Origin: a virus
DNA: 47,071 nucleotides
Virus record (IMG/VR): IMGVR_UViG_3300009441_000013
Span: 1-47,071 of that record
Direction: 5' to 3' (one strand)
Of this stretch, positions 1 through 47,071 are shown piece after piece. The position numbers and the translations under genes are program-made. The notes beneath the pieces were generated by a model, which saw only the letters and a program-made list of their open reading frames with translations, was not told the origin of the DNA and did no database searches. How positions within the stretch are numbered: the stretch's first letter is position 1; each line of letters begins with the position of its first letter.

Positions 1-285
1 ATAGTAGCAGTAATGCAAAAATATTTTGACCAATCAATTAGTGGTAATTGGTCATATAATCCTGAAAATTATGATGATGGAGAAATACCATTATCAATAA
101 TGGCAGAAGATTTATTAACAACTTATAAATTAGGTTGGAAGACATCTTATTATCAAAACACATATGATAGTAAGAAAGATGTAGAGGAACCTGTACATCC
201 TATCGGTTGGAAAGATGATGTACCAGAAACAAAGACTATAATGGAGAAAAAAGACGAAGAAGAATGTGAGACCTGCGTAATTTAA
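1..285 (+). CDS. nrdA: Ribonucleotide reductase alpha subunit, C-terminal part (5' end outside window)
   Basis: The frame is open from base 1, so the true start lies upstream and only about 94 C-terminal residues are visible. The stretch around DLLTTYKLGWKTSYYQNTYD is the conserved C-terminal part of the class Ia large subunit, which reduces ribonucleoside diphosphates to deoxyribonucleotides in the cytoplasm. The chain ends in ECETCVI, the mobile-tail cysteine pair that is re-reduced by thioredoxin or glutaredoxin; a phage glutaredoxin is encoded at about 24.1 kb. NrdB follows one gene downstream, as in many T4-like marine phages. Identification is from motif recall and context; no search was run. 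Confidence 0.93.
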   Translation: MVAVMQKYFDQSISGNWSYNPENYDDGEIPLSIMAEDLLTTYKLGWKTSYYQNTYDSKKDVEEPVHPIGWKDDVPETKTIMEKKDEEECETCVI

Positions 286-294
286 AGGAACTTT

Positions 295-1059
295 ATGGCA
301 TTTTTATGTGCAAATATACCACACACGGAAGTACTAGTTAAGAAACAGTATCTTTATGATTTAGAAAAGGGACACGGTGAGTTTGAACCAGGTATTTGGT
401 GTAGTGTTAAAAGTATTCAAGGACGAGCATTATATTTTGAAACATATCTATATGAAACAGGTGCTTTATATGATAAACTTCCTATATCAGCATTTGTGTG
501 GAAAGAAACAAAAGAAGATTTAAAGTTAGGTGATTTACAATTATGGGATTGTTTTAGTTATGATATATCAGTTATTGAAAAACAAGTGATAAGTGGCAAT
601 AGATGTAAGTATCTATCACCAAATAAGAAATTATATGAAGGAAATTATATGTTTAGTATAGACAGTTGTAATTCAACTAACAAAGAGATTAATATAGGTT
701 ATAGTGAAACTCCAAGTCAGCATAAATCTTTTAATATAATAAAATTAGATAATGGACATTTTGCTGCTCAACCAAATAATAGAGTTTTATTTTATGATAA
801 GTCTTTAACACCTAGCAAACCAAAAATGCCTGATTATAAAGTATCTACTAGAGAGTTTAGTGTGGACAATATAAGTAAATGGACAGCAGGTGATAGTGAT
901 AAACACCATTACGAGTTAATAGAAACAGATAAAGAACACGAAACTAAAATGATAGAGTTAGGTGAAATGATGGTAAGATGGCCAAATTATACACTTGAAG
1001 AATTACAAAAAGAACAAGCATTAGCTGAGGCAGCAGACAGATTTAAAAAAAATGACTAA
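295..1059 (+). CDS. Conserved phage protein between nrdA and nrdB, function unknown
   Basis: 254 residues with no signal peptide or membrane segment. The body is rich in aromatic residues and beta-type sequence, and the last 50 residues are charged and probably helical. An AAAGGAA ribosome binding site lies just before the ATG, and the stop overlaps the nrdB start by 8 nt, so the three genes are very likely one transcript. A protein of this kind often sits between the reductase subunits in T4-like marine phages (recalled, not searched), which suggests a role in nucleotide metabolism or plain co-expression. No catalytic motif is recognised. Confidence 0.8.
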   Translation: MAFLCANIPHTEVLVKKQYLYDLEKGHGEFEPGIWCSVKSIQGRALYFETYLYETGALYDKLPISAFVWKETKEDLKLGDLQLWDCFSYDISVIEKQVISGNRCKYLSPNKKLYEGNYMFSIDSCNSTNKEINIGYSETPSQHKSFNIIKLDNGHFAAQPNNRVLFYDKSLTPSKPKMPDYKVSTREFSVDNISKWTAGDSDKHHYELIETDKEHETKMIELGEMMVRWPNYTLEELQKEQALAEAADRFKKND

Positions 1060-2155
1060 AAGCGTTTTTAATATAGATAAAAAATTAGATTATACTAAAC
1101 AACCTATGTTTTTTGGTAAAGATTTACAGTTACAAAGATATGATACTATGAAGTATCCTATTTTTAATAAACTATTTCAACAACAATTAGGATACTTCTG
1201 GAGACCAGAAGAAGTATCTTTACAAAAAGACATTGCAGATTATAAAGAACTACCTGATCCTTTAAAGTTTATATTTACATCTAATATAAAATATCAAACA
1301 ATGATGGATAGTGTGCAAGGTAGAGGACCAGCATTAGCATTTTTACCTTTTGTTTCAATACCTGAATTAGAAAGTTGTGTTATTGCCTGGGACTTTTTTG
1401 AAAACATACACTCACACTCTTATACATATATTATAAAAAATTTGTATTCTAATCCTAGTGAGGTTTTTGATACAATAGTTACAGATGAAAAGATTGAAAA
1501 AAGAGCAAATAGTATTACACAAACGTATGATGATATGATTAATTTAGGTTATAAATGGCAATTGAAACACGATAGTGTTGATATGTATGAATTGAAAAGA
1601 AAATTATTTTTAACATTAATGACTGTTAATATATTAGAAGGATTAAGATTTTATGTTTCTTTTGCTTGTTCGTTTGCATTTGGAGAATTAAAGTTGTTAG
1701 AAGGTTCTGCTAAAATACTTTCTTTAATTGCAAGGGATGAAACTTTGCATTTATCAATAACACAAAGAATACTTAATAACTATCGTGATAATGAAAATGA
1801 TAAAATTATGAATAAAGTTATGAAAGATACAGAAAAAGAAGTTTATACAATGTATGAAAATGCAGTTGGACAAGAGAAACGTTGGGCAACTTATTTATTT
1901 TCAAAAGGTTCTATGATAGGATTGTCAGAAAAACTATTACATCAATTTGTAGAGTATATGGCAAATAGACGTATGAGAGCAATAGGATTAGAACCAAGAT
2001 ATGACCAAAAAGTAAATCCATTACCTTGGGTAGACCATTGGTTAAATAGTAGGTCATTACAAAATGCACCACAAGAAACAGAAATTGAAAGTTATGTTAT
2101 AGGTGGAATTAAACAAGATGTACAGAAGGATCAGTTTAAAAAATTTAAATTATAA
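1052..2155 (+). CDS. nrdB: Ribonucleotide reductase beta subunit (class Ia)
   Basis: 367 residues, the usual length for NrdB. It forms the diiron-tyrosyl radical used by NrdA. The metal ligands and radical site can be placed by alignment to the E. coli protein: D86 (in MMDSVQGR), E117, H120 and Y124 (in ENIHSHSYTYI), E196 (in NILEGLRF), and E230/H233 (in ARDETLH). All are intact, so the enzyme should be active as a Y-radical class Ia/T4-type subunit. It overlaps the upstream ORF by 8 nt and is followed by a 30-residue membrane ORF. Confidence 0.97.
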   Translation: MTKSVFNIDKKLDYTKQPMFFGKDLQLQRYDTMKYPIFNKLFQQQLGYFWRPEEVSLQKDIADYKELPDPLKFIFTSNIKYQTMMDSVQGRGPALAFLPFVSIPELESCVIAWDFFENIHSHSYTYIIKNLYSNPSEVFDTIVTDEKIEKRANSITQTYDDMINLGYKWQLKHDSVDMYELKRKLFLTLMTVNILEGLRFYVSFACSFAFGELKLLEGSAKILSLIARDETLHLSITQRILNNYRDNENDKIMNKVMKDTEKEVYTMYENAVGQEKRWATYLFSKGSMIGLSEKLLHQFVEYMANRRMRAIGLEPRYDQKVNPLPWVDHWLNSRSLQNAPQETEIESYVIGGIKQDVQKDQFKKFKL

Positions 2156-2167
2156 AAAGGAGAAAAA

Positions 2168-2260
2168 ATGATTTGGTTATTAATTTTTATTGTAATTGCA
2201 GGATATTTATTAGCAGAACATAAGAACATTATAATGTATTTAAAGGATAAAATTAAATGA
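2168..2260 (+). CDS. Tiny single-pass membrane protein
   Basis: 30 residues beginning MIWLLIFIVIAGYLL, a clear transmembrane segment, then a short basic tail ending in KDKIK. A good AAGGAG ribosome binding site lies 8 nt before the ATG, and the stop overlaps the next start as ATGA; both support real translation. Function unknown. Confidence 0.6.
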   Translation: MIWLLIFIVIAGYLLAEHKNIIMYLKDKIK

Positions 2261-3810
2261 AGTGTGATAAGATTTTAATAGTTGGAGGAGGCTCCGCTGG
2301 GTGGATGACTGCTTCAACTTTAATTAGAGCTTTTCCTGATAAAGATATAACTGTATTAGAATCACCTAAAATTCCAACAATATCAGTTGGTGAAAGTACA
2401 ATCTCAAAAGTTAAACAATGGACAAAATTTCTCGGAATAGAGGATAAAGAATTTTTAAAACATACCGACGGTACTATTAAATTTAGTATTAAGTTTACAG
2501 ACTTTAATGGAAAAGACGAGGCGGCATTTCATTATCCTTTTGGTGCAGTTGTAACAGAAGGAACTAAATTAAGGTATAATGATTGGTGGATGAAAAAGGC
2601 ATATAATCCAGGACTACCAGTTTCAGATTATGCTGATTGTTTTTCTCCTGTTATGGCATTAATTAATCAAAGTAAGGGTGCTAAAAACTTCCGTGGTTTT
2701 GATAATGATAAAGATTCTGCTTATCAGTTTGACGCAATTAAATTTGGTATATGGTTGAGGGATCATTATTGTATCCCTAGAGGTGTCAAACATATTCAAG
2801 AAGATATAAGTACCGTAGAACAAGATGAAGAAGGTATAGTTTCTTTGAACGGCAAACATAAAGCAGATTTATATGTTGATTGTACAGGTTTTAAATCAAT
2901 GCTTTTAGGAGGTGCATTAAAAGTACCTTTTGAACCTATCCCTAAACTACCAAATAATAAAGCGTGGGTAACCAAGATTCCTTATATAGATAAAATTAAA
3001 GAGATGAAATCTTATACCAATTGTACAGCAATAGAGAATGGTTGGGTATGGAATATACCATTATGGAGTAGAGTTGGAACTGGCTATGTTTATTCAGATG
3101 AATTTGTTTCTGACAAGGACGCATTAAAAGAATTTAAAAGTCATTTAAAGAAAAATGGTGCTAATGTAGAAAAATTAGAATTTAGAAATCTTAAAATGAG
3201 GTGTGGTATACACGAAAGATTATTTGTAAAAAATGTTGTTGCTATAGGTTTAGCTAATGGATTTGTTGAACCATTAGAAAGTAATGGTTTGTTTTCAGTA
3301 CACGAATTTTTAATAGAACTTGTAAGAAATTTAAGAAGAGGTGAAATTACACAATGGGACAAAGACAACTTTACGTTTGCCTGTAAATCTATCTATTATG
3401 GGTTTGTTGAATTTGTTGGTTTGCATTATGCTTTATCAACAAGAAATGATACACCATATTGGAAAGCAAATAACAGTAGAGATTGGGAAGAAAGTTTATA
3501 TAATCTGAAACCTAAAGCATTCCTTGGATATTTACAAGCTGCTTTACAAAGAAACAAATATTGGGAGTTTCCTATTGATTCTCCTGAAAGTGCTGGTAAT
3601 AGCGGATTACATTTTATAGCGGCTGGTTTCAATTGGGCACCAGATGATTTACCTAATCTAATATATCATACACATAAGAATAAGGAAGAAATAAAAGAAA
3701 TAATGGAACCGTATTTTAAGAAATTAGATGTACGTAAAGAAATGTGGAATAAAGAAGTTGAAAAGTATCAAAGTTACCACGACTTTATACTAGAAAATTA
3801 TTATAAGTAA
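2257..3810 (+). CDS. Flavin-dependent (tryptophan-type) halogenase, VirX1-like
   Basis: 517 residues matching the FADH2-dependent tryptophan halogenase family. The FAD-binding GGGSAGW motif is at residues 10-16. The catalytic lysine that would form the haloamine is K75 (in TIKFSIKF, aligned to K79 of PrnA). The diagnostic WxWxIP motif is WVWNIP at 263-268. The VEPLESNG stretch around 337-344 carries the active-site glutamate (E341 by alignment). The family uses HOX to halogenate electron-rich substrates. A cyanophage member (VirX1) is known to iodinate diverse small molecules; whether this protein does the same is inference. No dedicated flavin reductase gene is visible nearby. It starts in an ATGA overlap with the tiny membrane ORF. 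Confidence 0.93.
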   Translation: MKCDKILIVGGGSAGWMTASTLIRAFPDKDITVLESPKIPTISVGESTISKVKQWTKFLGIEDKEFLKHTDGTIKFSIKFTDFNGKDEAAFHYPFGAVVTEGTKLRYNDWWMKKAYNPGLPVSDYADCFSPVMALINQSKGAKNFRGFDNDKDSAYQFDAIKFGIWLRDHYCIPRGVKHIQEDISTVEQDEEGIVSLNGKHKADLYVDCTGFKSMLLGGALKVPFEPIPKLPNNKAWVTKIPYIDKIKEMKSYTNCTAIENGWVWNIPLWSRVGTGYVYSDEFVSDKDALKEFKSHLKKNGANVEKLEFRNLKMRCGIHERLFVKNVVAIGLANGFVEPLESNGLFSVHEFLIELVRNLRRGEITQWDKDNFTFACKSIYYGFVEFVGLHYALSTRNDTPYWKANNSRDWEESLYNLKPKAFLGYLQAALQRNKYWEFPIDSPESAGNSGLHFIAAGFNWAPDDLPNLIYHTHKNKEEIKEIMEPYFKKLDVRKEMWNKEVEKYQSYHDFILENYYK

Positions 3811-3814
3811 TATT

Positions 3815-4021
3815 ATGAATCCAAATGAATTAACTAAACGATTTAAAATTAGTTGTGAGAATTGTAAAACTAAATTCACAATTAAATATGATGAAGATAA
3901 TACAGATATGAAACCAATGTCTTGTCCATTTTGCAGTTTTGAATTTGATGATGAAGACGCAGATGAAACGGTTGAATTAAATGACAATGAAGGGAATGAA
4001 GATGAAACAAGTTGGGATTGA
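3815..4021 (+). CDS. Small acidic zinc-ribbon protein
   Basis: 68 residues. Two CxxC knuckles, C14/C17 and C37/C40, separated by about 20 residues, make a typical zinc ribbon, followed by a very acidic tail of D and E residues. Such proteins bind nucleic acids or proteins; no specific role can be assigned. It starts 5 nt after the halogenase and overlaps the RuvC-like gene. Confidence 0.7.
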   Translation: MNPNELTKRFKISCENCKTKFTIKYDEDNTDMKPMSCPFCSFEFDDEDADETVELNDNEGNEDETSWD

Positions 4022-4547
4022 TTATAGTTTAACAAGTCCTGCCATATGTATAACAGACGATAAATTTATATTTGAACGTAGTCGTTTTTATTTTCTAACT
4101 AATAAGAAGAAACATTTAGGTATATTTGGCAATATAACTGGTTCGGAACATCAACCGTGGACAGACCCTATCCAAAGATTTGCTCAAATTTCTGATTGGG
4201 TTTTAAAAGTTCTACGTTTATATCAACCTGGTGGGATTACAATATCAATTGAAAACTATTCATATGGTTCTAAAGGTAGAGCAGTATTTCAAATAGCAGA
4301 AAATTGTGGTATACTTAAATATAGATTATTAGAACAAAAATGGAATTATAGTGTTGTTGTACCAAGTGTTGTTAAGAAATTTGCTACAGGTAAGGGTAAT
4401 GCAGATAAAGAAATGATGTATGAACAATTTTGTAAAGATACAAAAACAGATTTAAAGAAATTATTAGACACAGCAAAAGCAGGCAATCCTGTATCAGATA
4501 TAGTTGATAGTTGGTATATAGCAAAGGCAAATTATGGACGACTTTAA
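4002..4547 (+). CDS. RuvC-like Holliday junction resolvase
   Basis: 181 residues from ATG 4002, chosen over the in-frame ATG at 3981 because AGGGA at 3991-3995 gives proper spacing. The RNase H-fold acidic residues fall where RuvC has them: D7 (GIDYSLTSP), E84 (SIENYSYG), and D166/D169 (VSDIVDSW). This suggests a metal-dependent endonuclease that resolves branched DNA, the job T4 gives to endonuclease VII, probably before packaging. It is sandwiched in overlapping frames between the zinc-ribbon and ParB-like genes. Confidence 0.85.
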   Translation: MKQVGIDYSLTSPAICITDDKFIFERSRFYFLTNKKKHLGIFGNITGSEHQPWTDPIQRFAQISDWVLKVLRLYQPGGITISIENYSYGSKGRAVFQIAENCGILKYRLLEQKWNYSVVVPSVVKKFATGKGNADKEMMYEQFCKDTKTDLKKLLDTAKAGNPVSDIVDSWYIAKANYGRL

Positions 4548-4959
4548 ATTATTAAAAGCAAAGAAAAGAGTTACTTGTACAGATGAACCTTTAGTAGGTG
4601 TAACTCCAAAAGTATTAAAAGTACCATTAGAAAATTTAATGTTAACTACTGATAATGATTGGATGATGAAAAGATATCCTAATTTTAAGAAAAGTATAGA
4701 GAGTTTAGGTATGATGTATCCAATCATATATACTAATATGAAGTATTATTGGTTAGTAGAAAAAAGATGGCCGAAGGATGCATATTCAGGAATTCCTATA
4801 CCTGGTATTGCAGTACATACAGGCAACAAAAGAGTGTATTGGGCAAAAGAAAATGGATATACACATATTGAAGGATATTATGTTGAAAGTAAAGATGAAC
4901 AAGCAGCAATAATTAGACGAACATTTATGGCACCTGAAAGAGGTAATTATGGAAAATAG
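4534..4959 (+). CDS. ParB/sulfiredoxin-fold-like protein
   Basis: 141 residues. The middle and C-terminal part follows the ParB N-terminal domain pattern: an SLGMMYPIIYTN segment, then HTGNKRVYWAKENGYTHIEGYYV, equivalent to the GxxRxxAA.e.G...i.v core. The typical first strand VPLENLML is also present. The fold includes DNA-binding/CTPase ParB proteins and small nucleases; no full ParB DNA-binding domain follows. It overlaps the RuvC-like gene by 14 nt and the 2OG oxygenase by 11 nt, so it is translated with DNA-processing neighbours. Function is inference. Confidence 0.6.
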   Translation: MDDFKLLKAKKRVTCTDEPLVGVTPKVLKVPLENLMLTTDNDWMMKRYPNFKKSIESLGMMYPIIYTNMKYYWLVEKRWPKDAYSGIPIPGIAVHTGNKRVYWAKENGYTHIEGYYVESKDEQAAIIRRTFMAPERGNYGK

Positions 4960-5608
4960 ACCAACAGCTGATATGTCTAATATCAATCGTGATACACGAC
5001 TAGAAACCTTGCCACAAGCTACACTAGATACTTTTGCTAAGAATAGTATGATGGTGTATAATTGGGCAATGCCAGTTGAAGATTGTAAAATGATTATTCA
5101 GAAGTTTGAACAGGTACTCCGCCACGATATATCCTTGATGGATGTAGTTGATACTGAAAATAAAAAATTAATTGAAATTAATATAGACAAATATGGTGAT
5201 TTTTGGAAAGAACCTAGAGAAAAATTTATGGGAATGATGGAAGAGTATGTGGATAGATTTAAGCAAAATTTGAATATAGAAACATCCGATTTTCCACTAG
5301 TAATTGATAGAGAAAACATAAAAATAAAAAAATATTTACCTAATGACAAAGATGAAATTTTTAAAGTTGATTCAGAAAAAAGATTTGTAGCTTTTATTTT
5401 ATATCTTAATGATGTTGAAGAAGGTGGTGAAACACATCTACCAAAACAGGAAATAATGATTTCACCAAGAGCAGGAAGAATGTTAATGTTTCCTCCTTTT
5501 TGGACTCACCCACACGCTGAATTAAAACCAGTTAAAGAACCAAAATATATTATGATGTCTTATTTGCATTGTAGAGATACGACTGAAAAAGGGAATGGGA
5601 AAAAATAA
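4949..5608 (+). CDS. 2OG-Fe(II) oxygenase-like (prolyl 4-hydroxylase type), first iron ligand altered
   Basis: 219 residues. The C-terminal double-stranded beta-helix core is clear: FILYLNDVEEGGETHLP, then SPRAGRMLMFPPFWTHPHAE, then PKYIMMSYLH. The distal iron histidine is H187 (or H189) and the 2OG-binding basic residue is probably K199. The normal HxD motif, expected before RFVAFILYLND, reads K139-V-D141, so the first histidine is replaced by lysine. The protein may be inactive, use another ligand, or have changed chemistry. It overlaps the ParB-like gene and joins the SET gene by TAATG. Confidence 0.82.
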   Translation: MENRPTADMSNINRDTRLETLPQATLDTFAKNSMMVYNWAMPVEDCKMIIQKFEQVLRHDISLMDVVDTENKKLIEINIDKYGDFWKEPREKFMGMMEEYVDRFKQNLNIETSDFPLVIDRENIKIKKYLPNDKDEIFKVDSEKRFVAFILYLNDVEEGGETHLPKQEIMISPRAGRMLMFPPFWTHPHAELKPVKEPKYIMMSYLHCRDTTEKGNGKK

Positions 5609-5919
5609 TGTATCAACCATTACCAGAAGGATTAATAATTAAAAAATCTTCTATACAAGGTCAAGGATTATTTACAACAAAGTTTATTGATAAGAATGTA
5701 AACTTAGGATTAAGTCATATTGTTGTTAATGATGAAATTATAAGAACTCCATTAGGTGGTCATATTAATCATAATGATGAGGCAAATTGTATAAAGGTGA
5801 GAGGTGTATTAGGTTTAGAAGCATTAGACAAGAATAAGTATTTTTTATTTACAACACGACCTATAAAAGCGTGGGAAGAAATAACACTTAAATATACTTT
5901 TTATAAGGTGAAAAAATGA
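5608..5919 (+). CDS. SET-domain protein (putative protein lysine methyltransferase)
   Basis: 103 residues, a minimal SET domain. The start SSIQGQGLFTTKFI matches the SET opening (s.i.G.GlfA), GGHINHNDEANC matches the SAM-binding NHs..pNc signature, and TRPIKAWEEITLKYTFY matches the closing strand that ends in a conserved tyrosine. SET proteins transfer methyl groups from SAM to lysines. No pre-SET, post-SET or cysteine cluster is present. A target (host transcription or translation protein, or a phage protein) cannot be inferred. It starts by TAATG and ends in an ATGA overlap. Confidence 0.8.
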   Translation: MYQPLPEGLIIKKSSIQGQGLFTTKFIDKNVNLGLSHIVVNDEIIRTPLGGHINHNDEANCIKVRGVLGLEALDKNKYFLFTTRPIKAWEEITLKYTFYKVKK

Positions 5920-6665
5920 GCAAATTAACTGTTATATTACCAGCGGCAGGAAAGGGTACTAGATTAAATCTACCATATCCAAAAGAAATATTACGATTAG
6001 ATAATGATAATGCTTTAATTGATAATTGTTTTAATTTTTTTAGAGATTATGGAAGAAAAGATATTGAATTTATAGTTATTATTAATGAAAACAAACCAGA
6101 ACTATTAACTTATTTAGCAAAATATAAAAATAAATTTAACATATCATTTATCTATCAGGATCCAAATGAGAAAGAATATACAGGTGCAATTAAAAGTGCT
6201 AGACCTTTATTTGGAGAACATAATATAGTTTTATTGCCTGATACATTAATGACATTGCAACCAAATCAAGATTTATATACTTTAATTATGTCAGCATTAC
6301 AAGAAACAGGATTCACATTTTTATATAAAGAAGAAATTGATGAGGATGATTTAATATTAAAAACTAAAGGTGCATTAAATATAAATGCTGAAGGTTTAGT
6401 TTTAGATTATTGCGATAAACCTAAAGATAATAAATTAGGTTTATACAATGCGTTTTGGTGTGCGTTTGGATTTAGAAGACGAGTATTTGATAGTTGTATG
6501 AATTTTATGGAAAAATCTACATTAAAACAAAAAGTAAATGTTAAAGATATAAAAACAACACCTATCTATGGTAGTAAAGCAATTAAAGTAAAAGACTATG
6601 TTGATTTAGGAACTTGGAGTGAAATAAGGAGATTATTGATAAATTATGAAAAAGATAATAACTGA
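5916..6665 (+). CDS. Sugar-phosphate nucleotidyltransferase (GT-A fold)
   Basis: 249 residues. The N-terminus LPAAGKGTRLNLPYPKEILRL is the nucleotide-binding GxGTR...PKe signature of RmlA/GlmU-type pyrophosphorylases, which make NDP-sugars from sugar-1-phosphates. LLPDTLM near residue 108 holds the metal-binding aspartate. It opens the sugar-nucleotide cluster running to 18.5 kb. Base and sugar specificity cannot be read from the sequence. Confidence 0.85.
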   Translation: MSKLTVILPAAGKGTRLNLPYPKEILRLDNDNALIDNCFNFFRDYGRKDIEFIVIINENKPELLTYLAKYKNKFNISFIYQDPNEKEYTGAIKSARPLFGEHNIVLLPDTLMTLQPNQDLYTLIMSALQETGFTFLYKEEIDEDDLILKTKGALNINAEGLVLDYCDKPKDNKLGLYNAFWCAFGFRRRVFDSCMNFMEKSTLKQKVNVKDIKTTPIYGSKAIKVKDYVDLGTWSEIRRLLINYEKDNN

Positions 6666-7218
6666 CTGTGATGGCGTCCTTTTAGATTGGTGTTTTGCTT
6701 TTGACATTTGGATGAGTGAACAAGGATATACTAGAATGCCTGAAACGGATCATTACTTTAGTCAATCAAAACGATATAACATACCTGAAAAAGAAGCATT
6801 AGAACAAGTCAATTTATTTAATCAAACAGGAGTTTTAGGATTTGTACCAGCATATAAAGATAGTGTTGAGTATGTAACTAGATTAGCAAGAGAAGGTTAT
6901 AGATTTGATGTTATTACTATGATTGGACCTGACAAGTATGCTCATAAGTTAAGAAAAACTAATTTACGATATCTATTTGGTGATGTATTTGATGAAATAT
7001 ATTGTGCAGGAGATTTTAAACAACCTAAAAAAGAAATTTTAGAAGAACGATATAAAGGAACAAATTATGTTTGGATTGAGGATAGAGTTGATTATGCAAT
7101 GCAAGGTGATGAAGTCGGTTTAAATACATTTATGATGGATCATCCTTATAATAGAGAATATAAAGGACAACGAGTGAAGAATTGGAAAGAATTATATGAC
7201 ACCACATTTAGAAGCTAA
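6646..7218 (+). CDS. HAD-superfamily hydrolase, 5'-nucleotidase-like
   Basis: 190 residues. It opens with TDCDGVLLDW, the HAD motif I with D7 nucleophile and D9 general acid; VITMIG is a plausible motif II, KQPKKEIL a plausible motif III lysine region, and WIEDRVDYA motif IV. The overall layout resembles small 5'(3')-deoxyribonucleotidases of phages. It overlaps the purine nucleoside phosphorylase gene downstream by 23 nt, so a nucleotide-to-nucleoside-to-base route is plausible. Confidence 0.8.
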   Translation: MKKIITDCDGVLLDWCFAFDIWMSEQGYTRMPETDHYFSQSKRYNIPEKEALEQVNLFNQTGVLGFVPAYKDSVEYVTRLAREGYRFDVITMIGPDKYAHKLRKTNLRYLFGDVFDEIYCAGDFKQPKKEILEERYKGTNYVWIEDRVDYAMQGDEVGLNTFMMDHPYNREYKGQRVKNWKELYDTTFRS

Positions 7219-7861
7219 AATTGGTGATTATGCTGATATAGTATTATTACCTGGTGATCCGTTAAGAGCAAAATGGATTGCAGAAACATATTTAGATGAT
7301 GTAAGACAAGTTAATAGTGTGAGAAATATGTTAGGTTTTACAGGAACATATAAAGGTAAAGCTATATCAGTACAAGGTGGTGGTATGGGTATGCCTTCAA
7401 ACGCAATTTACATACACGAACTTTATAATACGTATAATGTAAAAACTATTATAAGAGTGGGTAGTTGTGGTGGTATTCATAAAAATTTAAATGTAGGTGA
7501 TGTAGTTGTAGCTACAAGAGCAATTACAGACAACGCAATGATGAATGTATCTGTCGGTGAAGGATCAACTGACTTGTTAAATGCTTATATGAAAGTGGCA
7601 CCTAAAAATACTATGCAAGGATATATTAAGTCTAGTGATTGGTTTTATAATCCAAATAAAGATTGGTGGAAAGATGAAAAAATTGCATTAGCAGTTGAAA
7701 TGGAAACACATATATTATATACTTTAGCAAATAAATTTAATAAGAAAGCATTATCAGTATGTACAGTTGCAGACCATTTTGAAAAACCTGAAGATATGAC
7801 TTCTAAAGAAAGAGAAACTAGTTTTAAAGCAATGATAGAAAGTATATTACAAATATGTTAG
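7196..7861 (+). CDS. deoD: Purine nucleoside phosphorylase, DeoD type
   Basis: 221 residues, closely following E. coli DeoD (239 residues): TPH at the N-terminus (H4), DIVLLPGDPLRAKWIAETYL, the phosphate loop at RVGSCGG, the ribose-binding VEMET (E168/E170), and CTVADH with catalytic D193. It reversibly splits purine (deoxy)nucleosides to base and (deoxy)ribose-1-phosphate. Its frame starts inside the upstream HAD gene. The about 18-residue shortening falls in the middle, between RVGSCGG and VEMET, where DeoD is variable. Confidence 0.93.
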   Translation: MTPHLEAKIGDYADIVLLPGDPLRAKWIAETYLDDVRQVNSVRNMLGFTGTYKGKAISVQGGGMGMPSNAIYIHELYNTYNVKTIIRVGSCGGIHKNLNVGDVVVATRAITDNAMMNVSVGEGSTDLLNAYMKVAPKNTMQGYIKSSDWFYNPNKDWWKDEKIALAVEMETHILYTLANKFNKKALSVCTVADHFEKPEDMTSKERETSFKAMIESILQIC

Positions 7862-8823
7862 TTTTTGTAACACCTAAAAGAACTGCCAGAGTGCCTTATT
7901 CTTATAGAACAAGAGCAAATATAGTAGCGGAGAATATGTTGGATAGTAAAGTCACAGATGATATTAAAACTTTACAAAAAAGTGATGTTGCAGTATTAGG
8001 TAAAAGACATACTAGAGAGGATGCTGAACATTGTATAAAACACGATATTAAATATATTGTTGATGTTGCAGATGATAAGTTTATGATGCTTAAACATTGG
8101 TATTATACAATACCAAAAGCAACAGTAGTTACTACAACTTGCGATAATTTAAGAACAATTATATTAGATGAAGTTGGTAAAGATTCTGTTATTATACCTG
8201 ACCCTACTGAAAGAAAAAGAGGTGTGCCAAAGTTTGCAGTAAAAGAAAGTATGAAAGCATTTTATTATGGTGCAGAAGGTAATTATAGAAAAATAGATTG
8301 GCTTAAAGTTAAATCAACTTTAAATTCTTTAAAAAAAACTAAAGTTGATATTATGACAAATAAACCAAAAGACCCACCTAAAGCATACAAATATTTAAAT
8401 AAATATGGACAATTTTGGTTAAAACCAGAAGAAAAAAAAGAATTAGAAGAAGAAGGTCTTAAAGAATATCATAGTTTAATAGATTGGAACTTTGATAAAC
8501 AAGAGCAGTTAGTTAATGAATCAGATTTTGTTTTATTACCAGTTACTTCTGATAGAGAATCAAGATGTAAAGGAAATAATAGACCTATTGACGCATTACA
8601 ACAAGGTAGAATAGTATTAACAAATCCAGGTATAAAAAGTTATGAAGATTTAAAAAATTACTTATACATAGGTGATTTTCATACAACATATAGCCTAATG
8701 CTTGAAAATCCTGAACAAGTGTTATACAAAATTAAAAATGCTCAAATGCATATAGATAAACATTATACACCAAAAGCGATAGCAAATAAGTGGAAACTAG
8801 TATATGACAGACTACATAAATAG
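7855..8823 (+). CDS. Glycosyltransferase, GT-B/GT4-like
   Basis: 322 residues. Features of GT-B enzymes are a VADDKF segment, VTTTCDNLR, and an IPDPTE linker before the second domain; the C-terminal half has DFVLLPVTSD followed by NNRPIDALQQGRIVLT, which fits the acceptor/donor switch region of GT4 enzymes. It probably transfers a sugar during polysaccharide or envelope glycan synthesis. It overlaps deoD by 7 nt and is followed by the sugar dehydratase. Confidence 0.7.
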   Translation: MLVFVTPKRTARVPYSYRTRANIVAENMLDSKVTDDIKTLQKSDVAVLGKRHTREDAEHCIKHDIKYIVDVADDKFMMLKHWYYTIPKATVVTTTCDNLRTIILDEVGKDSVIIPDPTERKRGVPKFAVKESMKAFYYGAEGNYRKIDWLKVKSTLNSLKKTKVDIMTNKPKDPPKAYKYLNKYGQFWLKPEEKKELEEEGLKEYHSLIDWNFDKQEQLVNESDFVLLPVTSDRESRCKGNNRPIDALQQGRIVLTNPGIKSYEDLKNYLYIGDFHTTYSLMLENPEQVLYKIKNAQMHIDKHYTPKAIANKWKLVYDRLHK

Positions 8824-8838
8824 AGATAAGGAGTGATT

Positions 8839-9993
8839 ATGAAATATCCATTAGCTAGTGATACTTGGGATCATAAAGAGTTACACGCAATACAAGAAGT
8901 CATAAAAAGTGGACGATATACAATGGGTCCATACGTCAAGAAATTTGAGCAAGAGTTTGCCAAATATTTTAGATGTAATGAAGCAGTTATGGTTAATAGT
9001 GGTTCAACTGCCAATCTATTAATGATAGCATTGTTAAAATTAAAATATGAAAAAGGTGGTAATATAATTGTACCTGCTGTTTCTTGGTCAACAACTTTCT
9101 TTCCATTACAACAATACGGTTTCAAATTAAATTTTGTAGATGTAGATAGAGAAACTTTAAATATAGACCCTAATAAAGTTAGAGAAGCAATTAATGACGA
9201 TACTTGCGCTATATTTGCAGTTAATCTTTTAGGTAACTCCTGTGACCATTATTCATTAATGCATATTGCTAGAGAACACAAACTTATGGTAATAGAGGAC
9301 AATTGTGAGAGTTTAGGTGCTCAGACATATAACTTTGAATATTGTGGAACGTTTGCTGATTTAGGTAGTTTTTCTTTTTTCTTTTCACATCACTTACAAA
9401 CAATGGAAGGTGGTATGATTGCCTGTAGAAATAAAGATGACGCAGATTATTTAAGGTCATTAAGAGCACACGGTTGGTGTAGAGATTTACCAGACGATAA
9501 TAAAATTTATAAGAAGACTGGAGATAAGTTTAAAGATAGTTTTACGTTTGTAACTCCAGGTTATAGTGTAAGACCATTAGAAATGAGTGGTGCAATAGGT
9601 AGTGTGCAACTTAAAAAAGAAATGGAAATGAGAACTCAAAGAATTCGTAATGCTAAATATTTTCAACATAAATTTAAAGATAATAAAGATATTTTATTAC
9701 AGAAAGAAATAGGAACGTCTAGTTGGTTTGGATTCTCACTAGTATTACAAAACAATTTAAAAGGTAAACGTGATGAAGTTGTTAAGAAACTTACAGAAAA
9801 TGGAGTAGAGTGTAGACCTATTGTTGCAGGTAATTTTATGAACAATCCTGTAATAGATTATCTTGACTATTATAATAATAGTTGTCCCAATGCAGATTAT
9901 ATCCATAACAATGGTTTGTTTATAGGAAATGATATAAGAGATTTAAAAGAAAACATTGATATGGTATACAATATAATAAAGGAGATAAAGTGA
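8839..9993 (+). CDS. PLP-dependent sugar 3-dehydratase (ColD/RfbH-like), DegT/DnrJ/EryC1 family
   Basis: 384 residues from ATG 8839; AAGGAG at 8828-8833 gives normal spacing and the GTG at 8833 is part of it. The fold is DegT/DnrJ/EryC1: MVNSGSTANLL binds PLP phosphate and VIEDNCESLGA carries the PLP-pairing aspartate. The PLP lysine that aminotransferases have at SF.P.K is replaced by histidine: GSFSFFFSHHLQTMEGG, with H184 in the lysine position. Histidine there is the hallmark of 3-deoxygenating enzymes (ColD, RfbH/E1). With gmd downstream this points to GDP-4-keto-3,6-dideoxymannose formation. Confidence 0.85.
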   Translation: MKYPLASDTWDHKELHAIQEVIKSGRYTMGPYVKKFEQEFAKYFRCNEAVMVNSGSTANLLMIALLKLKYEKGGNIIVPAVSWSTTFFPLQQYGFKLNFVDVDRETLNIDPNKVREAINDDTCAIFAVNLLGNSCDHYSLMHIAREHKLMVIEDNCESLGAQTYNFEYCGTFADLGSFSFFFSHHLQTMEGGMIACRNKDDADYLRSLRAHGWCRDLPDDNKIYKKTGDKFKDSFTFVTPGYSVRPLEMSGAIGSVQLKKEMEMRTQRIRNAKYFQHKFKDNKDILLQKEIGTSSWFGFSLVLQNNLKGKRDEVVKKLTENGVECRPIVAGNFMNNPVIDYLDYYNNSCPNADYIHNNGLFIGNDIRDLKENIDMVYNIIKEIK

Positions 9994-9994
9994 A

Positions 9995-10639
9995 ATGTTT
10001 GAAGAGATAACTGAAGAGTGGGATAAATTTTTTAAACAACACCCAACTGGTGGACCTTGGGATTATGAAATGGGTTTTAAAAAGTTACAAGATGACCACG
10101 TTGTTGATTTTATAAAGTATTATAATTTTGAAAAAAATCTAAAGGTTTTAGATTGTGGATGTGCAGATGGTAGAAATTCTGAATATCTTATAAATGAGGG
10201 GTTTGAGGTAACAGGTGTAGATTTTTCACAAACGGTGATAGAAAGAACTCAAAAGCGGTTACCCAAAGGAAAATTTCTTACTGGAGATGTAAGAAAATTA
10301 GATAAGATTGAAGAAAATAGTTTTGATTTTCTTATTGACGCTGGTGCTTTACACGTAAATTATCCACAAGATACTATATCAATTATAAAAGAGTATCATA
10401 GAATATTAAAACCTTCAGGAAAAATGTTTATTAGAGTTTTCAATAAGGAGGACGATACACCTAATCCTATTTTTACTGTAAATAAAGACTTAACTATGCC
10501 TGTATTTGGATATAGTGAGTTTGAATTTAGTAATCACATTAAAAATTATTTTAATGTTAAACATAAAATATATGATTCTCTTTATGGTTCTCACGGTCAA
10601 GGATGTAATTATTATTATTTGGAAAGGAAAAGTAAATGA
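9995..10639 (+). CDS. Class I SAM-dependent methyltransferase
   Basis: 214 residues. Motif I is VLDCGCADGRNSEYL (about residues 50-64), followed by VTGVDFS with the acidic residue that binds SAM ribose, FLTGDVRKL, and IKEYHRILKPSGKMFIRVF as the post-motif region. The methylated substrate is unknown; the setting between two deoxysugar genes suggests a sugar or glycan O/C/N-methyltransferase. It starts 2 nt after the dehydratase and overlaps gmd by 4 nt. Confidence 0.85.
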   Translation: MFEEITEEWDKFFKQHPTGGPWDYEMGFKKLQDDHVVDFIKYYNFEKNLKVLDCGCADGRNSEYLINEGFEVTGVDFSQTVIERTQKRLPKGKFLTGDVRKLDKIEENSFDFLIDAGALHVNYPQDTISIIKEYHRILKPSGKMFIRVFNKEDDTPNPIFTVNKDLTMPVFGYSEFEFSNHIKNYFNVKHKIYDSLYGSHGQGCNYYYLERKSK

Positions 10640-11691
10640 AAAGAGCATTAATAACAGGTATAACTGGACAAGACGGCGCCTATCTTGCTAAATTATTATT
10701 AGAAAAAGGTTATAAAGTATTTGGTGGACAAAGACGAAGTACATCACCAAAACATTGGCGATTAGATGAAATGGGTATTACAGATAAGATTGAGTTTGTT
10801 GAACTTGATGTAATAGACCAAGCGAATATACGTAGAGCAATAGAAGAAACTAAACCTGACGAAGTGTATAATTTAGCTGCTCAATCATTTGTATGGCTAT
10901 CATTTAAACAACCAGAACTTGCTACGTTAGTAGACGCTATGGGTTGTTTAAGAATACTAGAAAGTATAAGACAGGTTAATCCTAAAATAAAATTCTATCA
11001 AGCAAGTACAAGTGAAATGTTTGGTAAAGTATTTGAAACTCCACAAAAAGAAACAACAAAATTTTGGCCTAGAAGTCCATACGGTGTTGCGAAACTATTT
11101 GCTCATCACATAACAATTAACTATAGAGAAGCATATGGTATGTTTGCTTGTTGTGGTTTATTATTCAATCACGAAAGTGCCCATAGAGGTGAGGACTTTG
11201 TAACTAGAAAGATATCAAAAGGTTTAGCAAAATGGATGAAAGATAGTACTCCTATTGTATTAGGAAATTTAACAGCAAAAAGAGATTGGGGACACGCTGA
11301 GGATTTTGTTAGAGGTATGTGGCAAATGCTACAACACGATAAACCAGATGACTATGTATTAGCAACTGGTGAAATTCATAATGTAAAACAATTTTGTGAT
11401 ATGGCATTAGATTATAAAGAAATAAAACATTATTGGAAAGATAATGAGTGTTTTACAGATGGTAATTTATTAATCATTACTACTGATAAGAAACATTTAA
11501 GACCCGCTGAGGTAGATGTATTACAAGGGGATGCTACGAAAGCAAGAGAAGTACTTGGTTGGGAACATAAACATAATGTACAAAGTTTAATGAAAGAAAT
11601 GGTAGACGCAGATTTAGAACGAGAAGGATTAGATAGTTCAACAGTTGTATCTGAAATGAGTATATTTGATTCACCGGAGAAATGTATATAA
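10636..11691 (+). CDS. gmd: GDP-mannose 4,6-dehydratase
   Basis: 351 residues, normal for the family. The NAD(P)-binding motif is TGITGQDGAYL (residues 7-17). The SDR catalytic set is present: S/T at QASTSEMFG (124-126), Y149 and K153 in SPYGVAK. The NHES..RG.DFVTRKI and TAKRDWGHAEDFVR segments are typical of GMD. It converts GDP-D-mannose to GDP-4-keto-6-deoxy-D-mannose, precursor of fucose, rhamnose, perosamine and colitose. The neighbouring ColD-like enzyme favours a 3,6-dideoxy sugar. Confidence 0.95.
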   Translation: MKRALITGITGQDGAYLAKLLLEKGYKVFGGQRRSTSPKHWRLDEMGITDKIEFVELDVIDQANIRRAIEETKPDEVYNLAAQSFVWLSFKQPELATLVDAMGCLRILESIRQVNPKIKFYQASTSEMFGKVFETPQKETTKFWPRSPYGVAKLFAHHITINYREAYGMFACCGLLFNHESAHRGEDFVTRKISKGLAKWMKDSTPIVLGNLTAKRDWGHAEDFVRGMWQMLQHDKPDDYVLATGEIHNVKQFCDMALDYKEIKHYWKDNECFTDGNLLIITTDKKHLRPAEVDVLQGDATKAREVLGWEHKHNVQSLMKEMVDADLEREGLDSSTVVSEMSIFDSPEKCI

Positions 11692-12458
11692 TGGAACCTC
11701 AAGTACCATCTACCGGAACTATGTTTTGTGCAACATTTAATAAAAGATTATATGATGAGTATGCTCATCAATTAATTGACACATACGTGGCAACAAAACA
11801 AGTAGTACCTTTGTATGTTTTTGTTGAAGATAATCCAAAACTATATCCTCCAAGACGTAATGTATATTATAAGAATTTATTTGATTATGAACCAGATTTA
11901 AAAGATTTTGTTCAAAGAAATAAACATAGAACAGCAAATAATTTTTATGAAGAAGCGATAAGATTTAGTTATAAAGTATTTGCTCAATCAGCAGCAAGAA
12001 ATTGGGCAACTAAAATATATTATGTAGATAGTGATTGTAAGTTTATGGGCACAATACCTTCTACTTGGTATCAGAACTGTTTACCAAATATGACATTTAT
12101 GTCATTTTATAATAGACCACAACAATATACAGAAACAGGTTTTGTTGCATTTAATTCAAACAGTTTAATAACTACTGAATTTTTTGAAGAATATAAAAAC
12201 TGGTATATAACAGATAAAGTATATTCAATACAGAAATTAGGAAAGAATTTTTGGACAGATTGCCATACATTGGACGCTACTAGGCAAATGTTTAAAGATG
12301 ATCCCAGGTATAGTGAAAAACCACTAGGGGATGGTAGAAATGGACATATAATGGCAAGAGATACGTTTCTTAATCCATATATAGACCATAGAAAAGGTAA
12401 AAGAAAACAACAAGCAAATAGTCCAGAATGGAGAAAACACACAAATGAACCAAAATGA
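11691..12458 (+). CDS. Glycosyltransferase-like protein, GT-A type
   Basis: 255 residues from the TAATG-linked ATG at 11691; an in-frame ATG at 11682 is the alternative. YYVDSDCKF holds a DxD-like motif (D113, D115) that would bind the metal and NDP-sugar, set after a region resembling the nucleotide-binding half of GT-A enzymes. The C-terminus is basic. The donor and acceptor are unknown. It lies in the sugar cluster directly after gmd. Confidence 0.6.
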   Translation: MEPQVPSTGTMFCATFNKRLYDEYAHQLIDTYVATKQVVPLYVFVEDNPKLYPPRRNVYYKNLFDYEPDLKDFVQRNKHRTANNFYEEAIRFSYKVFAQSAARNWATKIYYVDSDCKFMGTIPSTWYQNCLPNMTFMSFYNRPQQYTETGFVAFNSNSLITTEFFEEYKNWYITDKVYSIQKLGKNFWTDCHTLDATRQMFKDDPRYSEKPLGDGRNGHIMARDTFLNPYIDHRKGKRKQQANSPEWRKHTNEPK

Positions 12459-12654
12459 TGACCAAGCAAGAGCAGAAGCCGCTAGTTATGAAAATGAATC
12501 TTCAATACAAAGAACGGTTACAATACCTTTAGAAGAATATGATAAGTTAAAGGAACAAAAACACCATATTACGGATCCTGATATGATTGCGATTATAGAT
12601 AAAATTGGAGAATTAATAAGAGCATTGCGTAAAAATATAAGAATGCCATTATAA
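12445..12654 (+). CDS. Small charged protein, function unknown
   Basis: 69 residues, helical and charged, with no export signal. It overlaps the upstream glycosyltransferase by 14 nt and is linked to the next gene by TAATG, so translation is probably coupled. No motif recognised. Confidence 0.6.
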   Translation: MNQNDDQARAEAASYENESSIQRTVTIPLEEYDKLKEQKHHITDPDMIAIIDKIGELIRALRKNIRMPL

Positions 12655-13331
12655 TGATCCGAGTGTTTATAGGATACGATAGTAAAGAGAAGATAGCATT
12701 TAATGTGCTATCATATAGTATATTAAAACATAGTACAAGACCTGTATCTATTACACCAATATATTTGCCTAATATAAAAGACAACTTTACTAGAGAACGT
12801 AGTAATATAGAATCAACTGAATTTAGTTTTAGTAGATTTATAGTACCACACCTTATGAATTATAAGGGTTGGGCATTGTTTATGGATTGTGACCAGTTAA
12901 TGCTTACAGATGTTGCTGAACTATGGAGATTGCGTGATGAGAAGTATGCCGTACAAGTATGTAAGCACGATTATGTACCAAGAAATCAAAAGAAGTTTTT
13001 AGGTCAAACACAAACAAAATATGAAAAGAAAAATTGGTCAAGTTTTATGTTAATGAATTGTGATAAGTGTACAGCACTAACACCTGATTATGTTAATAGT
13101 GCAACATGATTACAATTACATCAATTTAAATGGTTAGAAAATGATAAGATGATTGGTGAACTACCTTTAGAGTGGAATTGGTTAAGTGGAGAATATGAAA
13201 AGAAAGATGATGTTAAAAATGTACATTTTACAGAAGGTGGACCTTGGTTTGTAGATTATTTACATTGTGATTATGCAGATGAATGGCAAAAATTAAAAGA
13301 AGAAACAACAGAAACAAATATGATAAAATGA
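12654..13331 (+). pseudogene. Glycosyltransferase interrupted by an in-frame TGA
   Basis: The reading frame codes for a GT-A-type glycosyltransferase with FMDCDQL (D78, D80) as the DxD motif. At 13107-13109 an in-frame TGA stops it after 151 residues. The same frame then stays open to 13331 and encodes what looks like the rest of the family, including LHQFKWL, GELPLEWNWL and NVHFTEGGPWF. Related phage proteins, as I recall them, carry a glycine near the stop position, so GGA to TGA by one base change is likely. It may be a nonsense mutation, an assembly error or a read-through codon. Both flanks are intact: TAATG before and ATGA after. Confidence 0.8.
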
Positions 13332-13495
13332 CAGATAAAATAGATATACTTAAATATGGTGATTTAGATTTACCGGTAAAGGATTGCAAAGTTTTATTTA
13401 CCAACAAACAAGGAAAACAATACGAGGTTGAACTAACACGTTTGATACAAGTATTTAATAATAATATATGGAACAACAAGAAGAGTGTAAAATGA
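13328..13495 (+). CDS. Small protein, function unknown
   Basis: 55 residues from ATG 13328, which overlaps the stop of the interrupted glycosyltransferase (ATGA); an earlier in-frame ATG at 13283 would lie inside that gene. The sequence contains a short beta-rich segment (KVLFTNKQGKQYEVELTRL). No motif recognised. Confidence 0.6.
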   Translation: MTDKIDILKYGDLDLPVKDCKVLFTNKQGKQYEVELTRLIQVFNNNIWNNKKSVK

Positions 13496-13632
13496 TTAGA
13501 GAAATACTAGAAGAGATTAAAAAAGTAAGGGACGATTTAGTACATACTAATAATCCACATTTTCAATCTTTACAAAACATTATTCTTAAATGGGAAACTA
13601 AACTTGCAACAGAAGAAATAGATGATAGATAA
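13492..13632 (+). CDS. Small helical protein, function unknown
   Basis: 46 residues, mostly amphipathic helix (IREILEEIKKVRDDL). The ATG overlaps the previous stop (ATGA) and the gene runs 11 nt into the ATP-grasp gene, so it is packed like its neighbours and is probably translated. Confidence 0.55.
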   Translation: MIREILEEIKKVRDDLVHTNNPHFQSLQNIILKWETKLATEEIDDR

Positions 13633-14707
13633 ATCAATTGAGATAGTTATTGTTCCAAACTTTGGTGATGTAAATGCTCACCAAGACAATGTAGGAATTA
13701 TATTAGAAGAAGAAAAAATTTTAAAAATCTTATCTAAACGTTATAAAAATGTTTCAATTACAACAATTACTTCTAAAGAAGATTTAGAGCAACTAGCAAT
13801 AAGAAAACCTGATTTAGTATTCTCTGGTGTTAAATATTTTAATTTTGATAACAGAAATATATGGCTTAATGATTATCTGGAAATGTATGACATTCCTTAT
13901 ATTGCTTCTAGTAGAGAGGCACTAGACAACGAGAGTAATAAAAGTAGAGCTAAAAAAATTATGCAAAGAGCTAAAATTAAAACAGCAGATTTTTTCATAA
14001 CTATACCAGGGAAACATAAAACTGAATTATCAATTCCTATTAAGTTTCCTCTTTTTATAAAACCAGTAATAGGTGGTGATAGTAGAGGCATTGATAAGAA
14101 TTCCATCGTGTATGATTTTGAAAGTTTTAAAGCAAAAGTTTTAGATATTAAACTAAAACATAATTTATCTTCTCTAGTAGAAACATATTTGCCTGGAAAA
14201 GAATACAGCGTAGGTATTTTTAAAAATAACACTAATGGAAGTGTAAGAGCTATGCCAGTAGAAATTATTGTAAAGGAGAATGTAAATGGACATCATATTC
14301 TTGATTTTGACATTAAAAAAAATGATGAAGAAGAAGTAATTCCAGTAACCGATATTAAAATTTTTAACAAACTTTCTAAATTAGCAAAAGGTTCTTTTAA
14401 AGCATTGGGTGGTAAGTCTTTAGGAAGAATAGATATTAAAATGAACAATCGTGGTGTTCCGCATTTTATTGAAGCTAACCTTATGCCTGGACTCCGAAAA
14501 GGATATATGTATAGAGGTTGTTTATTCAATTTAAAGATGAACTATGATGATATGATTTTGTTTATAGCTAAAAACGGATTAGCTTCTAAAGTTATTAAAA
14601 AATTAAAGGAGTTGGAACCAATAGGTATACTCAAACGTGGCAGGACTTCCTGGGCGATGGACGTCAATTTCCGATTTCCAAGAGGAGAGTCGCAACAGAA
14701 GAAATAG
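13622..14707 (+). CDS. ATP-grasp ligase, D-alanine-D-alanine ligase-like
   Basis: 361 residues. ATP-grasp features: FPLFIKPVIGGDSRGI (the nucleotide-binding KP and glycine loop), SLVETYLPGKEYSVGIF, and near the end GRIDIKMNNRGVPHFIEANLMPGL, the metal-binding D.....iEiN.mPG motif (here E-A-N). The family joins a carboxylate to an amine using ATP. D-Ala-D-Ala ligase itself is possible, but in this cluster it could add an amino acid to a sugar or peptide. The last 30 codons sit in a locally more GC-rich patch. Confidence 0.8.
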   Translation: MIDKSIEIVIVPNFGDVNAHQDNVGIILEEEKILKILSKRYKNVSITTITSKEDLEQLAIRKPDLVFSGVKYFNFDNRNIWLNDYLEMYDIPYIASSREALDNESNKSRAKKIMQRAKIKTADFFITIPGKHKTELSIPIKFPLFIKPVIGGDSRGIDKNSIVYDFESFKAKVLDIKLKHNLSSLVETYLPGKEYSVGIFKNNTNGSVRAMPVEIIVKENVNGHHILDFDIKKNDEEEVIPVTDIKIFNKLSKLAKGSFKALGGKSLGRIDIKMNNRGVPHFIEANLMPGLRKGYMYRGCLFNLKMNYDDMILFIAKNGLASKVIKKLKELEPIGILKRGRTSWAMDVNFRFPRGESQQKK

Positions 14708-14710
14708 AGG

Positions 14711-15478
14711 ATGATCCAGGGACTACTGACAAGACCAGCGACAGATGATATTGTAAGACATTTTGTTGAAAGTGCAGAAGGTACATTACATACTGTTAAA
14801 GATGTTGATTTGAATAAACCTATTACTTGTTTTGGAATATTAAGAGGCACAGGCGAACTTTTGAAACAAAGTAAAGAGTTTTATTATTTTGACCACGCTT
14901 ACTTATATGGTAATAGACATAAACCATCAAAGGTAACTGGTGAGAGAATATATAGATTAACAAAAAATCATTATCATATTCAAACTATACAAGAACTAAC
15001 AGATGAAGATAATGAAAGAATTAAAAAGTATATAAAGTATATAAAATTAAAACCTTGGAAAGATGCTAAAGAAGGCGGTTATATATTAATTATAGCACCT
15101 TCTAATTTTCAAATAGACTATCATAATATAGGTAGTTGGGTTGATGATACTATAAAGACTTTAAAACAACATACAGATAGACCTATTAAAATAAGAGATA
15201 AAAAAAGTATGAAACCATTAAGAGAAGAAGTACAAGGTGCATATGCTATAGTATCTCATAATTCAGCAGTTGTAGTTGACGCTGTTATGAATGGAATACC
15301 TGTATTTTGTGATAAAATGAATATGGGTGTACCAATAGGGTTAACCGATTTTAGTAAAATAGAACAACCCATAAGACCTGCTAGATTAAACTGGATATAT
15401 AGTTTACTAGCAAATCAATTTACTATGACAGAAATAAAAAATGGAACAGCGTGGAGGAAAGTCAATGAAAATATTTAA
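14711..15478 (+). CDS. Putative glycan-related protein, copy A of a paralogous pair
   Basis: 255 residues. The C-terminal half (GGYILIIAPSNFQIDYH, SWVDDTIKTLKQHTDRPIKIRD, YAIVSHNSAVVVDAVMNGIPVF, then NQFTMTEIKNGTAWR) aligns by eye with the protein at 16976-17788. The HNSAVVVDAVMNGIPVF stretch resembles the donor-binding region of GT-B or capsule-export glycosyltransferases, where a surface polysaccharide role is common. No firm family. It follows the ATP-grasp gene by 3 nt. Confidence 0.65.
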   Translation: MIQGLLTRPATDDIVRHFVESAEGTLHTVKDVDLNKPITCFGILRGTGELLKQSKEFYYFDHAYLYGNRHKPSKVTGERIYRLTKNHYHIQTIQELTDEDNERIKKYIKYIKLKPWKDAKEGGYILIIAPSNFQIDYHNIGSWVDDTIKTLKQHTDRPIKIRDKKSMKPLREEVQGAYAIVSHNSAVVVDAVMNGIPVFCDKMNMGVPIGLTDFSKIEQPIRPARLNWIYSLLANQFTMTEIKNGTAWRKVNENI

Positions 15479-15950
15479 AAATAAATTATCAGATTTTTAT
15501 AAATGGGTTAAAGGTACAGAATTAGTTGAACTAGATGATATAGACGTATCGGAAGATCCAGTTAGACCTGAATTAACATTAGGTTGGCGAATAACTAAAG
15601 GTCGTAAGATATATGGTTTAAAATTTGATAATGAAATTGAAGGTATTATTTGTATAGCTTATACCAATGATGTACCTACAAGTATAAAAGAACTAGATAT
15701 TATGAGTGAGTTAGCAGATATTAAAAACGAAAAGAAAATTGCTATTGCTTATACTGTATGGTCAAGAAAAAGAGGTGCAGGTAAAGAAATTATGCAGAAA
15801 GTATTAAAGATGGCAAAAGAAAACAAAATTGAAAGAGTAATAACACTATCTCCATTAACACCTATGGCGACACACTTTCATATAAGAAATGGTGCAAAAC
15901 AAATTAACATAAACGATTACACACAAAACTTTGAATATGCAATTAGATAA
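15465..15950 (+). CDS. GNAT-family N-acetyltransferase-like protein
   Basis: 161 residues from ATG 15465, preceded by GGAGG at 15453-15457. The C-terminal half shows the GNAT core: IAIAYTVWSRKRGAGKEIMQKVLKMAKENKI, where RKRGAGKE is the acetyl-CoA pyrophosphate loop (Q/RxxGxG/A), then a strand and HIRNGAKQI as the usual FY..GF-like end. Substrate unknown; acetylation of an amino sugar or a protein are both possible. Confidence 0.7.
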   Translation: MKIFKNKLSDFYKWVKGTELVELDDIDVSEDPVRPELTLGWRITKGRKIYGLKFDNEIEGIICIAYTNDVPTSIKELDIMSELADIKNEKKIAIAYTVWSRKRGAGKEIMQKVLKMAKENKIERVITLSPLTPMATHFHIRNGAKQININDYTQNFEYAIR

Positions 15951-16992
15951 CGAAATAAAATTAGATTACAAAGACGTATTATTAAAACCTAAAAGGTCAA
16001 CATTATCATCAAGACGTGATGTAGAAATGACACGTAAGTTTACATTTAGAAATTCTGGTCATACGTATGAGTGTTGTCCAATAATAGCATCCAATATGGA
16101 TGGAGTAGGAACATTTAGTATGGCGAAAGTTATACAAGAGTATAAAATGATGACTACTATTACAAAGACAGCAACAATAGAACAATGGAGAAAAGCAGTA
16201 GGTGATGGTATTAAATTAAAGTATATATCAGTATGTACAGGTACAGGTAAGCTATGGCAAGATAACGCTGAAGATTATGCTACAATGAAAGAAGTGTTGA
16301 AGAGTTATCCAGACATTAAGTTTATTACTGTAGATGTAGCAAATGGATATCACACAAATTTTTCAGATTTTGTAAGTTGCGTTAGGGATGATTATCCAGA
16401 TAAAACTATTATTGCAGGTAATGTGGTGACAGCAGAAATGACAGAAGAATTAATTATACAAGGTGCAGACGTAGTTAAAGTAGGTATTGGACCAGGTAGT
16501 GTATGTACAACAAGAACAATGGCAGGTGTAGGGGTACCTCAATTTAGTGCAGTAATGGAGTGTGCTGACGCTGCTAATGGTGTTGGTGGTCATATAGTTG
16601 CAGATGGTGGTTGTAATATGCCAGGAGATATTGCGAAAGCATTTGGTGCTGGTGCTCATTTTGTTATGTTGGGTGGTATGTTAGCAGGACATAATGAAAG
16701 TGAAGTAGAAAGTAAAAATGGTAAAAGAGAATTTTATGGAATGTCTTCTGATAGAGCAAGAGAAATACACGGAAAAAGAAAAGATGGTTATAGAGGTAAT
16801 GAAGGACGAGCAGTAACATTACCAGATAGAGGACCAGTTAAAGAAACAATAGAAGATATATTAGGTGGCGTTAGGTCAAGTTGTACTTATATTGGTGCAA
16901 GACGATTAAAAGATATTCCTAAATGTGCTAGTTTTGTTAGATGTCACCAACCATTGAATACAGTATTTGAAACATATGATAATAACTCATAA
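15937..16992 (+). CDS. guaC: GMP reductase (IMPDH/GMPR family)
   Basis: 351 residues from ATG 15937 (an in-frame TTG lies 6 nt earlier), as long as bacterial GuaC and without CBS domains. LDYKDVLLKPKRSTL, IIASNMDGVGT, the phosphate-binding VADGGCN and GMSS segments are family hallmarks; GIGPGSVCTTR carries catalytic C190. GuaC reductively deaminates GMP to IMP using NADPH. The absence of CBS domains and the GMPR-type MDGVGT favour GMPR over IMPDH. It links guanine nucleotide recycling to dATP/dGTP supply. Confidence 0.92.
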   Translation: MQLDNEIKLDYKDVLLKPKRSTLSSRRDVEMTRKFTFRNSGHTYECCPIIASNMDGVGTFSMAKVIQEYKMMTTITKTATIEQWRKAVGDGIKLKYISVCTGTGKLWQDNAEDYATMKEVLKSYPDIKFITVDVANGYHTNFSDFVSCVRDDYPDKTIIAGNVVTAEMTEELIIQGADVVKVGIGPGSVCTTRTMAGVGVPQFSAVMECADAANGVGGHIVADGGCNMPGDIAKAFGAGAHFVMLGGMLAGHNESEVESKNGKREFYGMSSDRAREIHGKRKDGYRGNEGRAVTLPDRGPVKETIEDILGGVRSSCTYIGARRLKDIPKCASFVRCHQPLNTVFETYDNNS

Positions 16993-17788
16993 TATACCCT
17001 GGGATAAATGTTTAAGTAAACAGTTGTTTCCTGCCATAGAAAAAGGTTGGACTGATACAGATAAACCTATTCACTTTTTTTGGGGACTTGCAGGTAAGAA
17101 TATACAAGGTATAAAAGAGTGCATAGAGAAAAACGAAGAGTGGTGGTATGTAGATGTTGGTTATTTAACACAACAAATTACAAGATATCCAGAACCTATT
17201 ATACACGATTACGATAAGACATATTTTAGAATATGTAAAGGTAATATACACACGCTTAGGTGCAAAGTTGGTCCTGGTGCAAGATTACAGAAGCTAGAGC
17301 ATCAAGGAATTGATATACAGTTTAAAGGGTGGAATACTGGAGAAACAACTCATATACTATTGGCACCTTCTTCTCAAACGGTAACCTACCATATTAATGG
17401 AATTAGTCAAGATGATTGGATTAAACAGATTACAGAAGAGATTAAAAAACATACAGATAAACCAATTAGATTCAGAAATAAACCTAGACCTGGTAATGCG
17501 TGGTGGGAAACTGATATAAAAGAAGACTTAAAAAATGCTCATTGTTTGGTAACCAATATGAGTTTAGCTGCTATTGACGCAATATTAAATCAAGTACCTG
17601 TAATATGCCATCAACGAAACATAGCGTCATTTGTTTCATCAAGAGATATAAAGTTTATAAAGAAACCAATGAGACCTGGAAGAAAGACTATAACAGAATG
17701 GTTAAAGATGATTGCACAAAATCAATTTACAATACCTGAAATTGCAGATGGAACTGCTTATAGAACATTACAAGAACAAAACGTATGA
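16976..17788 (+). CDS. Putative glycan-related protein, copy B of the paralogous pair
   Basis: 270 residues from ATG 16976, overlapping guaC by 17 nt. The C-terminal half parallels copy A at 14711: THILLAPSSQTVTYH, DWIKQITEEIKKHTDKPIRFR, HCLVTNMSLAAIDAILNQVPVI, then NQFTIPEIADGTAYR. The N-terminal half differs (IITHNIPWDKCL). Likely the same unknown reaction with another acceptor, in surface glycan synthesis; this is inference. Confidence 0.65.
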   Translation: MIITHNIPWDKCLSKQLFPAIEKGWTDTDKPIHFFWGLAGKNIQGIKECIEKNEEWWYVDVGYLTQQITRYPEPIIHDYDKTYFRICKGNIHTLRCKVGPGARLQKLEHQGIDIQFKGWNTGETTHILLAPSSQTVTYHINGISQDDWIKQITEEIKKHTDKPIRFRNKPRPGNAWWETDIKEDLKNAHCLVTNMSLAAIDAILNQVPVICHQRNIASFVSSRDIKFIKKPMRPGRKTITEWLKMIAQNQFTIPEIADGTAYRTLQEQNV

Positions 17789-18462
17789 TAAATTTTGTAT
17801 GTGTATATTATGGAACAAAGTATTCATTAGATTATGTACAAGTGCTATACAATATGGTACAAAGACATTTAACTATACCTCATAAGTTTATATGTTTTTC
17901 AGACCACGTAAAACCTCAAAAGATATTAAAAGGAAATATAGAATTTAGAAAGTTTAAATTTCACGATTATGATGGTTGGTGGAATAAAATGCAGTTGTTT
18001 AGTGAAGAAGCTAATTTAAAAGGTCCTTGTTTATATATGGATTTAGATGTAGTGATTATAGACAACATAAATGAACTAGCAACATTTGGTGATGATATGA
18101 CATTTGGTGTAATAAACGATTTCAACCTAGCAACGAAAGAGTATAATTCAAGTATAATGAAATTCAATAATGAAGTTGCAACGAAATTAGTATGGAATAA
18201 GTTTTTAGAAGATAAACCTAATTTAATGAAATTGCAAGGTGACCAAAACGTAATGTCAAAATTAGTGATGAAGAGTGAACATAAGAAAGTAATGCCAGAC
18301 GAATGGACATATTCTTATAAATGGCATAGTAGACAAGACCCTAGATTTCATAAAAGTGAGTGGAAGTTTGAATTGAAAGAAAAAGCTAAGGTTGCAGTAT
18401 TCCACGGTAGACCTTTTCCTCACGAATCTACACAGGAATGGGTCAAAAAAGAGTGGAATTAG
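17785..18462 (+). CDS. Glycosyltransferase, GT-A type with DxD motif
   Basis: 225 residues. YMDLDVVIID provides the DxD (D86, D88). The N-terminal FVCVYYGTKYSLDYVQVLYNMV and the HKFICFSDH segment fit the nucleotide-sugar fold, and GDQNVM and VAVFHGRPFPHE are typical of small GT8/GT32-like enzymes. It ends the sugar cluster; the next gene is behind a promoter. Confidence 0.75.
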   Translation: MINFVCVYYGTKYSLDYVQVLYNMVQRHLTIPHKFICFSDHVKPQKILKGNIEFRKFKFHDYDGWWNKMQLFSEEANLKGPCLYMDLDVVIIDNINELATFGDDMTFGVINDFNLATKEYNSSIMKFNNEVATKLVWNKFLEDKPNLMKLQGDQNVMSKLVMKSEHKKVMPDEWTYSYKWHSRQDPRFHKSEWKFELKEKAKVAVFHGRPFPHESTQEWVKKEWN

Positions 18463-18516
18463 AACAAAACTAGAACAAATATCTCTAAAAACCGCATAAA
18501 ATAGTGTTTTTTTTAC

Positions 18517-18545
18517 TTGACTTTTGAGTAAAATACCTGTATAGT
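18517..18545 (+). promoter_or_regulatory. Sigma70-like promoter P1 with overlapping palindrome
   Basis: TTGACT at 18517-18522, 17-nt spacer, TATAGT at 18540-18545. The inverted repeat ATAGTAT (18541-18547) / ATACTAT (18552-18558) covers the -10 and start region and could be an operator. The upstream stretch also contains GTTTTTTTT. It drives the small early-type ORFs at 18557 onward. Confidence 0.8.
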
Positions 18546-18556
18546 ATACACATACT

Positions 18557-19003
18557 ATGAAAATAAACACTATGAAAAAAACAAATCAAGTAAAATTAAA
18601 TGACGTTGACTATACATTTAACGTATGTTATTTAAGAGAATATATGGATCCTGAAAACGAAGGAGAATTCTTTTATGCATATGAAACTGTATATAGAAAC
18701 GTTCCTTATAAATTCAAAGACAAATTTAAAACAGATTCTATGAAGATGAAGATTCTTAAATTTTGTGATTGGAACTATAAAGAAACTGCTAAGAACTTTG
18801 AAAATGTAACTAAAATTGAATTGATAGACCAAGACAAATACTATCAAACATTTGCTGATGTATTCGGAGATGTTGCAGAAGACAATAACTCAATGTTTAA
18901 TGATTACGGACAATCATTTGATAGACAATCTTTAAGAAAAGATTTTAATCCAAAATTAACCAAAAAATTTATTAAAAACTACACTATGAAAGGAGTACAC
19001 TAA
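18557..19003 (+). CDS. Early-type protein, function unknown
   Basis: 148 residues, basic and rich in Y, F and K, without export signal. The ATG is only 11 nt beyond the -10 box, so the leader would be very short; a second in-frame ATG is at 18572. It heads a chain of tightly overlapping small genes that look like host-takeover functions, but none has a recognised motif. Confidence 0.7.
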   Translation: MKINTMKKTNQVKLNDVDYTFNVCYLREYMDPENEGEFFYAYETVYRNVPYKFKDKFKTDSMKMKILKFCDWNYKETAKNFENVTKIELIDQDKYYQTFADVFGDVAEDNNSMFNDYGQSFDRQSLRKDFNPKLTKKFIKNYTMKGVH

Positions 19004-19194
19004 TGAGTAAAGTAAAACAATGGGCAACAGACGTTGCTGAAAAAGCAGTTGATGATATTATTGCAAAAGTTAAGAATAAAATTATTGACTTAAAAACTGC
19101 TAAAGACGATATCTTAAAAATAGATAATCTTGCTTTAGTTTCAATTGACGAAGATAATATTGATGAAGTATTAGAAATGGAGTTGAATATATGA
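19003..19194 (+). CDS. Small acidic helical protein, function unknown
   Basis: 63 residues, helical with alternating charges (KQWATDVAEKAVDDIIAKVK). TAATG start overlapping the previous gene, GGAG upstream, and ATGA link to the next gene. Function unknown. Confidence 0.65.
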   Translation: MSKVKQWATDVAEKAVDDIIAKVKNKIIDLKTAKDDILKIDNLALVSIDEDNIDEVLEMELNI

Positions 19195-19640
19195 GTAATA
19201 TAACAGACCAATTTATCGGAAAAGACGATATCGGTAAAAACCTATACAGAAAGAAAACTTATTATACTTTATGTATAGAACAAGATTGTCTTGCTAAAAA
19301 TCAAGAAGAAGCAGATACTAAATTAAGTGATTGCGGAATTGATTATAGTAAAATTACTAAAGATTTAGCAGAAGAAAAAAACGGTGTTGAAACTTATATG
19401 ACAGACGCCAACTATACAGATTCAGCTAAAACTGAATATGTTGCAAAAGTTGTTTATGATGACTATGACGGTTTAGAAAATGCTATAGAAAACGGTGATG
19501 TTGAGTTAGACACATATGCTTCAGAAAACGATATAATTACAGCAGACGGTAAAGTTGTTGATAAAGAAGAATCACCACTTGATGATTTGCACGAAGCATT
19601 AAATCCTAATAACAGTTATAAACTAGTAGAGAGTAAATAA
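19191..19640 (+). CDS. Early-type acidic protein, function unknown
   Basis: 149 residues, acidic, with no membrane or export segment. It starts in an ATGA overlap and ends in a TAATG overlap. Nothing recognised in the sequence beyond repeated D/E-rich stretches. Confidence 0.65.
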   Translation: MSNITDQFIGKDDIGKNLYRKKTYYTLCIEQDCLAKNQEEADTKLSDCGIDYSKITKDLAEEKNGVETYMTDANYTDSAKTEYVAKVVYDDYDGLENAIENGDVELDTYASENDIITADGKVVDKEESPLDDLHEALNPNNSYKLVESK

Positions 19641-19828
19641 TGAATAAAGAAACTATACAAGAGTTTATATTAAGAGGAGGTAAAGTAAAGATTTTACCTG
19701 CTCAAAAAGTTAATACTACAAATATTGTTAGAGCAAATACTGCTTACACACACGGCAGAATGAAAATGTTACATAATGTAAAATTGAGTGGTATGGGTGC
19801 TTATACTTTTGAAAAGAAGGTAGCATAA
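19640..19828 (+). CDS. Small basic protein, function unknown
   Basis: 62 residues, basic, without hydrophobic segment. It sits in the TAATG-linked early gene chain. Possible nucleic-acid or protein binder; no motif. Confidence 0.6.
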   Translation: MNKETIQEFILRGGKVKILPAQKVNTTNIVRANTAYTHGRMKMLHNVKLSGMGAYTFEKKVA

Positions 19829-19998
19829 TGAATTTAGAACACGGAATATTATTAATGTTTATCGGAATGACTTTATCAGTTGTTGTATTGTTTATTGCTT
19901 ATTACTTCGGAAGTAAAGATAAGAAAAAAGAAAAATTAACCGAAGTAGAAAAATCATTAAGAGATTTATATAAAAGAAACGGAGATGACACAAACTAA
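19828..19998 (+). CDS. Small single-pass membrane protein
   Basis: 56 residues with one transmembrane segment (LLMFIGMTLSVVVLFIAYYF), then a charged cytoplasmic-looking tail. TAATG overlaps on both sides indicate translation in the early gene chain. Confidence 0.6.
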   Translation: MNLEHGILLMFIGMTLSVVVLFIAYYFGSKDKKKEKLTEVEKSLRDLYKRNGDDTN

Positions 19999-20348
19999 TG
20001 AACAGAAGATTAAAACATTTTAAAGACGGCAAACTTCACATTTATGTAAGAACAGACAAGTACAATGATAAAATCAAGTCAGATATTTGGGTTGGTCGTA
20101 CTTATATTCAAGGTAGTGATATTGTTAAAACTTCTGGTACTAAAGATTTTAAGAAAGCAAAAGAAATCTTATTTAAATGGTATGATGAATTACAATTTAA
20201 AAAAGAACACAATATTAAAATACATAAAAGACATAAATTAGAAAGATTTTTAGATAGACATAACCATACAATGGAATTAATTAGAACTATACTTCCAATT
20301 ATTTTGTTAGTTATGCAAACAATAATTTTGATAAAGGTATTTAACTAA
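19998..20348 (+). CDS. Protein with integrase-arm-like N-terminus and C-terminal membrane anchor
   Basis: 116 residues. The first 70 residues (DGKLHIYVRTDKYNDKIKSD through KTSGTKDFKKAKEILFKWYDEL) resemble the small N-terminal arm-binding region of tyrosine integrases (a beta sheet, then 'tgt.d..eA'). The catalytic domain is absent. The last 25 residues form a transmembrane segment (ILPIILLVMQTIILIKVF). The integrase resemblance is weak and by eye only; the anchored form would be an unusual arrangement. Confidence 0.5.
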   Translation: MNRRLKHFKDGKLHIYVRTDKYNDKIKSDIWVGRTYIQGSDIVKTSGTKDFKKAKEILFKWYDELQFKKEHNIKIHKRHKLERFLDRHNHTMELIRTILPIILLVMQTIILIKVFN

Positions 20349-20617
20349 TGAAATATAACGAAGATAAAATATTAAAAGAAGTTTTAGAATATATCAAAGG
20401 CACATATTCAAAACACTATTCTACTACTAAAGAAGGATTCCAAGTCCAAGATATGTTAAGACATTTAAAGATAGACAAAGATTTCAGTTTATCAAATGCA
20501 ATAAAATATCTTTGTAGATACGGTAAAAAAGAAGGTAAAAACAAAAAAGATTTATATAAAGCAATACACTATATTGTATTATTAATATCAAGTGAGGAAA
20601 ATGAAAAAAAAAACTAA
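20348..20617 (+). CDS. DUF3310-like protein (phage SaV-like)
   Basis: 89 residues. The pattern QVQDMLRHLKIDKDFSLSNAIKYLCRYGKKEGKNKKDLYKAIHYIVLL matches the DUF3310 phage family (f..GNaiKYi.Ry..K....dL.KA..Y). The family is frequent in phages and often placed near nucleotide metabolism genes, but its role is unsettled. TAATG start. Confidence 0.75.
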   Translation: MKYNEDKILKEVLEYIKGTYSKHYSTTKEGFQVQDMLRHLKIDKDFSLSNAIKYLCRYGKKEGKNKKDLYKAIHYIVLLISSEENEKKN

Positions 20618-20708
20618 AAAACTTATATTAGAATTATTAAATTTTTGGCCAATGACAATAGTTGTGCCAATAATGATTTTTTTAATTTTAACAGCAAACA
20701 TATGGTAA
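20601..20708 (+). CDS. Tiny membrane protein
   Basis: 35 residues: a short K-rich start and a transmembrane segment (TIVVPIMIFLILTANIW). AGGAA lies just before the ATG; it overlaps the DUF3310-like gene by 17 nt. Function unknown. Confidence 0.5.
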   Translation: MKKKTKKLILELLNFWPMTIVVPIMIFLILTANIW

Positions 20709-21109
20709 GTAATAAGATTATATACAACAATATGAATTTCTACTATGATGTAAATGATATGAATATATCAATTTATGGTAAAGCGTGGAAACCAGTTGAG
20801 TATTTAAGTAATACAGGAAAAAGAGAGAAAGTAAAACAACATATATTAAAACAAGACTTAACACAAAGAATAGGAGGAAAAAAGTATATGACATTATTAA
20901 CAGAAAATCAAACAATCAATGGTTTTGATAATACAGCAGATGTATTAATATCAATAAAAGAAAGCATTGAAGATGATAATAAAGATACAGCAATTGATAT
21001 GGTAAATCAATTAATTGATGTTGAAAAAGAAGAATCAGATATTGATGTTTCTTTAAATTTAGAAAATCAAAGTTGTGATTGCAATATGTGTAGAAGTGGA
21101 ACTAACTAA
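20702..21109 (+). CDS. Protein of unknown function with C-terminal cysteine cluster
   Basis: 135 residues from ATG 20702. The start is uncertain: the frame is open from 20645, and a strong AGGAGG at 20873-20878 precedes ATG 20888, which would give a 73-residue protein. The C-terminus ends CDCNMC, a short cysteine motif that could bind metal. The middle is acidic and helical. No recognised family. Confidence 0.5.
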   Translation: MVSNKIIYNNMNFYYDVNDMNISIYGKAWKPVEYLSNTGKREKVKQHILKQDLTQRIGGKKYMTLLTENQTINGFDNTADVLISIKESIEDDNKDTAIDMVNQLIDVEKEESDIDVSLNLENQSCDCNMCRSGTN

Positions 21110-21224
21110 AATGACTAGGATCCACCCTATAGCAGACTATCAAACTAGTTGGAATAGCTCACCAGAACCCTTGCTAGAGGGTCGGAAACGTCAAAAAATG
21201 AGTAAAATAGGGGTTATTTAGAGC
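21110..21224 (+). other. Intergenic leader with ACCCT/AGGGT stem-loop
   Basis: About 115 bases with no convincing ORF. Near 21165-21181 the segment ACCCT-TGCTAG-AGGGT can form a short hairpin, not followed by a T-tract, so it is not a clear terminator. The P2 promoter follows directly. Confidence 0.35.
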
Positions 21225-21253
21225 TTGACATTACCAACGGTTTATGATAGTAT
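21225..21253 (+). promoter_or_regulatory. Sigma70-like promoter P2
   Basis: TTGACA at 21225-21230, 17-nt spacer, TAGTAT at 21248-21253. The -10 is the weakest of the set. It drives the 21.3-25 kb block; the ATG at 21284 has GAAAGGA upstream. Confidence 0.65.
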
Positions 21254-21283
21254 ATAAGAGAATAAAGAGAAAGGACATACAAT

Positions 21284-21670
21284 ATGAGTAAAAGTAATAG
21301 TACTGTGATATATAATAAAGACAATATCTACAAAGAGTTTAATGTTGCTAAAAATAAAGACATTGAACTATCAGACAAGAAAACGCAAGACGAAAAAGAG
21401 AACGACATCCATACAAACAGATTGCAGTTTTGTAAAGAACACCTAGAGTTATCTACAAATGACCCAGGTTTATACGATTGTGATATTAAGTGGGAAAGTT
21501 TAATAACTGCTTATTCTTCTGAACAACCAAGAGACCATTTCTATAAAAGTGTATTCGGCAGAACTTATGCTGAACAAGTAGAATTTGAAACGTCTGATGA
21601 TAAAGATGATGACGGAGGAGAAGAATCCTATTATAGAAGTAGAAGAAAACAAAGAGGCTATAAAAGATAA
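21284..21670 (+). CDS. Protein of unknown function, acidic then basic C-terminus
   Basis: 128 residues, hydrophilic, with an acidic stretch (DDKDDDGGEE) followed by an arginine-rich tail (YYRSRRKQRGYKR). First gene after promoter P2, with AAAGGA before the ATG. The tail could bind nucleic acid. No family recognised. Confidence 0.65.
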   Translation: MSKSNSTVIYNKDNIYKEFNVAKNKDIELSDKKTQDEKENDIHTNRLQFCKEHLELSTNDPGLYDCDIKWESLITAYSSEQPRDHFYKSVFGRTYAEQVEFETSDDKDDDGGEESYYRSRRKQRGYKR

Positions 21671-21673
21671 TTA

Positions 21674-21916
21674 ATGCCAAAACCTACGTTTAAAGAAATT
21701 GTTGATCCACAGCAAACTGTATGTGATAATTTTCACGAATGGATACAAAAACAAAGTGAAAATTATGATCCACTTATGGTGAATATGACGGCTTTGGGTC
21801 AATCATTAAAAATTATGAAGTCAGTAATGCCTAGTGCAGATTATGACCGAATGATGGAAACGGTTTATCAATCAAAAGATAAGATTGAACCGTTTAAGAA
21901 ACCAAGAGTACATTAA
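21674..21916 (+). CDS. Small conserved-looking phage protein, function unknown
   Basis: 80 residues, helical, with no export signal. It follows its neighbour by 3 nt. No motif recognised. It is followed by the first of several secreted proteins. Confidence 0.6.
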   Translation: MPKPTFKEIVDPQQTVCDNFHEWIQKQSENYDPLMVNMTALGQSLKIMKSVMPSADYDRMMETVYQSKDKIEPFKKPRVH

Positions 21917-21931
21917 TAGAAGGAGAATATT

Positions 21932-22144
21932 ATGAAAACTATAATGACAATACTAGTGTTTATTACATTAACAACTACTGCTTATGCAGGACCTGTTGAA
22001 GATAAAATTAACGCTGTAAATACGTGGTTTGCTAATGAAAAAGCAACTACTATTGAATTTCAACAAGTACAATGGCAAGAAGGTAAAGACCAAATTGCTA
22101 ATACTATTTTGAAATTTAAAAAAATGTTTAATTGGAGTAATTAA
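21932..22144 (+). CDS. Small secreted protein
   Basis: 70 residues. A Sec signal peptide (MKTIMTILVFITLTTTAYA) ends in the cleavage motif AYA before GPVEDK. The mature part is about 50 residues, helical, with no cysteine. AAGGAG precedes the ATG. It would act in the periplasm; function unknown. Confidence 0.7.
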   Translation: MKTIMTILVFITLTTTAYAGPVEDKINAVNTWFANEKATTIEFQQVQWQEGKDQIANTILKFKKMFNWSN

Positions 22145-22353
22145 TGGCATACGGAGATTTTGTTTGTACAAGTGCTAATGACGGCACACATTATTTCAGA
22201 CCTATTACTGCTAGAGCTCAAACACTCTGGCAGAAAAAGGATTTTAATAAATTAGTAATTGATAATAACGAAGACTATTACATAGTTAAGAGTGTTGATA
22301 GTCAGAAAATATGTAATGAGATACGCAAGAATAATATGGATTTTACTAGCTAG
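22144..22353 (+). CDS. Small protein, function unknown
   Basis: 69 residues without export signal. It is linked by TAATG to the secreted protein upstream and overlaps the lipoprotein gene downstream by about 38 nt. No motif recognised. Confidence 0.55.
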   Translation: MAYGDFVCTSANDGTHYFRPITARAQTLWQKKDFNKLVIDNNEDYYIVKSVDSQKICNEIRKNNMDFTS

Positions 22354-22828
22354 TCTAGTATTAACGAACTGTGCTAACAGGTCCCATACAGGTGCTGTGT
22401 TAGGTGCAACAACAGGAACAACAATATGTTTAGAGTACATATCAGATAATCCTTATTTGATTGCTACTTGTGCTGTTGGCGCTGCCTTTGCTGGTGCAGA
22501 AATTTTATATAAAAGTGATAAAGATGTACATAACGCTGTGTTTGTAGACCATTTAAATACAAGTGGTTATGGTTCATCTTATACGAATTGGTATAATTCT
22601 AATACAGGAAATAGTGGAACTATACACATAACAAAATCATATCTAGTTGCTACTATTAAATGTAAAGATTATGACCACGTAGTAGATATAACAAGTCAAT
22701 GGCCTATGATTGGTGTTGGCGGAGTTACTAGAAAAGTACAGTTTGGAAGTGCTTGTCAAATGCCAGATGGAAGATGGATTGAAAAACCAGTTGGTTTAAA
22801 TGCAAATTATATTATGGAGAATAAATGA
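22316..22828 (+). CDS. Lipoprotein with glycine-zipper-like segment
   Basis: 170 residues from ATG 22316, chosen so that the signal peptide starts properly (MRYARIIWILLASLVLTNC); the frame is open from 22292. The lipobox LTNC puts the acylated cysteine at C19. After it come TGAVLGATTGTTI and a hydrophobic AVGAAFAGAEILY segment, typical of glycine-zipper outer-membrane proteins. Probably periplasm-facing. Function unknown. Confidence 0.7.
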   Translation: MRYARIIWILLASLVLTNCANRSHTGAVLGATTGTTICLEYISDNPYLIATCAVGAAFAGAEILYKSDKDVHNAVFVDHLNTSGYGSSYTNWYNSNTGNSGTIHITKSYLVATIKCKDYDHVVDITSQWPMIGVGGVTRKVQFGSACQMPDGRWIEKPVGLNANYIMENK

Positions 22829-23334
22829 ACCCGAATAAAATAAAAATTTTTATGTTTGCTACTCTAATAATGATTACTATATTATTATGTATCAATATGG
22901 CTTGGAGTGCTGATATTGAGTGTGTTGAGTGTGATTTAAACACAAAAGAATTTAAAGACGCTAAAGTAACCGAAATAGAGTGGCATAATGCCGATGGAAC
23001 TATACAACGTAGTACAAAAGTTGAAGATGGTTCTCAAAAAGTATTATATAATAATGTTAAACCAGTTGAAAATGACGCTGACCAATATTGTTATATAAAA
23101 GTGATTATTAAACAAAGTGCTAATGGAGATATTTCCAAAGAAGAAAAATTATATTGTTCCGATGGTAGAAGTGGTGTATCAGATACACCTACCTATTGGG
23201 AACTATTTGCTCAGTTTTACTATGCTAGCGTTTCTACACCCGATTATTGTAGATACTATAGTCGTAAAAACCACGCTTTTAAATCGTACGGAAAAGTGTG
23301 TTTAAACAAGTACGGAGAATGGAAGGTAAAATAA
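22825..23334 (+). CDS. Secreted cysteine-containing protein
   Basis: 169 residues. The signal peptide is hydrophobic (IFMFATLIMITILLCINMAWSA), with likely cleavage after WSA. The mature part has about seven cysteines, starting CVECDL and including ones near the end, which suggests disulfides in the periplasm. It overlaps the lipoprotein by 4 nt. No family recognised. Confidence 0.65.
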   Translation: MNPNKIKIFMFATLIMITILLCINMAWSADIECVECDLNTKEFKDAKVTEIEWHNADGTIQRSTKVEDGSQKVLYNNVKPVENDADQYCYIKVIIKQSANGDISKEEKLYCSDGRSGVSDTPTYWELFAQFYYASVSTPDYCRYYSRKNHAFKSYGKVCLNKYGEWKVK

Positions 23335-23477
23335 TGATTAAAAATATAATCATAATTTCACTTCTTCTAGTTGTTGTATATGGGGTCACGGCTGACCAAT
23401 TTTTGGGATATGCCCAATCCAGCATTGACTTAATACAAGAACTGTTATATAATGTACAAAGGAGTGTGAAAAAATAA
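23334..23477 (+). CDS. Tiny secreted or membrane protein
   Basis: 47 residues with an N-terminal hydrophobic segment (IIIISLLLVVVYGVTA) that could be a signal peptide cleaved after VTA, or an anchor. TAATG overlaps on both sides support translation. Function unknown. Confidence 0.55.
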   Translation: MIKNIIIISLLLVVVYGVTADQFLGYAQSSIDLIQELLYNVQRSVKK

Positions 23478-24100
23478 TGAACAAATACATTAAGATTTTA
23501 TCAGTTGCAGTACTAGGACTATTATTGTCTAACTGTGCCGGTAATTATAAAATAAAAAGTGAAAAAGGAAAAGTAGTTAATACTGTTCCAAAATGGTATA
23601 TGGCCGATTTTTCTGATACTAAAGCGTGTGATACGCCTAGATTTGGTAAAGGAAAAGAAAAGGAATGTATCTTTGGAGTTGGTACTAGCGTTTCACCAGA
23701 CTTGAATCTTGCAATTGAGAAAGCCAAAATGATAGCGAAAGCTGAAATGGCGGACATAATCAAAGGCGAAATGAATAAAGAGTCTAAACAGTTTATTACG
23801 GAGATTGGAAAATCTAATACTAAAACTGTTGTTAGTGAAGTAGAATCTGTATTGGTAAATATAATTAAAGATACGCCAGTTAGAGGATATGAAATCTTTG
23901 CTCAAGACGTAACCTTAACAAAGAACGGTTACTATAGAGCTTGGATTGGTTTGAGATTGCCATTAGGTGAATATAATAAAATGTTCAACTATACAATTGA
24001 ACAAGCTACAGACGCTTATAACTTGAAGTATCACGCTAACAAGTCGTTTGACAACCTTATGAAAAAGGATGATGATGATGGAAAAAAAGTTAGCAATTAA
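23477..24100 (+). CDS. Lipoprotein resembling the LPP20 family
   Basis: 207 residues. The lipobox LLSNC gives C20. The mature part has VPKWYMADF, FGVGTSVSPDLNLAIEKAKMIAKAEMADII, and a C-terminal strand region, close to the bacterial LPP20-type pattern (ppkWy...g.g.s.d...A...A...A...i). Such proteins are anchored in the outer membrane. A bacterial-type lipoprotein in a phage points to acquisition from a host, for envelope modification or superinfection control. It overlaps the glutaredoxin gene. Confidence 0.6.
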   Translation: MNKYIKILSVAVLGLLLSNCAGNYKIKSEKGKVVNTVPKWYMADFSDTKACDTPRFGKGKEKECIFGVGTSVSPDLNLAIEKAKMIAKAEMADIIKGEMNKESKQFITEIGKSNTKTVVSEVESVLVNIIKDTPVRGYEIFAQDVTLTKNGYYRAWIGLRLPLGEYNKMFNYTIEQATDAYNLKYHANKSFDNLMKKDDDDGKKVSN

Positions 24101-24365
24101 AGATATCACAGTATATTCAAAAGAAAATTGTCTATACTGTGTGAAGGCAAAGTCCCTTCTAAAGGGACTTGGTCTAACTTTTACAGAAAAGAAATTAGAA
24201 GAATTTAAGTCAGTAGATGAAATGATTAAGGACATTGGTAAAAAAGTAAGAGCAATGCCTCAAATTAAGATTGATGGAGAACTAGTTGGTGGATACAATC
24301 AACTTGTAGAGTATTTTAATAATAAAGGTTTAGTGAATTTTAAAGGTGATATTATACGTGACTAA
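24078..24365 (+). CDS. Glutaredoxin
   Basis: 95 residues from ATG 24078; four in-frame ATG codons in a row (24069-24080) leave the start uncertain by three residues. VYSKENCLYCVKAKSLL carries the redox pair C18/C21 (CLYC). The cis-proline region is RAMPQIKI, followed by DGELVGGYNQLVEYF, the glutathione-binding end. It reduces disulfides, and is a likely reductant for the NrdA tail cysteines. T4-like phages commonly encode one. Confidence 0.93.
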   Translation: MEKKLAIKDITVYSKENCLYCVKAKSLLKGLGLTFTEKKLEEFKSVDEMIKDIGKKVRAMPQIKIDGELVGGYNQLVEYFNNKGLVNFKGDIIRD

Positions 24366-24864
24366 CGAGGACGAAACAAAAAAAGATAACTTAATTTTAT
24401 TTCCACAGAATAGAATTAAAAAGAGAATAACACAACCACAAGAATCTCCTTTTACAAAACGATTAAAAGAGCAACAGACTAAAGAGTTTATTGAACAAAG
24501 TGTAGATGAACTTGGATTTGAGTTATTAAGAAAATTTAATGATATGGGATTAAAGACTACAAAAGAACTTTTTACTAAAGACCTTGCGTTAGTTATTGAT
24601 TGTATAAGAGGTTTGATTTATAGAGATTTTGGTTTATCACATACTGCTCAATTGATGTCAAATAAAATGGTATCAATAAAATTTAATAAAGCAGGTAAAG
24701 CTATGGCAGCTAGGATAGATTATTCAGATTTTATGAATGGTAAAAAACCAAAACAACCAAATGTTTTTAATAAAGAATTTAAAGAAGAGTTAAACGATTT
24801 ACAAGATGGATCAGATTTGTTTGAATCTGATATGGACTTAAATGGAGATGATGATAAGAAATAG
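24346..24864 (+). CDS. Conserved T4-like phage protein, function unknown
   Basis: 172 residues starting at GTG 24346, with GTG 24358 as an alternative; no ATG is available near the start. The middle has helices (FIEQSVDELGFELLRKFNDMG, DLALVIDCIRGLIYRDFGLSHTAQL) and the tail is acidic. It resembles proteins seen in marine T4-like phages but without known role. It overlaps glutaredoxin and the small lipoprotein. Confidence 0.65.
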   Translation: MILYVTNEDETKKDNLILFPQNRIKKRITQPQESPFTKRLKEQQTKEFIEQSVDELGFELLRKFNDMGLKTTKELFTKDLALVIDCIRGLIYRDFGLSHTAQLMSNKMVSIKFNKAGKAMAARIDYSDFMNGKKPKQPNVFNKEFKEELNDLQDGSDLFESDMDLNGDDDKK

Positions 24865-25003
24865 TTTAATGATATTAATAATGCTTACTTTAATTAACTG
24901 TAGTGGTCAAGAAAAACCTAAATTGGATGCAATGGGTAAATTTTTTGATTGTTTAGGTGATAGTAGTAAGTGTGAGAATTTAAAGAATTCCAATGAGGAA
25001 TAG
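24848..25003 (+). CDS. Small lipoprotein
   Basis: 51 residues. A short signal (MMIRNSLMILIMLTLINC) ends in lipobox LINC with C18, followed by SGQEKPKLDAMGKF and two further cysteines. Alternative start at 24851. It overlaps the previous gene by 17 nt. Confidence 0.6.
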   Translation: MMIRNSLMILIMLTLINCSGQEKPKLDAMGKFFDCLGDSSKCENLKNSNEE

Positions 25004-25052
25004 TCACAATGGCAGACTTAAAAATGCTAATAATAAAGGAGAATAAAACAAT

Positions 25053-25358
25053 ATGTTTTTTTCAAAAAAAGTAGTTGCACCAAAAGTTGTAACTAAAGGA
25101 AGAAAATCCTTATCAAAAACTACAAAGGTTTTAAATCTTTTGTCAAAAGGTGACCCAGTTTCTTGGAAGACTTTAAGAAATAGATACGACCTGATTTCAC
25201 CAAGAGCGATGGTTGATAAACTACGTTCAAAGGGTCATATGATTTATATTAATAAATCAAATGCAGGTACATCTTATAGAATAGGAACTCCTACAAAAGC
25301 AATAATTGCTGCTGGGATAACTAAACTGTATGGTACAGAATACGCTTATAGTGCGTAA
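25053..25358 (+). CDS. Winged-helix-like DNA-binding protein
   Basis: 101 residues. The segment TTKVLNLLSKGDPVSWKTLRNRYDLISPRAMVDKLRSKGHMIYINKSNAGTSYRIG has the layout of a winged helix (helix, turn, recognition helix, then a wing of beta strands). Basic N-terminus. It may be a phage transcription factor. AAAGGAG precedes the ATG; the two downstream hairpins may end its transcript. Confidence 0.6.
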   Translation: MFFSKKVVAPKVVTKGRKSLSKTTKVLNLLSKGDPVSWKTLRNRYDLISPRAMVDKLRSKGHMIYINKSNAGTSYRIGTPTKAIIAAGITKLYGTEYAYSA

Positions 25359-25361
25359 TTG

Positions 25362-25414
25362 AATCGTAACCAATACGATTGATACAGGCGACCTGTTTTA
25401 CGGCTCGCCTGTAT
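25362..25414 (+). other. Two tandem hairpins between genes
   Basis: Hairpin 1: AATCGTA (25362-25368) with TACGATT (25374-25380). Hairpin 2: ATACAGGCGA (25382-25391) with TCGCCTGTAT (25405-25414), a perfect 10-bp stem with 13-nt loop. They are separated by one base and are followed by TCTTATTA, only a weak T-tract. They could be a terminator, an RNA stability element, or a cis-regulator of the next gene, whose ATG is 10 nt later. Confidence 0.6.
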
Positions 25415-25423
25415 TCTTATTAT

Positions 25424-26308
25424 ATGAAAACAACAGATTTAACACCAGTAGAAATTCATAATAACATCTATTACAAAAGGGATGATTATTATGCTCCATA
25501 TGGTAAAGACAATGTTAATGGAGGTAAGACAAGACAGGCAATTTGTTTGTTTGAAGAATTAAAAGATGAAATTAAAAACAAATATAATGGTGGAGTAGTT
25601 ACAGGTTCATCTGTTAATAGTCCACAAGCACCTATTATAGCGGCAGTTGCTCAAGACTTTGGTTTTAAATGTGTTATAGGTGTAGGTGGTACAACACCTA
25701 AAACAATAGACACCCACCATATGATAAGATTATCAAGACACTATGGTGCTGATATTGAAAATGTTGCAGGTCACGGATATACAGTTGCAATAGATAGTGG
25801 ATTAAAAAAGAAAGTAATGGCTAAAAATGGTTTTATGTTAATCAAGTTTGGTAATAGTGCTGCTACGAATCCAGAATCAATATTTGATAGTGTTGCTAAT
25901 CAAGTTGAAAACATACCAGATAAATTAGATAATTTAGTAGTTGCAATAGGTAGTGGTATACAGTTTGCAGGTATAATTAAAGGGATAGAGAAATTTAAGA
26001 AAAAAGTAAAGAGAATTATAGGGGTCACTTTTGTTGACCGTAGTAAAAAGATTGATGAGTATTTAAATCAATTTAGTAATCTTGAATTAGGGTTTAAGAA
26101 TTTTCAAGATTATGAAATGCATAAGACACCTTTACCATATTCAAAATCAGTATGGGAAGATGTTGGTAATGGTTTTATTGACGATATATACGAAGGTAAA
26201 GCACATAAGTGGATGAGAGAAAACATAGATACTACAAAAGAAAAAACGCTATTTTGGAGTATCGGGAGAAGATTAACAGCGGAAGAAGTAGATAAGTTAT
26301 ATAAATAG
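25424..26308 (+). CDS. PLP-dependent enzyme, ACC deaminase / D-cysteine desulfhydrase family
   Basis: 294 residues from ATG 25424 (the open frame back to a TTG runs through the hairpin). IYYKRDDYYAPYGKDNVNGGKTRQA contains the PLP lysine (K35 in NGGKTR). GVVTGSSVNSPQAPIIAAVAQDFG binds phosphate/substrate, and NLVVAIGSGIQFAGII is the C-terminal phosphate loop of fold-type II enzymes. It would eliminate ammonia or H2S from an amino acid. Substrate is unknown; related PLP enzymes occur in marine phages. Confidence 0.75.
   Translation: MKTTDLTPVEIHNNIYYKRDDYYAPYGKDNVNGGKTRQAICLFEELKDEIKNKYNGGVVTGSSVNSPQAPIIAAVAQDFGFKCVIGVGGTTPKTIDTHHMIRLSRHYGADIENVAGHGYTVAIDSGLKKKVMAKNGFMLIKFGNSAATNPESIFDSVANQVENIPDKLDNLVVAIGSGIQFAGIIKGIEKFKKKVKRIIGVTFVDRSKKIDEYLNQFSNLELGFKNFQDYEMHKTPLPYSKSVWEDVGNGFIDDIYEGKAHKWMRENIDTTKEKTLFWSIGRRLTAEEVDKLYK
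26298..26305 (+). promoter_or_regulatory. T4-type late promoter TATAAATA
   Basis: TATAAATA covering the 3' end of the PLP-enzyme gene. The gene at 26342 would have a leader of about 30 nt. It matches the late promoter motif used by other structural genes here. Confidence 0.6.
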
Positions 26309-26341
26309 TTATATGATTAATATTACAAATTGGAGTATAAA

Positions 26342-26866
26342 ATGGCAGAAACAGCAAAACAACACCCATCATTAATAAGTAAGTCTTCTATGGAAGCAAT
26401 GGCTAGTACAGCCGGATCAGGCGACCTATTATTTTCAGAAGTCTTAACTAAAGTAAATAACGCAAAAGATAGAGCTAAAAAGGTAGAGATTTTAAAACAA
26501 TATAATCATCCATCTTTAAGAATGCTTATAAAAGGATCATTTGATCCTAGTATTGAGTGGGAAATACCAGAAGGTGTACCTCCATATATGGAAAATTCAG
26601 CACCAAAAGGTACAGAACATACAATACTTAAAACTGAAGCTAAACGATTGTGGCATTTTATTAAAGGTGCAGATACTAAAACTACAAGAACTCAAAAAGA
26701 AACTTTGTTTATTCAAATGTTAGAAGGATTACAAGCAGATGAAGCGAAGTTATTGCTTAGTATAAAAGATAAAACTTTACATAGAACATATAAAGGTTTG
26801 AGCGACTCGGTAGTAAAAGAAGCCTTTGGATGGAACGAATTGTATCAAAACCTAGAGAAAAAATAG
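26342..26866 (+). CDS. Conserved T4-like phage protein (DUF6433-like)
   Basis: 174 residues from ATG 26342 (GGAG at 26332-26335). Segments such as GDLLFSEVLTKVNNAKDRAKKVEIL, PSLRMLIKGSFDPSIEWEIPEGVPPYMEN and ALL-helical stretches are those of a protein found across marine T4-like phages, which I associate with the DUF6433 family. A role in the virion or late functions is suggested by the TATAAATA just upstream, but none is established. Confidence 0.65.
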   Translation: MAETAKQHPSLISKSSMEAMASTAGSGDLLFSEVLTKVNNAKDRAKKVEILKQYNHPSLRMLIKGSFDPSIEWEIPEGVPPYMENSAPKGTEHTILKTEAKRLWHFIKGADTKTTRTQKETLFIQMLEGLQADEAKLLLSIKDKTLHRTYKGLSDSVVKEAFGWNELYQNLEKK

Positions 26867-26875
26867 ATATTTTTA

Positions 26876-26909
26876 GCTAGTATTATCAAAAAACGTTGAT
26901 TTTACTAGT
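26876..26909. other. Inverted repeat upstream of promoter P3
   Basis: CTAGTA (26877-26882) with TACTAG (26903-26908) encloses ATCAA (26885-26889) with TTGAT (26896-26900) around an AAAACG loop, with two T-T mismatches. The 11 base pairs form a clean hairpin. It is followed by TGTTTTAG, and lies 11 nt before the -35 of P3. It is a terminator candidate for the gene before it or an operator. Confidence 0.5.
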
Positions 26910-26919
26910 GTTTTAGTGC

Positions 26920-26948
26920 TTGACTTTACTATCTTTATTGTGTATAAT
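26920..26948 (+). promoter_or_regulatory. Sigma70-like promoter P3
   Basis: TTGACT at 26920-26925, 17-nt spacer, TATAAT at 26943-26948, an almost perfect consensus. It drives the gene at 26988 and probably the run to about 32.5 kb. The TAGTGTTTT before it is shared with P1. Confidence 0.85.
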
Positions 26949-26987
26949 AGATACTATAAACAATAAATATTAGGAGAGAAATATATT

Positions 26988-27317
26988 ATGAAAAAAGTGA
27001 TGTTTATTATACTATTGAATTTAGTATTATGGTTTGGACTTACTAGTCTATCCACTATTGCTAATGCAAATGAATATAATAAAGCAGTTATAGCACACGT
27101 CATAAAACAAAATGTTGATGGCAATAGTGTAGATAAAACTGCTTTAATGGAGCAAGAACTACACAGGATAGTATACGCTATGATAAATGAATTTAGTAGC
27201 GTTTTACAGAAACACCTACCAAATGTACTAGACAGTCTTGCTAGTGAAATCAGACAAAAAAATGATAAAGAGTTTAAATGTGCTCTTTTAAAAGGAAGTG
27301 ATTATGAGTGTAATTGA
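26988..27317 (+). CDS. Secreted protein, function unknown
   Basis: 109 residues. Signal peptide MKKVMFIILLNLVLWFGLTSLSTIANA with cleavage after ANA. The mature part is about 80 residues, mostly helical (LMEQELHRIVYAMINEFSSVLQ), with two cysteines near the end. AGGAGAG lies before the ATG. First gene after promoter P3. Confidence 0.65.
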   Translation: MKKVMFIILLNLVLWFGLTSLSTIANANEYNKAVIAHVIKQNVDGNSVDKTALMEQELHRIVYAMINEFSSVLQKHLPNVLDSLASEIRQKNDKEFKCALLKGSDYECN

Positions 27318-27495
27318 AAATATAGTTAATACTTTGAATTGGATATATCAATATATCCCTAAAGAGTTAGTAATAGTAATTCTTGGGAGTATGATATTAT
27401 TTGTTATTTTAGAACTAGGGGATAGAAAAAGAAAAAAACAATGGCTAAAAGAACAAAAACAATATCAAAAAAACAGAAAATCAAGAGAAAGTTAA
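27304..27495 (+). CDS. Small membrane protein
   Basis: 63 residues from ATG 27304 (GTG 27298 is an alternative). One transmembrane segment (ELVIVILGSMILFVILEL) followed by a strongly basic tail. It overlaps the secreted protein upstream and the SprT gene downstream. A holin or other small phage membrane function is possible but not supported. Confidence 0.55.
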   Translation: MSVIENIVNTLNWIYQYIPKELVIVILGSMILFVILELGDRKRKKQWLKEQKQYQKNRKSRES

Positions 27496-27863
27496 AAAAA
27501 GAACTTTCTTCTGTTAAAATGTTAAAATATAAAACTACATATAAAGATATTAAAAAGTATTTTAAACTTATTAATGAATTTGTGTTTGCTAATAAGCTAT
27601 CTCCCTTTAATGAGATTACATTAGTGCATAAACCAAGAAACTACATAGGACAAGTTGTAGTAAGTGATAAGATAGGAAAAGGAACTAGAAACTTTATTTT
27701 AGAAATGATGAAAGTTTATAGTAATAAAAAAGAGTTTGTTGATACGTTGGCACACGAAATGATCCATCTGTATCAAATGGCAAATTTAGGTGATACAGGA
27801 AATCATAATGATTTATTCTATAGTTTCAGACCAAAACTGAATACTATTGGATTAGATATATAA
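27441..27863 (+). CDS. SprT-like zinc metalloprotease
   Basis: 140 residues. DTLAHEMIHLYQ gives the zinc-binding HExxH (H105, E106, H109), with H122 in GNHNDLFYSF as the probable third ligand. The K-rich N-terminus fits DNA or nucleoprotein contact. SprT/Spartan-type proteases remove DNA-bound proteins; marine T4-like phages carry similar small versions. No zinc-ribbon domain is present. It overlaps the membrane protein by 55 nt. Confidence 0.85.
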   Translation: MAKRTKTISKKQKIKRKLKKELSSVKMLKYKTTYKDIKKYFKLINEFVFANKLSPFNEITLVHKPRNYIGQVVVSDKIGKGTRNFILEMMKVYSNKKEFVDTLAHEMIHLYQMANLGDTGNHNDLFYSFRPKLNTIGLDI

Positions 27864-27881
27864 TAGAAAGAGAAGTAAATT

Positions 27882-28163
27882 ATGGGTGAAGTGAGAAAAA
27901 CAAAAGAACTGGACCACTATTTGAAAAGACTAATAGTAAACGTTCCAGACAAAATTCAACAGTTTATAGATGATAAAGACGGCAAGTATTCTATGATTTA
28001 TTATACTGGAAGTTGGTCAAAAGATATATATGATAACTTTACTGAAATACAAGCAGAAAAGATATTTAAAAATATGGCACAATTTCAGAACCAAGTAAGT
28101 TTTATTCAAAAGAAAAATGATCCATCAATCGGTGGATATGAATACCAGATAGCAAGGTTTTAA
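27882..28163 (+). CDS. Small protein, function unknown
   Basis: 93 residues, charged, with segments such as YYTGSWSKDIYDNF. It starts 18 nt after the SprT gene and joins the endolysin gene by TAATG. No motif recognised. Confidence 0.6.
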   Translation: MGEVRKTKELDHYLKRLIVNVPDKIQQFIDDKDGKYSMIYYTGSWSKDIYDNFTEIQAEKIFKNMAQFQNQVSFIQKKNDPSIGGYEYQIARF

Positions 28164-28849
28164 TGAAATTAACAAAAAATCCTATCTTTAAGAAAACATA
28201 TTGGTGGTTAAAAGCATCCTTACTAGTTGTTGCTATATCAACTATAGCATATGGTGTAGGAACATTTAAACCTAATCCTATTGCAGTTAAAGAAGCAACA
28301 GAAGAAGTTAGAATAGAACACGCTGAATGGGCACAAAAGTTAGGATTAAATGAACCTAGTTTTGAATATACTAACTCAAAAGAATTTATATTAGAACTTA
28401 ACAAGTGTGTTGATTTTTTAAATTATCATACACCACCAGATAAAAGAGTACCTATTCAAATGGTGACAGCACAAGCAGCATTAGAGTCTGCCTGGGGTAA
28501 AAGTAGATTTGCTGTTAAAGCAAATAATTTATTTGGTATTAGAGTATTTAAAAGTACAAACAAACACTTATTACCAGAAGGTGTTGAGGAATGGCCAGGT
28601 TGGGGAGTTAGAGTATTTGAAACAAAATGTAATTCAGTTAAAGAATACATAAGAATATTAAATGAACACCCAGCATATAAAGAGTTTAGAGCATTAAGAG
28701 CAAAATTACTAAAAGATGGTGAACTACTAGACGCAAAAGCACTAGTAAGAACTTTAGATAAATTTTCTACTACAGAAGATTATGATGAAAGAGTTATTAG
28801 TATAATGAGTAAAGTAGAAAAAGTATTAAACGATATTAAAGAGGAATAA
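28163..28849 (+). CDS. Membrane-anchored glucosaminidase (Bax-like endolysin)
   Basis: 228 residues. One N-terminal hydrophobic segment (WLKASLLVVAISTIAYGVGTF, about 15-35) could be a signal-anchor (SAR-like). The hydrolase core is a GH73/Bax-type glucosaminidase: MVTAQAALESAWGKSRFAVKANNLFGI with the catalytic glutamate E108, then GWGVRVFETKCNSVKEYI. It cleaves peptidoglycan glycan strands and may serve as lysin together with the M15 peptidase at 32020. Confidence 0.8.
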   Translation: MKLTKNPIFKKTYWWLKASLLVVAISTIAYGVGTFKPNPIAVKEATEEVRIEHAEWAQKLGLNEPSFEYTNSKEFILELNKCVDFLNYHTPPDKRVPIQMVTAQAALESAWGKSRFAVKANNLFGIRVFKSTNKHLLPEGVEEWPGWGVRVFETKCNSVKEYIRILNEHPAYKEFRALRAKLLKDGELLDAKALVRTLDKFSTTEDYDERVISIMSKVEKVLNDIKEE

Positions 28850-29907
28850 TGAGAAATTTGTTTTTCATTTTAGTAGTACTATTAAGTGCTATATCTATAT
28901 CAGGTATTGCTGCCGCTTATAGTATTATAGGATTAGCAACTCTATTTGCAGGTGCTAAAGTAGCAATTATTGCTATGGGTACTTCACTAGAAGTTGGTAA
29001 GTTAGTTGCCGCCAGTTGGTTATATCAAAACTGGAAAAATTCAAATCTACCAAAAACAATAAGAGCATATTTAACCACGTCTGTTATTGTATTAGTATTT
29101 GTAACTAGTATGGGTATCTTTGGGTTTCTATCAAAGGCACACCTAGACCAAGTAAGACCTACAAGTGATAATGTAGTACATATATCATTAATAGATAGAC
29201 AAATTTTACAAGAAAACGTTGTTATAGATAGAGCAGAAAAGACATTAAACTTATTAGACAAAGCATTAGAGGTATATATAGATAAAGAATATGTTAGTAG
29301 AGGACTAAAAGAACGTAAGAAACAAAAAGAAGAAAGAGATTTTTTAAATAATGAAATAAGAGTTGCAATGGATAAGATTGCAAAATTGACATTAGAAAAA
29401 GGTAATATAGAACTAGAACAATTAAAGATAGAAGCAGATGTTGGTCCACTTAAATATGTTGCAGAATTGATATATGGTGACGAAGCAAAAGAACATTTTG
29501 ACGAAGCAGTTAGATGGATTATTATTGTATTAATATTTGTATTTGACCCATTAGCAGTATTGTTATTGATAGCTGCCAACATATCATTAAGGGAAAGAAA
29601 ATTAGCAAATGAAGCAAAGAATAAGAAAAAAGAAAAAGACACTAACTGGCAAAGGGAAGCGACTAGAGCTAAAATTACAGCGCAAGGTCTCCGAGATAAG
29701 CAAAAGTTTTATAAAACATTTTTTACAAAACTAGGTAAAAGAAGTTTAACGAATAGAGATTATGAAGATTTTTTTAAAGGTATGGGTACGGAAGAGTTAA
29801 TGAAATTAGGTTTAGATCCAGATGAAATAAGAATCAAACTAGACCAAATAATGGAATTTAATGAACCAACGACTAAACCGTATTTAGAATCGGGAGTTAA
29901 GAAATGA
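28849..29907 (+). CDS. Multi-pass membrane protein with central coiled coil
   Basis: 352 residues. Three N-terminal transmembrane segments (LFFILVVLLSAISISGIAAAYSI; AKVAIIAMGTSLEVGKLVAASWL; TTSVIVLVFVTSMGIFGFL), a long charged coiled coil (about 120-190), then one more (WIIIVLIFVFDPLAVLLLIAAN) and a charged tail. A protein of this layout recurs in marine T4-like phages as far as I recall, with unknown role. It lies next to the endolysin, so involvement in lysis control is possible. TAATG start. Confidence 0.7.
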   Translation: MRNLFFILVVLLSAISISGIAAAYSIIGLATLFAGAKVAIIAMGTSLEVGKLVAASWLYQNWKNSNLPKTIRAYLTTSVIVLVFVTSMGIFGFLSKAHLDQVRPTSDNVVHISLIDRQILQENVVIDRAEKTLNLLDKALEVYIDKEYVSRGLKERKKQKEERDFLNNEIRVAMDKIAKLTLEKGNIELEQLKIEADVGPLKYVAELIYGDEAKEHFDEAVRWIIIVLIFVFDPLAVLLLIAANISLRERKLANEAKNKKKEKDTNWQREATRAKITAQGLRDKQKFYKTFFTKLGKRSLTNRDYEDFFKGMGTEELMKLGLDPDEIRIKLDQIMEFNEPTTKPYLESGVKK

Positions 29908-30209
29908 AGAAGATAATTATAGTATTATCATTACTACTATTAAATGCTTGTGCTGTAGCTCCATCTTGGTTAGCAACAGGTACAGGTGCGTATTCAGAAT
30001 ACAAAGTAATATCAGCTGCTAAAACTGGTATAGATTTTGGTTTATCAATGAACGATTTACCTACAACCAATGATGTAATATTATCAAAAATTACAGGATA
30101 TGAATGTAAAGTTAGTAGAGCGCTTAAAGAAGGTATAGAGTATATTTGTGCTAATATAAAAATACATCCACCAACAAACGCTACCCTTGACAAAGATGAA
30201 AAAAAGTGA
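29904..30209 (+). CDS. Small lipoprotein
   Basis: 101 residues. The signal peptide MKKIIIVLSLLLLNAC ends in lipobox LNAC with C16. The mature part includes two further cysteines. It overlaps the membrane-protein gene by 4 nt (ATGA) and the next gene by 14 nt. Possible outer-membrane spanin-type or exclusion function; unproven. Confidence 0.65.
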   Translation: MKKIIIVLSLLLLNACAVAPSWLATGTGAYSEYKVISAAKTGIDFGLSMNDLPTTNDVILSKITGYECKVSRALKEGIEYICANIKIHPPTNATLDKDEKK

Positions 30210-30390
30210 TATTATGGTACTTATGAATACTCATTTACAAGCTTGTCCTAGATGTGCTGATAGGATGATTAAACAAGCAGAAAAAGCATTAGACAGGTCA
30301 GAAACAGACTGGTCAAAAAACTTTTGGCACGGAGTGTGGCAGAAGTTAAGAAGTAAATATAAATCAATAGACGAGGTAACATATCATTAA
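30196..30390 (+). CDS. Small protein with CxxC motif
   Basis: 64 residues from ATG 30196 (alternatives 30214 and 30223). HLQACPRCADRMIKQAEKAL carries a CxxC pair that may bind metal or act in redox; the rest is helical and basic. Unknown function. Confidence 0.6.
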   Translation: MKKSDIMVLMNTHLQACPRCADRMIKQAEKALDRSETDWSKNFWHGVWQKLRSKYKSIDEVTYH

Positions 30391-30391
30391 A

Positions 30392-30586
30392 ATGAAACAA
30401 AAAATATTAGAAGCAGTTAAAAAACACGCAGAAGGTAACATTGCAAAAGCAAAAGCAAATATTGATGTATTTTTAAATAGTCCTGTTGGTGTTGCAACAC
30501 ATATGGATTCAGTTGATACAGTTGTTAAAGAAATAAAAGTAATAGCAGACAACAAAGAAATTATTGAAACTCTAAACGAAATCTAA
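30392..30586 (+). CDS. Small conserved phage protein, function unknown
   Basis: 64 residues, helical, with NIAKAKANIDVFLNSPVGVATHMDSVDTVVKEI. Similar small proteins occur in T4-like marine phages as I recall. It starts 1 nt after its neighbour and is directly followed by the 2OG oxygenase gene. Confidence 0.65.
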   Translation: MKQKILEAVKKHAEGNIAKAKANIDVFLNSPVGVATHMDSVDTVVKEIKVIADNKEIIETLNEI

Positions 30587-31174
30587 ATGATTGATTATCT
30601 TTTAAAAGGTGGTGTATCACAACACCCAAACTTTTTCACAAACGAAAAATTTAATAGTATTAAAAGAGATTTAAAAAGTTTGGAATGGAACAAACAACAT
30701 CAACCATATAAGATTGGGCATTATGGCAATAGACTACAGGCAATGCCTTGCTATCAAACTACATATGATAAAGAGAACGATTATATCATAAGTAATATAG
30801 AACGTATATTACAAACTAAAATTACTGATTTCAAGGTTCTTGTAAGAAAAATGTTATCTAGTGAAATAAAACAATCTCCACAAAACTTTGGTAAATATGG
30901 TTTTGTACATAGGGATTATCCTGAAGAATCCTATAAAGAACCTTTATTAGCAGGTATGATGTATTTTGACCAGGCATATGATGGAGGCACGGCATTTTTT
31001 CATACTCAAATGGAGAAAGCGCCAGACATATATATAAGTGCTCTTCCAAATAGACTGGTTTTATATCACGGTGGTAGATATCACGCACCTTGTTTTGATT
31101 ATACCTTTGAAGAAAGAATAACTTTCTCTTTCTTCTTTAAACAAGAAATGGGACAAAATGAAATTAAAGATTAA
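30587..31174 (+). CDS. 2OG-Fe(II) oxygenase, complete active site
   Basis: 195 residues. The HxD is H108-R-D110 (YGFVHRDYPEE). The third iron ligand is H166 (GGRYHAPCF) and the 2OG-binding arginine is R177 (EERITFSFFF). MMYFDQAYDGGTAFF is the core strand. All expected residues are present, unlike the related gene at 4949. Likely a hydroxylase of a protein or small molecule. Start is directly adjacent to the previous stop. Confidence 0.82.
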   Translation: MIDYLLKGGVSQHPNFFTNEKFNSIKRDLKSLEWNKQHQPYKIGHYGNRLQAMPCYQTTYDKENDYIISNIERILQTKITDFKVLVRKMLSSEIKQSPQNFGKYGFVHRDYPEESYKEPLLAGMMYFDQAYDGGTAFFHTQMEKAPDIYISALPNRLVLYHGGRYHAPCFDYTFEERITFSFFFKQEMGQNEIKD

Positions 31175-31301
31175 GAAAACTGAATATCAAGATATAGCTG
31201 ATTGTATCAGAAGTGACCAAGTACCTGCCTCGGCAGTATTTGAGTATTTTTCTGACAAACTTTTTTATAAGTGGTACAAGGGAAGATATCTTAATGCCTA
31301 G
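31158..31301 (+). CDS. Small conserved-looking phage protein
   Basis: 47 residues, with IRSDQVPASAVFEYFSDKLFYKWYKGRYL. It overlaps the oxygenase gene by 17 nt and the next gene by 8 nt. A similar short protein is familiar from marine T4-like phages, without known role. Confidence 0.65.
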   Translation: MKLKIKKTEYQDIADCIRSDQVPASAVFEYFSDKLFYKWYKGRYLNA

Positions 31302-31608
31302 ATATCTTTTTCATAATAAGAGAACTAAAAAAGAGTGGGCAGATTTTATGACAATTGCTGAAATGGAAGAAATGTTAGAGAAGAACCCACACGTTAGACA
31401 AGTGTTAACACCTATAAATATAGTGGCTGGTGTAGCAGGAATGTCTTATAGGTCAGATGATGGTTGGAAGGAAGTAAATCAGAAGATTGCAGAAGCACAT
31501 CCAAATAGTTCCTTTGGAAAACATCATAGAAAAAGAGGAATTAAAGAAGTTAAAACTGAACAAGCTAGAGCTAAAGCAGCTAAAAAGGCATTGAGTTACA
31601 AAAGATAA
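31294..31608 (+). CDS. Conserved phage protein with FmdB-like start
   Basis: 104 residues from ATG 31294, chosen over the 31213 open frame because it overlaps the upstream small gene in normal style. The N-terminus MPRYLFHNKRTKKEWADFMTIAEMEEML is like the start of FmdB-type regulatory proteins but lacks the cysteines. The C-terminus is very basic (KHHRKRGIKEVKTEQARAKAAKKAL), fitting nucleic-acid binding. Seen in marine T4-like phages by recall. Confidence 0.65.
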   Translation: MPRYLFHNKRTKKEWADFMTIAEMEEMLEKNPHVRQVLTPINIVAGVAGMSYRSDDGWKEVNQKIAEAHPNSSFGKHHRKRGIKEVKTEQARAKAAKKALSYKR

Positions 31609-31623
31609 AAAGGATTAAACAAA

Positions 31624-32016
31624 ATGGCAAACAAAGATATACCAGATTTTATGCGTGGGTTTGATTTAGATAACGAGTGGGGTTTTACTCCAGTATCAAC
31701 TAAACCATCAGACACACCAAGTATTGACCCTAAACTAGTAGAAGGAACAAACATAGAACTATCTAAAGTTAAGTCAGATGTTTCTACTATCAAAAGTATG
31801 ATGAACGAAATTATGCAGATAGTGAACGATAAGGAAACGATAACAAAAGAGATTAGTGATGAAGATACGTTAGCAAGGTTTAAAGATATTGAAAAGATTG
31901 TGTTACCGTTTTTATATAATTTACAAAAAAGTGATGAACCTTATATCCACTGGCCGAATAGAAAACACATAATTAAGGCACAAATAGAGAAGTTACTTAA
32001 ACTAACAAGAGGATAA
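31624..32016 (+). CDS. Conserved T4-like phage protein, function unknown
   Basis: 130 residues with N-terminal acidic stretch and C-terminal helix ending EPYIHWPNRKHIIKAQIEKLLKLTRG, a pattern I associate with a conserved family of T4-like marine phages. AAAAGGA precedes the ATG. It could be virion or assembly related; unproven. Confidence 0.6.
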   Translation: MANKDIPDFMRGFDLDNEWGFTPVSTKPSDTPSIDPKLVEGTNIELSKVKSDVSTIKSMMNEIMQIVNDKETITKEISDEDTLARFKDIEKIVLPFLYNLQKSDEPYIHWPNRKHIIKAQIEKLLKLTRG

Positions 32017-32019
32017 TAA

Positions 32020-32490
32020 ATGAAATTAACAAACAATTTTTCATTAAAAGAAATGACTGCCAGCCAAACTGCTGAAAGGCACGGCATTAATAATAATCCT
32101 AGTGAAGACCATCAGGATAATTTAAAGACTTTATGTGAAAAAGTATTGCAACCGATTAGAAACCATTATGATAAATCTGTATCAGTATCAAGTGGATACA
32201 GGTCACCAGAGTTATGTGTTAAGATTGGTTCAAGTTTAAAATCACAGCACGCCAAGGGGCAAGCCGCTGATTTTGAAATATTTGGTACCCCAAATGCTGA
32301 ACTAGCAAAGTGGATATCATTAAACATAGACTTTGACCAGTTGATATTAGAATACCATAAGGTAGACGAACCTAATAGCGGATGGATTCATTGTTCTTAT
32401 AAGAATACAGATGATAATAGAAAAGAGATATTAAGAGCATACAGAAATGATGATGGCAAAACATTATATGAGAAATACGACCCTAGCTGA
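32020..32490 (+). CDS. M15-type peptidoglycan peptidase (endolysin)
   Basis: 156 residues matching Peptidase_M15_3: SSGYRSPELCVKIGSS, then SQHAKGQAADFEI with zinc ligands H77 and D84, and WIHCSY with H124. It cuts peptide cross-links of peptidoglycan. No signal peptide, so it would need a holin or pinholin. It ends at TGA 32488-32490; the same frame then stays open for 26 codons. Together with the glucosaminidase at 28163 this gives the phage two wall hydrolases. Confidence 0.87.
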   Translation: MKLTNNFSLKEMTASQTAERHGINNNPSEDHQDNLKTLCEKVLQPIRNHYDKSVSVSSGYRSPELCVKIGSSLKSQHAKGQAADFEIFGTPNAELAKWISLNIDFDQLILEYHKVDEPNSGWIHCSYKNTDDNRKEILRAYRNDDGKTLYEKYDPS

Positions 32491-32574
32491 GAGGTTAGCA
32501 GTTTTTATAATGGCGATAAGATTGCTGAGCGTAATGCCATCATTGATATGTACGCACAGAAGGGAATCTAAGCA

Positions 32575-32603
32575 TTGACAAGCTAGATAAAATATGTTAT
32601 TAT
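32575..32603 (+). promoter_or_regulatory. Sigma70-like promoter P4, leaderless geometry
   Basis: TTGACA at 32575-32580, 17-nt spacer, TATTAT at 32598-32603. Exactly six bases separate the -10 from ATG 32610, so transcription should start at or beside the A of ATG and leave no ribosome binding site. The 119 bases between 32491 and 32609 hold no other convincing gene. Confidence 0.8.
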
Positions 32604-32609
32604 ATTACT

Positions 32610-32762
32610 ATGAGTATAAAAAAGAAAATTGAAGTATTAAAAGAAACAATCAAGTGGTTCAGAACGCAAATTGAACCACACGATTGTGGATGGATGCACA
32701 CAACAATAGATGGTATCAAACACCGAATAAGTGATTTGAGAAAACAATTGAGGAGAAAATAA
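32610..32762 (+). CDS. Small basic protein, probably leaderless
   Basis: 50 residues, basic and helical (KKKIEVLKETIKWFRTQIE), ending in a K/R-rich tail. The ATG has no upstream SD and sits six bases after the -10 box. It is linked by TAATG to the nuclease gene, which would be translated by coupling; AGGAG lies near its end. Confidence 0.65.
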   Translation: MSIKKKIEVLKETIKWFRTQIEPHDCGWMHTTIDGIKHRISDLRKQLRRK

Positions 32763-33454
32763 TGAGTAGTAAATTTACGTGGGTTGATATAGACAAAACA
32801 AAACTTCCAAACACAAAAGGTAGACGTATAAACGGTTTCCGTTTCTATGATGTAGAGGGTAAGAATTATCCTTCTATCACAACTGTGCTAGGTGTTCAGA
32901 AAAAAGAAGGTCTTGAAAGATGGCGAAAAGCAGTTGGTGAAGAAGCAGCCAATTGGGAAATGGGTAGAGCGGCACGTAGAGGCAAAGCAACTCACACACT
33001 TGTTGAACAGTATATCAAAGGCGAAACACCTAGTATTAGGGACGTGTTACCTTTAGGTATGTTTAGATTGATGTTGCCTTATCTAGCTCAAATTAATAAT
33101 ATTCATTTATTGGAAGAAATAATGTATAGTCATAAGTTGACCATTGCAGGTCAAGTTGATTGTGTTGCTGAGTACAATGGCAAGTTATCTGTAATAGATT
33201 TCAAGACAGCAAATAAAGAACGTAAAGAAGATTGGATAGAAAACTATTATATTCAAACTTGTGCTTATGCAATTATGTATGAAGAGCTATTCGGTAAACC
33301 GATAGAACAATTAGTTATCTTAATGGCAGGTGAAGACGGTACAATGCGTTCATTTGTCCAACCAAGAAAACTATTTGAACCTAAATTGCAGAAATCTATT
33401 GAGTACTTTTATAAATACTATAACGAACTTAACAAAGATAAAATCAAGCAATAA
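32762..33454 (+). CDS. PD-(D/E)XK exonuclease (RecB/Cas4-like)
   Basis: 230 residues. The catalytic stretch is GQVDCVAEYNGKLSVIDFKTANK: G-x-V-D, then xIDFKTA, the RecB-type motif with D and K. RRGKATHTLVEQYIKGE upstream gives the histidine-containing motif I. The enzyme would cut or resect DNA, as in recombination or host DNA breakdown. Marine T4-like phages have a similar exonuclease. Confidence 0.83.
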   Translation: MSSKFTWVDIDKTKLPNTKGRRINGFRFYDVEGKNYPSITTVLGVQKKEGLERWRKAVGEEAANWEMGRAARRGKATHTLVEQYIKGETPSIRDVLPLGMFRLMLPYLAQINNIHLLEEIMYSHKLTIAGQVDCVAEYNGKLSVIDFKTANKERKEDWIENYYIQTCAYAIMYEELFGKPIEQLVILMAGEDGTMRSFVQPRKLFEPKLQKSIEYFYKYYNELNKDKIKQ

Positions 33455-33499
33455 TTACATTAACAAAGTGGCCTGGATTTTATCCAACGAAGGTCATTT

Positions 33500-33904
33500 A
33501 TGTTTAAAAAAATACTATCAATAATATTTGGAATCGTACTCTTAATGAGTATGGCTCCCGCTTTAGCCGGTCACGAAGAAGGCGGAGAATTACCTAAAGA
33601 TTATGAACCAGCGCCAAATGTAGGTCCAAATTTATATTGGTTACAAATGCCTGTAATATGTGGTAGTAGTGAGGATGTGATTGCATATATTCAAAAAAGG
33701 AAATTTGCATTAGTTAATGTTTCATTTGGTAAAGAAAAAGCACACCCAGATGGTAAACCAGTTTTTATAGTACAATATTATGTTGATCCTACATACACAC
33801 AATCACTTGTAGTTATGACAACATTAAATGGTGTTGAATCTTGTATGTTATACAAGTCATTTGATTTAAAATTTGCCAATCCTAAAAAGGGTATTGGTTC
33901 GTAA
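33500..33904 (+). CDS. Secreted protein, function unknown
   Basis: 134 residues. Signal peptide MFKKILSIIFGIVLLMSMAPALA, cleaved after ALA. The mature part has two cysteines (VICGSSEDVI, VESCMLYKS) about 75 residues apart. A TATAAATA at 33410-33417, in the previous gene, might be a late promoter for it. It ends directly before the tmRNA acceptor piece. Confidence 0.7.
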   Translation: MFKKILSIIFGIVLLMSMAPALAGHEEGGELPKDYEPAPNVGPNLYWLQMPVICGSSEDVIAYIQKRKFALVNVSFGKEKAHPDGKPVFIVQYYVDPTYTQSLVVMTTLNGVESCMLYKSFDLKFANPKKGIGS

Positions 33905-34166
33905 GGAATTTGACGTTGAAGGTTAGATAATAGTTGGAGAAGACGAGAGTTCGAATCTCTCCATCTCCACCATAAACACATTGATTTCAAGTGTGCTTAT
34001 GGGGGATGACTGGAATTGATTCACAATCAAAACTAACTGGAGTTAGATAGTAGGTTGCTACTTTAAAGGACAAAACTATAAAGGATAACGCAAGTTATGC
34101 TCTTGCTGCCTAGTTAATAGGTAGACGGCGTTTGTGTAGTTTCCGTGGCAACAGAAAAACTACACA
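33905..34166 (+). ncRNA. ssrA: Circularly permuted (two-piece) tmRNA
   Basis: Acceptor piece first: T-arm GAGAG-UUCGAAU-CUCUC (33945-33961), 3' acceptor strand CATCTCC (33962-33968), discriminator A and encoded CCA (33970-33972). A 29-nt intervening segment follows, which can form a hairpin (ACAC-A-TTGA / TCAAGTGT). The coding piece begins GGGGATG (34002-34008), which pairs with CATCTCC over all 7 bp (one G-U). ACTGGAATTGA follows as the tmRNA D-loop region. The tag reads ...KDNASYALAA then TAG at 34111-34113, after paired segments that may form the first pseudoknot. A 10-bp hairpin (34133-34142 with 34157-34166) ends the piece. The order 3' half before 5' half is the two-piece type known in alphaproteobacteria and some cyanobacteria. 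Exact 5' and 3' ends of the pieces are not settled. Confidence 0.9.
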
Positions 34167-34167
34167 C

Positions 34168-34196
34168 TTTACATTTAAGAAAAAATATGATATAGT
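34168..34196 (+). promoter_or_regulatory. Sigma70-like promoter P5, leaderless geometry
   Basis: TTTACA at 34168-34173, 17-nt spacer, TATAGT at 34191-34196, then six bases to ATG 34203. This is the same geometry as P4. It starts just after the tmRNA hairpin. Confidence 0.78.
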
Positions 34197-34202
34197 ATAC
34201 GT

Positions 34203-34421
34203 ATGAACTCAAAAGAATTTTCATTGATTATAGAGGATGTAGTAAAGAAGCATAAAGATATCTCATATGTGGACGCCATAGTCCATTATTGTGAAGAAAA
34301 CAGTATTGAAGTTGAAACCACAGCACGTCTAATTACAAAACAACTCAAAGAAAAAATACAACATCAATCAGCACAGTTAAATTTATTAAAAGGTGGTAGA
34401 CCAGGAGTATTACCAACTTAA
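34203..34421 (+). CDS. 33: gp33-like late transcription coactivator
   Basis: 72 residues. FSLIIEDVVKKHKDISYVDAIVHYCEENSIEVETTARLITKQLKEKIQHQSAQLNLLK resembles the gp33 coactivators of T4-like cyanophages. gp33 links the RNA polymerase to the sliding clamp (gp45) and is needed for TATAAATA late promoters, of which several are visible here. The ATG has no SD and lies six bases from the -10 box. Small size leaves some doubt. Confidence 0.72.
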   Translation: MNSKEFSLIIEDVVKKHKDISYVDAIVHYCEENSIEVETTARLITKQLKEKIQHQSAQLNLLKGGRPGVLPT

Positions 34422-34422
34422 T

Positions 34423-34545
34423 ATGTGGGATAAAATAATGTATAACTATATCTATCACTGGATAGAAAAAATAGCCAGTACAGTAAGTGTATGGGCGTGG
34501 CATAAAAGAGAAAGACTTTTACGAAAAGGACAAAACAAAAAATGA
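34423..34545 (+). CDS. Tiny basic protein, function unknown
   Basis: 40 residues, W- and Y-rich with a basic C-terminus (WHKRERLLRKGQNKK). It starts 1 nt after gp33 and overlaps the next gene by 4 nt. Probably translated by coupling; no motif. Confidence 0.5.
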   Translation: MWDKIMYNYIYHWIEKIASTVSVWAWHKRERLLRKGQNKK

Positions 34546-34712
34546 GTGATGATGAGTTTGGTAGTATCAGCGAAGAAGAATTTAATAAGAAACATATGAA
34601 AGCACTTGCACAAGCAGATCCACATAATTTTAAAAAGAAGAAAAAGAGAAGAATTAAGAAAGAAAAGCCTAATCCTTTTCACGCAAGAGCAATAGATGGA
34701 TTTGGAGAATAA
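34542..34712 (+). CDS. Small basic protein, function unknown
   Basis: 56 residues: an acidic start, then AQADPHNFKKKKKRRIKKEKPNPF, a highly basic region suited to nucleic-acid binding. ATGA start. Its C-terminal codons include the GGAG used by thyX. No family recognised. Confidence 0.55.
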   Translation: MSDDEFGSISEEEFNKKHMKALAQADPHNFKKKKKRRIKKEKPNPFHARAIDGFGE

Positions 34713-34713
34713 T

Positions 34714-35337
34714 ATGGATATAGAACTTATAGATAAATTAGGTAATGACCTATCAGTAGTAAATGCTGCTAGAGTATCATTTGCAAAAAGAAAAGATGAA
34801 CTTGATGAAAAGGACGATAAGTTAATTAAGTATTTAGCAAAACACGGACATTGGTCACCTTTTGCTCACGGCTTTTTATCATTTAGAATTAAAGCACCTA
34901 TCTTTGTTGCAAGACAATTAGTTAAACATCAAGTAGGGTTAAGTTGGAACGAAGTGAGTAGAAGATATGTAGATGATAAACCAGAATTCTATATACCTTT
35001 TATGTGGAGAAAGAGACCACCTGAAAGTATTAAACAAGGTTCAAGTGAAGAAGAGGTTGAATTTGATATTATGGAGTTAATAGATTTGTGTAAAGGAACT
35101 TATAACTATATGTTAGAGGAAGGTATTGCACCTGAAATGGCACGTATGGTATTACCTCAATGTATGATGACCGAGTGGATATGGTCAGGTAGTGTATATG
35201 CATTTAGTAGAGTGTGTAATCAAAGAAATAAAAGTAATGCTCAAGCAGAAACGAGAATGGTAACCTATCCACTATCAAAACATATAAAAGACCATTTTCC
35301 AATTTGTTATAAGTATTTGATATCAAATCAAAGATAG
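34714..35337 (+). CDS. thyX: Flavin-dependent thymidylate synthase
   Basis: 207 residues from ATG 34714 (GGAG at 34704-34707). The signature region reads RQLVKHQVGLSWNEVSRRYVD, a diverged form of the ThyX RHRxxSxNExSxR motif with one extra residue between the KH and S-x-N-E. EMARMVLPQCMMTEWIWSG and RVCNQRNKSNAQAETR carry the C-terminal FAD/dUMP residues. It makes dTMP from dUMP with FAD, NADPH and methylenetetrahydrofolate. With NrdAB it supplies phage DNA synthesis. Confidence 0.93.
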   Translation: MDIELIDKLGNDLSVVNAARVSFAKRKDELDEKDDKLIKYLAKHGHWSPFAHGFLSFRIKAPIFVARQLVKHQVGLSWNEVSRRYVDDKPEFYIPFMWRKRPPESIKQGSSEEEVEFDIMELIDLCKGTYNYMLEEGIAPEMARMVLPQCMMTEWIWSGSVYAFSRVCNQRNKSNAQAETRMVTYPLSKHIKDHFPICYKYLISNQR

Positions 35338-35343
35338 AATAGT

Positions 35344-35967
35344 ATGGCATATGGAGGATTTGACGTATATAAAATATATCTAGGTGTTAAGTTGCATTTT
35401 ACAACCAACTCCTACGACTATTATAAATATTCAGGAAAAGTAAATGCAACATTGGATTCATTTACTAAAAGAAAAGATAGGTATTTCTTCTACAAGTTAT
35501 CTACAAAATATAGTCCAAGTGAAGTGCTTGATTTTTTTGTAAGTAATTTTGTTGATGATAGTAAGAAATGGATAGGAAATTTATTAAGTGATGACGGACA
35601 CAAAACATACCTTCAGTATAAAAAATATCTGGAATCTTTTAACTACAGTTTACGAGATAATTTGGGTCGTATTGTTTACGATTTTAACACTCGTGGCATT
35701 TCTTTTAATAGTGGTTTATGCGTGGTTAATGGTCAGCATCCACGAATGCTACGATTACTTATACAACGGAAAATTAACTACCCAACCGCCATCATCTTGG
35801 ATGAAATTCTTAATTTCATTAAGAACTGGGATACTCAAATTAAAGAAAAGATTGTGTGGACTGATATGTCCAGAAAATTAAAGAAAATGAAACCCTTTAT
35901 TAGATATAATAAAACAGAAGCGAAATTAATAGTAAAAGAGATAATAACTAGTGAACTCAAATCTTAA
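35344..35967 (+). CDS. 59: gp59 loader of the replicative helicase
   Basis: 207 residues, close to T4 gp59 (217). The order of features matches: GFDVYKIYLGVKLHF, TKRKDRYFFYKLSTKYSPSEVLDFFVSNFVDDSKKWIG, YLQYKKYLESF, and PTAIILDEILNFIKNWDTQIKEKIVW. gp59 binds gp32 and forked DNA and loads gp41 helicase. gp32 is encoded 1.6 kb downstream. The internal TATAAATA at 35422-35429 is probably chance. Confidence 0.88.
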   Translation: MAYGGFDVYKIYLGVKLHFTTNSYDYYKYSGKVNATLDSFTKRKDRYFFYKLSTKYSPSEVLDFFVSNFVDDSKKWIGNLLSDDGHKTYLQYKKYLESFNYSLRDNLGRIVYDFNTRGISFNSGLCVVNGQHPRMLRLLIQRKINYPTAIILDEILNFIKNWDTQIKEKIVWTDMSRKLKKMKPFIRYNKTEAKLIVKEIITSELKS

Positions 35968-36024
35968 TAAGAAAATAAATGGTACGTGGACTATACCAGA
36001 GATACTAGAAGCAATGGAGATTAT

Positions 36025-36567
36025 ATGCAAGTCATAGATAATTTTTTAGATGAAAAAGATTTTGATGAATTAAGTACAAAGGTAATGGGTAGATACTTTC
36101 CTTGGTTCTATTATGACTCAATAGTAAAAGAAGATGATAGAGGAAAAATTGGTCATCAATTCTTTAATATGCATATGTTATATGACAATGACCGACCAAC
36201 ATTTAATACATCTTTTGAACTAATGGATCCAGTTTTAAAAAAATTAATGAACTTTGAAGATCCAAATATTTGTTTGAAAGCTTTAATAAGAGTAAAAGTA
36301 AATTCATATCCTAATCAAGGTACATTGATTGAACACGGTATGCATAATGATTTTCCTTTTCCTAGTAGGGCGTGTCTTATTAGTATGAACACTTGCAATG
36401 GATACACAAAGTTTGAAGATGGCACTAAAGTTGATAGTGTTGCAAATAGAGCAATCCTTTTTGATCCATCTATTGAACACACTGGTACAAGCACAACAAA
36501 TGCTCAAAGAAGAGTTAATATAAATTTTAATTACTTTAATAGTCTAGGTAATATATCTAATAAATGA
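36025..36567 (+). CDS. 2OG-Fe(II) oxygenase, third copy
   Basis: 180 residues from ATG 36025 (GGAGA just before); the frame opens at a GTG 35986. HxD: H107-N-D109 (EHGMHNDFPF). Third ligand H152 (SIEHTGTS). 2OG arginine R162 or R163 (QRRVNINFNYF). Active site complete. Substrate unknown. The overlap with the next gene is 4 nt. Confidence 0.82.
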   Translation: MQVIDNFLDEKDFDELSTKVMGRYFPWFYYDSIVKEDDRGKIGHQFFNMHMLYDNDRPTFNTSFELMDPVLKKLMNFEDPNICLKALIRVKVNSYPNQGTLIEHGMHNDFPFPSRACLISMNTCNGYTKFEDGTKVDSVANRAILFDPSIEHTGTSTTNAQRRVNINFNYFNSLGNISNK

Positions 36568-37466
36568 TAATGACCAATAGGGATGTTGAAGAACATCACA
36601 AAATGATAAGAGTAATGCAAGATGAAAAGAAATCTGCTAGAGTATTCTGTATAGGTAATGGTGAAAGTAGAGTAGGAATAGATTTATTTAAGTATAAAGA
36701 ATTTGGTAAGATATATGGTTGCAATGCCATTTATAGAGACCTCCCTAATTTATGTGATGTGTTAACTAGTGTAGACCACGGAATGATACACGAAATATAT
36801 CACGCAGGAATGGCACAAAAGATACCTTGTTATTTTAGAAATTGGACTAAAGTGCCTGCTCATACATATGACGTAATAATACAAGATGGTTTACCTAAAG
36901 AAGAATTAGATAAAGCAATAGAACAAGGTGCTGTTATAACCAATGTACGTGGTGATAGTAAAGAATATGTTTTACACGGCGCTAATTTAAAAGGTGTAGT
37001 GAACGTATTGAAAAAAGATGGTGTGGTAAATAAAAGACATATTAGTCAAGCTACAATTAAAGTTAGTTGGATACAAGAACCAGACTATTCACACTCATTA
37101 GATGATATAAGCAAACCTAGAGACCACGGTTGGGCGTGTGGGGCAACTGCTGGTTTAGTTGCAGTTAAGAGAGAGAATCCTTGTGAAGTGTACCTAATAG
37201 GACACGATTTACATAGTCATAATGAGAAGATTAACAATATTTACAAGAGTACTAAGCATTACACAGCAAAAGATAACAGTCCAACACCAGGTATCAATTG
37301 GATTAACCAATGGATGACTATGTTTAACTGGTATCCAGATATAAATTTTTATAAGGTCAATAGATATAATGACGGTAGAGATAATGTCAATGGACCTATT
37401 AAAGAATGGGCAGGTATACCCAATTTGAAGTATATAGATTATACCACACTTGACTCTATGCTCTAA
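36564..37466 (+). CDS. Conserved phage protein with Rossmann-like domain (DUF115-like)
   Basis: 300 residues. VFCIGNGESRVGIDLFKYKEFGKIYGCNAIYRDLPNLCDVLTSVDHGMIHE looks like the nucleotide-binding GNGxSR segment of DUF115/6-hydroxymethylpterin-type proteins, and CEVYLIGHDLHSHNEKINNIYKSTKHY continues the pattern. Present in marine T4-like phages as I recall; role unknown, with sugar or nucleotide binding likely. Start options at 36564 and 36570. Confidence 0.65.
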   Translation: MIMTNRDVEEHHKMIRVMQDEKKSARVFCIGNGESRVGIDLFKYKEFGKIYGCNAIYRDLPNLCDVLTSVDHGMIHEIYHAGMAQKIPCYFRNWTKVPAHTYDVIIQDGLPKEELDKAIEQGAVITNVRGDSKEYVLHGANLKGVVNVLKKDGVVNKRHISQATIKVSWIQEPDYSHSLDDISKPRDHGWACGATAGLVAVKRENPCEVYLIGHDLHSHNEKINNIYKSTKHYTAKDNSPTPGINWINQWMTMFNWYPDINFYKVNRYNDGRDNVNGPIKEWAGIPNLKYIDYTTLDSML

Positions 37467-37500
37467 TTATGTTATATTAGACATAGAGTTGTTATAAATA
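37450..37500 (+). promoter_or_regulatory. Dual promoter of gene 32 (P6 plus late TATAAATA) with inverted repeat
   Basis: P6: TTGACT 37450-37455, 17-nt spacer, TATATT 37473-37478. Late promoter: TATAAATA 37493-37500. An inverted repeat ACTCTATG (37453-37460) / CATAGAGT (37482-37489) brackets the P6 -10 and could be an operator. gp32 is needed through the whole cycle, so early/middle and late expression fits. Confidence 0.72.
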
Positions 37501-37568
37501 AGTATGAAGGCGATTACATAGCCTACACAAATACAACAAATATGTTAATACAAAAGGAGATAATACAT

Positions 37569-38459
37569 ATGGACTTTGAAAAGTTAAAATCATCATCAAG
37601 TAACTTTGATAATATTACAAAGGCACTTGAACAAAACCTCGGTCCCGAGGATAAAACAAACAAAAACAAGTATCAAGACGATAGACTTTGGAAACCAGAG
37701 TTAGATAAAACTGGTAACGGTTATGCTGTTATTAGATTTTTACCTGCTTCTGAAAAAGAAGAAATGCCTTGGCAAAGAGTATGGTCACACGCATTTCAAG
37801 ACAAAGGCGGTTGGTACATTGAAAATTCATTAACAACTTTAAATGGTAAAGATCCAGTTAGTGAAGATAATACTAGATTATGGAATACAGGTGTAGATAG
37901 TGATAAAGATATTGCTCGTAAGAGAAAAAGAAAATTATCATACTATTCTAACATCTATATTGTTAGTGATCCAAAACATCCTGAAAATGAAGGCAAAGTT
38001 TTCTTATACAAATTTGGTAAGAAGATATTTGACAAAATATCAGAAGCAATGCAACCTCAATTTGCGGATGAAAAAGCAATTAACCCATTTGATTTTTGGA
38101 AAGGTGCAAACTTTAAACTAAAAATCAGAAAAGTTGATGGTTATTGGAACTATGACAAATCTGAATTTGAAGGTGTTACGCCAGTAGCAACAGAAGACGC
38201 TGCTATCAAAACAATATGGGCGAAACAGTATCCTTTAAAAGCTTTTGTAGACCCTAGTAATTTTAAAACCTATGAGGAACTCAAAGAGAAACTGAATAGG
38301 GTAATTATGGGTACACGAAGCACCGAAACTGTTGAAACAGTTGGCCTCCCACAACAGGCAAACGGTACGGTGAAAAGTACTAACGTTGTTGACTCTAAAC
38401 CTGCTAGTGAGGAAGACGATACGTTGTCTTATTTTAGTAAATTGGCAGACGAAGAGTAA
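37569..38459 (+). CDS. 32: gp32 single-stranded DNA-binding protein
   Basis: 296 residues from ATG 37569 (AAGGAGA at 37554-37560). The core NGYAVIRFLPASE, GGWYIENSLTT, KRKLSYYSNIYIVSDPKHPENEGKVFLYKFGKKIFDKI and GANFKLKIRKVDGYWNYDKSEFE matches T4 gp32. The three zinc-binding cysteines of the T4 protein (77, 87, 90) have no counterpart here; the region has no cysteine at all. The acidic C-terminus (EEDDTLSYFSKLADEE) is the interaction tail. The long A-rich leader 37501-37568 is a candidate for autoregulation, as in T4. Confidence 0.95.
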   Translation: MDFEKLKSSSSNFDNITKALEQNLGPEDKTNKNKYQDDRLWKPELDKTGNGYAVIRFLPASEKEEMPWQRVWSHAFQDKGGWYIENSLTTLNGKDPVSEDNTRLWNTGVDSDKDIARKRKRKLSYYSNIYIVSDPKHPENEGKVFLYKFGKKIFDKISEAMQPQFADEKAINPFDFWKGANFKLKIRKVDGYWNYDKSEFEGVTPVATEDAAIKTIWAKQYPLKAFVDPSNFKTYEELKEKLNRVIMGTRSTETVETVGLPQQANGTVKSTNVVDSKPASEEDDTLSYFSKLADEE

Positions 38460-38490
38460 ACCTTTCTCTCTCAAATAAACGTTAAAACTT

Positions 38491-38520
38491 AAAGGGCACC
38501 TAGTAATAGGTGCCCTTTTT
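38491..38520 (+). terminator. Strong intrinsic terminator after gene 32
   Basis: A perfect 12-bp stem AAAGGGCACCTA (38491-38502) / TAGGTGCCCTTT (38507-38518) with a GTAA loop, running into T's to 38520. It isolates gene 32 from the late structural block. Confidence 0.95.
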
Positions 38521-38523
38521 CAT

Positions 38524-38531
38524 TATAAATA
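38524..38531 (+). promoter_or_regulatory. T4-type late promoter with leaderless geometry
   Basis: TATAAATA, four bases after the terminator T-tract. As a T4 late -10 box (-13 to -6) it puts +1 at 38537, the A of the next gene's ATG. No ribosome binding site is visible. Confidence 0.78.
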
Positions 38532-38536
38532 GTAGT

Positions 38537-39091
38537 ATGGCAAATATATTTGGTCCCATAAAAGATAGACAAGCAGGCGTATTAAAGTCAGCATCCTGGT
38601 ATAGAGGTGCAGTACAAAATATGACAAATAAGGCAACTTCTAATACTCTTATGCGACAAGGTAAACTAAATCAAAGACCTAGCGCAGGACGTTTGAATAT
38701 GTATTTTTACGACCCTAAAACTAAAAAGAAATTACCATATTACGACATATTTCCATTAGTTTTACCAGTAGATACATTTACAGGTGGTTTTGTTGGATTA
38801 AATTTTCACTATTTACCATATGCATTGAGATTTAAATTATTACAAGAGATACAAAGATATGCTAGTAATACACAATTTGACCGTACTACTAGAATAAATG
38901 CGACATACAGTACACTTAAAAATATACCGTTGATTAAACCAACTATTAAGAAATATTTGTGGAAACACGTTAAGTCAAATTTTTTAAGAATAGACGCAGA
39001 CGAAATGGCAATTGCTGTTTATCTGCCTCTACAACAATTCAAGAAGGCAACACCTAGTAAAGTGTATGCTGATAGCAGGAGAGCAATCTGA
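38537..39091 (+). CDS. Virion structural protein of T4-like marine phages
   Basis: 184 residues from ATG 38537; the open frame to 38510 would read through the terminator. Segments SAGRLNMYFYDPKTKKKLPYYDIFPLVLPVDTFTGGFVGLNFHYLPYALR are familiar from a conserved T4-like marine virion protein near the tail genes, but I cannot give it a T4 gene number. A late promoter directly precedes it. Confidence 0.7.
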   Translation: MANIFGPIKDRQAGVLKSASWYRGAVQNMTNKATSNTLMRQGKLNQRPSAGRLNMYFYDPKTKKKLPYYDIFPLVLPVDTFTGGFVGLNFHYLPYALRFKLLQEIQRYASNTQFDRTTRINATYSTLKNIPLIKPTIKKYLWKHVKSNFLRIDADEMAIAVYLPLQQFKKATPSKVYADSRRAI

Positions 39092-39112
39092 TAATACAGA
39101 CGACAAGAGGTT

Positions 39113-39253
39113 ATGGCAAAGAGAACAGTATGGAGAGTTATGATAGTTAAAATCAGGATGTGGTACGCAGACATAAGAGGACACCACGGACATAAATGGA
39201 ACTACGAACCATCCGAACATTATATGGGTAGACACCCAAAAGATAGAAAATAG
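39113..39253 (+). CDS. Small basic protein, function unknown
   Basis: 46 residues, rich in W, H and R (MAKRTVWRVMIVKIRMWYADIRGHHGHKWNYEPSEHY region). AGAGG lies before the ATG. Could bind nucleic acid or metal; no family recognised. Confidence 0.55.
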   Translation: MAKRTVWRVMIVKIRMWYADIRGHHGHKWNYEPSEHYMGRHPKDRK

Positions 39254-39265
39254 GAAATAAAACCA

Positions 39266-40213
39266 ATGGCAATTTTTAGGGCAGGAAAACGTATCGGTAA
39301 TATGGACATAAGAATTGGTCTACCTAGAGATAGGTCATTAGATAACGTTGAAGGCGATAAAAGAATTACAGTACATCAACCTGGTGTTAACCAAAGAACA
39401 TCTATTGGTAGAATGATTACACAAATTAATAGAGGTGAAGGTGTTGCCAGAGCAAATAGATTTTTAGTTAGACTATTTCCACCAGTAGATGTTGTTACAG
39501 AAAAAATAGATTTTGAACCAAGTCTTCTTAATTCAGATGAAATGAAACGTAATGTAGAATTGATGTGTACATCAGCAGTTTTACCACATAGGGACATATT
39601 AAATACAAATTTTGTAACTTATGGACCAGGTAGAAAAATGCCTTATGCATATGGTTATGGGTCAAGTATGGAATGTAATTTTATGGGAGATAAGTTTTTA
39701 AGACAAAGAGCTTTCTTTGAAACGTGGCAAGGTAAAATGCATAATTTAAAAACACACAATTTAGAATACTATGATAATTACATAGGCACTATGGAAATTT
39801 ATCAATTAGGACAATATAGAGAAAGTGATAAGGAATATCCTGATGATAATTATAGAATGACTTATGGAATAAGATTGCACGAAGTATATCCAGAAACAAT
39901 AGGAGAAATACCATATCAATCAGTAACAGATGACCCAATGCCTATGGACATACCTATAAAGTTTGCGTATAGAACTTGGGAGAATATAACATTAGACGAA
40001 GTAAATGGTGTTGAGTATGGTAAAGGTGTACCAGATATGCCAAACATTAAACCTAGTAAGGACTATGGAATATGGGGCGGAATATTATCTAAAATGCCAC
40101 CAGATGTTAAACGAGCAAGTAAACAAGTTATTGAGAAAATTAAAAGAGATATGCCGATTGGTAAGGGTACTGGCGGTAGAGTATTTCCACCATTCGTTAT
40201 AAATAGGAACTAA
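39266..40213 (+). CDS. Tail tube-fold baseplate protein (gp54-like)
   Basis: 315 residues, like T4 gp54 (320). ARANRFLVRLFPPVDVV, ELMCTSAVLPHRDI and the GSSMECNFMGDKFLRQRAFFETWQGKMHNLKTHNLEYYDNYIGTMEIYQL stretch suit the tube fold shared by gp19, gp48 and gp54. gp54 starts the tail tube on the baseplate. A gp19-like tail tube protein is the alternative; context with gp26 and gp48 favours baseplate. Confidence 0.65.
   Translation: MAIFRAGKRIGNMDIRIGLPRDRSLDNVEGDKRITVHQPGVNQRTSIGRMITQINRGEGVARANRFLVRLFPPVDVVTEKIDFEPSLLNSDEMKRNVELMCTSAVLPHRDILNTNFVTYGPGRKMPYAYGYGSSMECNFMGDKFLRQRAFFETWQGKMHNLKTHNLEYYDNYIGTMEIYQLGQYRESDKEYPDDNYRMTYGIRLHEVYPETIGEIPYQSVTDDPMPMDIPIKFAYRTWENITLDEVNGVEYGKGVPDMPNIKPSKDYGIWGGILSKMPPDVKRASKQVIEKIKRDMPIGKGTGGRVFPPFVINRN
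40198..40205 (+). promoter_or_regulatory. T4-type late promoter TATAAATA upstream of gene 26
   Basis: TATAAATA covers the 3' end of the gp54-like gene; +1 would be near 40211 and the leader contains AAAAGGAG before ATG 40234. Confidence 0.72.
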
Positions 40214-40233
40214 TATAATAAAAGGAGTAAATT

Positions 40234-40971
40234 ATGGCATTGCCTATATTAGAAACAGCGACATATGAATTGACATTACCATCTAAAGATGTAAAGGTTA
40301 AATTTAGACCTTTCCTTGTCAAAGAAGAGAAGATATTACTACAGGCATTAGAGTCAGGCAGTAATAAAGAAATGACTAGTGCTTTGAAACAAATAGTACA
40401 CGCTTGTACTATGGGTGCTATAGATATTAATACACTACCTATATTTGATGTAGAGTATATATTTTTACAGATAAGAGCAAAGTCAGTTGGTGAAATAACA
40501 AAATTAAAGTTGTTATGTCCAGATGATAAGAAAACTTACGCAGAAGTTGAGATAGATTTATCTAAAGTGGAAGTACACGTAGATGAAAACCATTCTAACA
40601 ATATTGTAGTAGATGAGAAGAAAAAGATAGGTTTGATTATGAGTTATCCTACTATCAATTCTGTTGATCCAGAAGAAAATACAAAAGGTATGAAAACTAA
40701 ACAGATGTTTGATATGCTAGCAAATACAGTATATCAAGTGTATGAAGGTGATAAAATACACGCTGCTGGTGACTACACTAAAGAAGAAATGCATAAGTTT
40801 TTAGAGAGTTTAGACAGTAAGGCATACAGGAAAATCAATGAATTTTTTGATACTATGCCAAAATTGAAGCAAGACATAGAGTTAGAGAATCCCACAACGA
40901 AAGTTAAGAGTAAGCTTACGTTGCAAGGGATAGCTGATTTTTTCGTATTGCCCTCTCTCACGAAAGTTTAG
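40234..40971 (+). CDS. 26: gp26-like baseplate hub protein (0-frame product)
   Basis: 245 residues of the T4_baseplate/gp26 type: YELTLPSKDVKVKFRPFLVKEEKILLQALESG at the start is the family signature. Near its end the message reads GAT TTT TTC at 40936-40944, a T TTT TTC slippery heptamer. AAGGGA at 40925-40930, seven bases upstream, is an SD-like stimulator as at dnaX. The -1 frame is open from there to 41138. This gene may thus make both a 245-residue protein and a 301-residue fusion. Confidence 0.85.
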   Translation: MALPILETATYELTLPSKDVKVKFRPFLVKEEKILLQALESGSNKEMTSALKQIVHACTMGAIDINTLPIFDVEYIFLQIRAKSVGEITKLKLLCPDDKKTYAEVEIDLSKVEVHVDENHSNNIVVDEKKKIGLIMSYPTINSVDPEENTKGMKTKQMFDMLANTVYQVYEGDKIHAAGDYTKEEMHKFLESLDSKAYRKINEFFDTMPKLKQDIELENPTTKVKSKLTLQGIADFFVLPSLTKV

Positions 40972-41138
40972 AAAATTACTACCAAGTGAATTTTGCACTA
41001 ATCCAGCATCATAAATATTCATTGACTGAATTAGAGAGTATGATACCTTGGGAGAGGGAAATATATGTCAATATGTTGTCTACCTATATCAAAGAAGAAA
41101 ATGATAGAATTAGACTGAAAAACGCAGGACAAAAGTAA
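40938..41138 (+). CDS. -1 frame extension of gp26 (probable ribosomal frameshift product)
   Basis: In the -1 frame the stop TGA at 40935-40937 is immediately followed by the slippery site, and 64 codons then run to TAA at 41136. The sequence RIALSHESLENYYQVNFALI, then QHHKYSLTELESMIPWEREIYVNML, looks like a real protein and resembles a family found after gp26 in marine T4-like phages. No ATG exists until the methionine before IPWERE, so separate initiation would lose most of it. The expected joined form is 40234..40944 plus 40944..41138. It would be the T4-like equivalent of the G/GT tail assembly chaperones. Confidence 0.75.
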   Translation, partial: FFRIALSHESLENYYQVNFALIQHHKYSLTELESMIPWEREIYVNMLSTYIKEENDRIRLKNAGQK

Positions 41139-41146
41139 AGGAAATT

Positions 41147-41470
41147 ATGGCAGACGATTTAATTAAAGTAAAAAAGATAACCGAAGAGTATGAATTAAAG
41201 AAGAGCGACCTTGTTCCTGATGAAGGAGAGGACGCACCTACTTGGTATAATAAAACAGCAGGTCTATTAGACAAGTTTAGAGTCATACCTAGAATGGTAA
41301 TGTTGTCATATATCTATGCCTTTTATAAATCAGTAACTTGGTTTATGCAATTACCAGACCCAACGAATTCACAAGCAATGTACATATCAACTATAGTTGG
41401 TGCTGGCGCTGCCTTCTTTGGATTATATGTTGGCAAACCAGGTGCGAAGTTACCTAAAAATAAGAAATAA
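41147..41470 (+). CDS. Two-TM protein, holin candidate
   Basis: 107 residues. Two hydrophobic segments (VIPRMVMLSYIYAFYKSVTWFM and AMYISTIVGAGAAFFGLYVG) with a LPDPTNSQ linker, charged N-terminus and basic C-terminus, a layout familiar from holins of marine phages. AAAGGA precedes the ATG. Holin activity is inference; it may also be a small virion membrane protein. Confidence 0.5.
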   Translation: MADDLIKVKKITEEYELKKSDLVPDEGEDAPTWYNKTAGLLDKFRVIPRMVMLSYIYAFYKSVTWFMQLPDPTNSQAMYISTIVGAGAAFFGLYVGKPGAKLPKNKK

Positions 41471-41478
41471 GGACATTT

Positions 41479-41931
41479 ATGGCAAAGAATAGATTAGATA
41501 TATCAGACCAAACAGCAGTAAGTATGCCAATGAAGAATCTTTTGGCTATATTGGTGGCAGTCGCCATTGGTGTGTGGTCTTATTTTGGTGTGATTGAGCG
41601 ATTGAATATGTTAGAAACTAATACAACATTATTAGAAAAAGATTTAAACCAAGCAAGTGAAAGACTTACTGGAGATATTGAAAAGAATAACGAATTTAGA
41701 ATTAAATGGCCGAGAGGTGATTTAGGTTCACCACCTGCTGATTCTGAGCAATTTATGTTAATAGAATTTTTATCAGGACAAGTAGAGTCAATACAAACAC
41801 AGTTAAAGAATATGATGAACAACCAAGTAAATATTGAGAGGTTGCAGACCGATATGGATAAAGCTTTAGCTGATATAGAAAAACTAAAAGACAAAATAAG
41901 AAGTGTCAAGAATGGATACTCGGGAGAGTAA
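41479..41931 (+). CDS. Membrane-anchored coiled-coil protein
   Basis: 150 residues. One transmembrane segment (LLAILVAVAIGVWSYFGVI, about 21-39), then a long helical region (two coiled-coil stretches about 45-70 and 100-145). It would put the coiled coil on one side of the membrane; this shape is seen in spanins and lysis regulators. It sits between the holin candidate and the paired proteins downstream. Confidence 0.6.
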   Translation: MAKNRLDISDQTAVSMPMKNLLAILVAVAIGVWSYFGVIERLNMLETNTTLLEKDLNQASERLTGDIEKNNEFRIKWPRGDLGSPPADSEQFMLIEFLSGQVESIQTQLKNMMNNQVNIERLQTDMDKALADIEKLKDKIRSVKNGYSGE

Positions 41932-41933
41932 TA

Positions 41934-42419
41934 ATGTTTAAAAAACTAATAAAGAAAATAGGATTTAAGAACGGAAACTCAAAATGGTTATTAAAAATGT
42001 TAGGTGTTCTATTTTTAATTGCTATATTATTTGGTGTATTCAAATCAACTCAAGCAGTTGCAGAAGAAACACAAGAAGCACTAGATGTTGCTGAGAAGAA
42101 AGGTCTTATAGATTTAACTCCATCTGAACCAGAAATAGGAATTGTATTTGCAGTTTGTATATTTGAGAACGCAGATGGTACAAGGAAATTAGTGGATCAT
42201 AGAGAAGCTATTAATATGAGTCACTGCTTGAAAGAGAAAAGAAAAGCAGAAACAAAATATAAAAAGATGAAAATAGATGGTCTCGCTGTAGGTAACTTTG
42301 TTTTTGCTTGTGATAAAGTAGAAGCAGAAATAGAGATATTAGAAAATGGTGATTGGCGTATCGTTAAGATATTAGGCAAACATCACGAATCATATAAGAA
42401 AAAGAAAGCGTATGATTAA
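41934..42419 (+). CDS. Anchored or exported protein, tandem copy 1
   Basis: 161 residues. A hydrophobic segment (LLKMLGVLFLIAILFGVF) about 20-37, then a part with cysteines: MSHCLKEKRKAETKY and NFVFACDKVEAEIEIL. The C-terminal half parallels the next protein (CLKxKR ... FAC ... I..LKI). Probably exported; function unknown. Confidence 0.6.
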   Translation: MFKKLIKKIGFKNGNSKWLLKMLGVLFLIAILFGVFKSTQAVAEETQEALDVAEKKGLIDLTPSEPEIGIVFAVCIFENADGTRKLVDHREAINMSHCLKEKRKAETKYKKMKIDGLAVGNFVFACDKVEAEIEILENGDWRIVKILGKHHESYKKKKAYD

Positions 42420-42735
42420 TATGACATTTAAAAATAAAATAATAACATTAATAATTTTACTATTGTTTTCATCAAGCGTATTTGCTGCCAAACTATATAC
42501 TGGCGGTGAAAAGTATGAAAAAGATAATGTAATTGCTTTGACATTATCAGTTGTTGGTAAAAGAATTGAATGGGTATTTAAAGAAAATTTAGGTCAATGT
42601 CTAAAATCTAAAAGGGTAGCTAATAGAGAAATAGGTGGTGAGAGAGTTATATTTGCTTGTGAGATAGTAAAAGGATTACTACAAGAAGACAAACAATCAA
42701 AATACGGAATTAGATTACTAAAAATAATAGAATAA
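42412..42735 (+). CDS. Secreted protein, tandem copy 2
   Basis: 107 residues (or 104 from ATG 42421). Signal peptide KIITLIILLLFSSSVFA with cleavage after VFA. GQCLKSKRVANREIGGERVIFACEIVKG matches the previous protein's C-terminal half, so the two are likely a tandem duplication. Two cysteines would form a disulfide in the periplasm. ATGA-type overlap of 8 nt. Confidence 0.6.
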   Translation: MINMTFKNKIITLIILLLFSSSVFAAKLYTGGEKYEKDNVIALTLSVVGKRIEWVFKENLGQCLKSKRVANREIGGERVIFACEIVKGLLQEDKQSKYGIRLLKIIE

Positions 42736-42746
42736 TAGGATAATTA

Positions 42747-44627
42747 ATGGCAGATTCAGTAGTAGTTGCTGACAACGTAGAGTTAGTAGCAAATAATATA
42801 CAATCTAAAGTAGGTGCAACATTGCTTGGTACTAAAGCAATGGCAGAAAATACTACAGGAGGTTCTGAATCTTCATTTAAAATATTAGAACAAGTTAAAG
42901 ATTTACAACAAGCAACTGTTGATAAGGTACACGCCGTTTGGGAAATATTAAAATCGCAATTAGATATAGAAAAAGATGAAGCACGTAGAATAAGAGAACA
43001 AGCAAAAGAAAATGCTCTTGAAAGTAAAAGTGGTGGTGGTGGTGGTGTAAGTGGTTTAGAGAGTGCTGCTGGATCTCTTGGTTCATCTATGATGGATAAA
43101 ATGAAAGGTTTTGGTGCAGGATTATTTACTATGGCTGGATTAATGTCAGTTGCAGGTAAGATATTTAAAGCAGGTCTAATTTTAATGTTAGCAGGATTTC
43201 TTGGTGACGCTTTAGTTGACCATTTTGATATTAATGATGACGCAACAAAATCAGCTTTACAAAAAGGATTACCTGCCGCCGCTGTTTTAGTTGCTTTATT
43301 TGGATTTAAGAACGCATTATTAGTAATAATACCTGCCATAATTGGTATGGGATTTGCTTCAGTTATATCTTGGATAAAAGGTGATAAAGTTGCAGGTGAA
43401 GTGAGTGGATTTGATTGGGGTTCTGTTGCATTAGCAGGTCCAGCACTATTGTTATTAGCAAAACTTGGTACAGGTATGAAATTTGCTACATTGGCAGCAT
43501 TAGTAGGAGGTTGGCCAATTGTTCTTGGAGTTTCACTAGCACTAGCATTAGCCGCTGGTATTGGTTATTTGTTTAGTAAAGTACAACAAGCTGAACAAAA
43601 GATGTTAGACCATTTAGGAGAAATGACAGATATATCACAACAAGAATTAGAAGATAGATTAAAAAAACAAAAATCAGGTTTCATAGCCTCATCAGCACCT
43701 GGTGTTGCAAAACTATTTGGTATGGAAACTACACATATGGATGATGTATATATGGCAAGTAAAGCAGCAGCAGCTACAGTTAAATCTAAAGATGGAAAAC
43801 TTGAAGTTAGTGAAGTTACCAACATAGTTAAACAAGTAGATATGTTAGCTCAAATGGATCCAACAACATTAAAAGAAATGCTTGATGATAAAGATAAGGC
43901 AGATGTTTTGATGAGAAGTATTAATAAACTGTTGGTAGTAGCAGGATCAGGACAATTAGGAGACTCTTCTGCCGCTGTTATTAAACAATTACAAGGTCTA
44001 GCACAAAATGTTCAAATGACTGCTAAAGATATGTACGCAGAAAAAGAAAAATCAGGTGATACTGGTTGGCTTGATGGTGCTGGTTATTTACAAGATATTG
44101 CTGATGACAAGACTGCTGGATTTAAAGGTGGTGATATGTTTGAAAGATATGCTGAACTATTGCAAAATCCAGAATATATGAAAGCAAAAACAGAAAAAGA
44201 ATCAATAGAAGGTGAAAGTAGATATCAAGAATTAAAAGCAATTCCAAAAAAAGATAGAACCAATGATGAAAATGCTGAATGGAAAGACTATTACAACCGT
44301 TTAAGACCGTTAGACGCAAAAATGAATCGACTTGGTAGAGGTTCAGATGGACAACAAATTACTGGTGAAGTAAGAATGGCAGATGTGTTTAAACTATTAA
44401 CTAAAGATGAACAAGCACAGTTGATAGAATCAGCATTAAGTGATAAAAAAGTATTATTAAAAGCAATGAAATTAACACAAACAAAAGAAAATGAAGGTGG
44501 ATCAAATATTATTGATAATAAAAAACAAAGTGTTATTACTACAACGAATAATAAGAGTAATTTTTCTACTACTAGTAGTTTTGAAGTTGATTATGCTCTC
44601 CGCCAAGCAGTAGCCTCACAAAGATGA
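42747..44627 (+). CDS. Large virion protein, tape measure candidate
   Basis: 626 residues. Charged helical N-terminus, a glycine-rich linker (SGGGGGVSGLES), then several hydrophobic helices (about 130-290), and a C-terminal half of helices. Tail tape measure proteins have hydrophobic helices in a long helical protein and follow the tail chaperones, as here after gp26. It takes the place of T4 gp29 by position; sequence similarity is not visible. Confidence 0.55.
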   Translation: MADSVVVADNVELVANNIQSKVGATLLGTKAMAENTTGGSESSFKILEQVKDLQQATVDKVHAVWEILKSQLDIEKDEARRIREQAKENALESKSGGGGGVSGLESAAGSLGSSMMDKMKGFGAGLFTMAGLMSVAGKIFKAGLILMLAGFLGDALVDHFDINDDATKSALQKGLPAAAVLVALFGFKNALLVIIPAIIGMGFASVISWIKGDKVAGEVSGFDWGSVALAGPALLLLAKLGTGMKFATLAALVGGWPIVLGVSLALALAAGIGYLFSKVQQAEQKMLDHLGEMTDISQQELEDRLKKQKSGFIASSAPGVAKLFGMETTHMDDVYMASKAAAATVKSKDGKLEVSEVTNIVKQVDMLAQMDPTTLKEMLDDKDKADVLMRSINKLLVVAGSGQLGDSSAAVIKQLQGLAQNVQMTAKDMYAEKEKSGDTGWLDGAGYLQDIADDKTAGFKGGDMFERYAELLQNPEYMKAKTEKESIEGESRYQELKAIPKKDRTNDENAEWKDYYNRLRPLDAKMNRLGRGSDGQQITGEVRMADVFKLLTKDEQAQLIESALSDKKVLLKAMKLTQTKENEGGSNIIDNKKQSVITTTNNKSNFSTTSSFEVDYALRQAVASQR

Positions 44628-44932
44628 TAACAATATTAGAAAACGCAAAAAATAGATTAACAGAATTAAGAAACAAACATAATAAGAAATATGTTAGACT
44701 ATCTGTAAAGGGTGGTGGTTGTGCTGGTTTTGGATATGATTGGACATTTGAAGATACGCCAAATGATACAGATTTAGTTGTTGATGATACGTTATTAGTG
44801 GATAAAATATATGAAATGTATATATTAGGTATGCAGTTAGATTATAAGAACGATATATTTGGTGCAAACTTTATATTCAACAACCCTAAAGCCAAATCCT
44901 CTTGTGGATGTGGCACATCATTTAGTATTTAA
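44624..44932 (+). CDS. HesB/IscA/ErpA A-type Fe-S carrier
   Basis: 102 residues. VKGGGCAGFGYDW with C33 and SSCGCGTSF with C94 and C96 are the three cysteines of A-type carriers, which bind and pass Fe-S clusters. Similar genes occur in marine T4-like phages. It overlaps the upstream structural gene by 4 nt and its 3' end overlaps gp4, which is on the other strand. Confidence 0.9.
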   Translation: MITILENAKNRLTELRNKHNKKYVRLSVKGGGCAGFGYDWTFEDTPNDTDLVVDDTLLVDKIYEMYILGMQLDYKNDIFGANFIFNNPKAKSSCGCGTSFSI

Positions 44933-45356
44933 GACCTAATTGCTTTTCAGTAATTAGTTTAAACTCCATATTATTATCTGAACAATATTCTTTAGCGGCA
45001 GACCATTTTGCTGTGTTTTTAATATACTCATATGACTCACGCATATAAGATTTACTTTTTCTTTTACCAATTTTAGGTTTAACACATTGTCTTGATGGTT
45101 TAATTTCAATCATATACTTTTTATTTTTGATTGTTTTAATGATGAAGTCTGGAAAGTATCTATGAAATTTCTTATCTAATGGATTGTAGTATCTTACAGG
45201 TAATTCTTCACTTGCCCAATGTAATATGTCAGGATTTAGGTCGCAATAACGCATAAACCTACGCTCTAATAGTGACCTATACACTATCATATTAGGGTTA
45301 CCCACGTACTTTTTAGTGTATGTTGGTTTGTATATTCCTTTGTAACTCTTTCCCAT
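44922..45356 (-). CDS. 4: gp4 head completion protein (nuclease-fold)
   Basis: 144 residues, close to T4 gp4 (150). NMIVYRSLLERRFMRYCDLN, HRYFPDFIIKTI and YMIEIKPSRQ match the family and its nuclease-like core (E31, D70, E84, K86). It closes the filled head before tail joining. It is the only convincing minus-strand gene. Its start faces the gene at 45419; TATAAATA on the minus strand (45395-45388) is upstream. Confidence 0.85.
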   Translation of the reverse strand: MGKSYKGIYKPTYTKKYVGNPNMIVYRSLLERRFMRYCDLNPDILHWASEELPVRYYNPLDKKFHRYFPDFIIKTIKNKKYMIEIKPSRQCVKPKIGKRKSKSYMRESYEYIKNTAKWSAAKEYCSDNNMEFKLITEKQLGLKY

Positions 45357-45373
45357 AATTTACCTATAACTCA

Positions 45374-45395
45374 TATAAATATATAAGTATTTATA
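45374..45395. promoter_or_regulatory. Two face-to-face overlapping late promoters
   Basis: Plus strand TATAAATA at 45374-45381 fires toward gp48; minus strand TATAAATA at 45395-45388 fires toward gp4. They are 6 bases apart and each start point lies in or beside the other's -10 box. No strong ribosome binding site is seen for either gene. Confidence 0.8.
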
Positions 45396-45418
45396 ACATA
45401 GGTTAGAATGCTCAAAAT

Positions 45419-46627
45419 ATGTCAATAAGTTTAAACAAATATCTAAAAAGCGCAGTACGAAATGTTAAGAGTTTCGTAGTTAACAAGTATGCTGGAAGTA
45501 TGAGTGGTTTATTAAATACTTCAAGTCTTGTTCAAAGTACCTTTGCTTCTGTACAATCAGGTAATACTGCTTCAATTAATAAACTATTAAAGAAATCACC
45601 ATTTGAAATAGACCAAGATAAAAGAACTGTTAAGGATGATCCTTTAGGTTTTAAACATTTACAATATCCATCAGATTTAACTGGTGCAGAAGTAGGTAAT
45701 TGGATACTATTCTTTACTATATCATCAAACGTTGGTAAGAACCCAGCAGAAAATCCAGATTTACAATTAGCACAAGATATGGGATTGAGTCCAGGTATGG
45801 CTGGAGTAGACCCTAATAGTACGCTTCAAACTAGTCAAGAAATGGATAGTATAAGAGAAATGTACAAAAAAAGAGGCGTTATTATACCTAGAATGGGTAC
45901 AACAAATAGTGTAATAGGTGATGACGTAACTAAAGATATGGTAAGTGGTGCAATTGCTTTATATATGCCACCAGATATTAAAGTAAGTTATGGTGCAGGT
46001 TGGGGAGTAGAAGATACAAATGTTTCTGGAGATATAGCAAATGCATATAAAGAAATTAAAGGGCAAGATTTAGATTTTGGTATGGATATGATTAAAGAGG
46101 CAAGTAAACACGGTCTTGGTATAGGTCTAACAAAAGGAAAAGAATTTTTATCAGCATTATCAGAAGGTGCAGGTATGGGTGATTGGATGAAACTAGTAGG
46201 TAAAGGTATGGGAATAGCAATTAACAATCACGCTGAAATGTTTTATGAAGGTCCTGGTTTTAGAGAATTCACATATTCATTTAAATTCTGGCCTAGAAAT
46301 CCTGATGAAACAAAGAGAGTACAAGATATAATTTTGATGTTTAAATATCATATGCACCCAGGTAGAGATAAGAAAGCTTGGCATAAAGGTCGTATGTTTA
46401 CTTATCCTTCAGAATTTGAAATACATTATTTACATAGAACTGGTGTCAATACTAGTTTAAATAAAATATCAAGATGTGCTTTAGCAAAATGTGATGTACA
46501 ATATACACCAAGTGAGAGTAGTAATTTTAAAACATTTGAAGACGCTACACCAGTTTCATATCAAGTTGATTTAACATTTAAAGAATTAGAATATATGACT
46601 AAAGATAAAATCAAGGAAGGATTTTAA
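45419..46627 (+). CDS. 48: gp48 baseplate tail tube cap protein
   Basis: 402 residues (T4 gp48 has 364). Segments LTGAEVGNWILFFTISSNV, GAIALYMPPDIKVSYGAGWGVEDTN, GPGFREFTYSFKFWPRNPDETKRVQDII and FKYHMHP fit the gp48 family, which caps the tube on the baseplate hub. It is followed by gp53 through TAATG. Confidence 0.85.
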   Translation: MSISLNKYLKSAVRNVKSFVVNKYAGSMSGLLNTSSLVQSTFASVQSGNTASINKLLKKSPFEIDQDKRTVKDDPLGFKHLQYPSDLTGAEVGNWILFFTISSNVGKNPAENPDLQLAQDMGLSPGMAGVDPNSTLQTSQEMDSIREMYKKRGVIIPRMGTTNSVIGDDVTKDMVSGAIALYMPPDIKVSYGAGWGVEDTNVSGDIANAYKEIKGQDLDFGMDMIKEASKHGLGIGLTKGKEFLSALSEGAGMGDWMKLVGKGMGIAINNHAEMFYEGPGFREFTYSFKFWPRNPDETKRVQDIILMFKYHMHPGRDKKAWHKGRMFTYPSEFEIHYLHRTGVNTSLNKISRCALAKCDVQYTPSESSNFKTFEDATPVSYQVDLTFKELEYMTKDKIKEGF

Positions 46628-47071
46628 TGTCAAGATATTTTGAACAGTTTCCGAAGATGATATACGATATTAAAGGCAATGATAATTATAAATTGGTGCC
46701 TGATATATTTCGTAGAGTTAAAGCAAAAAGTAATATAAAAAATAACTTAACACTATTAGATACATATGATGTTGAAGATGGAGAAAAACCAGAACACATA
46801 GCATATAAATTATATGGTAGTACAGATTTATTTTGGGTTGTGTGTATGGTAAACAATATTGAAAATGTTTATTACGATTGGCCTTTATCTAATTTGCAAT
46901 TTGAAAACTATGTAAAGGACAAATATACTAATGCCGAAGCAATACATCATCACGAAAAAATACAATCAAGTGGACCTCAAATAGGTGATGGACCTGAAGA
47001 TTATTCTCATATGATAGAGTGTAATTCAACAGACGCAGGCGCTGGTCCTGTAACTAATGCTGAATATGAAA
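46627..47071 (+). CDS. 53: gp53 baseplate wedge protein (3' end outside window)
   Basis: 148 codons visible. SRYFEQFPKMIYDI, VVCMVNNIENVYYDWPL and FENYVKDKYTNAEAIHHHEK are the gp53 wedge pattern (family LysM-like start, then a beta-rich part). T4 gp53 has 196 residues. TAATG link to gp48. Confidence 0.88.
   Translation, partial: MSRYFEQFPKMIYDIKGNDNYKLVPDIFRRVKAKSNIKNNLTLLDTYDVEDGEKPEHIAYKLYGSTDLFWVVCMVNNIENVYYDWPLSNLQFENYVKDKYTNAEAIHHHEKIQSSGPQIGDGPEDYSHMIECNSTDAGAGPVTNAEYE

Follow-up and report, generated by a model that had tools for sequence, protein, structure and literature searches.

The interval 33905-34166 of a 47-kb virus record, analysed here as one window of 47,071 nucleotides, raises the question of whether a phage carries a two-piece tmRNA (ssrA) gene of its own and, if so, what such an RNA would do. 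An earlier note on this DNA had read the interval as a circularly permuted tmRNA of alphaproteobacterial type and had named ARAGORN and covariance models among its checks, both of which detect a permuted tmRNA. ARAGORN run on the window predicts it at 33879-34204 with the tag DNASYALAA. In cmscan searches of Rfam, the matches to RF04321 (tmRNA_permuted; 84.1 bits, E 9.1e-15, gathering 47) and RF01849 (alpha_tmRNA; 63.3 bits, E 3.9e-15, gathering 50) lie above the gathering scores, and the RF01849 match spans all 355 model positions. The alphaproteobacterial assignment is borne out as well, alpha_tmRNA being the top-scoring model of the tmRNA clan in the window and in every homologous tmRNA scanned. 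The folding z-score is -3.9, and the tmRNA strand is more stable than all 200 shuffles. Judged by its sequence, the T4-like phage has at 33905-34166 a complete gene for a permuted two-piece tmRNA of the alphaproteobacterial kind.

The gene sits in a conserved order, exoA - hypothetical - ssrA - gp33 - thyX, and all features described below are on the plus strand. The synteny anchors are the PD-(D/E)XK exonuclease gene exoA (32762-33454; Pfam PF12705, 72.6% identical to that of Pelagibacter phage Mosig) and thyX, for flavin-dependent thymidylate synthase (34696-35337; PF02511). Upstream of the RNA lies a conserved hypothetical ORF (33500-33904) with its stop codon just before it; the ORF is present in relatives with and without the tmRNA, and no Pfam family matched it. 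The downstream neighbour is the late-transcription coactivator gp33 (34203-34421; PF16805, E 2.5e-23), with tblastn matches to gp33 of Mosig and of cyanophages. The nearest cultured relatives are the Pelagibacter phages Mosig (exoA 72.6%, gp33 62% identical) and HTVC008M. By these sequence comparisons the phage is T4-like, Kyanoviridae-like and marine, and related to both; a SAR11-like host is likely by analogy with these relatives. Elsewhere in the window (2257-3810 and 5600-12500), accessory genes include a Tryptophan-halogenase-family gene (PF04820) and a sugar-nucleotide/aminotransferase run with an NTP transferase, a DegT/DnrJ/EryC1 family member and a nucleotide-sugar dehydratase-like ORF.

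The anatomy of the RNA can be followed along the sequence. Two P2-type helices close the tRNA-like domain, their 5' strands being UUUGAC (33909-33914) and GUUAG (33922-33926) and their 3' strands CUAAC (34033-34037) and GUUAGA (34042-34047); RNAalifold and pair counts over 23 homologues revealed compensatory changes in both. The T-arm (33945-33961) consists of the stem strands GAGAG (33945-33949) and CUCUC (33957-33961) around the loop UUCGAAU (33950-33956), and in the 23 homologues all of its 5 pairs are paired in 100% of cells, with two-sided changes in 4. The acceptor 3' strand CAUCUCC (33962-33968) is followed by ACCA (33969-33972), which comprises the discriminator A73 and an encoded CCA, as seen in the sequence and by ARAGORN and Rfam. 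The order is permuted, since this CCA-bearing strand (33962-33972) comes before the acceptor 5' strand GGGGAUG (34002-34008), where the mature coding piece is predicted to start; the two strands form 7/7 pairs including G3-U70. Evidently, the T-arm, CCA acceptor strand, 29-nt spacer and GGGGATG at 34002 that the earlier note had listed are all in place. The alanine-identity wobble G3-U70 is found in the window and in 23/23 aligned homologues, where the acceptor helix is 100% paired. In a wider search set the wobble was counted in 96/96, a figure partly built into the search pattern; the search regex likewise fixed in part the 7/7 acceptor pairs and the CTCC ends of that set, and the evidence used here is the 23-homologue alignment instead. 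A reduced D-arm region, ACUGGAAUUGAU (34009-34020), follows in the Rfam alignment without an anticodon arm.

The tag frame predicted by ARAGORN (34084-34113) reads GAU AAC GCA AGU UAU GCU CUU GCU GCC UAG, that is, DNASYALAA-stop, with AUAAAG before it. The tag had previously been given as KDNASYALAA; the nine residues to the stop stand, while the K does not, as it comes from the AAG codon preceding the resume codon GAU, both by ARAGORN and in aligned relatives. The tag ends in a hydrophobic Ala-Ala type terminus. The RNA closes with a 3'-terminal hairpin, UGUGUAGUUU / AAACUACACA around an AACAGAA loop (34133-34166), whose last base coincides with the end coordinate 34166 proposed before. Among 70 distinct homologues this hairpin has 39 distinct stems with 6-11 contiguous pairs and one invariant loop, AACAGAA; the mean number of pairs is 7.9 vs 4.7 when arms are swapped between sequences. 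The P2 helix, T-arm and terminal GGCAACAGAA hairpin are thus all present in the window tmRNA. The pseudoknot PK1 before the tag is absent from the output of RNAalifold, a program which predicts no pseudoknots.

Is the gene maintained, or is it a relic of host DNA, derived from an att site or from a prophage that was excised imprecisely, and functionless in the phage? Bacterial tmRNA genes often serve as integration sites (PMC11915505), which gives the relic explanation its ground. ThyX and exoA were used to scan viral contigs, which led to 160 loci; among the loci first collected from these scans, ARAGORN reported 96 with a tmRNA, comprising 40 distinct sequences. With loci from a later spacer-pattern search added, a tmRNA occupies 97/116 distinct exoA-gp33 intervals, which is an upper estimate as some intervals were picked by the tmRNA spacer. 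The remaining 19/116 related intervals are without it, and the tmRNA is therefore dispensable in the group. From 23 distinct phage tmRNAs, RNAalifold recovered the P2, T-arm, acceptor, spacer and terminal helices without any structure input. Paired cells in this alignment amount to 96.4% vs 79.3% in shuffled alignments and 42-56% with slid partners; 19/34 pairs show two-sided compensatory change, and the covariation is 0.447 vs 0.141. Since pairing is kept and compensated, the gene is under selection and not a relic. The strong compensatory evolution, together with a complete gene in a fixed place between core T4-like genes in most intervals, contradicts a functionless remnant, an account we find hardly credible. 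The sequence comparisons thereby establish both the anatomy and its maintenance, as seen in gene order, acceptor, T and P2 helices, G3-U70, encoded CCA, tag, terminal hairpin and compensatory change. Another observation concerns near-identical tmRNA cores that bear unlike 3'-terminal hairpins, of a GTGTAGT type or an TGCCTGAC type (L041, L096, L116 and relatives). This contrast suggests recombination inside the tmRNA gene.

The region between the terminal hairpin and gp33 bears on a different function. A sigma-70-type promoter, TTTACA-17-TATAGT with an extended -10 (TG), was found by scanning at 34168-34196 and ends 6 nt short of the gp33 start codon; a scan of this kind can be expected to give some matches by chance. 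It recurs at the same 6-nt distance from -10 to ATG in 28/75 distinct gp33 upstreams, and because of this recurrence gp33 is likely read from the conserved promoter as a leaderless mRNA. The tmRNA-less relatives instead have, between a promoter and gp33, a leader that forms a hairpin and then a ribosome-binding site. This leader hairpin (e.g., GGTGGTGAAAACTAGCGTTAGTAACCACC) contains an AGUA/GAA loop-E-like pair in either orientation and was seen in the exoA-gp33 loci L139, L141, L142, L148 and L161, mostly tmRNA-less; a hairpin of the same type also stands behind the tmRNA of L160. No Rfam family matched it, and it is possibly an undescribed cis-regulatory RNA. A promoter placed directly after the terminal hairpin, and a different hairpin leader in relatives that lack the tmRNA, could mean that the structured 3' end is a cis element which insulates or terminates upstream transcription ahead of the gp33 promoter. 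Nevertheless, the terminal hairpin has no T-run and is not called as a terminator, and a cis role leaves the conserved acceptor, T-arm, P2 and tag unexplained. We consider it highly improbable.

Between the two acceptor strands lies the 29-nt spacer (33973-34001), which is predicted to be removed. With the CA of CCA it forms the hairpin CAUAA-A-CACAUU / AAGUGUG-C-UUAUG in both fold and alignment. Its fold z is -3.1 in the window, equal to the mean for 45 distinct spacers, and the helix is 92.8% paired in the 23 homologues. The pattern CTCCACCATAAACA-N5-35-TTATGGGG was found in 111 viral stretches vs a single one among the genome contigs from 84,980 species. Since this pattern prescribes the window-type bases at the spacer ends, part of the conservation seen at these ends is built in, which does not hold for the absence from bacteria; a bacterial spacer differing by a base or two would be missed by the scan. 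The sole genome-contig match (NYSS01000096.1, L164), in a Planctomycetota MAG, bears a tmRNA of this kind together with the phage ORF that also precedes the gene in the window, and the MAG holds its own standard tmRNA elsewhere. Probably, NYSS01000096.1 is a phage contig binned into the MAG. The phage-only spacer signature points to a long-resident phage lineage; a recent transfer from the host is another origin that the phage tmRNA may have had. We put forward tentatively, with more doubt than confidence, that marine T4-like phages possess a long-resident, virus-specific two-piece tmRNA lineage with a conserved precursor spacer hairpin (CCA-UAAACAC...GUGUGCUUAU-GGGG), essentially absent from sequenced bacteria and perhaps selected for processing, or for controlled maturation, during infection.

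Taken together, the best explanation is very probably that the gene specifies a selected phage two-piece tmRNA, host-processed and host-charged, which would tag stalled proteins and most likely provide extra rescue capacity. From what is established for tmRNAs, the 29-nt spacer hairpin would be excised by RNase P and 3' processing enzymes of the host, and the acceptor and coding pieces would stay joined by base pairing. The RNA would be charged with alanine by host AlaRS and delivered by host SmpB and EF-Tu to ribosomes stalled on truncated mRNA. The DNASYALAA tag would then route unfinished proteins to host ClpXP-type proteases. The most likely benefit would be added rescue capacity while infection degrades host mRNA. 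No SmpB was found in the 13 phage records tested, several of which are fragments, and for this reason the function would rely on the host.

The same SmpB result could also be taken to favor a decoy or inhibitor, that is, a phage RNA which draws SmpB, AlaRS or ribosomes away from host tmRNA and thereby reduces trans-translation by the host. There is a precedent in mycobacteriophage DS6A, for which a tag-less tmRNA-like RNA was reported as a trans-translation inhibitor (PMC11915505). However, the DS6A form is without a tag frame, whereas here a full frame is found with -ALAA type ends and varied codons, and the resume-codon region and all helices are intact. As a decoy would need no tag, the kept frame makes this role very unlikely. 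Loci with the spacer signature and no ARAGORN call were also considered as tag-less decoys; this was rejected, recognisable tags being present in most loci complete enough for that region.

The homologous tags, which include ANESYALAA, GEGNFALAA and ANEQFALAA among others, differ in their N-terminal half (DNAS, ANES, GEGN, ANEQ and others), while the end -A(L/M/I)AA is kept despite many codon spellings. The variable half is what would be expected if the phage tag, by differing from the host tag, altered the speed of degradation in either direction, or the protease or adaptor used, for example, for amino-acid recycling or for sparing phage proteins. Nevertheless, it is the C-terminal ALAA that is read by ClpXP, and this part is conserved; drift, moreover, would likewise yield tag variation. 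Retargeted tagging appears rather unlikely to us, even with amino-acid recycling among the roles proposed in PMC9004378. Extra rescue capacity remains the more likely benefit. The significance of the gene lies in the comparative evidence of covariation, synteny and 96 tmRNA-positive loci, by which the phage trans-translation RNA is a selected and common trait of pelagic T4-like phages and not a curiosity. The phage-only spacer hairpin, the variable tag half and the dependence on host SmpB are offered as features for testing.

The rarity of phage tmRNA that the earlier note had assumed could not be upheld, as two-piece tmRNAs of marine phages are published (PMC9004378), the Mosig copy is annotated and most of the distinct intervals above are positive. 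In the part of PMC9004378 available to us, phage Melnitz is described as having a two-piece ssrA that precedes the transcription coactivator gene, and two-piece tmRNAs are described for other marine phages too. There, tmRNA was reported in 402/18,146 phage genomes with 133 unique structures, of which 53 were suggested to be two-piece; marine or aquatic phages account for 50 of those 53. The paper proposes roles in maintenance or amino-acid recycling, so that ideas akin to rescue and retargeting had already been raised. What is added here to that part of the paper is the conserved phage spacer hairpin, the candidate leaderless gp33 mRNA and the absence of SmpB in the tested phage records.

Comparison with the cultured phages places the window gene among its relatives. 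The annotated SsrA of Mosig EXVC030M (MT647606, 111467-111805) is likewise permuted, of alpha_tmRNA type, in the order exoA - hypothetical - ssrA - gp33 - thyX and with the same spacer core; it differs in its tag (GEDNFALAA), its helix sequences and a longer spacer. The ssrA of the Methylophilales phage Melnitz (MZ577095, 44732-45184) shares the permuted order, the alpha type, the position upstream of the gp33/thyX region and the TAAACAC spacer start, but has a longer tag, ANDNYVPVDYALAA, and a spacer of ~140 nt. In this spacer (L282 44780-44990) the conserved hairpin is kept, and its loop has a small ORF inserted, MFKWLSKTRLVVITRDYFRERN..., with GGAG before its ATG. Melnitz also has a glutamine riboswitch (52.8 bits) behind ssrA, unlike the window, which gave no Rfam riboswitch match; none was found around Mosig ssrA at E<=10. 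HTVC008M had been taken to be without tmRNA from lack of annotation in its GenBank record (KC465899), a reading rejected when covariance-model search found a copy (145161-145370; L163 4072-4281). This copy is permuted and lies between exoA and gp33 as in the window, whereas its tag is ANFNEYALAA, its spacer helix is kept with other bases and extra genes precede gp33. Compared with the alphaproteobacterial two-piece tmRNA (RF01849), the window tmRNA is phage-encoded, no SmpB was found with it, and its tag and 3' region are shorter than the model consensus, while the order, P2 and the terminal hairpin with its GGCAACAGAA loop are the same. The phage two-piece tmRNA is thus already published and known in the closest cultured phages, and the gene in the window is a well-supported further example of it.
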